Source of the DNA: Hyphomicrobiales bacterium
GTDB lineage: Bacteria; Pseudomonadota; Alphaproteobacteria; Rhizobiales; UBA4765
NCBI GenBank assembly: GCA_021732205.1
Contig: JAKFVK010000254.1
Span: 1 to 38,703 of the forward strand
Direction of reading: 5' to 3'
Length of the DNA stretch: 38,703 bases
Made by a program: the position numbers and the translations under genes. Positions 1 to 38,703 of the stretch are shown here, one piece after another (position 1 is the stretch's first letter; the number at the start of each line of letters is the position of its first letter). The notes under the pieces were generated by a model. The model had not been told where the DNA came from. It was given only the letters and a program-made list of their open reading frames with translations, and did not search any database.

Positions 1-200
1 GCCTTGACGCGGCAATCCTCGCCGAGCCCGAGCGCCATGAGCAGATACTTGCCGACAATGATGCAGCGCTCCGCGCGGCTGGCCATTGGGGCGTGCCGAC
101 TTTTGTTTTGAGCGGCGAGCCGTTCTTCGGTCAGGATCGCTTCGACGTGCTCATGTGGCGGTTGAATGAGAAGGGCTTGAAGCGGCGGTTAGCCATATAA
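1..200 (+). CDS. DsbA-family / 2-hydroxychromene-2-carboxylate isomerase-like protein, C-terminal part
   Basis: Only the last 65 codons are inside the window, read in the frame starting at base 3 and ending at TAA 198-200. The visible part contains WGVPTF, then GEPFFGQDR, and ends in a short LMWRLNEKGL helix. This ending is characteristic of the kappa-class thioredoxin-fold proteins annotated as 2-hydroxychromene-2-carboxylate isomerase or DsbA-family oxidoreductase. The cis-proline of the fold is the P of GVPTF. The N-terminal active-site region is outside the window, so it cannot be decided whether the protein is a glutathione-dependent isomerase of aromatic degradation or a general oxidoreductase. 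The gene runs convergently into the next one with only 15 bases between stops. Confidence 0.8.
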   Translation, partial: LDAAILAEPERHEQILADNDAALRAAGHWGVPTFVLSGEPFFGQDRFDVLMWRLNEKGLKRRLAI

Positions 201-215
201 AGGCCGCTGGTGTGC

Positions 216-596
216 TCACACCTTGCCGCGAACGACGCCGTCCTTGATGAAAACGCGCAAGGGGGTTGTGCCGCTGTCTTTGCCATCGCGCGAACGCCAT
301 CGCCCCTGATCACACAATATGCCGCCCTGGACAAAGGAGGCGCTGAAATCGACCGTATTTTCAAACCGCCGGCCATCCGACAGAACGGCAACGAAGTCAG
401 TCATGCAAATCGCCCCCTTGATCGCCGGGCGATACTCCTCGATCATCACCCCGCCGCCACCCGTGCTTTCGAAGCGCTCCGGCAGGATCGGCCAATGATC
501 GAAAGTCTCTTCCGCGCTGACCACGATAGGGGCAGCCAGAAGAGCTAGGCTGACGAGTGTTTTTGCCAGATGCCCGATATGTCTTGAAACGCTCAT
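216..596 (-). CDS. Small exported protein of unknown function
   Basis: Encodes 126 residues from ATG 596, chosen over an upstream in-frame ATG at 644 because an AAGGAG ribosome-binding site sits at the right distance before 596. The N-terminus is a clear Sec signal peptide: a basic start, a hydrophobic LVSLALLAAP core and a probable cleavage after VVSA. The mature part, about 100 residues, has two cysteines (in AICMTD and GILCDQ) that could form a periplasmic disulfide, plus glycine-rich GGGGV. I do not recognise the family. It is transcribed divergently from the ABC importer starting at 776, with about 180 bases between the two starts. Codon use matches its neighbours, so it is probably real. 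Confidence 0.65.
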   Translation of the reverse strand: MSVSRHIGHLAKTLVSLALLAAPIVVSAEETFDHWPILPERFESTGGGGVMIEEYRPAIKGAICMTDFVAVLSDGRRFENTVDFSASFVQGGILCDQGRWRSRDGKDSGTTPLRVFIKDGVVRGKV

Positions 597-775
597 GGTG
601 ATCTCCTTTGTCTGGTTACTGCGCCGACAGTGGAATGGATGCACACGAGGCTCAGAAATTAATTGATCGACCGCGTGACGCCGTGCCTGCGCCTCCTTTC
701 ACAGTTTGACAGGCCTTCCATTGCGTGCTGCGATCACGCTATTGTATTTTGGCGTTGCACTACCGGGAGGGCTGG

Positions 776-1720
776 ATGTTTCGTTTCGTGGCTGCCGCCA
801 TCGCTGCGCTGATCGCGCTTGTCGCGACACCCCTTGCGGCTCAAACCAAGGTCAGCATCGGCTTTTCGGGCTGGACCGGCTTTGCCCCGCTTGTGTTGGC
901 CAAGGAAGCCGGGATATTCGCCAAAAACGGCCTCGACATCACCTTGAAGAAGATCCCGCAAGCCAGCCGCCATCTCGCCATGGCAGCAGGTGACATCCAG
1001 TGCGCGGCAACGACGGTTGAAACCTGGATTGTGTGGAATGCGGCCGGCATTGCCAGCACACAGATTTTTCAGATGGATAAATCCTACGGCGCCGACGGCA
1101 TGGCGGTGCGCGGCAATATTGCCTCAATCAAGGATTTGAAGGGAAAGCAGGTTGCCGCCTCCGCTCCCGGTACCGCGCCCTATTTCACGCTTGCCTGGTT
1201 TTTGAAAAAGAACGGGCTTTCCGTCAAGGATGTGACGGTCGTCAACATGGAGCCAGGCCCCGCCGCCCAGGCTTTCATCGCCGGACAGAATGACGTTGCG
1301 ATGACCTATGAACCCTATCTTTCGGCGGTCCGCGATAAGCCGGAAGCCGGCAAGATCATCGCCACCACGCTGGACTATCCCATGATCATGGACACGTTCG
1401 GCTGCACGCCGAAATTCCTCGCCGAGAATGAGGCTGCGGCCAAAGCGCTGGCGAAGAGCTATTTCGAGGCGGTCGCCCTGATCAAATCGGATCAGTCGAA
1501 AGCCTATGACATCATGGGCGCCGACGTGAAGCAGAGCGGCGAACAGTTTGGCAATTCGGCGAAATATCTGCGCTGGCAGGACAAGGATGCCAACAAGGCC
1601 TTCTTTGCCGGCGATTTCAAGTCGTTCTCCAGGGAAGCTGCCGATCTCCTTCTGGAAATTGGTGTCATCAAGCAGATACCCGATCTGACCAGGCTGGCGG
1701 ATACGCGCTTTCTCGACTGA
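776..1720 (+). CDS. NitT/TauT-type ABC transporter substrate-binding protein
   Basis: A 314-residue periplasmic binding protein. The start at ATG 776 follows GGGAGG and begins a Sec signal peptide (FRFVAAAIAALIAL, cleavage near LAAQ). An in-frame start at 725 would bury this signal and is less likely. After the signal come the features of the SsuA/TauA/ThiY-like fold: GFSGWTGFAPLVLAKEAG at the first lobe, then IKDLKGKQVA, and an APGTAPYFTLAWFL loop. Members bind nitrate, taurine, alkanesulfonates, pyrimidine thiamine precursors or aromatic acids. The sequence seen here does not settle which. The permease follows after 78 bases and the ATPase overlaps the permease, giving a complete importer. 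No riboswitch was recognised upstream. Confidence 0.88.
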   Translation: MFRFVAAAIAALIALVATPLAAQTKVSIGFSGWTGFAPLVLAKEAGIFAKNGLDITLKKIPQASRHLAMAAGDIQCAATTVETWIVWNAAGIASTQIFQMDKSYGADGMAVRGNIASIKDLKGKQVAASAPGTAPYFTLAWFLKKNGLSVKDVTVVNMEPGPAAQAFIAGQNDVAMTYEPYLSAVRDKPEAGKIIATTLDYPMIMDTFGCTPKFLAENEAAAKALAKSYFEAVALIKSDQSKAYDIMGADVKQSGEQFGNSAKYLRWQDKDANKAFFAGDFKSFSREAADLLLEIGVIKQIPDLTRLADTRFLD

Positions 1721-1798
1721 TGGCGAGCGCTCGTGCTTTTGCGATGTCGACAGTCCGGCATGTCCTGACACGCTGGGCCCATACATGTATCTGATCTC

Positions 1799-2572
1799 AT
1801 GAAACCGCTTGAGCCCATTTCCTTTGGCGCGCGCCTGGCGTTGGGTCTGTTGTTCTTCGTCGTTTTTGTTGCCGCATGGTCCCTGGCGACATTCGGTGGC
1901 TACGTGTCGAAGACATTCCTCGCCGATCCGCTGACGATGATCGACGAGGGGCGTATCCTCATCGTGCGCTATGGCTTTCTGGGCGATATTGCCATCACCA
2001 TCTGGCGGGTCGTCGGCGGTTTCGTTCTGGCGGCGGCCGTTGCTGTTCCCCTCGGTGTGCTGATGGGGGCCTACAAGCCGGTCGAGGCGCTGCTGGAGCC
2101 GTTTATATCGTTTGCCCGCTATCTCCCGGCTTCGGCCTTCATCCCCCTTCTTATTCTCTGGGCTGGAACCGGCGAGCTGCAAAAACTGCTCGTCATCTTC
2201 ATCGGCTCGTTTTTTCAGCTCGTTCTGATCATCGCCGTGACAGTTGGTGGCACGCGGCGCGATCTCGTCGAGGCAGCGCTGACGCTGGGCGCGAAGGATA
2301 GCCGCATCCTCACCCGCGTGCTGTTGCCGGCCGCAGGTCCGCAGATCGCCGAGACCTTGCGCCTTGTCCTTGGCTGGGCCTGGACCTATGTCATCGTTGC
2401 CGAACTCATCGGCTCGTCTGCCGGTATCGGCCACATGATCATCGACAGCCAGGCCTTGCTCGCAACCGGCCAGATCATTTTCGGCATTATCGTCATCGGC
2501 ATCATCGGGCTTGTGTCCGATTTTCTGTTCAAGGCGCTCAATCGCCGCCTGTTCGCGTGGAGCACGTTGTGA
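1799..2572 (+). CDS. NitT/TauT-type ABC transporter permease
   Basis: Encodes 257 residues with about six hydrophobic segments, typical of the SsuC/TauC permease family. The conserved ATPase-contact loop is visible as [20 protein letters not shown], and the final part has the family's GIGHMIIDSQ motif followed by a last membrane helix ending in NRRLFAW. It forms the inner-membrane channel for the substrate delivered by the protein encoded at 776-1720. The stop codon TGA overlaps a GTG start of the ATPase gene (GTGA at 2569-2572), so the two are probably translationally coupled. Confidence 0.9.
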   Translation: MKPLEPISFGARLALGLLFFVVFVAAWSLATFGGYVSKTFLADPLTMIDEGRILIVRYGFLGDIAITIWRVVGGFVLAAAVAVPLGVLMGAYKPVEALLEPFISFARYLPASAFIPLLILWAGTGELQKLLVIFIGSFFQLVLIIAVTVGGTRRDLVEAALTLGAKDSRILTRVLLPAAGPQIAETLRLVLGWAWTYVIVAELIGSSAGIGHMIIDSQALLATGQIIFGIIVIGIIGLVSDFLFKALNRRLFAWSTL

Positions 2573-3351
2573 GCAAGCTCAGCGTCGAAAACGTGTCGCG
2601 GCAGTTTCCCGCTCCCAGGGGCGGTGCGCCCGTGCCGGCGCTGCTGCCGGTCGATTTGACGGTCGCCGACAATGATTTTCTCGTCCTGCTCGGACCCTCG
2701 GGATGTGGCAAATCAACCCTGCTGCGCCTGATCGCCGGGCTTGATCGCCCGACGACGGGGCGCATCCTGCTTGACGGCAGACCGGTGAGCGCGCCCGGTC
2801 CTGATCGCGGCATGGTGTTCCAGTCCTATACGCTGTTTCCGTGGCTGACGGTTGCAGACAACATCGCCTTCGGCCTGCGTGAAAAAGGCCTGGACGAGGC
2901 GAGCGTCAAACCGATTATCTCCGACTGGCTGGAGCGTATTGGCCTGGCGGGTTTTGGCAACCACTACCCCAAGCAGCTTTCCGGCGGCATGCAGCAGCGA
3001 ACCGCCATCGCCCGGGCGCTGGCAACCGATCCGACGATCCTTCTTCTCGATGAACCCTTCGGCGCGCTTGATAATCAAACACGTGGATTGATGCAGGAAA
3101 TGCTGTTGTCGATCTGGGAGAAGCAGAAAAAAACGGTGGTATTCGTCACTCATGATATTGAAGAGGCGGTTTTTCTGGCCTCGCGCGTGATCGTCATGAC
3201 CGCTCGACCGGGCCGGATCAAGGCGGAAATCGCCATCGATCTTGCCCATCCACGCCACTATACAGTGAAAACAAGCAGCGAATTTTCAGCTCTTAAGGCG
3301 CGTTTGACGGAAGAAATCCGCTCGGAGGCCTTGCTGGCCGCGCATGTTTAA
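2569..3351 (+). CDS. NitT/TauT-type ABC transporter ATP-binding protein
   Basis: An ABC ATPase of about 260 residues. It shows Walker A (GPSGCGKST), a Q-loop ([13 protein letters not shown]), the signature LSGGMQQR, Walker B ([12 protein letters not shown]) and a switch histidine ([12 protein letters not shown]), followed by the MTARPGRI segment seen in SsuB/TauB-type subunits. Two GTG starts are possible: 2569, which overlaps the permease stop by four bases, and 2557, four codons earlier. I prefer 2569 for coupling, but the choice is not decisive. It powers the importer with the two preceding genes. An AT-rich stretch of about 115 bases follows, which probably holds the promoter of the next gene. 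Confidence 0.9.
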
Positions 3352-3484
3352 CAAATGATATAAAGAAAAATCGCCGTTTTACGAAAATTAAAACATAACT
3401 TTATCCAATCCGGGAAGTTTACCTCACGGAAAGAGATATAGCCGATAACGTCCTCAACAACAAAACGTGAAGTGGGGACGTGTT

Positions 3485-4729
3485 ATGATCAAATGTAAGT
3501 CAACGAAGTCGATTCAATTTTGCTTTACTAAGATTGTTGAATGGGGTGCGCCAGTTGTAGCTTCGGTTGCAACGCTATGCGGCGCCACGTTGGCGGGTAG
3601 CGCGCCGGCGCACGCCCACGTCAAATGGTTCGCCACGTTTGATGTGGCAGCCGAACCCATGCCTCTGTCGCAGGTGCTGACCCCTGTTTTTTGGGCAGCT
3701 TTAGCCTTTGCGGCGCTGGTTCTAGCGCTGATCAGCCTGGTTGAGGATCAGAAACTCGGGCAATGGTCGCACCACATCATGAATTCGCTGACAGCGCCGT
3801 TCGAAGGACGAATGGATGACGTCATGCGGGCCGGCACGGCGGTGTTTTTCGTCTGCCTGTGGGTGATTGGTGGCATCTATCTGACGCCTGAACTGAAAAC
3901 GACCAGCGAATGGGTGCCATGGCTGCAATTTGCCATTGCTGCGTCGCTGTTCTTTAAGGTGACCATGCCCTTTGCGACGATTGGCATCTTCGCGCTGTGG
4001 TGCTTGGCGGTCCAGCAATATGGCCTCTTCCATATGCTTGACTACCCGATCTTTCTGGCAACTGCGGTCTATTTTACACTTTTTGCCTGCAGCAATCCTT
4101 ATCTGCGCGAAATGCGCATGCCCGTTCTGCGCTGGGGCGCGGCGATCACCTTGATGTGGGCCAGCATCGAGAAATTCGCCTATCCGCACTGGACGACACC
4201 AGTCTTGATCGCCAAACCTTATCTCGCCGCCGGCTTCGATGCCGATACATTCATGACGCTGGCCGGTGTGGTTGAATTCGGCCTTGCCTTCGCTCTCATC
4301 TGCTCGCCTTTGGCGCGCCGCCTCGGAGCGCTGGCTCTGGCCGTTCTCTTCATTGCCGCGGTCATTCCCTTCGGCAAGATCGACGCTATCGGCCACCTCG
4401 TCATCATCCTGATTTTGGTAACCATCATCGGTGAACGGCGCCAGCAGGATCGTACCAATTTTCTCACCTGGGCGCGGACCTCCCAGTTGAAGTTTGCCGC
4501 ACTCGCGGGCTTCTTCCTGTGCTACTACATGGGTCATGCGGCGCTGTTCAACCACAACAATGCCGGTCACAGCATAGCGCTGATCGGCAAGGCAAACGCG
4601 GCGGCGAGCGCGGAGATTTGCACACATGACCATGGCGATGAGGTTCATGGCGATCATGACCACGCCCATGATGGCCATGACCATAGTGACCATGTTCACC
4701 CGCCGGGTACCAAACCGCATAGCCATTGA
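3485..4729 (+). CDS. Polytopic membrane protein with histidine-rich C-terminal tail
   Basis: Encodes 414 residues from ATG 3485, preceded by GTGGGGACG. A GTG at 3467 would add six residues. An N-terminal hydrophobic stretch ending in APAHAH could be a signal peptide, and about eight further hydrophobic segments follow. The middle part (EKFAYPHWTTP, then GVVEFGLAFALI) resembles the DoxX-like four-helix arrangement, but the assignment is weak. The last 35 residues are almost all H, D and G, with repeated HDH and HGD, a pattern seen in proteins that bind Zn, Ni, Co or Cu. The function is unknown; metal handling at the membrane is an inference. It has its own AT-rich upstream region and is not obviously in an operon. 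The stop lies 23 bases from the convergent dehydrogenase stop. Confidence 0.75.
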   Translation: MIKCKSTKSIQFCFTKIVEWGAPVVASVATLCGATLAGSAPAHAHVKWFATFDVAAEPMPLSQVLTPVFWAALAFAALVLALISLVEDQKLGQWSHHIMNSLTAPFEGRMDDVMRAGTAVFFVCLWVIGGIYLTPELKTTSEWVPWLQFAIAASLFFKVTMPFATIGIFALWCLAVQQYGLFHMLDYPIFLATAVYFTLFACSNPYLREMRMPVLRWGAAITLMWASIEKFAYPHWTTPVLIAKPYLAAGFDADTFMTLAGVVEFGLAFALICSPLARRLGALALAVLFIAAVIPFGKIDAIGHLVIILILVTIIGERRQQDRTNFLTWARTSQLKFAALAGFFLCYYMGHAALFNHNNAGHSIALIGKANAAASAEICTHDHGDEVHGDHDHAHDGHDHSDHVHPPGTKPHSH

Positions 4730-4752
4730 CGCAGCTTGCAGGCGCAGGCCTG

Positions 4753-5553
4753 TCAGCCCATCGGCACCGCAACGCTCTGCCCGCCATCAACGGGCAGGGC
4801 GATGCCTGTAATAAAGCGAGCGTCGTTGGAAGCCAGGAACGCTGCCGCATGGGCAATGTCGAACGCCGTTCCCATCCGCCCCATTGGCACGGCGCGGTTG
4901 CGGGCTGCCACCATCTCGTCAATCGAGGCGTAATTGCCGGCAATCTGCTTGTAGATCATCGGTGTGTCGATGAGGCCGGGCAGGATGGTGTTGGCGCGGA
5001 TGCCGTGGGGGGCATATTGAACGGCGAGGGCGGAGGTTGCCTGCACGATGGCAGCCTTTGACGCATAATAGGAAAAATAGGGGTAGCCGACGAAACGGAT
5101 CGCCGCGAGCGACGCGATGTTGAGGATGACGCCCTGCTTGCGGGCGATGAAATGCGGCAGCAGGCAGCGGCAGGTGCGGTAGACGGAGCCGAGATTGATG
5201 TCGATCGAGCGTGTGAAATCCGCTTCGGCAAGATCGATCGGACTGCCATTGACGACGACGCCGACATTATTGTGAAGGATGTCGATGGCGCCGAAATATC
5301 GAAGCGCGGTCGCTGTTGCCGCCTCGACGCTCGCAAGGTCGGTGACATCGGCGGCAAGCGCGATCACCGCGCCACCTTCGCCAGCGATGATCGCGGCGGT
5401 TTCTTCCGCCGCCGGCAGCGCGATGTCGACGGCGATGATTTTTGCGCCTTCCCGGGCGAAGGTGACGGCGGTGGCCTTGCCATTGCCCCAGCCCGGTCCG
5501 CTTGAGCCGGCGCCGAAGACGATGGCTGTCTTGCCGTCAAGCCGACCCGCCAT
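4753..5553 (-). CDS. Short-chain dehydrogenase/reductase (SDR)
   Basis: Encodes 266 residues from ATG 5553, which has AGGAG eight bases upstream. The NAD(P)-binding motif is GAGSSGPGWGNGKA, a longer version of the classical TGxxxGxG found in one SDR subgroup. NNVG replaces the usual NNAG, and the catalytic residues are the S of NIASL and the Y and K of YYASKAA. The acidic residue after beta-2 (AVDIA) suggests NAD preference. It is the last gene of the minus-strand TRAP group, 11 bases after the permease stop, so it probably oxidises a hydroxyl group of the imported substrate or of a later intermediate. The substrate cannot be read from the sequence. Confidence 0.88.
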   Translation of the reverse strand: MAGRLDGKTAIVFGAGSSGPGWGNGKATAVTFAREGAKIIAVDIALPAAEETAAIIAGEGGAVIALAADVTDLASVEAATATALRYFGAIDILHNNVGVVVNGSPIDLAEADFTRSIDINLGSVYRTCRCLLPHFIARKQGVILNIASLAAIRFVGYPYFSYYASKAAIVQATSALAVQYAPHGIRANTILPGLIDTPMIYKQIAGNYASIDEMVAARNRAVPMGRMGTAFDIAHAAAFLASNDARFITGIALPVDGGQSVAVPMG

Positions 5554-5564
5554 ATCATGCACTC

Positions 5565-7442
5565 CTATAGAAACCCGATGGAAATCCACGGCACGGCAGC
5601 AACCACACCAAGGCCGACCAGAAGCGCCAGCATATAGGCCCAGATCGGTGCGATACCCTCATCAGGATGCACCTTGCCGATGGCACAGGCGGCATAATAA
5701 CCAACGCCAAAGGGCGGCGCGAAGAGCCCGAGCCCCATGGCAAGGATCACCACCATGGCGTAGTGGACCTCATGAACGCCGACCGTTTTGGCGATGGGAA
5801 AGAGCAGTGGTCCAAACAGGACGATTGCCGGAATACCCTCAAGCACGCTGCCAAGAATTACAAAGGCGATAATCGATACAATGAGAAACCCGGCGACCCC
5901 GCCCGGCAATGTCGTCATGAAGGTGGCTAGGGTTCGCGAGAAACCCGATTGCGTCAGCCCCCACGCCATGGCTGACGCCGCGCCGATGATGAAGAGAATG
6001 GCGCCCGACAGCGTCGCCGTTTCAACCAGCATGGGCTGCAGGCGCCGAAAATCAAACTGACGGTAGATCAGGAGCCCGGCGATGACGGTATAGCCGATGC
6101 CGATGGTCGACACTTCGGTGGCCGTTGCCACGCCTTCGACCACTGCCGCGCGGATGATGAAGGGGAGAGCCAGCGCCGGCACGGCGATCACAAAGCTTCG
6201 GACGATTTCGCCACCAGTCGCTCGCCTGACTCGCGACAGGTCATCGCTGCGGTAGCGCCACGCCACCACCACGCAAAGCCCGATTGCCAGCACCAGCCCC
6301 GGCAGCAAGCCCCCCGTGAACAGGGCAGCAATCGACACGCCCGTCACCGAGCCGATGGTAATCAGCACGATTGAGGGCGGGATCGTCTCGGTCTGCGCCC
6401 CTGTAGCCGACAGCAGCGCGACGAGATCGCCCGGCTTGGCGCCGCGCGCTTTCATCTCAGGGAACAAGGCCGGTGCGACGGCTGCCATGTCAGCGGCCTT
6501 CGAGCCGGAGATACCCGAGACGAGATACATGGCACCGATCAGCACATAGGAAAGCCCGCCGCGCACATGGCCGAGCAGCGAGGCAAGAAACGTCACCATG
6601 GCGCGCGCCATGCCCGTCATCTCAATGAGCAGGCCGAGGAAGACAAACAGCGGCACCGCCAGCAGAATGAGATGGCTCATGCCCTCGTCCATGCGCCCGA
6701 CCATGACCATCGTCGGCACGCGCGTGGTGAGCGCGATGAAGCCGAAGGTGGCGATGGCAAACGCAAAGCCGATGGGAACGCCCAACAACACGGCGCCAAG
6801 CACGATGACGACAAAGAAGATGACGAGGTTGCCATAACCCAATGTCTTGAAGCCCGGTCCGGCGAATTTGAAGGCAAGCACAATCAGGGCAAGGCCGCCG
6901 AGCGTCAGGACCGCATGTGACAGGCGCGATTCCAGAACCAGACGATTGACCCCGAAGATGAGCATGAGAACAACGCCGCAGGGGAAGGCGGCAGCTCGCC
7001 ACGAGCCCGACAATTCGAGGGCGGACGTAGTGATAAAGCTCTCCTCGTAGGCGTATTCGATGGCCGATGGCAGCACGAGGACGAGGAAGCCCAGACACAC
7101 CGCCAGAGCCAGCGTGTCGAAGAATGCCTGGCGATGGGCGCCGAAATAGGCGACGAGCGCCGTCATGCGCATATGGGCGTTGGCGCGCACGGCAATCACC
7201 GCGCCAAACATGGCGAGCCACAGGAAGAGCGTCGAGGCCAGTTCATCCGACCACGTCAGAGGACGGTGCAGGACATAGCGCGCGAAGACCCCGGCAAGCA
7301 GGACAATGACTTCAGCAATAACCAGAAGGGCTGCCAGCCATGCAATGCACGCGCCGAGAGCGTTATCGAAGCGGCTGACCTGCCGCCTCCAGCCGCTTTC
7401 GTAGTCCTGTGGCTTTCGCTCAGCTGCTCCTGCGATATCCAT
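5565..7442 (-). CDS. TRAP transporter fused permease (DctQ-DctM)
   Basis: A 625-residue inner-membrane protein that fuses the small and large TRAP permease subunits. Residues 1 to about 165 are DctQ-like, with four hydrophobic helices and the RYVLHRPLTWSDELA segment. From about residue 200 the DctM part follows, with VPIGFAFAIATFGF, AVPLFVFLGLLIEMTG, SGISGSKAADMAAVAP and PPSIVLITIGS, all hallmarks of the large subunit. It uses an ion gradient to import the acid captured by the DctP protein. Its start lies nine bases after the dctP stop, so the three genes dctP, dctQM and the dehydrogenase form one minus-strand operon. Fused QM proteins are known in TRAP systems; no defect is visible. Confidence 0.92.
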   Translation of the reverse strand: MDIAGAAERKPQDYESGWRRQVSRFDNALGACIAWLAALLVIAEVIVLLAGVFARYVLHRPLTWSDELASTLFLWLAMFGAVIAVRANAHMRMTALVAYFGAHRQAFFDTLALAVCLGFLVLVLPSAIEYAYEESFITTSALELSGSWRAAAFPCGVVLMLIFGVNRLVLESRLSHAVLTLGGLALIVLAFKFAGPGFKTLGYGNLVIFFVVIVLGAVLLGVPIGFAFAIATFGFIALTTRVPTMVMVGRMDEGMSHLILLAVPLFVFLGLLIEMTGMARAMVTFLASLLGHVRGGLSYVLIGAMYLVSGISGSKAADMAAVAPALFPEMKARGAKPGDLVALLSATGAQTETIPPSIVLITIGSVTGVSIAALFTGGLLPGLVLAIGLCVVVAWRYRSDDLSRVRRATGGEIVRSFVIAVPALALPFIIRAAVVEGVATATEVSTIGIGYTVIAGLLIYRQFDFRRLQPMLVETATLSGAILFIIGAASAMAWGLTQSGFSRTLATFMTTLPGGVAGFLIVSIIAFVILGSVLEGIPAIVLFGPLLFPIAKTVGVHEVHYAMVVILAMGLGLFAPPFGVGYYAACAIGKVHPDEGIAPIWAYMLALLVGLGVVAAVPWISIGFL

Positions 7443-7451
7443 GATCTTGTG

Positions 7452-8489
7452 TCAGCTGAGTTTGCCGACGGCCGTCTCCAGGATCGTCCATGCTTCATCG
7501 CCGAATTTCTGCTTCCATTCGCCGTAGAACCCGGCGCTGCGCAGCTTTTCGCGGAAGGCCGCCGGATTGACGTCGTTGAATTTCAGACCCTTCGTCGTCA
7601 GCGTCTCGCGCAGGCCCTTCGTCAGCTCGGCGACGTCAGCGCGTTCCGCCACCGCTCCCGCATTGAGATTCTTCGCAACAATCTCCTGAATATCCTTCGG
7701 CAGAGCCTCCCAATTGCGGCGGTTGGCAAGCACCCAGAAGCCGTCCCACATATGGTTGGTGGTCGAGCAATTGGTCTGCACCTCGTAGAGCTTGCCCGTG
7801 TCGATGATGGCCAGCGGGTTTTCCTGCCCGTCGACGATTTTCGACTGCAGCGCCGAGTAGACCTCGTTGAAGTTGATGGTCGTTGGCGCCGCGCCGAAGG
7901 CCTTGAACATCGATGTCCAAAGAGGCGCAGGCGGCACGCGCAGCTTCACCCCTTCGAAATCACCAGGCGTCAGGATCGGTTTGGTGCTGGTGGTTGTCTG
8001 GCGAAAGCCATTATCCCATGGCTTGTCCATGGCAAGGATCTGCCGGCTCTTGGCGATTTCACCTCGGATATAGGCGCCAAGCGGCCCGTCCATCGCCTTC
8101 CATACCGTGTCATAGCTGTCGAAGGCAAAGCCGACGCCATTGATGGCGGCAGCCGGCACCAGCGTTGACAGGATGAGGCCGGACAGGGTGAAGAAATCAA
8201 CGCCGCCATTGCGGATTTGTCCCAGCGTATCGGTGTCGGACCCAAGCTGGCTCGATGGGAAGATCTGGAACTCGAACCGCCCGCCCGTTTCCGTTTTGAT
8301 GCGGTCAGCAGCTTCTTGCAGGCGCTTGTTGAGCGGATGCGTCAACGCCAGATTATTGGCAAATTTATAAGTGAATTCAGCCGCATGCGCGCGCCCGATG
8401 GCGAATGTCGAAATGCTGGCGGCAGTGCCCGCGAGGACGCTTCGGTTGAACAGGCGACGCGATAATGCGTAAGTTGTTTTTGTGCTCAT
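7452..8489 (-). CDS. TRAP transporter substrate-binding protein (DctP family)
   Basis: Encodes 345 residues from ATG 8489. GAGGAA lies at a suitable distance from this start, but too close to the ATG two codons earlier at 8495. The N-terminus has a twin-arginine-like SRRLFNRSVLAG followed by a hydrophobic stretch and AHAAE, so export may be by Tat or Sec. The mature part shows the DctP fold: HPLNKRLQEAADRI, then EFQIFPSSQLGSDTD, and FEGVKLRVPPAP, whose arginine is the usual carboxylate ligand of this family. The substrate is therefore most likely an organic acid. It leads the minus-strand operon and is divergent from the thiolase/ligase operon, from which it is separated by about 215 bases. 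Confidence 0.92.
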   Translation of the reverse strand: MSTKTTYALSRRLFNRSVLAGTAASISTFAIGRAHAAEFTYKFANNLALTHPLNKRLQEAADRIKTETGGRFEFQIFPSSQLGSDTDTLGQIRNGGVDFFTLSGLILSTLVPAAAINGVGFAFDSYDTVWKAMDGPLGAYIRGEIAKSRQILAMDKPWDNGFRQTTTSTKPILTPGDFEGVKLRVPPAPLWTSMFKAFGAAPTTINFNEVYSALQSKIVDGQENPLAIIDTGKLYEVQTNCSTTNHMWDGFWVLANRRNWEALPKDIQEIVAKNLNAGAVAERADVAELTKGLRETLTTKGLKFNDVNPAAFREKLRSAGFYGEWKQKFGDEAWTILETAVGKLS

Positions 8490-8632
8490 GGTCATTTCCT
8501 CACCGGTTGTCGCAGCGCGTCGATCGTTTGCAGGTGCCGAAGCGTCAGCTTTGAATAAGCACGACTATTGAGAGGCAGGGTGTGGGCTGTCAATCGCTTT
8601 CAACGCCGAACACGGCGATCACGCGCTCTGTG

Positions 8633-8665
8633 CGCTCTCCCTTGCAGCCCGTGCGCAAGAGAGCG
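8633..8665. repeat. Inverted repeat in the divergent promoter region
   Basis: CGCTCTC at 8633-8639 is matched by GAGAGCG at 8659-8665, with an inner TTGC/GCAA pair continuing the symmetry. It lies between the divergent dctP and thiolase operons, 41 bases before the thiolase start. It could be an operator shared by both operons or a hairpin in the thiolase leader. No T-run follows, so it is not a typical terminator. Confidence 0.4.
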
Positions 8666-8706
8666 AAGATGGCGCTTTGCGAAAGACCTGAAAAAGAGGA
8701 AACGTC

Positions 8707-9882
8707 ATGAGCCCGCATAAAGCTTCGATCGTCGGCTGGTCGCATTCGAATTTCGGCAAGCTCGACGATGCCGACAGCGAAGCGTTGATCGCTCGCGTCG
8801 CCTCGGGCGCGCTGGAGCATGCCGGCGTCACCCCCCAGGATATCGATTTCATCTCTGTCGGCGTCTATAATAACGGCTTCAGCAAGCAGGGTTTCGAGGG
8901 CGCGCTGGTGGCGCTCGCCATTCCCGAACTGGCGCAGACGCCGGCGATCCATGTCGAGAATGCGTGCGCGACCGGTTCAGCGGCGATCCATACCGCCCTT
9001 GATTTCATCGAAAGCGGGCGCGGCCGCATTGCCCTGGTCGTTGGTGCCGAGAAGATGACAGCAACACCAACTGCCGAGGTCGGCGACATTCTTCTCTCCG
9101 CCAGCTATCGCCGCGAGGAAGCAGCTGTCGATGCGGGATTTGCCGGCATTTTCGGCAAGATCGCTTCGCATTATTTTCAGCGCAACGGAGACCGCAGCGC
9201 CGAACTGGCGATGATTGCCGCCAAGAACCACGTGAATGGCACGCGCAACCCTTACGCCCACATGCGCAAGGATTTTGGCTTCGACTTCTGTAATACTATT
9301 TCTGACAAGAACCCCTACGTTGCCGGACCGCTGCGCCGCACTGATTGCTCGCTCGTTTCCGATGGCGCGGCAGCGCTCGTGCTTGCCGATGCCGAGACAG
9401 CGGCAACCATGGCGCGCGCGGTCAATTTCCGCGCCCGTGAGCACGCCAATGATTTTCTGCCCCTGTCGCGCCGCGATCCGATTGCCTTTGATGGTGCGCG
9501 GCGCGTCTGGGCGAAGGCGCTCGAACAGGCAGGGCTGTCGATCCATGACCTCGACCTTGTCGAGACCCATGATTGTTTTACCATCGCCGAGATGATCGAA
9601 TACGAGGCGATGGGTTTGGCCGCGCCTGGCGAGGGTTGGAAAGTGGTGCGCGAAGGGACCGCCACGCGCGAGGGTAAATTGCCGGTGAACCTGTCGGGCG
9701 GCCTCAAATCAAAGGGTCACCCCATCGGCGCGACCGGCGTCTCCATGCATGTGATGGCAGCGATGCAGGTGATGGGCGAGGCGGTCGACATGCAGAAATC
9801 TGGGGCCAATATTGCCGGCGTCTTCAACATGGGTGGCGCTGCGGTCGCCAATTACGTGTCGATCCTGGAGCGCGGCAAATGA
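8707..9882 (+). CDS. Thiolase-family protein (SCP2-thiolase-like acyltransferase)
   Basis: Encodes 391 residues; GAGGAAACGTC precedes ATG 8707. The nucleophilic cysteine is C87 in ENACATGSAA. The second motif is HDCF (about residue 287) and the third is KGHPIGATG (about residue 338). The classical C-terminal CGGG motif is replaced by NMGGAAVANY, as in SCP2-type thiolases, where the HDCF cysteine is thought to take the base role. This argues for degradative cleavage of a 3-ketoacyl-CoA, or for a condensing relative. The product also starts with ASIVGWSHSNFGKL, typical of this subgroup. It is the first gene of a four-gene overlapping operon; its stop overlaps the ligase start (ATGA at 9879). 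Confidence 0.9.
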   Translation: MSPHKASIVGWSHSNFGKLDDADSEALIARVASGALEHAGVTPQDIDFISVGVYNNGFSKQGFEGALVALAIPELAQTPAIHVENACATGSAAIHTALDFIESGRGRIALVVGAEKMTATPTAEVGDILLSASYRREEAAVDAGFAGIFGKIASHYFQRNGDRSAELAMIAAKNHVNGTRNPYAHMRKDFGFDFCNTISDKNPYVAGPLRRTDCSLVSDGAAALVLADAETAATMARAVNFRAREHANDFLPLSRRDPIAFDGARRVWAKALEQAGLSIHDLDLVETHDCFTIAEMIEYEAMGLAAPGEGWKVVREGTATREGKLPVNLSGGLKSKGHPIGATGVSMHVMAAMQVMGEAVDMQKSGANIAGVFNMGGAAVANYVSILERGK

Positions 9883-11531
9883 CCGTTTCTGCGCCCAAGG
9901 GTGGGGTGGCGTCTCATTCGCTGCGGGTGATGAACCTCGCCCATCTGGTGCGCCAGAATGCAAGGCGCTTTCCCGATCTGCCGGGCCTCATCTGGGGCGA
10001 GCGGCGTTGGAGCTGGCGCGAGATTGAAGCGGATGTATCAGCCCTTGCCGCAGCTCTCGCCGCAAACGGGATCGGCAAGGGTGACCGGGTGTTGGTTCAC
10101 TCGAAGAATACCGCCCAGATGTTCTATGCGATCTTCGCTGTCTTTCGTCTGGGTGCGGTATGGGTGCCAACCAATTTCCGCCTGCTGCCCGATGAGGTGA
10201 CCTATCTGGCGCAGTTCTCGGGCGCCAAAGCCTTTCTCTGCCATGGCGATTTTCCCGGTCACGCAGCGGCGATCAAGGCCGGTGTTCCCGGCGTTGAACA
10301 TATCTGGCGCCTGGATGAGCAAAGCCGCGACAGCCATTTTGGTGATGGCAATCTGAGCGATCTGATGGCCCCCTATCACGGCACGACGATGGCCGATTGT
10401 CCGGTTGAGCGCGATGACCCGTGCTGGTTCTTTTTTACCTCCGGCACGACCGGTCGCTCGAAAGCCTCTGTTCTCACCCATGGCCAGATGGGATTCGTAC
10501 TCACCAATCATCTGAGCGATCTGCTGCCCGCCATCACCGAGAAGGATGCCTCGCTTGTCGTCGCGCCGCTCAGCCACGGCGCGGGCGTCCATCAACTCAA
10601 CATCGTGGCGCGCGGCGCTCCAACGATTCTTCTGCCAGGCGAGCGCTTCGATGTGGCGCAGGCCTGGCAACTGATCGAAGAATATCGCGTGACCAATCTC
10701 TTCACCGTGCCCACCATTCTGAAGATGCTGGTCGAGCATCCCGCTGTCGACCAGCACGATCATCGCCAACTGCGCTACGTCATCTATGCGGGTGCGCCGA
10801 TGTATCGCGAGGATCAAAAATTCGCCCTCAAGAAGCTCGGCCCCGTCATCGTCCAGTATTTCGGCCTGGGTGAAGTGACTGGCAATATCACGGTTCTGCC
10901 GACCTATCTCCATGAGGCCGAGGACAGCGCTCAGCTGAAGCTTGGCACCTGTGGCATCGAGCGCACCGCGATGCAGGTGTCGATCCAGGATGACAGCGGG
11001 CGCGAACTGGCGCCTTTCGAAACCGGCGAAATCTGCGTCATCGGGCCGGCGGTCTTTGCCGGTTACTATGACAACCCCGAGGCCAACGCGAAGGCCTTCC
11101 GCGATGGCTGGTTTCGCACCGGCGACCTTGGCCACATGGATGAGCAAGGCTTTGTCTATATCACGGGCCGCGCCTCCGACATGTACATTTCCGGCGGTTC
11201 CAATATCTATCCCCGTGAGATCGAGGAGAAAATTCTCACCCACCCGGCAATTGCCGAAGTAGCGGTGCTCGGCCTGCCTGATCCGATGTGGGGCGAGATT
11301 GGGGTGGCGGTATGCGTGGCGCGCGAGGGGCAAGCAGTCAGCGCCGAGGCGCTTGTCGAATTCCTGGCGCCGAAAGTCCCGCGCTACAAACTGCCGCGTC
11401 ATGTCTTCTTCTGGGAGGCCTTGCCCAAATCAGGTTACGGCAAAGTGCCAAAGCGTCTCGTTCGTGACGAGATCGAGGCGCGCGGCATTCTGGCTGACCT
11501 TGCGGTTGCCAGCAAGAAGCGAGCGTCGTGA
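9879..11531 (+). CDS. Acyl-CoA synthetase / AMP-dependent ligase
   Basis: A 550-residue ANL-superfamily enzyme that would activate a carboxylic acid to its CoA thioester through an acyl-AMP. Visible core motifs are FFFTSGTTGRSKAS (AMP-binding P-loop, about residue 185), YFGLGEVTG, GWFRTGDLG (the aspartate binds the ribose, about residue 412), GRASDMYISGGSNIYPREIE at the domain hinge, and a C-terminal PKSGYGKVPKR holding the catalytic lysine. Full length for the family. The substrate-pocket sequence does not identify the acid. It overlaps the thiolase gene by four bases and the PPC gene by four bases (ATGA or GTGA junctions), so all are probably co-translated. It likely acts on the acid imported by the divergent TRAP system. 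Confidence 0.92.
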   Translation: MTVSAPKGGVASHSLRVMNLAHLVRQNARRFPDLPGLIWGERRWSWREIEADVSALAAALAANGIGKGDRVLVHSKNTAQMFYAIFAVFRLGAVWVPTNFRLLPDEVTYLAQFSGAKAFLCHGDFPGHAAAIKAGVPGVEHIWRLDEQSRDSHFGDGNLSDLMAPYHGTTMADCPVERDDPCWFFFTSGTTGRSKASVLTHGQMGFVLTNHLSDLLPAITEKDASLVVAPLSHGAGVHQLNIVARGAPTILLPGERFDVAQAWQLIEEYRVTNLFTVPTILKMLVEHPAVDQHDHRQLRYVIYAGAPMYREDQKFALKKLGPVIVQYFGLGEVTGNITVLPTYLHEAEDSAQLKLGTCGIERTAMQVSIQDDSGRELAPFETGEICVIGPAVFAGYYDNPEANAKAFRDGWFRTGDLGHMDEQGFVYITGRASDMYISGGSNIYPREIEEKILTHPAIAEVAVLGLPDPMWGEIGVAVCVAREGQAVSAEALVEFLAPKVPRYKLPRHVFFWEALPKSGYGKVPKRLVRDEIEARGILADLAVASKKRAS

Positions 11532-12421
11532 CCGTCTCGAGCCTTCCGCGCTTTGTCCGCCAGCCCGGTCCGCCGGAAACCGAACGCATGGTTGCCATTG
11601 CGGCCGGTGGCAGCCGCTTCGATCTCAAACTCGATGCCGGACTGCCGCTGCTGGAGGCCGTGCACCGCGGCTTCACGAAAGAGGGTTTTGAGAGCGGCGC
11701 CTGCGACCTTGACGGCGTGACCCTCGCGCGCCTCAGCTATTGCATTCCGGCGCTGTCGAAGACACCGGATCATGTGGCATTCTACAGCGACACCTACCGT
11801 CCTGCCGGCCCGACAATGATCAGTCGCGGAACATTGACGTTTGGGCGACGCGACGCAGCCCCGTTCTTCCATGCTCACGCTTTGTGGCGGGAGGCTGACG
11901 GGAAATTCATGGGCGGGCACATCCTGCCTGAACAGACCTTTCTTGCAAAGCCGGCAACGGTACGCGCCATCGGTTTGAGCGGCGCGCTGTTTGACGCAGG
12001 TCCAGACGCTGAAACCGGCTTCAAGATTTTCTCGCCTGTCATCGCTCCGGCGGCGCCAGCAGACGGCCCGTTCGTGGGCGTCTTTGCGATCCGCTTGCGC
12101 CCCAACAGCGATTTTTGCGGCAGCCTTGAAAAGCTGTGCGCCGATCATGGGATCAGCCATGCTGTCCTGCGCGGTGGTGTGGGCAGCACGATTGGCGTGC
12201 GCTTCGAAGATGGTCGCGAAGCTCCTAATTTTGCCACCGAAATCTTTGTCCGCGAGGGGCGGATCACGCCGGGTGCGGATGGCAGGCCTGAGGCCAGCGT
12301 CGATGTCGGTCTGATCGATTATCAGGCGCAGATTTTCGAAGGCCGCTTCAAGCGCGGCGACAACCCTGTGCTCATCACCTTCGAAATCATCCTTGAGACC
12401 GACCGACCATGGCCGGCCTGA
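11528..12421 (+). CDS. Tandem PPC (DUF296) domain protein
   Basis: Encodes 297 residues, starting at the GTG that overlaps the ligase stop. Two PPC/DUF296-like domains can be read. The first, about residues 20-170, keeps the metal-binding histidines (H115 and H117 in FFHAHALW, H131 in GGHILPEQTF). The second, about 184-290, starts FAIRLRPNSDFCGSLEKL and contains GGVGSTIGVRFEDG, but the histidine triad is replaced (VDVGLIDYQ, then EGRFKRGD). In plants PPC domains occur in AT-hook DNA-binding proteins; bacterial stand-alone versions are mostly uncharacterised. There is no AT-hook here. Its tight overlap with thiolase, ligase and dehydrogenase genes suggests a role in the pathway itself, perhaps enzymatic or ligand-sensing. 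That role is inferred. Confidence 0.78.
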   Translation: MTVSSLPRFVRQPGPPETERMVAIAAGGSRFDLKLDAGLPLLEAVHRGFTKEGFESGACDLDGVTLARLSYCIPALSKTPDHVAFYSDTYRPAGPTMISRGTLTFGRRDAAPFFHAHALWREADGKFMGGHILPEQTFLAKPATVRAIGLSGALFDAGPDAETGFKIFSPVIAPAAPADGPFVGVFAIRLRPNSDFCGSLEKLCADHGISHAVLRGGVGSTIGVRFEDGREAPNFATEIFVREGRITPGADGRPEASVDVGLIDYQAQIFEGRFKRGDNPVLITFEIILETDRPWPA

Positions 12422-13191
12422 TGGAAATCCGCTCCGCTATCGTCACGGGTGCAGCCTCAGGCATTGGTCTTGCCACAACAACGACCCTGCTGGAGGCTGG
12501 CTGGCAGGTGGCGGGTTTTGATCGCGATGGTAACGCCCTTGCGGCAGCGATGGAGCGCCTGCGCGCCTATCACGGCAGGGTGCGTCTGCACCCGCTCGAT
12601 ATCACCGATGAAGCCGCGAGCAAGGCGGCGATCAGCGAGATCATGGACGGTTTCGGACTCTTGCGCGGGGTGGTCACGAGCGCCGGCATCGCCAGCAACA
12701 CCTCTTTTTTTGACACCACACCTGACCTTATGCGGCGCATGAACGATGTGAATGTCATCGGCAGTTTCCTCACCGCCAGGATCGCTGCCGAGACAATGCG
12801 CGACAATGGGGGAGGGGCCATCGTCCTCATCGCGTCGGTGTCGGGTCTTGTTGGCAATCGTGGCCGCACAGCCTATGGCGCCTCGAAGGGCGCTATCGTC
12901 AATCTGACGCGTATCATGGCCGTCGAACTTGCAGCTCACCGCATCCGCGTGAACGCCATCGCGCCCGGACCCATCGATACAGCCATGGCGCGCCAGGTTC
13001 ATTCAGCCAGGGTGCGGGCCGAATGGTGCGACAAGGTGCCAATGGGTCGATACGGCACGCCACATGAGGTGGCGCAAGCCGCCCGGTTTCTCCTGGACGA
13101 GCAGCAGTCGGGTTATATCACCGGACAGGTTCTCGCAGTCGATGGCGGCTTTTCCATTACCGGCCTCAATGGTGGCGACGAAACGCCTTAA
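12409..13191 (+). CDS. Short-chain dehydrogenase/reductase (SDR)
   Basis: Encodes 260 residues from ATG 12409; a second in-frame ATG at 12421 overlaps the previous stop and would remove four residues. Motifs are classical: VTGAASGIGLAT for the dinucleotide, FDRDG after beta-2 (aspartate, suggesting NAD), TSAG, catalytic S in LIASVSG, and Y and K in YGASKGA, ending with VDGGFSITG. It resembles 3-hydroxyacyl-CoA or cyclic alcohol dehydrogenases, but the substrate is not determinable. It closes the thiolase operon and could supply the 3-ketoacyl-CoA cleaved by the thiolase. It is unrelated in detail to the SDR at 4753-5553, which has a different cofactor loop. Confidence 0.88.
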   Translation: MAGLMEIRSAIVTGAASGIGLATTTTLLEAGWQVAGFDRDGNALAAAMERLRAYHGRVRLHPLDITDEAASKAAISEIMDGFGLLRGVVTSAGIASNTSFFDTTPDLMRRMNDVNVIGSFLTARIAAETMRDNGGGAIVLIASVSGLVGNRGRTAYGASKGAIVNLTRIMAVELAAHRIRVNAIAPGPIDTAMARQVHSARVRAEWCDKVPMGRYGTPHEVAQAARFLLDEQQSGYITGQVLAVDGGFSITGLNGGDETP

Positions 13192-13243
13192 ACCCACATG
13201 TGATGGCACGCATCGAGCGCAGGCGCATGCAGGTAAAATGAAA

Positions 13244-13267
13244 GAGCCGGTTCCTGCGAACCGGCTC
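13244..13267 (-). terminator. Hairpin terminator of the tct operon
   Basis: GAGCCGGTT at 13244-13252 pairs perfectly with AACCGGCTC at 13259-13267 around a six-base loop. Read on the minus strand the stem is followed by TTTCATTTTA, so it best fits a rho-independent terminator for tctCBA. On the plus strand no T-run follows, though it may also slow readthrough from the dehydrogenase gene. Confidence 0.75.
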
Positions 13268-13295
13268 CCATGTCAAATCCCAGCTTGGCCGGCGC

Positions 13296-14813
13296 TTATG
13301 AGGCCGACGACGCACTCGCCCGGCGCCGGCGCAATGCGGCGATCTGCTCGGTCACAATCGGCCAGAACAGAAGCAGGAGCGCGATCACCATCAGCGAACC
13401 GACCAACCCGTTGGACCAGAACACCGACAGACTTCCCTCATAGCCGAGAATGGCCTGACGGAACGATGACTCCGTGCGATCGCCAAGGACGATCGCCAGA
13501 ACCAGCGGTGCGATCGGATAATCAAGCTTCTTGAAGATATAGCCGATGATGCCGAAAATCACCATTTCCCAGATATCAAAGCCTGAATTGCGCACGGTGT
13601 AGGCGCCGATGGCGCAGATGATGAGAATGATCGGCGCAACAACAGAGAACGGAATGCGCAGGATGGCGGCAAAGAGCGGTACTGTTGCCAGGACGATGAT
13701 CAAGCCAACGATATTGCCAAGATACATCGAGGCAATCAGCCCCCACACGAAGCTCTTTTGTTCGACGAACAAAAGCGGTCCGGGCTGAAGGCCCCAGATC
13801 AGCAAACCACCGAGAAGAACGGCGGCCGTCGCCGATCCGGGAATGCCGAGCGCCAGCATCGGCAGCAGCGCTGCCGTCCCGGCAGCGTGAGCAGATGTTT
13901 CTGGCGCCAGAACGCCCTCGGTTTCACCCGTGCCGAATTTGTCGCCATTTGGTGAGAAACGCTTGGCCAGGCCATAGCCCATGAACGAGGCGGCGATGGC
14001 CCCGCCAGGTGTCACACCCATCCACAATCCCACCAGCGAGGAGCGGATCAACGTCAGCCAGTATTTCGGCAGGCTCGCCCAGGTCTTCAGCACGACCTTG
14101 AGGTCGATCGCCGCCTTCTTGCCCTTGAAGGCAAGCCCTTCCTCCATGGTCACCAGGATTTCGGACACTCCAAACAGACCGATCACCACAACCAGGAAGT
14201 CAAAGCCACGCAAAAGCTGGGGGTTATCGAAGGTCATCCGCAGATCGCCCGAGACAGAATCAAGGCCCACGGCTGCGAGCAAAAAGCCAATGCACAGGGA
14301 GACGAGGATCTTGGACCTTTTGTCCTTGCCTAGGCCGATGAAGGAACAGAAGGTGAGGAAGAAGACAGCGAAATATTCCGCCGGCCCGAATTTGAGCGCA
14401 AAGCTGGCGACCAGCGGCGCCACAAATGTAATCAGGATCACGCCGGCCAGCGCGCCGATGAATGAAGCCGTAAACGCTAATGTCAGCGCTTCTGCGGCAC
14501 GCCCTTGCTGAGCCATCGGATAGCCGTCAAAGGTGGTTGCCACCGACCACGCTTCGCCCGGGATGTTGAACAGGATCGAGGTGATCGCCCCCCCGAACAA
14601 TGCGCCCCAGTAAAGCGACGTCAGAAGAATAATGGCTGAAACCGGCTCCATGCCGAATGTCAGTGGCAGCAGGATCGCCACGCCATTTGGGCCGCCAAGG
14701 CCCGGAAGTACACCAACGACGATGCCAAGCAGCACGCCGATGATCATGAACCCTATATTCTTGAACGAAAGGGCTACGTAGAAGCCGTTGAGCAGGTCGT
14801 TCAGATTTTCCAT
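13296..14813 (-). CDS. tctA: Tripartite tricarboxylate transporter large permease TctA
   Basis: Encodes 505 residues from ATG 14813 (MENLNDLLNG). The open frame extends 50 codons upstream, but that part is not membrane-like and overlaps tctB. About eleven to twelve hydrophobic segments are present, with the family signatures GVLPGLGGPNGVAILLPLTF near the N-terminus, SILFNIPGEAWSVATTFDGYP, and a second repeat-like motif MLALGIPGSATAAVLLGGL. It is the main channel subunit of a TTT system that imports carboxylates with a cation gradient. It is the last gene of tctCBA and is followed by a hairpin terminator. Confidence 0.93.
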   Translation of the reverse strand: MENLNDLLNGFYVALSFKNIGFMIIGVLLGIVVGVLPGLGGPNGVAILLPLTFGMEPVSAIILLTSLYWGALFGGAITSILFNIPGEAWSVATTFDGYPMAQQGRAAEALTLAFTASFIGALAGVILITFVAPLVASFALKFGPAEYFAVFFLTFCSFIGLGKDKRSKILVSLCIGFLLAAVGLDSVSGDLRMTFDNPQLLRGFDFLVVVIGLFGVSEILVTMEEGLAFKGKKAAIDLKVVLKTWASLPKYWLTLIRSSLVGLWMGVTPGGAIAASFMGYGLAKRFSPNGDKFGTGETEGVLAPETSAHAAGTAALLPMLALGIPGSATAAVLLGGLLIWGLQPGPLLFVEQKSFVWGLIASMYLGNIVGLIIVLATVPLFAAILRIPFSVVAPIILIICAIGAYTVRNSGFDIWEMVIFGIIGYIFKKLDYPIAPLVLAIVLGDRTESSFRQAILGYEGSLSVFWSNGLVGSLMVIALLLLFWPIVTEQIAALRRRRASASSAS

Positions 14814-14835
14814 GATGTGACAGGCCTTCTTTTTA

Positions 14836-15327
14836 TCACAGACCCAAAAGGGCTTCGACGGGCCCCTTCGGCAGCGGCACCTGGAACCAGATTTCAAAGA
14901 TGAGGAAAGTGGCGACGACAAATGCGACTGCGCTGACGCATGAGCGGGCGACACTGAATTCACCGAGCCAGACCATGAAGATCGCCAGGAAAAGGGCAGA
15001 CGACAAATAGATGCCGAACCAGTCGATGCCGATGGTGAAGATGATGAGTGGTATCAAAACTTTGGAAATTCTGACGAGTTGCTCATAAGTCACGAAAATC
15101 TCGGGCTTGGCTCTGAGCGCGACCACGAACGTAAAGGCTGATCCGAGGAACATGATCACCGCAAGCCGCGCGGGAAAATAACCCGATTGCGGACCATCGC
15201 TGGCCCAACCGGCGCCTCGCGTGTAATTATCGTAGAATGCGACGACCGACAGTAAAAGAAAAAGGCAGGCGACAGTCAATTCTACGGTGCGGCGCGAAAT
15301 ACCGCGTTCGGCTTGCGTATCTTCCAT
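14836..15327 (-). CDS. tctB: Tripartite tricarboxylate transporter small permease TctB
   Basis: Encodes 163 residues from ATG 15327, with GAGGG about ten bases upstream. The longer frame from 15387 would run through the intergenic hairpin and is rejected. Four hydrophobic helices are visible: one near the N-terminus after the basic SRRTVE, one around YFPARLAVIMFLGSAF, and a pair near the C-terminus. This matches the TctB four-helix subunit. It ends in FQVPLPKGPVEALLGL, a common ending in this family. It lies 22 bases before tctA, so the two are co-transcribed. Confidence 0.88.
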   Translation of the reverse strand: MEDTQAERGISRRTVELTVACLFLLLSVVAFYDNYTRGAGWASDGPQSGYFPARLAVIMFLGSAFTFVVALRAKPEIFVTYEQLVRISKVLIPLIIFTIGIDWFGIYLSSALFLAIFMVWLGEFSVARSCVSAVAFVVATFLIFEIWFQVPLPKGPVEALLGL

Positions 15328-15363
15328 GATGACGTTTCCCTCAATGCAATAAGCAAACAAAAT

Positions 15364-15393
15364 CAAGGGATGGTCAGAGCCGACCATCCCTTG
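15364..15393 (-). terminator. Intercistronic hairpin between tctC and tctB (attenuator-like)
   Basis: CAAGGGATGGTC at 15364-15375 pairs without mismatch with GACCATCCCTTG at 15382-15393 around a six-base loop. It lies 12 bases after the tctC stop and 36 bases before the tctB start. Read on the minus strand it is followed by the T-rich ATTTTGTTTGCTTATT. It could be a leaky terminator or an RNA-stabilising stem that keeps the binding protein more abundant than the membrane subunits. Confidence 0.7.
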
Positions 15394-15405
15394 TGTTTCG
15401 CTACT

Positions 15406-16395
15406 TCACCTGGCGAGGAACCCTGCCTTGTCCATAAGATCTTTATGGCGTTGCTCATCCACCGTCAGGAATTCAACGAAGGCAGCACCTGAGCGAAAAT
15501 CAGGAAGGAGCGCAGTGCGAGCAAGATACTCTTTCCACTCAGCTGTATCCTGAACTTTCTTGAACAGGTCGACGTAAAAATCGCGCTGCTCATTGCTCAC
15601 GCCGCCCGGCATGAACATGCCACGCAACATGTTATACGTGAACTTGATACCCTGTTCAGCGCAAATCGGGATGTCCGACCACGCTGTTGTGTCAGTGATC
15701 TTCTCTTTGTAGGCCATCCGCTTGGGCGAAAGCAGGCAAAGAGGACGGGCATTGCCGGCACGCCAACTGGCGATCTCCTCGGAGGGATTGCCGGTTGAAC
15801 CTTCAATATGTTTACCCGCCAGCTGAACTGACGTCGGGCCGCCGCCTGCATAGGGGATATAGGTTATTTTCGCTGCTGCTTCGTCGCCGAGCGCCCAGGT
15901 GATCAGGTGATCCTCGCGCTTGGAGCCGGCCCCGCCGATGCGGATGTTCTGCCCGGTTTTCGCGGCGGCCATCAAATCCGCCGCGGTTTTGTAGGGCGCG
16001 TCATTATAGGTCCACAGCAGGAACTCATCCTGCGCCAGCATCGCGACAGGGGTGAAGTCGCGCCAGCTCACCGGCAATTTCGACGAGAGCGGCGTCATGT
16101 AGAGACCCGACGATGTGGTGAGCAGTTTGTGCGCGTCGCCTTTCGCGGCCTTGATTTCCAGCATGGCCTCGCCACCCGCAGCTGCAGGTTTGTTGACGAC
16201 AATCACCGGCGTTTTGGTTAGATTGTTTTTTGTGATGGCACCTTGAATGGTCCGCGCCATCTGATCCGAGGCGCCACCGGGCGCAAAGGGAACAACAATT
16301 TCAATTGGTTTTGTCGGTTCCCAGGCAGCAGACGCTGTCCCACAAATACTAAGTGCGCATGCTGATACAACTAGCGTAAGCCCTTTGATTTCCAT
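15406..16395 (-). CDS. tctC: Tripartite tricarboxylate transporter substrate-binding protein TctC
   Basis: Encodes 329 residues from ATG 16395, which follows GGAGGAAGGCA; an upstream in-frame start at 16437 is less likely. A Sec signal peptide (IKGLTLVVSACALSICGTAS) is followed by EIVVPFAPGGASDQMAR, the standard first loop of TTT binding proteins, and by VNKPAAAGGEAMLEI and IGGAGSKREDHL, which form the carboxylate pocket. The ligand could be a di- or tricarboxylate or an aromatic acid; the family is very large and the sequence does not decide. Two cysteines (PLCLL and PICAEQG) could form a disulfide. It is the first gene of tctCBA and has its own AT-rich upstream region. Confidence 0.92.
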   Translation of the reverse strand: MEIKGLTLVVSACALSICGTASAAWEPTKPIEIVVPFAPGGASDQMARTIQGAITKNNLTKTPVIVVNKPAAAGGEAMLEIKAAKGDAHKLLTTSSGLYMTPLSSKLPVSWRDFTPVAMLAQDEFLLWTYNDAPYKTAADLMAAAKTGQNIRIGGAGSKREDHLITWALGDEAAAKITYIPYAGGGPTSVQLAGKHIEGSTGNPSEEIASWRAGNARPLCLLSPKRMAYKEKITDTTAWSDIPICAEQGIKFTYNMLRGMFMPGGVSNEQRDFYVDLFKKVQDTAEWKEYLARTALLPDFRSGAAFVEFLTVDEQRHKDLMDKAGFLAR

Positions 16396-16452
16396 TGCCT
16401 TCCTCCATTTAATTTTTGCGGACGCCGATATCTGCAAACGTTGTTGCAGCGG

Positions 16453-16479
16453 ATATAAAACTCATTATTCATAATTCAA
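16453..16479 (-). promoter_or_regulatory. Candidate promoter of tctCBA
   Basis: On the minus strand TTGAAT (16479-16474) is followed after 15 bases by TTATAT (16458-16453), in an AT-rich patch about 60 bases before the tctC start. The spacing is shorter than the ideal 17, so the exact boxes are uncertain. Confidence 0.3.
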
Positions 16480-16576
16480 AATAAAAGACAAGCTAATTTT
16501 TGGTGAACGCGTCCGCTGCGAAACGTCGGACACAGGCATGGAGCGATTGATGCGACGCTTCCGATCATCCATCGGA

Positions 16577-16616
16577 ACAGGCGAGAAGAGATCAAGACAG
16601 GCGAGAAGAGGTCAAG
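16577..16616. repeat. 20-bp direct tandem repeat, two copies
   Basis: The unit ACAGGCGAGAAGAGATCAAG at 16577-16596 is repeated at once at 16597-16616 with a single A to G change. It lies in the gene-poor stretch upstream of tctC and may be a replication-slippage duplication or a pair of protein-binding sites. Confidence 0.85.
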
Positions 16617-16815
16617 AGACGTGCCTGGACTGCACGTGGGTGGCCAAGCAAAGGATATTCTGCCCGTGCGGTCAACACGCGCAATCACGGAGGGGCGGCG
16701 GTGGTCGATATCCTTCTCGGTTTCAGCAAGGGCTTTGCCGAGATCGGGACGCTTGATGGTGAGGCGCATTGCGTTGTAGCGATCCTTACCGAGACTGTTA
16801 CAAGATGTCGGATTC

Positions 16816-17268
16816 CTAGTCTGTAGCTATATCGAAATGCAAAACGTCTTCGCGGCATCCAAGTTTTGTATAGAGCGCTATGGCGGGTTCATCGCCATAG
16901 TCAGCTTGCACAAAAATGACTTTCGCTCCTCTGGATGACGCGATTGGCTTCAGGGCGACAATCAGTCTTGTTGCGACCCCAGCGCGACGATTGCTTTCGA
17001 GCACGGCGAGATCGTAAATGTAAAACTCACTGCGCTCCTGCTCAAATTTCATGAGCTCATAAGCAGCAAGCGCACCAATTACCCTGCCCTCTTGAACGGC
17101 TACAAGACCAACAAAGCTTTCCGATCTCAGCAGTTTAGCCACATACTGGGGCGTTGGGCGCTTGCTCACATACGACTCAGAATCATCAAAAGCTTCTGCA
17201 AATACATCGAGCATAGCCTCCATCAGAGAATGATCATCGGCCTCTATTTTCTTGATTTCGATTTGCAC
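16816..17268 (-). CDS. aac(3)-I: Aminoglycoside 3-N-acetyltransferase, AAC(3)-I family homologue
   Basis: A GNAT protein of 150 residues from GTG 17268; a further in-frame GTG at 17295 would give 159. The match to the AAC(3)-I family extends over most of the protein: LLRSESFVGLVAV, VIGALAAYELMKFEQ, RSEFYIYDLAV, then NRRAGVATRLI (the acetyl-CoA pyrophosphate loop) and VFVQADYGDEPAIALYTKLG in a slightly altered form (VIFVQADYGDEPA), ending in VLHFDI. Known members acetylate gentamicin- and fortimicin-type drugs at the 3-amino group, so this may confer resistance, or its natural substrate may differ. It is isolated: flanked by a gene-poor stretch and a possible phage remnant, with GTTAGGC just upstream. 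The GTG start and gentle divergence from the clinical variants suggest a chromosomal relative. Confidence 0.85.
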   Translation of the reverse strand: MQIEIKKIEADDHSLMEAMLDVFAEAFDDSESYVSKRPTPQYVAKLLRSESFVGLVAVQEGRVIGALAAYELMKFEQERSEFYIYDLAVLESNRRAGVATRLIVALKPIASSRGAKVIFVQADYGDEPAIALYTKLGCREDVLHFDIATD

Positions 17269-17332
17269 AGTCGGCTCTCGCTGGGTGCCTAACACTCAAT
17301 GCATTAAACAGAAAACTCGTGTTACTCTGGGC

Positions 17333-17521
17333 CTAGGTCGCGTACGCCGCTACCGACCCAAGCCCATCGCCCATCGGTTCGCCGATGATCCGAAAAGTCT
17401 CGGCGCCGATCACGATCAGATCGCCCTCATTGATCGTTGCTGCCTGCGAGCGGCGGATATCGATGCCGATTGTCGGCAACACGGCGCGCCATGGCAGCGA
17501 TCTTCGCAATATGGCGGCCAA
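17333..17521 (-). pseudogene. Possible remnant of a phage structural gene
   Basis: A 62-codon open frame whose C-terminal half reads DIRRSQAATINEGDLIVIGAE then TFRIIGEPMGDGLG. This pattern (acidic turn, GD, IGxxxFRIxGEP) resembles the end of small phage head-tail joining proteins. The frame is short, lacks a good ribosome-binding site and ends abruptly. It lies between the cysA stop and the acetyltransferase gene. The resemblance is from memory of the family and is weak; it may equally be a chance frame. Confidence 0.25.
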
Positions 17522-17530
17522 CGACCGGCA

Positions 17531-18580
17531 TCACCGGGCTTCATTGAACGTCAAAGCGCGCATGATGCGCAGGCCGATCCTCTCGCCAACCGCCGGAGCG
17601 AACCCGCTGGAAATGTCCGTTTCGATAGCAGCCGGCATCCCCGGGACGGCGATGCTGGCCCGGCGCCGGTCGGCAATGCGCCTGACCGAGAGGACGATGC
17701 CTGACAGGGCGCCCGTGCCGCCTTCAGTGACCTGCAGATCATGCGGGCGGACATAAAGTGACCCCGGGCCCGGCGTGTTGAAGTGCGCCATCCCGTAGAT
17801 CGGCAACTCGCCCAGGAAGACCTGGCCACCGGCGAACTCGACGGGCAGCCGGTTGGTCTCGCCAAGGAAGCCGCACACAAAGGACGTCTCCGGCCGTTCA
17901 TAGACGTCGTCGGAGGTTCCGACCTGCTCGATCGCGCCCTGGTTGAGGATCGCCACCCGGTCGGCCAGTTCCAGAGCCTCGTCTTGGTCATGGGTCACGA
18001 ACAGCGTGGTGTGACCGGTGCGGGCGTGCAGGTCGCGCAGCCACCGTCGCAGGTCCTTGCGCACCTGGGCATCCAGCGCACCGAAGGGTTCGTCAAGCAG
18101 CAGCACCCGCGGCTCGATGGCCAGCGCACGTGCGAGCGCGACGCGCTGGCGCTGGCCGCCCGACAGTTGGGCCGGAAATCGTTTCTCCAGCCCGCCAAGC
18201 TGCACGAGGTCGAGCAGGGTGCCGACCCGGCTGCGGATTTCGGCCACAGACGGGCGTTCGCGTCGCGGCCGGGCGCGCAGCCCATAGGCGATGTTGTCTT
18301 CCACGGTCAGGTGGCGGAACAGGGCATAGTGCTGGAACACGAACCCGATCCGGCGATCGCGCAGTGTGAGGTTGTTTGCCTCGACATCCCCGAACAGGAT
18401 CCGGCCGGCGTCCTCCACCTCGAGCCCTGCAACGAGCCGCAGCAGCGTCGTCTTGCCCGAGCCCGACGGCCCGAGCAGCGCCACCAGTTCGCCGGGCTCT
18501 ACGTTCAGCGAGACGCCCCGCAGCGCCTCGAAGCCGCCGAAATGCTTGCGGAGGTTCTCGATCGAAAGGGCGACGGTCAT
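17531..18580 (-). CDS. cysA: Sulfate/thiosulfate ABC transporter ATP-binding protein CysA
   Basis: Encodes 349 residues from ATG 18580 ([10 protein letters not shown]). The open frame continues upstream but that part overlaps cysW in another frame. Walker A is GPSGSGKTT (37-45), the signature LSGGQ is at 139-143 and Walker B LLLDEP at 160-165, followed by a switch histidine in [14 protein letters not shown]. The last 110 residues form the regulatory domain of the CysA/MalK type ([11 protein letters not shown]). It energises sulfate import through CysT and CysW. It is the last gene of the operon, 17 bases after cysW. Confidence 0.93.
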
Positions 18581-18597
18581 GGTTTGGTTCCCAGGTC

Positions 18598-19473
18598 TTA
18601 CAACGGGCGGGTAGCGGCGAGTTCGTCCGCGTAGCGCCATTCTAGCAGTGCCTTGGCCAGCAATGTCAGCAGGGCCAGCAGAGCCAGCAGCGAGGCGACG
18701 GCAAAGGCCGCCACCGAATTGTATTCGTTGTAGAGAATCTCGATGTGCAGCGGCATCGTCGTGGTCAGGCCGCGGATGCGCCCCGACACCACGGAGACGG
18801 CGCCGAATTCGCCCATCGCCCGCGCATTGCACAGCAGCACGCCGTAGAGCAGGCCCCAGCGGATGTTCGGCAGGGTGATGGTGAAGAACATCCACCACGG
18901 GCCAGCGCCCAGCGTCAGCGCCGCTTCCTCGTCGGCTGAACCCTGGGCCTGCATGATCGGCAGGATTTCCCGGCAGACGAACGGGAAGGTGACGAAGATC
19001 GTGGCCAGTACGATTCCCGGCACGGCAAAGATGATCTGCACGTCATTGTATGCCAGCCATGTGCCGAACACGCCTTGCGCACCAAACAGCAGCACATAGA
19101 CGAGACCGGTGATCACCGGCGAGACCGAGAACGGCAGGTCGATCAGGCTGACCAGCAGGTTTCGACCGGGAAACTCGAAGCGGGCGATGACCCATGCCCC
19201 CGCCACGCCGGTGACGACATTGATCGGCACGGCGATGGCCGCCACGAGCAAGGTGAGGCGGATGGCGGAGTGTGCGTCAGGCTCCCGGATCGCTGCCACA
19301 TAGACATCCCACCCCTTGCGCAGGGCCTCGGTGAACACGCTCAGCAGCGGCAGAACCAGCATCAGGCTCACGAAGGCGAGAGCAATGCCGATCAGCACGA
19401 CGCGAACCGCAAGGCTCTCGCCGCGCGCGGGCTGACGTGCTGCCGGGGCTCGGTCGCGGGCGCTGTCAACCAT
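18598..19473 (-). CDS. cysW: Sulfate ABC transporter permease CysW
   Basis: Encodes 291 residues with six predicted membrane helices. Family marks include [18 protein letters not shown] near the N-terminus, [34 protein letters not shown], the ATPase-contact segment [16 protein letters not shown], and [14 protein letters not shown]. Its start overlaps the cysT stop by eight bases. CysW pairs with CysT to form the sulfate channel in the inner membrane. Confidence 0.92.
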
Positions 19474-20317
19474 TGCCGATACTCCGGCGAAACGAGGCGT
19501 GGAACAGGTTGAGGCCTAGAATGAGCACGAAGGACAGAACAAGCATCAGCACACCGACGACCGCCGCCCCCGCATAATCGAACTGCTCGAGCCGGATCAC
19601 GATGAGCAGCGGCGCGATCTCTGACACCAACGGGACATTGCCGGCAATGAAGATCACCGAACCATATTCGCCGACACCCCGCGCGAAGGCGAGTACAAAG
19701 CCTGTGATGAGGGCCGGCAGCAGCGGTGGCAGAAGGACGGTCCAAATGACACGCAAGCGATTGGCACCGAGCAGTGCGGCCGCCTCCTCGAGTTCGCTCT
19801 CGAGTTCCTCCAGCACCGGCTGCACGCTGCGCACGACGAAAGGCAGGCCAATGAACACCAGCGCCACGGCGACACCCAGCGGCGTGTAGGCGACGCGAAT
19901 GCCGTAGGGGTCCAGAACTGCGCCGACGATGCCGTTGGGTGCGTAGATGGCCGCAAGTGCAATCCCCGCTACGGCGGTGGGCATGGCGAAGGGCAGGTCG
20001 ACGATCGCATCGACAAGGCGGCGACCTGGAAAGTCGTAGCGCACGAGGATCCACGCGATGAGCAGGCCAAACACCGCGTTGACCATCGCAGCCAGCAACG
20101 CTGCTCCAAATGACAGCCGCAATGCGGCCAGGGTCCTGGGCGACGTCGCAATCTCCACGAACGTTCCCACCCCCGTACTCGCCGACTTTGCAACCAGCGC
20201 CGCTAGCGGGATCAGCACGATGCACGACAGCGCCGTGACGGTGATCCCGAGCGAGAGATGGAAGCCGGGCAGGATCCGCCGGGCATGCCCCCTCGGGTGC
20301 AAAGCGGGTCCTGGCAT
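19466..20317 (-). CDS. cysT: Sulfate ABC transporter permease CysT (CysU)
   Basis: Encodes 283 residues with six membrane helices. It has LPFAMPTAVAGIALAAIYAP, the ATPase-contact region ELEEAAALLGANRLRVIW, and ARGVGEYGSVIFIAGN, all typical of CysT. The start codon is four bases before the sbp stop on the same strand, so it is closely coupled with the binding-protein gene. Slight overlap with cysW supports equal production of the two channel halves. Confidence 0.92.
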   Translation of the reverse strand: MPGPALHPRGHARRILPGFHLSLGITVTALSCIVLIPLAALVAKSASTGVGTFVEIATSPRTLAALRLSFGAALLAAMVNAVFGLLIAWILVRYDFPGRRLVDAIVDLPFAMPTAVAGIALAAIYAPNGIVGAVLDPYGIRVAYTPLGVAVALVFIGLPFVVRSVQPVLEELESELEEAAALLGANRLRVIWTVLLPPLLPALITGFVLAFARGVGEYGSVIFIAGNVPLVSEIAPLLIVIRLEQFDYAGAAVVGVLMLVLSFVLILGLNLFHASFRRSIGNG

Positions 20318-20320
20318 GTC

Positions 20321-21364
20321 TCACCGTGCCGGTTTGTAGAGCTGGTCGAACGTGCCGCCATCGCCAAAATGCTGGGGCTGTGCCTTCGCCCAGCCACCGA
20401 ATGCGCCATCGACGGTGACCAGTTCCAGTGCCTTGAAGCGGGCAAGGTCTTCAGCCCTGGCATGCTGCTGGAAGCGCGGGCGGTAGAAATGCTTGGCGAT
20501 CAGCGCCTGAGCGGCTGGAGTGTAGAGGAATTCGAGATAGGCCTGTGCCACGGCGCGGGTGCGCTTGCGCTCAACATTGCCGTCGACGAGGGTCACCGGT
20601 GGCTCAGCCAGAATGGACAGGGATGGTGTCACGATCTCGAATTTGTCGGCGCCAAATTCCTCGAGCACGAGGAATGCCTCGTTCTCCCAGGCGATGAGCG
20701 CATCTCCGATGTTGCGCTGGGCAAAGGTTGTGGTCGAGCCCCGGGCACCGGTGTCGAGCACGATGACGTTGCGAAAAATGGCCGCGATGAAGTCACGCAC
20801 CTTGGTATCGTCCCCTCCAAAAGCCTTTTGCCCCCACGCCCAGGCCGCGAGATAGTTCCAGCGCGCACCACCGCTGGTCTTGGGGTTCGGCGTGACAACG
20901 CCGACGCCGGGCTTGGCGAGGTCACCCCAGTCCTTGATGCCCTTGGGGTTACCCTTGCGCACCAGGAGGACAATCGTTGACGTATAGGGTGCGGAATTGA
21001 ACGGCAGCCGGGTCTGCCAGTTCAATGGAATCTTGCCGCTGCGCTGGGCGATGGCATCGATGTCGCCAGCCAGAGCAAGCGTGACAACGTCAGCCGCCAG
21101 GCCATCGATCACGGTCCGCGCCTGCGCGCCCGAGCCGCCATGGGACAGTCGGATGGCGGCGGTCTGCCCCGACCTGGCCTTCCAGTCGGCAATGAAGGCG
21201 GCATTGACCTCGCGATACAGTTCACGCGTCGGATCATAGGACACGTTCAGCAGCTCGACATCCTGCTGAGCCCTCGCCACGCCGGCCACCACCGCGAAAC
21301 AAAACATCAGCGCCAGAACGGCAAGGGCTTGGTCGAGCAGACGCTTCGTGCAGAATGCGGTCAT
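20321..21364 (-). CDS. sbp: Sulfate-binding protein (Sbp/CysP family)
   Basis: Encodes 347 residues from ATG 21364, with GGAG seven bases upstream. The frame is open for 66 further codons, but these are not signal-like. The signal peptide ([19 protein letters not shown]) is followed by the mature start [20 protein letters not shown], the usual beginning of sulfate-binding proteins. Ligand-loop motifs are [30 protein letters not shown] and [11 protein letters not shown]. It captures sulfate or thiosulfate in the periplasm for CysTWA. There are 91 bases between cysN and this gene, the largest gap in the operon, so an internal promoter is possible. Confidence 0.93.
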
Positions 21365-21455
21365 CTGAGCGCTCCATGGGTTGTGGCGAACGTGGGCGCG
21401 CGGGTATTGTGCGCTATCCCGGGCGGGCTGTTTGGCGCTGTCGTCTCGTGCATGG

Positions 21456-23069
21456 TCATATTCCACTGCCGTCGATGTGGACATCGCCACGCCGCAGCTG
21501 AATCTGCGCCAGCAGGTCCCGCAGGGCGGCCCGCAGCAGCGTGCGCGCCACAGCGTCCGCAAGACCAGCCGCGAAGCCTATGGCCAGACTGCCAGTCAAC
21601 ACCATCACGATGACGCCGAACAGGGCTGAAATGACGAGCCGCCACACCACGGCCTCGGCTAGTCTGTCAGCCGACGCCGGCGGTTCCGGGGCCAGCAAAC
21701 GCAAAACCCGAGCCCGCAGTGGAACGTCCTGGCCAGTAGCACGCTCGCGTCCTGCCGGCCCGGCCTCAACCGCATCGATCACGCCGAGCGCCACGGTCTC
21801 GTCGCTCACGCGGTCCATCAAGATGAAGGCCCCGAGGTCGCGGTCGCGCCAATAGGGGTCGACGACCAGCGGCCGGTCTGACGTGATGGTGACATGGCCG
21901 ATGCCGTTGAGCGGCAGCGTTTCTGCAGCATGCCGCTCGTAGGTCTCGATATCGATCCGGTCGTTGACGGTCAGGATGGCAGGCGCCGTGACGTTGTGAA
22001 CCCGCAGCAGAATGTTTGCGGGGTCGGGCGGGTTCGTTGACATCCACAGCAACCGGCCGCGAAAGCGGCTGGAGGGGACAAGCCGGTCTCCTGCCGCCAC
22101 CAGCATATCGCCGCGTGAAGCATCGACCTCGTCGGCAAGACACAGCGTAACCGCCTCGCCGGCGCCCGCGCTCTGCTGCGGGCCGGCGGGTCCAAGAATG
22201 CTCTTCACGGTCGAAGCGGTGCCCGAAGGTAGCACGGTGATCGCGTCACCGGTCCTGACTGTGCCCGACGCGACGCTGCCCGAGAGCCCTCGGAAGGTCG
22301 GGTCAGGACGGTTGACCCACTGCACCGGAAGCCTGAAGGGTGCGACCTGCGCAACTGGCGCCGATTCCGTATCCACGGTTTCCAGATGGCTCAGCAGTGT
22401 CGGACCCTCATACCAGGGCGTATGGGGCGAACCGGCGAGGACATTGTCCCCGGTCAGCGCCGAGACCGGCAAAACGACCGCATCGATGAAGCCAAGCGTC
22501 GCCGTGTCGGCATGGAACGCCCGCTCGATCTCACGGAACACCGCCTCGTTATAGCCGACGAGGTCCATCTTGTTGACTGCAACCACGACGCGGCGAACGC
22601 CAACCAGCGATACGATGAAGGCGTGACGCAGGGTTTGTGGCAGTAGCCCCTTGCGGGCGTCGACGAGGATCACGGCGAGATCGGCGCCGGTTGCACCGGT
22701 CGCCATGTTGCGGGTGTACTGTTCATGCCCGGGCGTGTCGGCAACAATGAAGGCGCGCCGCGGCGTTGCAAAATACCGGTAGGCGACGTCGATGGTGATG
22801 CCCTGCTCGCGCTCCGCAGCAAGACCATCGACCAGAAGTGCGAAGTCCGGCGCGGACCCTTGCGTGCCAAAGCGCCGCGAATCCGCCTCCAGATTGTCAA
22901 GCTGGTCCTGCGGCACCGCGCCGGCATCGTGCAGGATCCGGCCGATGAGGGTCGACTTGCCGTCATCGACTGAGCCGCAGGTGATGAATCGCAGCAATCC
23001 AGGCGCGCGGACGTCCAGCGCGCCTGCCGCCGAATAGCCGCCATGATGAAGATCGAGGGCGGCGCTCAT
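21456..23069 (-). CDS. cysN: Sulfate adenylyltransferase GTPase subunit CysN with C-terminal membrane domain
   Basis: Encodes 537 residues. Residues 1 to about 460 are a regular CysN: P-loop GSVDDGKST (32-40), DTPGH (111-115) and NKMD (166-169), followed by the beta-barrel domains of EF-Tu type. With CysD it makes APS from sulfate and ATP, driven by GTP hydrolysis. From about residue 461 comes an unusual extension: [16 protein letters not shown], then [18 protein letters not shown] and a basic amphipathic end. The WR start, TGS turn and glycine spacing resemble DUF2061, a small membrane domain. In many bacteria CysN is instead fused to the APS kinase CysC; that domain is absent here. The start overlaps the cysD stop (ATGA). 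Confidence 0.9.
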
Positions 23070-23971
23070 CAGAAATATCCCTCCTGCTTCTTCTGTTCCA
23101 TCGACGCTGCGCCGTCGCTGTCGATCAGGCGGCCCTGCCGCTCCGACCAGCGCGACAGGCGCATCTCCTCGATGATGGCGGGCAGCGTTGTAGCGCGGCT
23201 CTCGACGGCGCCAGTCAGCGGATAGCAGCCGAGGGTGCGGAACCGGACCCAGCGCGTTTCAAGCGTCTCTCCAGGCCGCAGCTCCATCCGGTTGTCGTCA
23301 CGCATGATCCACGTGCCGTCGCGTTGCACCACCGGGCGCGGCGCGGCGAAATAGAGCGGCACCACGGAAATGTTCTCGGCGGCCACATAGGCCCACACAT
23401 CGGCCTCCGTCCAGTTGGATAACGGAAACACCCGAAACGTCTCGCCGGGCTTGTGGCGGGTATTGAACAGGCGCCACGGCTCGGGGCGCTGGCCCTTCGG
23501 ATCCCAGCGATGCCCGGCGGAGCGCAGCGAGAAGATCCGCTCCTTGGCCCGCGAGCGCTCCTCGTCGCGCCGCGCGCCGCCGATGGCCGCATCGAAGCCA
23601 TGGGTATCAAGCGCCTGCCGCAACGCCTGCGTCTTCATCACGTCCGTATGCACGCGCGAGCCGACACTGAACGGATTGACCCCGGCTGCCACGCCGTCGG
23701 CGTTGACGTGGACAATGAGCTCCAGGCCAAGCTCGCTCACGCGACGGTCGCGAAAGGCGATCATCTCGCGAAACTTCCACGTGGTGTCGACATGCAGGAG
23801 CGGGAATGGCGGCTTGCCCGGGTGGAAGGCCTTCATGGCGAGGTGTAGAAGCACCGCCGAGTCCTTGCCGATCGAGTACAGCAGCACCGGCCGCTGCGCC
23901 GTTGCCGCAACCTCGCGCAACACATGGATCGCCTCGGCCTCGAGCTTCTGCAAATGCGTGAGCTGGATCAT
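23069..23971 (-). CDS. cysD: Sulfate adenylyltransferase subunit 2, CysD
   Basis: Encodes 300 residues from ATG 23971; the longer open frame upstream overlaps cysH and is not coding. The PP-loop is [14 protein letters not shown] (SIGKDS at 33-38). Further family marks are [31 protein letters not shown], and [14 protein letters not shown], ending in KKQEGYF, a conserved ending of CysD. It transfers the adenylyl group of ATP to sulfate. It overlaps cysH and cysN by four bases each (ATGA junctions), a strong sign of coupled translation. Confidence 0.95.
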
Positions 23972-24729
23972 GCCGGAGCCACCGGCCTGGTGCGGACGAG
24001 GCGCCCATCGGAACCGACATGCAGGCCGCATTCCTGCGCCCCGTCCTGTTCCCACCACCAGCGGCCCGCCCGCTCCTGCTCCCCAGGCTGTACAGCACGC
24101 GTGCAAGGCGCACACCCGACGGACGGAAACCCTTGTGCATGAAGGGCGTTGATCGGCACGTCATGCTCGTGCACGAACGCTTCCACGGCAGCCCGTGACC
24201 AGTCGAGCAAGGGGTTGACCTTCAGAATGCCGTGCCCGGTATCAAACTCCGCAAAGGCAAGACCACTGCGTTCGCGCGACTGTTCCGCCCGCAGGCCGGT
24301 GATCCACACTGCCGCGCCGTTGAGGGCCCGGCGCAGCGGCTCCACCTTGCGCACATTGCAGCAGGCCTTTCGCGCCTGCAAAGAGGCATAGAACCCGTCA
24401 ATCCCGTCATTGGCGACCAGGGTCTCGACGCTTCCAGTGTGCGGATAATAGGCAAGGATACGCATTCCATAGCGTCGCTCCGTCTCCGCCCACACAGCAT
24501 AGGTCTCGGGAAACAGCCGTCCGGTGTCGAGCGTGACAATCTCGATCGCCAGGCCTGAGCGCGCAATCACATGCGTTAACGCCTGATCCTCAATCCCGAG
24601 GCTCGATGTGAACACGACGCGCCCGCCGGCACGCTCATATGTGAGACGAAGCCGTTCCTCGATATCGAGTGTGGGAAACGACGTGCGGGCCCAGTCTGGG
24701 TGGTCTCCAACAGTGATTGGACTAGGCAT
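23968..24729 (-). CDS. cysH: Assimilatory APS reductase (CysH, iron-sulfur type)
   Basis: Encodes 253 residues. The PP-loop relative reads [12 protein letters not shown], followed by [13 protein letters not shown]. The cysteine pairs C123-C124 ([12 protein letters not shown]) and C206/C209 (GCAPCT) form the CC...CxxC ligand set of a 4Fe-4S cluster, and the catalytic cysteine is C234 in ECGLH. This set marks an enzyme that reduces adenylyl sulfate (APS) directly rather than PAPS. That agrees with the lack of an APS kinase (cysC) in the operon. GGAAG lies nine to ten bases before ATG 24729. It is the first gene of the cysHDN-sbp-cysTWA operon; a TAATAT-containing stretch lies about 40 bases upstream. 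Confidence 0.94.
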
Positions 24730-24879
24730 GTATAGTTCTTCCGCCTGATGCTGCGCTGCAATATATTAGCCAGTGGGCAGCAAAGAGAGAAGGCGATGAG
24801 GATTTCTTTGTTTCATGTTCGCTAAGAAGAGTTCATTCGCCAACGGCCCGAAACGGAGAATTTCTGATATTGCTGACAG

Positions 24880-24904
24880 CAGACGTCAAAGGGATGGACG
24901 TCTG
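24880..24904. repeat. Inverted repeat upstream of the cys operon
   Basis: CAGACGTC at 24880-24887 is matched exactly by GACGTCTG at 24897-24904 with nine bases between. It lies about 150 bases upstream of cysH and about 80 bases past the 3' end of tRNA-Gln. It could be an operator or part of a transcription stop for the tRNA, although no clean T-run follows. Confidence 0.4.
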
Positions 24905-24985
24905 ATCGATCAGATCGGGAATCAAACTGCCACGCCCATCCCGGCGAGAACGCCTGAGGGCGTCATTCCGGCGAAAAATGGGATT

Positions 24986-25059
24986 TGGCTGGGGGACTAG
25001 GATTCGAACCTAGACTGGCGGAGTCAGAATCCGCTGTCCTACCATTAGACGATCCCCCA
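24986..25059 (-). tRNA. tRNA-Gln (anticodon CTG)
   Basis: Read on the minus strand the 74 bases fold as a complete tRNA. The acceptor TGGGGGA pairs with TCCCCCA, then comes discriminator G and an encoded CCA. The anticodon stem GCGGA/TCCGC encloses TTCTGAC, giving anticodon CTG, and the T-arm has GGTTCGAATCC. It stands alone between the cys operon and ppx. Confidence 0.97.
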
Positions 25060-25305
25060 ACAGGCACGCCTGCCGAACGCTGGCGAGCCAAGCGTCGCGC
25101 CTGTCTAGCCAATTCGCCCGTCAACGACAAGGGCAGCCGGGGCGGCAACGCTCTACAACAGCTGAAATTCATATTCCGGGGCAACCGCGTCGACACTCGC
25201 GCAAAAGCGCCTTGGCGCTGCCGCGCAAAGGCTGTTACTCTTAATCCCAATTAATTTCTCCGCTCTGGATCGTACTACCGCAGGGCGTGACGGGAAGGGT
25301 TTGAC

Positions 25306-26414
25306 GTGTCTGGCGAATTTTCGCAGGCGCCGCCGATGATCGCGGCAGGCGAGCCGAATGCCGCTCCTCTGGCAGCCTTGTCCGCCATCGGATCGGGATG
25401 TCGCGATGCGAGCACGCCGGTGTTTGCGGCCATCGACCTTGGTACCAATAATTGCCGCTTGCTGATCGCGACCTGTTTGAACGGCGTTTTCCAGGTCGTC
25501 GAAGCGTTCTCGCGAATCGTACGCCTTGGCGAAGGCTTGTCGCAAACCGGTGTATTGTCGCCGGCAGCCCAGGATCGGGCGATCGAGGCGCTGAGCGTGT
25601 GTCGCCAACGCATATCTGCCAATGGCGTCACCCATTCCCGCCTGATCGCCACCGAAGCCTGCCGGGCGGCGGCCAATGGCCCGGCATTTCTAAGCCGTGT
25701 CGAGAACGAGTGTGGGCTGAAACTGGAGATCATTGATCGCGAGACCGAGGCGCGCCTTGCCGTCATGAGCTGCGAACCGCTCTTTGATCGTACCTGCCGG
25801 AGCGCGCTTCTGTTTGATATCGGCGGTGGATCAACCGAGCTTGCCTTCGTTGAGGCATTGCCCACCGGCAAGACCAGTATCGCGGCATGGACTTCGCTGT
25901 CGATTGGCGTGGTTTCGCTCGCTGAGCGTTTCGGCGGTCGCATGGTGAGCGAGGAAAGCTTTGCGGCGATGGTCGAGCATGTGGCGCGCCTCATCGATGA
26001 TTTTCCTGATCGCGAGATCGTGGCAAAGGCGGCACGCAGCGGCGCCTTTCATCTTCTCGGCACGTCCGGCACGGTGACGACGATTGCCGGCGTGCATCTT
26101 GGTCTGCGCCGCTACGACCGGCGCAAGGTCGATGGCTTGTGGATGAACCAGGGTGACGTGTCCGAGATCGTCGAACGGCTTCTGTCCACTGACTTCACTG
26201 ACCGCTCGCGCAATCCGTGCATCGGGATTGATCGCGCCGATCTGGTGCTGGCAGGTTGCGCTATTCTGGAGGCAATCCGCGATGCGTTTCCCGCCGATCG
26301 CCTGCGCATCGCCGATCGCGGCCTGCGCGAGGGGATACTGGTTGAACTGATGCGCCAACATGGCGGGCACGCGATGCAAGTCGAGGCCCCGCCCGCCTGG
26401 ATCGGATCACCTGA

Positions 26415-26418
<4 letters not shown>
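25306..26418 (+). CDS. ppx: Exopolyphosphatase / Ppx-GppA family phosphatase
   Basis: Encodes 370 residues from GTG 25306, with GGGAAGGG at the right distance. The ASKHA-fold phosphate-binding motifs are present: AAIDLGTNNCRLLIA near residue 42, FDIGGGSTELAF near 168 and LGTSGTVTTIAG near 250, ending with ADRGLREGILVELM. It is a short version (about 310-370 residues, without the C-terminal HD-like domain of E. coli Ppx), as usual in alphaproteobacteria. The role is hydrolysis of polyphosphate or pppGpp; which one is not decidable. Its stop overlaps the rlmE start (ATGA at 26415). Confidence 0.9.
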
Positions 26419-28729
<2,311 letters not shown>

Positions 28730-28781
28730 CGGCAAAATCCCGCTGGACAGGGGGCGAGCGCTTGGAGAAGAGCCTGCGGTG

Positions 28782-29579
28782 ATGGCAACATTCATCGCCG
28801 ATCCCGACGATCCGCGTATCGCACCCTATCGCTTCGTGCGCGAACGCGATCTTGCGCGCGATGACGGGCTTTTTGTCGCCGAGGGCGACGTGGTCGTGCA
28901 GCGCCTGCTGACACAGGGCCGCTTTCCCGTTCATTCGGTTCTGGTCCAAAGCCACCATGTTCCGCGCTATCGTGAGCTTGTGGCCGCATGCCCATCCCTT
29001 CCGCCGCTTTACCATGCGTCGACAGACATGCTCTCGGCGATTGCCGGCTTTCCTCTCCATCGCGGTATTCTGGCGCTCGGGCGGCGCGGCGAGCGGGTGA
29101 GGCTTGAGGCTGCCCTTCATGGCCTGCCCGCTACAGCCCGCCTTCTGGCCGCCATCGGCATTGCCAATCATGACAATCTGGGCGCGCTGCTGCGCAACGC
29201 GGCGGCCTTTGGCGTCGATATGGTCGCGCTCGATGCCACCTGCTGCGATCCGCTCTACCGCAAGGCGATCCGCGTCTCGGTCGGTGCTGCTCTCAGTCTG
29301 CCGATCGCCTTTGCCGATGACGGGCCAGCGATGCTGCGCACCCTTGCCGCCCATGATGTGCAGGTGCTGGCCCTGTCGCCGTCCGCCGACCGGGAAGTGT
29401 CATCAATCACGCCACACGCCCGCTGCGCGCTTCTGGTTGGCAGTGAAGGGGCAGGGCTTGCGCCGGATATTCTCGCCGCATGCGATCCCGTCCGTATCAC
29501 CATGGCGGCAGGCTGGGATTCGCTCAACGTCGCGACGAGTGCCGCCATCGCCCTTTATGAATTGACGCGCCGCACTTGA
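28782..29579 (+). CDS. SpoU/TrmH-family RNA 2'-O-methyltransferase
   Basis: Encodes 265 residues from ATG 28782 (a GTG one codon earlier is also possible). The three SPOUT motifs are visible: NHDNLGALLRNAAAFGVD at about 129-147, ALLVGSEGAGL at about 216-226, and SLNVATSAAIALYE at about 247-260. The first 110 residues form a substrate-binding domain with FVAEGDVVVQRLL, as in rRNA enzymes such as RlmB or TsnR relatives. The target nucleotide cannot be inferred. It lies 52 bases after guaB and 30 before the next methyltransferase gene. Confidence 0.9.
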   Translation: MATFIADPDDPRIAPYRFVRERDLARDDGLFVAEGDVVVQRLLTQGRFPVHSVLVQSHHVPRYRELVAACPSLPPLYHASTDMLSAIAGFPLHRGILALGRRGERVRLEAALHGLPATARLLAAIGIANHDNLGALLRNAAAFGVDMVALDATCCDPLYRKAIRVSVGAALSLPIAFADDGPAMLRTLAAHDVQVLALSPSADREVSSITPHARCALLVGSEGAGLAPDILAACDPVRITMAAGWDSLNVATSAAIALYELTRRT

Positions 29580-29609
29580 TTTCACGCGCTTGCTAATAGA
29601 CATCAGGCC

Positions 29610-30914
29610 ATGACCCCAGCCGCCCGCCATGAAGCCGCCATCGATGTTCTTGCCGATATCTTCACCCGCCACCGCCCGGCGAGCGAGGCGCTAGCCGACT
29701 GGGGCAAGGCCCACCGCTTTGCCGGGTCAGGTGATCGCAATGCCATCGGCACGCTGGTGTTTGATGTGCTGCGCAAACGCGCTTCCCTTGCCTGGCGGAT
29801 CGGTGGCGACAGCCCGCGCGATCTCGTGCTGGCGCTTGCCGCCTTCGAAAACGGCACGCCTGAGGCTGCCGCGCGCTTGTTTACCGGCGAGCGGTTTGCG
29901 CCGCAGGCCTTAAGCTTAGATGAAGAGGCACGTCTGGCCGCGCCGCCATCTCTTGATGATGCCGATGAGCCGACACGCGGCGATTACCCCGCCTGGCTCG
30001 ACGCGCGCCTCGCCCGCGTCTATGGCGAGGGCAGGGCGAGTGAGGTCGCCGCCATGAGCCTGCGTGCGCCGCTCGATCTGCGCGTCAACACACTCAAGAG
30101 CGATCGCGCGCACATGCTGGCGGCCCTCGCGGCCTATGGGGCCGGCCCCGGCAGGTTCGCTCCCGCCGCCATCCGCATTCCAGCCCCGCAAGGCAGCGCC
30201 CGCGCCCCCCACATCGAGAGCGAGGCGGCCTATCAGAAAGGGCAGATTGAAATCCAGGATGAAGGGTCACAGATTGCGGCCCTGCTGGCGGACGCGCGCC
30301 CTGGCATGCAGGTGGCCGATCTGTGCGCAGGCGGCGGCGGAAAGACGCTGGCCTTGGCGGCGGCGATGGAAAATCGTGGCCAGCTTTACGCCTGGGATGC
30401 CGACCGCCATCGCCTGGCGCCCATTCACCAGCGCCTTGAGCGCGCCGGGGTGCGCAATTGTCAGGTGCTGGCGCCGGGCAATCCTGCCGTGCTCGAGGAT
30501 CTTCAAGGCAGGCTCGACCGTGTCGTGCTGGATGTGCCGTGCACGGGCTCGGGCACGTGGCGGCGCCGGCCGGACGCCAAATGGCGGCTCAGGGAGACGG
30601 CGATTTCCGTGCGTGTCAGCGAGCAGGACGCCATTCTGCACCATGCCGCCAGCTTGCTGAAGCCAGGCGGTGAACTCGTCTACATCACCTGTTCGCTGCT
30701 GGCAGAAGAGAATGAAGAGCGCATTGCTGCCTATCTGCACACGCAGGACGGGAGCCGCCATGCACCCGTCGATCATTCGGCGCGCTGGCGCCGTCTGCTA
30801 GGCTGCGATCCACCCGCGCAGCCGACGGGCGTCAATGGATTTTGTGGTCTGCGGCTGTCACCGAAAGCAAGCCAGACTGACGCATTCTATATCTGCATTC
30901 TGCAAAAGAAATGA
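29610..30914 (+). CDS. RsmB/NOP-family RNA (cytosine-5) methyltransferase
   Basis: Encodes 434 residues. An N-terminal NusB-like/helical domain is followed by a Rossmann methyltransferase domain with motif I ADLCAGGGGKTLALAA, motif IV VLDVPCTGSGTWRRRP (C about 311, enzyme release) and motif VI YITCSLLAEENEE (C about 361, the nucleophile). These two cysteines define RNA m5C methyltransferases of the Fmu/RsmB type. 16S rRNA is the likely substrate, but other RNAs are possible for this subgroup. It is the last gene of the compact run that starts at ppx. Confidence 0.9.
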   Translation: MTPAARHEAAIDVLADIFTRHRPASEALADWGKAHRFAGSGDRNAIGTLVFDVLRKRASLAWRIGGDSPRDLVLALAAFENGTPEAAARLFTGERFAPQALSLDEEARLAAPPSLDDADEPTRGDYPAWLDARLARVYGEGRASEVAAMSLRAPLDLRVNTLKSDRAHMLAALAAYGAGPGRFAPAAIRIPAPQGSARAPHIESEAAYQKGQIEIQDEGSQIAALLADARPGMQVADLCAGGGGKTLALAAAMENRGQLYAWDADRHRLAPIHQRLERAGVRNCQVLAPGNPAVLEDLQGRLDRVVLDVPCTGSGTWRRRPDAKWRLRETAISVRVSEQDAILHHAASLLKPGGELVYITCSLLAEENEERIAAYLHTQDGSRHAPVDHSARWRRLLGCDPPAQPTGVNGFCGLRLSPKASQTDAFYICILQKK

Positions 30915-31075
30915 CGTCTGATTCAGCTTACTGTCGGAATTTTCCAAGAACATCGCACGAAAAAGTAACGCATCGCTAACCAAAAGCATTCATTGTTTTG
31001 GCAATGAAAATCTCGAAAGCCCCGGCGTGGACCGAAGGGGAAGCGCTGACGGGAGCCCGACGCTGGAGACGACCG

Positions 31076-32761
31076 ATGCCGAGCCTGAAGAATGTTTCCC
31101 TTACCCCCAAGCTGCTGTCGATGCTGCTGTTGATGGCGGCCCTGTCGGGTGCGCTGGGTGTTTTCGCCACGATATCGTTGAACTCCGTCAGTTCCGCCTT
31201 CGAAACGGCGCTGCAGAATGCTCGTCGCAGCAATCTTGCCGCTGACTCAGCGAAGCATATGCTCGCTTATTTCCGCGGTGTGGAATTCCTGCCGCTTGAA
31301 CTCACCGAGGACGCACGCAAGAAATTCGAGGAAGGCGTGAAATTCGAGTTGAGTGAACTCAACAAGAATCTCAATGAGCTGGAGCCGATCCTGACCTCCG
31401 AGCAAGGCAGGCAGGACATGGCCAAGGTTCGCGCCGCGCTGAAGAAATATGCCGATACCGAAAAGCGCACCGCCGAGATGTCGCGCAAAGGTGATCTGGA
31501 TGGCGCGACCAAGGTAGCGCTCGAAGGCGCCCCTTTGGCCGACGACATGCGCGCAGCGTTTGAAAGCATTGACGAGCGCAATCAGGCCCGTCTGATCAAG
31601 GCGTCTGCTGATACCCGTGCCAATGTCGAATACGGCAAGCTGCTGATGCTGGTGATCGGTTTGGGTGGCGGCCTTGCCGTCATTGGTTCGGCTGCATCCA
31701 TGATCATTTTCGGCGTCACCAGACCGATGATCAATATCGTCGGGGCCATGGGCGAGATTGCCGCCGGCAAGCTTGAAACCGCCATTCCGGCGCTTGGACA
31801 GAAAGACGAAGTGGGCAAGATCGCAACCGCGCTTGATGTCTTCAAGAAGGGCATGATTGAAAACCGCAATCTGGTGAGCGCGCAGGATGCCGAGCGTGCC
31901 GTAAAGGAAACCCGCGCCCGCGCACTTGAAGATCTGGTGCGTGGCTTTGAAGATCGCATCGGCAAGGTCGTCAGCTCGGTATCAAGCGCTGCCTCCCAGC
32001 TTGAGCAGACGGCACGCTCGATGACGGCGACGTCGGAAGAAACCAGTCAGCAGGCATCAACCGTTGCGGCTGCCTCGGAAGAAGCGACCCAGAACGTCCA
32101 CACCGTCGCTGCCGCCACCGAACAGCTTACCAGTTCGATTGCTGAAATCGGTCAGCGGGTCAATGAATCGAATTCGATGATCCAGCGCGCGGTTGATCAG
32201 GCAAAGGCGACCGACGGCCAGGTGCAGTTCCTCTCGCAGGCAGCCCAGTCGATCGGCAATGTCGTCAATCTCATCAACGATATTGCCGGGCAGACCAACC
32301 TCCTCGCGCTGAACGCCACCATCGAGGCCGCGCGCGCGGGCGAGGCCGGCAAGGGCTTCGCGGTGGCCGCCTCGGAAGTGAAACAGCTGGCGACCCAGAC
32401 GTCGAAGGCGACTGAGGAAATCTCCGGCCAGATCGCCGCCATCCAGAGTGCCACACAATCGGCGATCGGCGCCATCAAGGACATCACCTCGACGATTGAC
32501 CAGGTGTCGGGGATTGCCACCGCGATTGCCGCCGCCATCAATCAGCAGGCAGCCGCGACGCAGGAAATCGCCCGCAACGTCAGCCACGCGGCGCAGGGCA
32601 CCGTCGAGGTCTCCGAGAACATCGGCTCTGTCAGCGTCAGCGCCCAGCAGACCGGTGCCGGCGCCTCGCAGGTCCTGACCGCTGCCGGCTCGCTCAACGG
32701 CAATGGTCAGGCGCTGAAGAGCGAAGTCGACAATTTCCTGAAGGCCGTCCGCGCCGCCTGA
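31076..32761 (+). CDS. Methyl-accepting chemotaxis protein (first of a tandem pair)
   Basis: Encodes 561 residues from ATG 31076, which has GGAG eight bases upstream. The open frame starts at 30998, but the neighbouring paralogue aligns from this ATG. Layout: TM1 at about 12-34, a periplasmic helical-bundle sensor domain to about 190 ([18 protein letters not shown]), TM2 at about 190-212, a HAMP domain ending near [19 protein letters not shown], then a long signalling coiled coil with the hairpin tip [20 protein letters not shown]. It lacks a C-terminal CheR-binding pentapeptide. CCAAAA/TTTTGG at 30980-31001 form a small inverted repeat upstream. The ligand is unknown. Confidence 0.92.
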
Positions 32762-33072
32762 CCTATCAATTGATGCCAATTTATCTGCGGCGGCGGGGCC
32801 ATCTGGTCCCGCCGTTTGCGTTGGAAGCCCTGATGATCATGCTCAAAGCCACGCCGGCAGAAGGCGGTTTGAAAAAATAAACTCTGTATTATCGTGTATT
32901 TTAATGGATATATCCGTAATATAATAAAGTACTTATTTCTGGCGAGATCGAAATAATACAAATTATTATTTCAATAACAATAATCTGAGGAAATTGCATA
33001 GAGCATTTGTTTTGAGTTGACGGTTGATATTCACATGCTCGCAGCGATACGCCCTGTGCTTGGAGCCATGTC
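32762..33072. other. Intergenic region between the two chemoreceptor genes
   Basis: The first 55 bases hold a terminator hairpin. Bases 32870-33000 are strikingly AT-rich compared with the surroundings, with repeated ATTATT and AATAAT strings. This is probably the promoter region of the second receptor gene, but no convincing pair of promoter boxes stands out. No gene is visible. Confidence 0.6.
32792..32817 (+). terminator. Terminator hairpin after the first chemoreceptor gene
   Basis: GGCGGGGCC at 32792-32800 pairs with GGTCCCGCC at 32805-32813 (one G-T pair) around a four-base loop and is followed by GTTT. It starts 31 bases after the stop codon. The T-run is short. Confidence 0.65.
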
Positions 33073-34758
33073 ATGTCATACCTGTCCAACATCAAGCTTG
33101 CCCCCAAACTGATGAGTTCCCTGCTGATGATGGTGATGCTGGCCGCAAGCCTCTCCGTCATTGCCATTTATGCCATCGACGGCGTGAAGCAGAAGGTCGA
33201 TGACGGGCGCCGGGCCGCCCATCGCATCTTGCTGTCGGCTGACGCAACGACCCGCACGCTCGCCTTTTTCCGTGCCGTTGAGTTTCTGCCGCTGGAGCTG
33301 ACCGCGCAGGCGCGCAAGGGCTTCGAGGATACGGCAGACGAAGAGCTCAAGATGCTCAACAGGGATATCGATGAACTAACGCCCATGCTCATTTTCGAGA
33401 AGGGCCGCAACGCCATGGCCGAAGCGCGCCGGCATCTGGCCGAATATGTGCCTGTCTATCACCGCGTCCGTGACCTGTCGCGCGCTGGTGACATCGACGG
33501 CGGCGGCAAGGTGGCGCTCGAAGGCGCACCGATTGCCGATCGCATCCGCCAGCAGCTCGCCATCATCCAGTCGCTCAATCGGGCCGCAGCTGATCGCGGC
33601 GCCGAGATGGCGGAGGTGGAAACCGCGAAAAGCCGCCTCGTTCTGATCCTGACAACCACCGTCGGCGGGTTGCTGATCATCGGTTTTGCCAGCGCCTTGA
33701 CGATTTTTACCGTGATCCGCCCCATGCTGCGGATTGTAGCGGCGATGACCACGATCGCTGCGGGTAATCTTGAGACCACCGTCCCGGCACTTGGCCAGAA
33801 GGATGAGGTTGGCCAGATCGCCGGCGCGCTCGAGACGTTCCGCCAGGGCATGATTGAAAATCGCGAGATGGCGCTGGCGCAGGAAAAGGAGCGGGAAGCA
33901 AAAGAGCGCCGCGCCAGGGTCCTCGATGGGGCGGTGCGCGGTTTCCAGGACCGCATCGCCGTGGTGGTGGCCTCGGTATCGAGTTCGGCAACCGAGCTTG
34001 AACAGACCGCGCGCTCCTTGTCGGGCACATCGGAAGAAACCAGCCGGCAGGCGGTTGCTGTTGCCGCCGCTTCCGAAGAAGCGACACAGAATGTCCACAC
34101 CGTTGCTGCTGCCACCGAGGAACTCACGAGTTCGATCACCGAGATCGGCCAACGGGTGAATGAATCAAACAATATGATCCAGCGCGCCGTCGACCAGGCA
34201 AAAGCGACGGACGGCAAGGTGCAGTTCCTCGCCCAGGCAGCCCAGTCGATTGGCAATGTCGTTGAGCTGATCAACAGCATCGCCGGCCAGACCAATCTGC
34301 TGGCACTGAACGCCACCATCGAAGCCGCGCGGGCAGGCGAGGCGGGGCGCGGGTTTGCTGTCGTTGCGTCGGAAGTGAAACAACTCGCCACCCAGACGTC
34401 GAAAGCAACCGATGAAATAACCGGGCAGATTTCCGCCATTCAGAATGCCACGCAATCATCGATTGCAGCGATCAAGGACATCACCGACACCATCAATTCG
34501 GTGTCGGGCATCGCCGCTGCGATTGCTGCTGCGATCAATGAGCAGGGGGCTGCGACCCAGGAAATCGCCCGCAACGTCTCGCATGCGGCGGATGGCACGA
34601 CGGCGGTCTCGGAGAATATCGGTTCGGTCAATCTCAGCGCCCAGCAGACCGGCGCCGGCGCCCATCAGGTGTTGAGCGCCGCCAGCGCGCTCAGCCGCGA
34701 CGGAACCACCCTACGTGCAGAGGTCGAGGAATTCCTTGCCACTGTGCGCGCTGCCTGA
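33073..34758 (+). CDS. Methyl-accepting chemotaxis protein (second of a tandem pair)
   Basis: Encodes 561 residues, exactly the length of the preceding paralogue, and aligns with it from end to end. Start: [20 protein letters not shown]1 at about 12-34, a sensor bundle with [21 protein letters not shown]2 at about 190-212, HAMP, and the signalling tip [20 protein letters not shown] followed by [19 protein letters not shown]. The cytoplasmic half is nearly the same in the two proteins; the periplasmic half is more diverged, which suggests duplication followed by change of ligand. It too lacks a CheR-binding pentapeptide. A separate AT-rich upstream region suggests independent transcription. 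Confidence 0.92.
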
Positions 34759-34775
34759 CGACGGCGCCAAAGCGT

Positions 34776-34805
34776 GAGAAGCGGGGAGGCAACTTCCCGC
34801 TTCTC
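34776..34805 (+). terminator. Hairpin after the second chemoreceptor gene
   Basis: GAGAAGCGGG at 34776-34785 pairs exactly with CCCGCTTCTC at 34796-34805 around a ten-base loop, 18 bases after the stop. No T-run follows, so termination may be weak. Confidence 0.6.
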
Positions 34806-34862
34806 AACAGCCTGTGCGCGCTTGTGGATTGATCAGGCCGGCGCCATCGGCTAGTCAGGCGC

Positions 34863-36416
34863 ATGACAGCCAAGGCCAACGTCCTCATCATCGATTTCGG
34901 TTCGCAGGTCACCCAGCTCATCGCCCGCCGGGTGCGCGAGGCGGGTGTCTATTGCGAGGTCATCCCCTTCAACCGCGCCGCCGACGCGCTGGTGCGCCTG
35001 AAGCCACGGGCGATCATCCTCTCCGGCGGACCAGCGTCCGTCTATGATGCGCAGGCGCCCCTGGCGCCGCCGGAAGCCTTTGACGCCGGCGTGCCGGTGC
35101 TGGGCATATGCTACGGCGAACAATTGATGGCCCACCAGCTGGGCGGCAAGGTCGAGGGCGCGCATGCCCGCGAATTCGGTCGCGCCGAAGTGGAGATCGC
35201 CGGCATATCACCGCTCTTTGAAGGCGTGTGGCAACAAGGCCAGTCCTATCCCGTGTGGATGAGCCATGGCGACCGCATCACCACCATGCCGCCAGGTTTT
35301 TCCGTTATTGCCCGCAATGCGAATGCGCCCTTTGCCGCCATCGCCGATGAGGCGAGGCGTTTTTATGCCGTGCAATTCCATCCCGAAGTCGTGCACACCC
35401 CGGACGGCGCCAGGCTGTTGCAGAATTTCGTCCACCGGATTGCCGGAATCGAGGCCGACTGGACCATGTCGGCCTATCGCACCGAGGCGATTGCCCGCAT
35501 CCGCAAACAGGTTGGCAAGGGCCGGGTGATCTGCGGCCTGTCGGGTGGCGTTGATTCAGCCGTTGCCGCTGTGCTGATCCATGAGGCCATCGGTGACCAG
35601 CTCACCTGCGTGCTGGTCGACCACGGCCTCATGCGCATGGGCGAAGCCGCCGAAGTGGTGACCCTTTTTCGCGACAGCTACAACATCCCGCTCGTTCATG
35701 TCAGTGCCGAGAAGCTGTTTCTTGAGGCATTGAGCGGCGTCACCGACCCCGAGCACAAGCGCAAGACCATCGGCCGCCTCTTCATCGATGTGTTCGAGGC
35801 GGAGGCGAAAAAGATCGGCGGCGCCGCGTTTCTGGCGCAGGGCACGCTCTATCCCGATGTCATCGAAAGCGTGTCGTTTTCCGGTGGCCCGTCGGTGACC
35901 ATCAAATCGCATCACAATGTCGGCGGCTTGCCGGCACGTATGAACATGAAGCTCGTGGAGCCGCTGCGCGAACTCTTCAAGGACGAGGTGCGCGTGCTTG
36001 GCCGAGAGCTTGGCCTGCCCGACGCCTTCGTCGCCCGCCACCCCTTTCCAGGCCCCGGTCTTGCCATCCGTATTCCCGGCGAAGTGACGCCCCAGCGCCT
36101 CGACATTTTGCGCCAGGCCGATGTGATCTATCTGGAGGAAATCCGCCGCGCCGGCCTTTACGACAAAATCTGGCAGGCCTTCGCCGTGTTGTTGCCGGTG
36201 CGTACCGTTGGCGTCATGGGCGATGGGCGCACCTATGACCATGTGCTGGCGCTGCGCGCGGTGACCTCGGTAGACGGGATGACGGCTGATTTCTACCCCT
36301 TCGACATGGCCTTCCTTGGCCACGTCGCCACCCGCATCATCAACGAGGTCAAAGGCATCAACCGCGTTACCTATGACGTGACGAGCAAGCCGCCGGGCAC
36401 AATCGAGTGGGAATGA
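34863..36416 (+). CDS. guaA: GMP synthase (glutamine-hydrolysing) GuaA
   Basis: Encodes 517 residues. The class I amidotransferase domain has the nucleophile C83 (GICYGEQLM) and H173/E175 (QFHPEVVHT). The ATP-pyrophosphatase domain carries SGGVDS at 227-232, and the C-terminal dimerisation domain ends in [16 protein letters not shown], the universal GuaA ending. It converts XMP to GMP with glutamine and ATP, completing the pathway begun by GuaB. The gene is intact although an integrase gene lies directly downstream; the element appears to have restored the 3' end on insertion. Confidence 0.97.
36393..36416 (+). other. Probable attachment site (att) at the 3' end of guaA
   Basis: The last eight codons of guaA (PGTIEWE and stop) lie directly before a tyrosine-integrase region. 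Islands that recombine in the guaA 3' end are known from many bacteria, and the usual core is in these conserved codons. No second copy is found in the rest of the window, so the other end of the element should lie beyond 38703. The exact core limits are inferred. Confidence 0.45.
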
Positions 36417-36531
36417 AACGATGTGTTTCAGGACGTTTCGCGAACTATCGGAAACTAGCAGTAAATCATTGATATAAATAATAATTTATCTTGAATACTA
36501 TCGCAATCTATCAGTGGCAAGCGCCTCGATA

Positions 36532-36690
36532 TGACGGTAATCCTGACGGTATCGAACTCTCTTGCCTCAACCTCAATCTGGAGATACCGTCAGGCGATCA
36601 ACGCTCCATGACGGTATTTTTTTGGAGCTAAGTGTCGGATAACGTGTGATAAATGCCGGTTCCATCGGCCTCATTTTGGCCTGACGGTAT
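36532..36690. repeat. Repeated TGACGGTAT motifs between guaA and the integrase gene
   Basis: TGACGGTAT occurs at 36544-36552, 36609-36617 and 36682-36690 on the plus strand and at 36584-36592 on the minus strand. TGACGGTAA is at 36532-36540, and a partial copy (GACGGTTTT) lies near 36705. Two copies are followed by T-runs. The location and number fit arm-type binding sites of the adjacent integrase, whose N-terminal domain binds such repeats. Another copy at 36800-36808 lies inside the integrase coding sequence and may be chance. Confidence 0.8.
36581..36623 (+). terminator. Candidate terminator hairpin built from two inverted repeats
   Basis: ATACCGTCA at 36584-36592 pairs with TGACGGTAT at 36609-36617. 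The stem can extend by three weaker pairs and is followed by seven Ts (36617-36623). It could stop transcription leaving guaA, about 170 bases after its stop. The same bases are also two of the putative integrase sites. Confidence 0.5.
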
Positions 36691-36734
36691 TTTTGAACTG
36701 ATCCGACGGTTTTGGGACCGGTTGGAGACAGGCT

Positions 36735-37991
36735 ATGCTCACAGACACAGCTCTTAAGAACCTGAAAGAACAGGATAATCCATACAAGGTGGCTGACCGT
36801 GACGGTATGTATGTCGTCGTCGCGACTTCGGGTACTGTGACCTTCCGTTACGACTACCGCCTCAATGGCCGCCGCGAGACATTGACTATCGGGCGATATG
36901 GACCGTCGGGGCTGTCGCTTGCGCGCGCCCGGGAGAAGTGTCTGGACGCGAGACGGGCGATCGCAGAGGGCCGGTCTCCCGCGCAGGAGAAACAGCGTGA
37001 GAAGCGCCGTATCAAAGAGGCAAAGAGCTTCGGCGAATTTGGCGAACGGTGGCTGAAGGAGGCCAGGATGGCAGACAGCACGCGTGCGATGCGGCGGGCC
37101 ATCTTTGAGCGCGACATACTGCCGACGTTCCGAAACCGGCTTCTGACCGAAATTGCGTCAGGTGATGTGCGGGTGTTGTGCGCAAAGGTGAAAGATCGTG
37201 GTGCACCTGCGACCGCAGTCCACGTTCGCGACATCATCAAGCTCGTCTACGGCTTCGCAATCCTTCACGGCGAGAAAGTGCCGAACCCTGCCAGCGAGGT
37301 TGGACCGGCGTCGATCGCGACGTTCGTGCCCAAGGACCGGTCTCTGTCGCCCAGCGAGATCCGGATAATGCTGAAGCAGATCGATCACGTTGCGACGTTG
37401 CCAACAATCCGGCTCGGAATGAAGCTCTTTCTGTTGACGATGGTTCGAAAGAATGAGTTGCAAGATGCCACTTGGGATGAGGTCGACTTCGAGAATGCGG
37501 TCTGGTCGATTCCAAAGGAGCGGATGAAACGGTCTAAGCCGCACAACGTCTATCTCTCGCAGCAGGCACTCGACATTTTGATCGCACTTAAAACCTGTGC
37601 GGGTAACTCACGCTATCTGCTGCCTTCGCGATATGACGCCGACGCACCGATGTCGCGCGCGACCTTCAACCGGATCACGTATGCTGTGGTCGATCGGGCG
37701 AAGAAGGAGGGGCTGCCGTTGGAACCTTTCACGGTCCACGATCTTCGTCGCACCGGCTCAACGCTCCTCAACGAGCTTGGCTTCAACAGCGACTGGATCG
37801 AGAAGTGCCTCGCTCATGAGGATGGCCGATCGTCGCGTGGCATCTACAACAAGGCTGAGTATGAGCATCAGCGACGCCACATGATGCAGGAGTGGGCCGA
37901 TATGGTCGACGCCTGGGTCGATGCGCGCAAGTACGTCCCGACACTTTACCCGCCGTCGATGGAGTTGATGGTCGCCGAACCTACTGTCTAA
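36735..37991 (+). CDS. Tyrosine recombinase / site-specific integrase
   Basis: Encodes 418 residues with the usual island-integrase layout. An N-terminal arm-binding (DUF4102-like) domain reads VADRDGMYVVV then RETLTIGRYGPSGLSLARAR, followed by a core-binding helical domain at about 95-190 and the catalytic domain. Catalytic residues: R about 238 (TMVRKNEL), H-x-L-R at about 335-338 (VHDLRRTGSTLL), H about 361 (CLAHEDG) and nucleophile Y about 371 (GIYNKAEY). All are present, so the enzyme should be active. GGAG precedes the ATG. It lies 318 bases after guaA and converges on the AlpA gene, overlapping its end by 11 bases. Confidence 0.95.
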   Translation: MLTDTALKNLKEQDNPYKVADRDGMYVVVATSGTVTFRYDYRLNGRRETLTIGRYGPSGLSLARAREKCLDARRAIAEGRSPAQEKQREKRRIKEAKSFGEFGERWLKEARMADSTRAMRRAIFERDILPTFRNRLLTEIASGDVRVLCAKVKDRGAPATAVHVRDIIKLVYGFAILHGEKVPNPASEVGPASIATFVPKDRSLSPSEIRIMLKQIDHVATLPTIRLGMKLFLLTMVRKNELQDATWDEVDFENAVWSIPKERMKRSKPHNVYLSQQALDILIALKTCAGNSRYLLPSRYDADAPMSRATFNRITYAVVDRAKKEGLPLEPFTVHDLRRTGSTLLNELGFNSDWIEKCLAHEDGRSSRGIYNKAEYEHQRRHMMQEWADMVDAWVDARKYVPTLYPPSMELMVAEPTV

Positions 37992-38328
37992 CGGGGCGGG
38001 TTTTGCGTTGCCGGACGTCCGGGGATGGCGCCCGTCGGATTTGCGAGTTGTCGGATGCTCGGCGGCGTTCTTCGATCCATGCCTCCACTTCGGCCAGGTC
38101 CCAAACAACGCAACGCGGTGTCAGATGGAAGCGGCGTGGGAACTCCCCGCGCTGCTCCATTTCGTAGATCGTCGTGTCGGCCACCGGGACAATTTTTCGG
38201 AGATCCGGACGCCGAATGGTTTGCCTGAACGATGCGATGCTCCGGAGCTTCGCTTTGGTGGGACCTGGACTTCCGCCCGCGCCCTCGGTCGAGGAGCTTT
38301 CGCTACCAGTGGATAACTTCGGGTTCAT
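37981..38328 (-). CDS. AlpA-family helix-turn-helix regulator
   Basis: Encodes 115 residues from ATG 38328, with GAGGAG eight to nine bases upstream; the open frame goes further but without family similarity. The core reads RRPDLRKIVPVADTTIYEMEQRGEFPRRF then VVWDLAEVEAWIEERRR in substance, the pattern of AlpA/MerR-like winged helix proteins (short segments: VADTTIYEMEQRGEFP and WDLAEVEAWI). Such proteins typically control integrase or excision genes of prophages and islands and may act as excisionase. An N-terminal low-complexity stretch (SESSSTEGAGG) is unusual. The stop overlaps the integrase stop region by 11 bases on the opposite strand. Confidence 0.85.
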   Translation of the reverse strand: MNPKLSTGSESSSTEGAGGSPGPTKAKLRSIASFRQTIRRPDLRKIVPVADTTIYEMEQRGEFPRRFHLTPRCVVWDLAEVEAWIEERRRASDNSQIRRAPSPDVRQRKTRPVRQ

Positions 38329-38343
38329 CACCGTGCTCCTCGA

Positions 38344-38367
38344 TTCATTGAGTTTCCAAACAATGAA
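38344..38367. promoter_or_regulatory. Palindrome upstream of the AlpA gene
   Basis: TTCATTG at 38344-38350 is matched by CAATGAA at 38361-38367 with GTTT/AAAC continuing the symmetry inside. It ends 16 bases upstream of the AlpA start, where an autoregulatory operator would be expected. Confidence 0.4.
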
Positions 38368-38521
38368 CGGGTGCTGCGTCAGAATGGAATAGGTGATCTG
38401 GCATCGTAGGGAGGCAGGCCATCCTAGCGTACAAATCGGATGGTTCTCGACTTCTATCCACCCGCGCCAAAGTCTATCGCCAACACTTCTATGTCGCATC
38501 CGAGCGTAGCTGGTGAAAGAT

Positions 38522-38546
38522 GCATCAGTTTGTTGCAGTCTGATGC
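38522..38546. repeat. Inverted repeat near the IS481-like left end
   Basis: GCATCAG at 38522-38528 pairs with CTGATGC at 38540-38546 across 11 bases. It sits where the insertion element seems to begin and may be part of the target or of the element end. Confidence 0.4.
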
Positions 38547-38703
38547 GGTCACAGGTATCGTGCCCTTCGAACTAGGTGTTTGATCCCGGGCTTTGATGGT
38601 GCAATCTTTTCCTTGGAATGGAGGGAAGCACTATGGGCCAGATTTTACACGGCAGCGCCACCACGACAGAGGCAATCCGTAGAGCAATACAGAATAGTGA
38701 AGA
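38532..38703 (+). mobile_element. Left part of an IS481-type insertion sequence
   Basis: The first codons of a transposase start at 38633. IS481-family ends usually begin with TGT, and TGTTGCAGTCTGATGC at 38532 is a candidate terminal sequence about 100 bases before the start. The right end is outside the window, so the terminal repeat cannot be confirmed. Confidence 0.35.
38633..38703 (+). CDS. IS481-family transposase, N-terminal start only
   Basis: ATG 38633 follows GGAGGGAAGCACT, a strong ribosome-binding site. The 23 visible codons read GQILHGSATTTEAIRRAIQ and then NSE, the well-known beginning of IS481-family DDE transposases, in which a helix-turn-helix region follows. The gene continues past the window end. 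It belongs to the accessory region behind guaA. Confidence 0.75.
   Translation, partial: MGQILHGSATTTEAIRRAIQNSE

Follow-up and report, generated by a model that had tools for sequence, protein, structure and literature searches.

The window (the whole stretch of DNA that was analysed, 38,703 nucleotides) contains a cluster of genes arranged in two divergent halves (Table 1). The half on the forward strand consists of four genes, which encode an SCP2-type thiolase, an acyl-CoA ligase, a protein with two PPC domains (PPC/PCC, DUF296), and an SDR oxidoreductase (SDR oxidoreductase 2). A sequence-only reading of this DNA had described these four genes as coupled, overlapping or abutting one another, and the junctions agree with that description: the thiolase and ligase genes share an ATGA overlap at 9879, the ligase and PPC genes share a GTGA overlap at 11528, and the PPC and SDR genes overlap by 13 bases at 12409 (or, with the fifth codon as the start of the SDR, meet as TGATG at 12421). 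The motifs of working SCP2-type thiolases (the Cys in NACATGS, HDCF, and GHPIGATG) are all intact in the translation of the thiolase gene. The half on the reverse strand (4753-8495), which the sequence-only reading left out, encodes SDR oxidoreductase 1 together with the fused DctQM permease and the DctP solute-binding protein of a TRAP importer; it diverges from the thiolase operon and is part of the same cassette. The region between the two halves is presumed to be a promoter region. In many relatives this position holds an IclR gene, which is missing from the window, and the window has the gene set of the cassette minus IclR.

Table 1. Features of the cassette in the window, with position, strand and basis of each assignment
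Feature	Position	Strand	Basis
SDR oxidoreductase 1	4753..5589	-	Pfam adh_short_C2 8e-55
TRAP transporter permease, DctQ and DctM fused	5565..7442	-	Pfam DctM 2.8e-98, DctQ 9.2e-27
TRAP solute-binding protein DctP	7452..8495	-	Pfam DctP 3.6e-67
Divergent intergenic region between importer half and thiolase operon	8496..8706	.	Read from sequence
SCP2-type thiolase (PRK07516)	8707..9882	+	NCBIfam 654.5 bits vs cut-off 412
Acyl-CoA ligase (PRK07470)	9879..11531	+	NCBIfam 912.6 bits vs cut-off 774
Tandem PPC/PCC (DUF296) protein, 297 aa, GTG start	11528..12421	+	Pfam PCC, two stretches
PPC domain 1, residues 28-167	11609..12028	+	hhalign to PCC, prob 98.0
Triad codons	H115 11870-11872, H117 11876-11878, H131 11918-11920	+	Domain 1
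PPC domain 2, residues 185-290	12080..12397	+	PCC match, hhalign, alignment
SDR oxidoreductase 2	12409..13191	+	Pfam adh_short_C2 9.7e-61

The full cassette comprises a TRAP importer, an SDR, IclR, an SCP2-type thiolase, an acyl-CoA ligase, the PPC pair, and a second SDR, and it recurs in Hyphomicrobiales, Rhodobacterales, Rhodospirillales and Burkholderiales. Genes for TRAP, IclR, thiolase, ligase and PPC lie together in nine fully annotated cassettes (in Terrarubrum, Paracoccus denitrificans, Sinorhizobium meliloti, Roseomonas, Roseinatronobacter, Agrobacterium, Haematobacter, Alloyangia, and Sulfitobacter), a set that was drawn from annotated plasmid records, and in which not every member has both SDR genes. 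Variovorax, Phyllobacterium, Chelatococcus, Rhizobium, and Martelella have variant cassettes; one variant, on a Burkholderiales plasmid, combines these enzymes with a TRAP transporter in a different order, and lacks IclR. In these records, the thiolase is annotated as ‘acetyl-CoA acetyltransferase’, the ligase as ‘acyl-CoA synthetase’ and the PPC protein as DUF296. SDR oxidoreductase 1 is a cassette member in the relatives too, where its copies are annotated as ‘glucose 1-dehydrogenase’, and the relatives’ copies of SDR oxidoreductase 2 adjoin the ligase or the PPC gene. A homologue of the TRAP permease is close to the PPC gene at 37 of 69 loci. No literature linking DUF296 to this cassette was found among open-licence papers; the cassette is recurrent and, apparently, undescribed.

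The third gene of the operon had been read as encoding two PPC-like domains, with a histidine triad intact in the first and lost in the second, and profile comparison and alignment bear this out. Pfam PCC (PF03479) matches the protein in two stretches, with 42.7 bits, and a search of NCBIfam gave no named family. Compared with single-domain PCC proteins by hhalign, domain 1 (residues 28-167) scored a probability of 98.0 (E 1.6e-13) and domain 2 (in this comparison about residues 181-289) a probability of 96.7 (E 3.6e-10). A profile of 46 homologues matches the solved PPC structures 2dt4, 2h6l, 2hx0, 3htn and 3hwu, and the likeness to PH0802 (2dt4) and AF0104 (2h6l) extends to both halves of the window protein. 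Both halves are PPC by profile, which goes against the non-PPC fold that would have spoken against the sequence-only reading. An AlphaFold model of the PPC pair, built from two sequences only, had a pLDDT of 33.6.

In domain 1, H115, H117 and H131 fall exactly on the HxH...GGH motif of PCC, and they are invariant in 46 of 46 aligned homologues, which are 26-95% identical to the window protein. The domain also has a tail (D160-x-E162-T163-x-F165) drawn from invariant or near-invariant columns of the alignment, and shares both the triad and an acidic D..TG-like tail with prokaryotic PPC proteins. In domain 2 other residues replace the triad, and the same 46 homologues show a different set of invariant positions (P192, G217, S220, E238, and G272, with E286 near-invariant). 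Judged from these alignments, the triad of domain 1 is the usual PPC feature and domain 2 the derived copy.

The two domains are not always fused. In Roseomonas, Variovorax and others they are encoded by separate adjacent genes, and in Agrobacterium pAtCFBP5877a a fused copy sits beside a two-gene pair. Wherever the separately encoded first domains are readable, HxH...GGH is kept. In one separate relative (L085) the triad seemed to be lost; there, the first domain lies in a frame other than that of the ORF that was read. When 66 pairs were placed on a tree, one branch (support 100/100) separated the 15 two-gene pairs, without exception, from the rest; the tree is unrooted and long branches meet at this point. 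The distribution would fit one fusion or one fission. Since one clade has the domains as neighbouring genes and another has them fused, the pair of domains itself is the conserved unit. Such a unit, together with the invariant residues that domain 2 has of its own, fits the suggestion that the second domain is a partner of the first. Prokaryotic PPC proteins have been described as single-domain, about 120 residues long, and encoded by one gene per genome (PMC4209074), so an obligate pair of unequal domains is a departure: here, two unlike domains, one of them without the triad, are fused or encoded by adjacent genes, and belong to a catabolic cassette.

The gene with which the PPC gene is most consistently associated is that of the acyl-CoA ligase. 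Among 397 genomes from the order, 70, which span many families, encode a relative of the PPC protein and 83 encode the ligase; these 83 comprise all 70 of the PPC-bearing genomes and 13 with the ligase only (Fisher p 5e-65, a value that is overstated, as the genomes are related rather than independent). The ligase gene is directly upstream of the PPC gene at 62 of 82 loci, and one SDR gene lies between them at a further seven; the thiolase gene directly precedes the ligase gene at 37 of the 82. Bradyrhizobium has the ligase-PPC pair with no thiolase or TRAP genes close by, and Skermanella has a PPC gene without the cassette. A pathway role of the PPC protein is well supported by this linkage: the sequence-only reading had assigned it to an acyl-CoA pathway, and the neighbourhood, whose conservation in other genomes was checked, is conserved well beyond chance. 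That reading had missed that the ligase, not the thiolase, is the invariant partner, and its candidate roles for the protein (hydratase, hydrolase or CoA-ligand sensor) are conjectural.

The ligase and the PPC pair form an irreducible unit, even where the rest of the cassette is not near (Bradyrhizobium), as would be expected if the PPC pair were a non-catalytic accessory or allosteric subunit, binding the ligase, or the acyl-CoA that the ligase makes, so as to stabilise or channel it. A model for this can be found in DUF35 proteins, which serve SCP2-type thiolases. The DUF35 pairs have the same class of thiolase next to a small partner protein; here, by contrast, the PPC pair follows the ligase, not the thiolase. 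In favour of an accessory role, none of the cassettes that were read has a gene annotated as DUF35, and plant PPC domains mediate protein-protein contacts (PMC4209074). However, scaffolding needs no full, invariant, metal-type triad; the analogy with DUF35 predicts the thiolase as partner, yet the thiolase is often not nearby; and 13 genomes have the ligase without a PPC protein. We regard an accessory subunit as an unlikely explanation.

To our knowledge, bacterial PPC/DUF296 proteins, which are widespread and have several solved structures, have no known biochemical function, and no enzymatic activity of any PPC protein was found in the literature searched, which counts against reading the PPC pair as an enzyme. 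Many bacterial PPC proteins have been given the label DNA-binding on analogy with the plant ones. Automatic annotation, in the database names of the separately encoded second domain, likewise gives ‘PPC domain-containing DNA-binding protein’, and plant AHL proteins, which have the PPC domain in common with the window protein, do act on transcription. That the PPC pair is a DNA-binding regulator of the operon is nevertheless the least likely of the rival explanations, and a very improbable one. Plant AHL proteins bind DNA by an AT-hook whose core is Arg-Gly-Arg (PMC4209074), whereas the window protein has two PPC domains, a metabolic gene context, and no RGR core in its 297-aa translation (the AT-hook is missing, as the sequence-only reading had stated). 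This, the presence of an IclR regulator in many cassettes, and the fact that the PPC gene accompanies enzyme genes, with its translation coupled to that of the ligase, are the reasons for rating a regulator so low.

Because of the linkage with the ligase and the recurrent set of import and breakdown genes, the PPC pair is read here as probably a pathway enzyme rather than a DNA-binding protein. It may serve catabolism as a metal-dependent enzyme, acting together with the adjoining ligase in a cassette for the import and breakdown of an acid, a proposal that we consider evenly balanced. The TRAP transporter would import a short, probably branched, hydroxy- or oxo-acid, the SDRs would oxidise it, the ligase would attach CoA to it, and the SCP2-type thiolase would split the resulting beta-ketoacyl-CoA. 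In domain 1, H115, H117 and H131 would bind a divalent metal, probably Zn, and this metal would polarise the carbonyl of an oxo acid or of a CoA ester, for a decarboxylation, a hydrolysis, or a related lyase, tautomerase or isomerase step. Prokaryotic PPC proteins form trimers, and domain 2 would complete the oligomer, its conserved S220 and E238 perhaps being added to the active site. The domains, the triad, its conservation and the linkage of the genes are observed, whereas the metal, the reaction, the substrate and the sharing of an active site are all inferred. The Bradyrhizobium ligase-PPC pairs, with no thiolase or TRAP genes nearby, speak against assigning the exact step.

The metal site of domain 1 is proposed because of an analogy with, not membership of, the families of PTD012 and acetolactate decarboxylase (ALDC). 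SCOP places PPC (AF0104), ALDC and PTD012 in one superfamily (AF0104/ALDC/Ptd012-like). ALDC, like PTD012, is a Zn protein with three His that decarboxylates a keto acid, and the folds of both may be related to that of PPC. ALDC sequences (PF03306) also carry the HxH...GGH motif that is found in domain 1, with a spacing of 10 instead of 13 residues. Membership of ALDC was considered and rejected: the match of domain 1 in hhalign was confined to 17 columns at the motif and was not significant (P 0.09), and PF03306 was not among the Pfam hits of the PPC protein. Human PTD012 (C11orf54, DUF1907) has a fold like that of acetolactate decarboxylase, binds Zn on three His, and decarboxylates beta-ketogulonate (PMC12435205); it is this combination of three-His Zn and a keto-acid substrate for which an analogy with PPC domain 1 is proposed, and an analogy only. 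The DUF1907 model had no match in the genomes searched and was absent from the Pfam matches of the PPC protein.

PTD012 also hydrolyses p-nitrophenyl acetate (PMC12435205). If its fold is related, this, and the tight pairing with the ligase, would suit a PPC pair that acted as a metal-dependent acyl-CoA or lactone hydrolase, freeing the CoA of ligase products that are dead ends or were activated by mistake, as a form of proofreading or salvage. Such a hydrolase seems improbable, given that the physiological activity of PTD012 is decarboxylation (PMC12435205) and that a thioesterase signature was not found.

For the catabolic enzyme that we propose, the substrate of the cassette is weakly indicated to be a short branched hydroxy- or oxo-acid, because of the DctP receptor, an acetolactate synthase neighbour, and the acyl-CoA genes of Rhizobium. 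The DctP of the window matches PDB entry 4oan with E 9.9e-146 (the next solved receptor, 2.6e-40); an AlphaFold model of DctP, from two sequences only, had a pLDDT near 34. We take 4oan to be a Rhodopseudomonas palustris receptor with ligand density modelled as (S)-2-acetolactate. No paper on 4oan or its ligand turned up in the literature searched. DctPs that are 76% identical to 4oan sit inside PPC cassettes (genomes G065 and G004). Against this, the Bradyrhizobium DctP nearest to 4oan lies 160-260 kb away from the PPC gene, and the ligase beside it is another one, about 28% identical to that of the window. Near two of the Roseomonas cassettes there is a gene annotated as acetolactate synthase, and one Rhizobium cassette runs on into genes for acyl-CoA dehydrogenase, enoyl-CoA hydratases and 3-hydroxyisobutyrate dehydrogenase. 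A review lists 2-acetolactate among the new TRAP receptor ligands that Vetting et al. 2015 found (PMC5812351).

In its most specific form, the proposal is that the PPC pair is the first PPC/DUF296 enzyme, a Zn-dependent decarboxylase or lyase whose substrate is an alpha-hydroxy-beta-keto acid resembling acetolactate, or the CoA ester of such an acid, with a TRAP transporter of the 4oan type as importer; in such detail it is speculative and improbable. If it were true, the cassette would represent a catabolic pathway, so far undescribed, in alpha- and betaproteobacteria, and an ancestral catalytic role would be suggested for a domain that became a transcription factor in plants. The function is directly testable, as the cassette is present in the genetically tractable Sinorhizobium meliloti, Paracoccus denitrificans and Agrobacterium. 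No relative was found among the viral contigs searched, and a single scan of genome contigs gave only one, which was near-identical.

The acyl-CoA ligase of the cassette is not always accompanied by a PPC relative: 13 genomes of the order encode the ligase and lack the PPC relative (G009, G019, G078, G101, G131, G147, G183, G225, G226, G245, G262, G278 and G282), and these genomes could reveal what replaces the PPC protein.

The two arrangements of the PPC pair, i.e., one fused gene or two adjacent genes, can be found together. The Agrobacterium plasmid pAtCFBP5877a carries a fused pair and a second pair encoded by two separate genes, the latter being convergent to the fused pair and adjoining a gene for an Lrp/AsnC regulator. 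Genomes G206 and G293 each have a fused pair inside the cassette (loci L036 and L034, respectively) and also hold a two-gene pair elsewhere (L086 and L087), with no ligase gene nearby.

In three genomes, presumably of Bradyrhizobium (L175, L176 and L177), the TRAP system closest to 4oan (84–86%), the receptor structure nearest to the DctP of the window, precedes a different acyl-CoA synthetase, which is 28% identical to the ligase of the window and is separated, together with its TRAP system, from the ligase–PPC pair of the same genome by 160–260 kb.

In the window, the cassette lies downstream of an NMT1/THI5-like ABC importer, and a second organic-acid importer, of the tripartite tricarboxylate type, is convergent to it. 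A Pfam search of two overlapping long ORFs, both of them only candidate genes, gave no match for either. In two Roseomonas species, the PPC genes are followed, at a distance of 2 kb, by a gene annotated as acetolactate synthase large subunit.

Coordinates of features flanking the cassette or PPC genes, and of the PPC pairs of pAtCFBP5877a
Feature	Sequence	Position	Strand
ABC importer (substrate-binding, permease, ATPase)	window	725-3351	
Overlapping ORFs, 420 aa and 334 aa	window	3467-4726	+ (420 aa), - (334 aa)
TctA, TctB, TctC	window	13296-16437	-
Fused and two-gene PPC pairs, pAtCFBP5877a	L188	8983-10881	
Acetolactate synthase large subunit	L095	10736-12277	
Acetolactate synthase large subunit	L192	11615-13156
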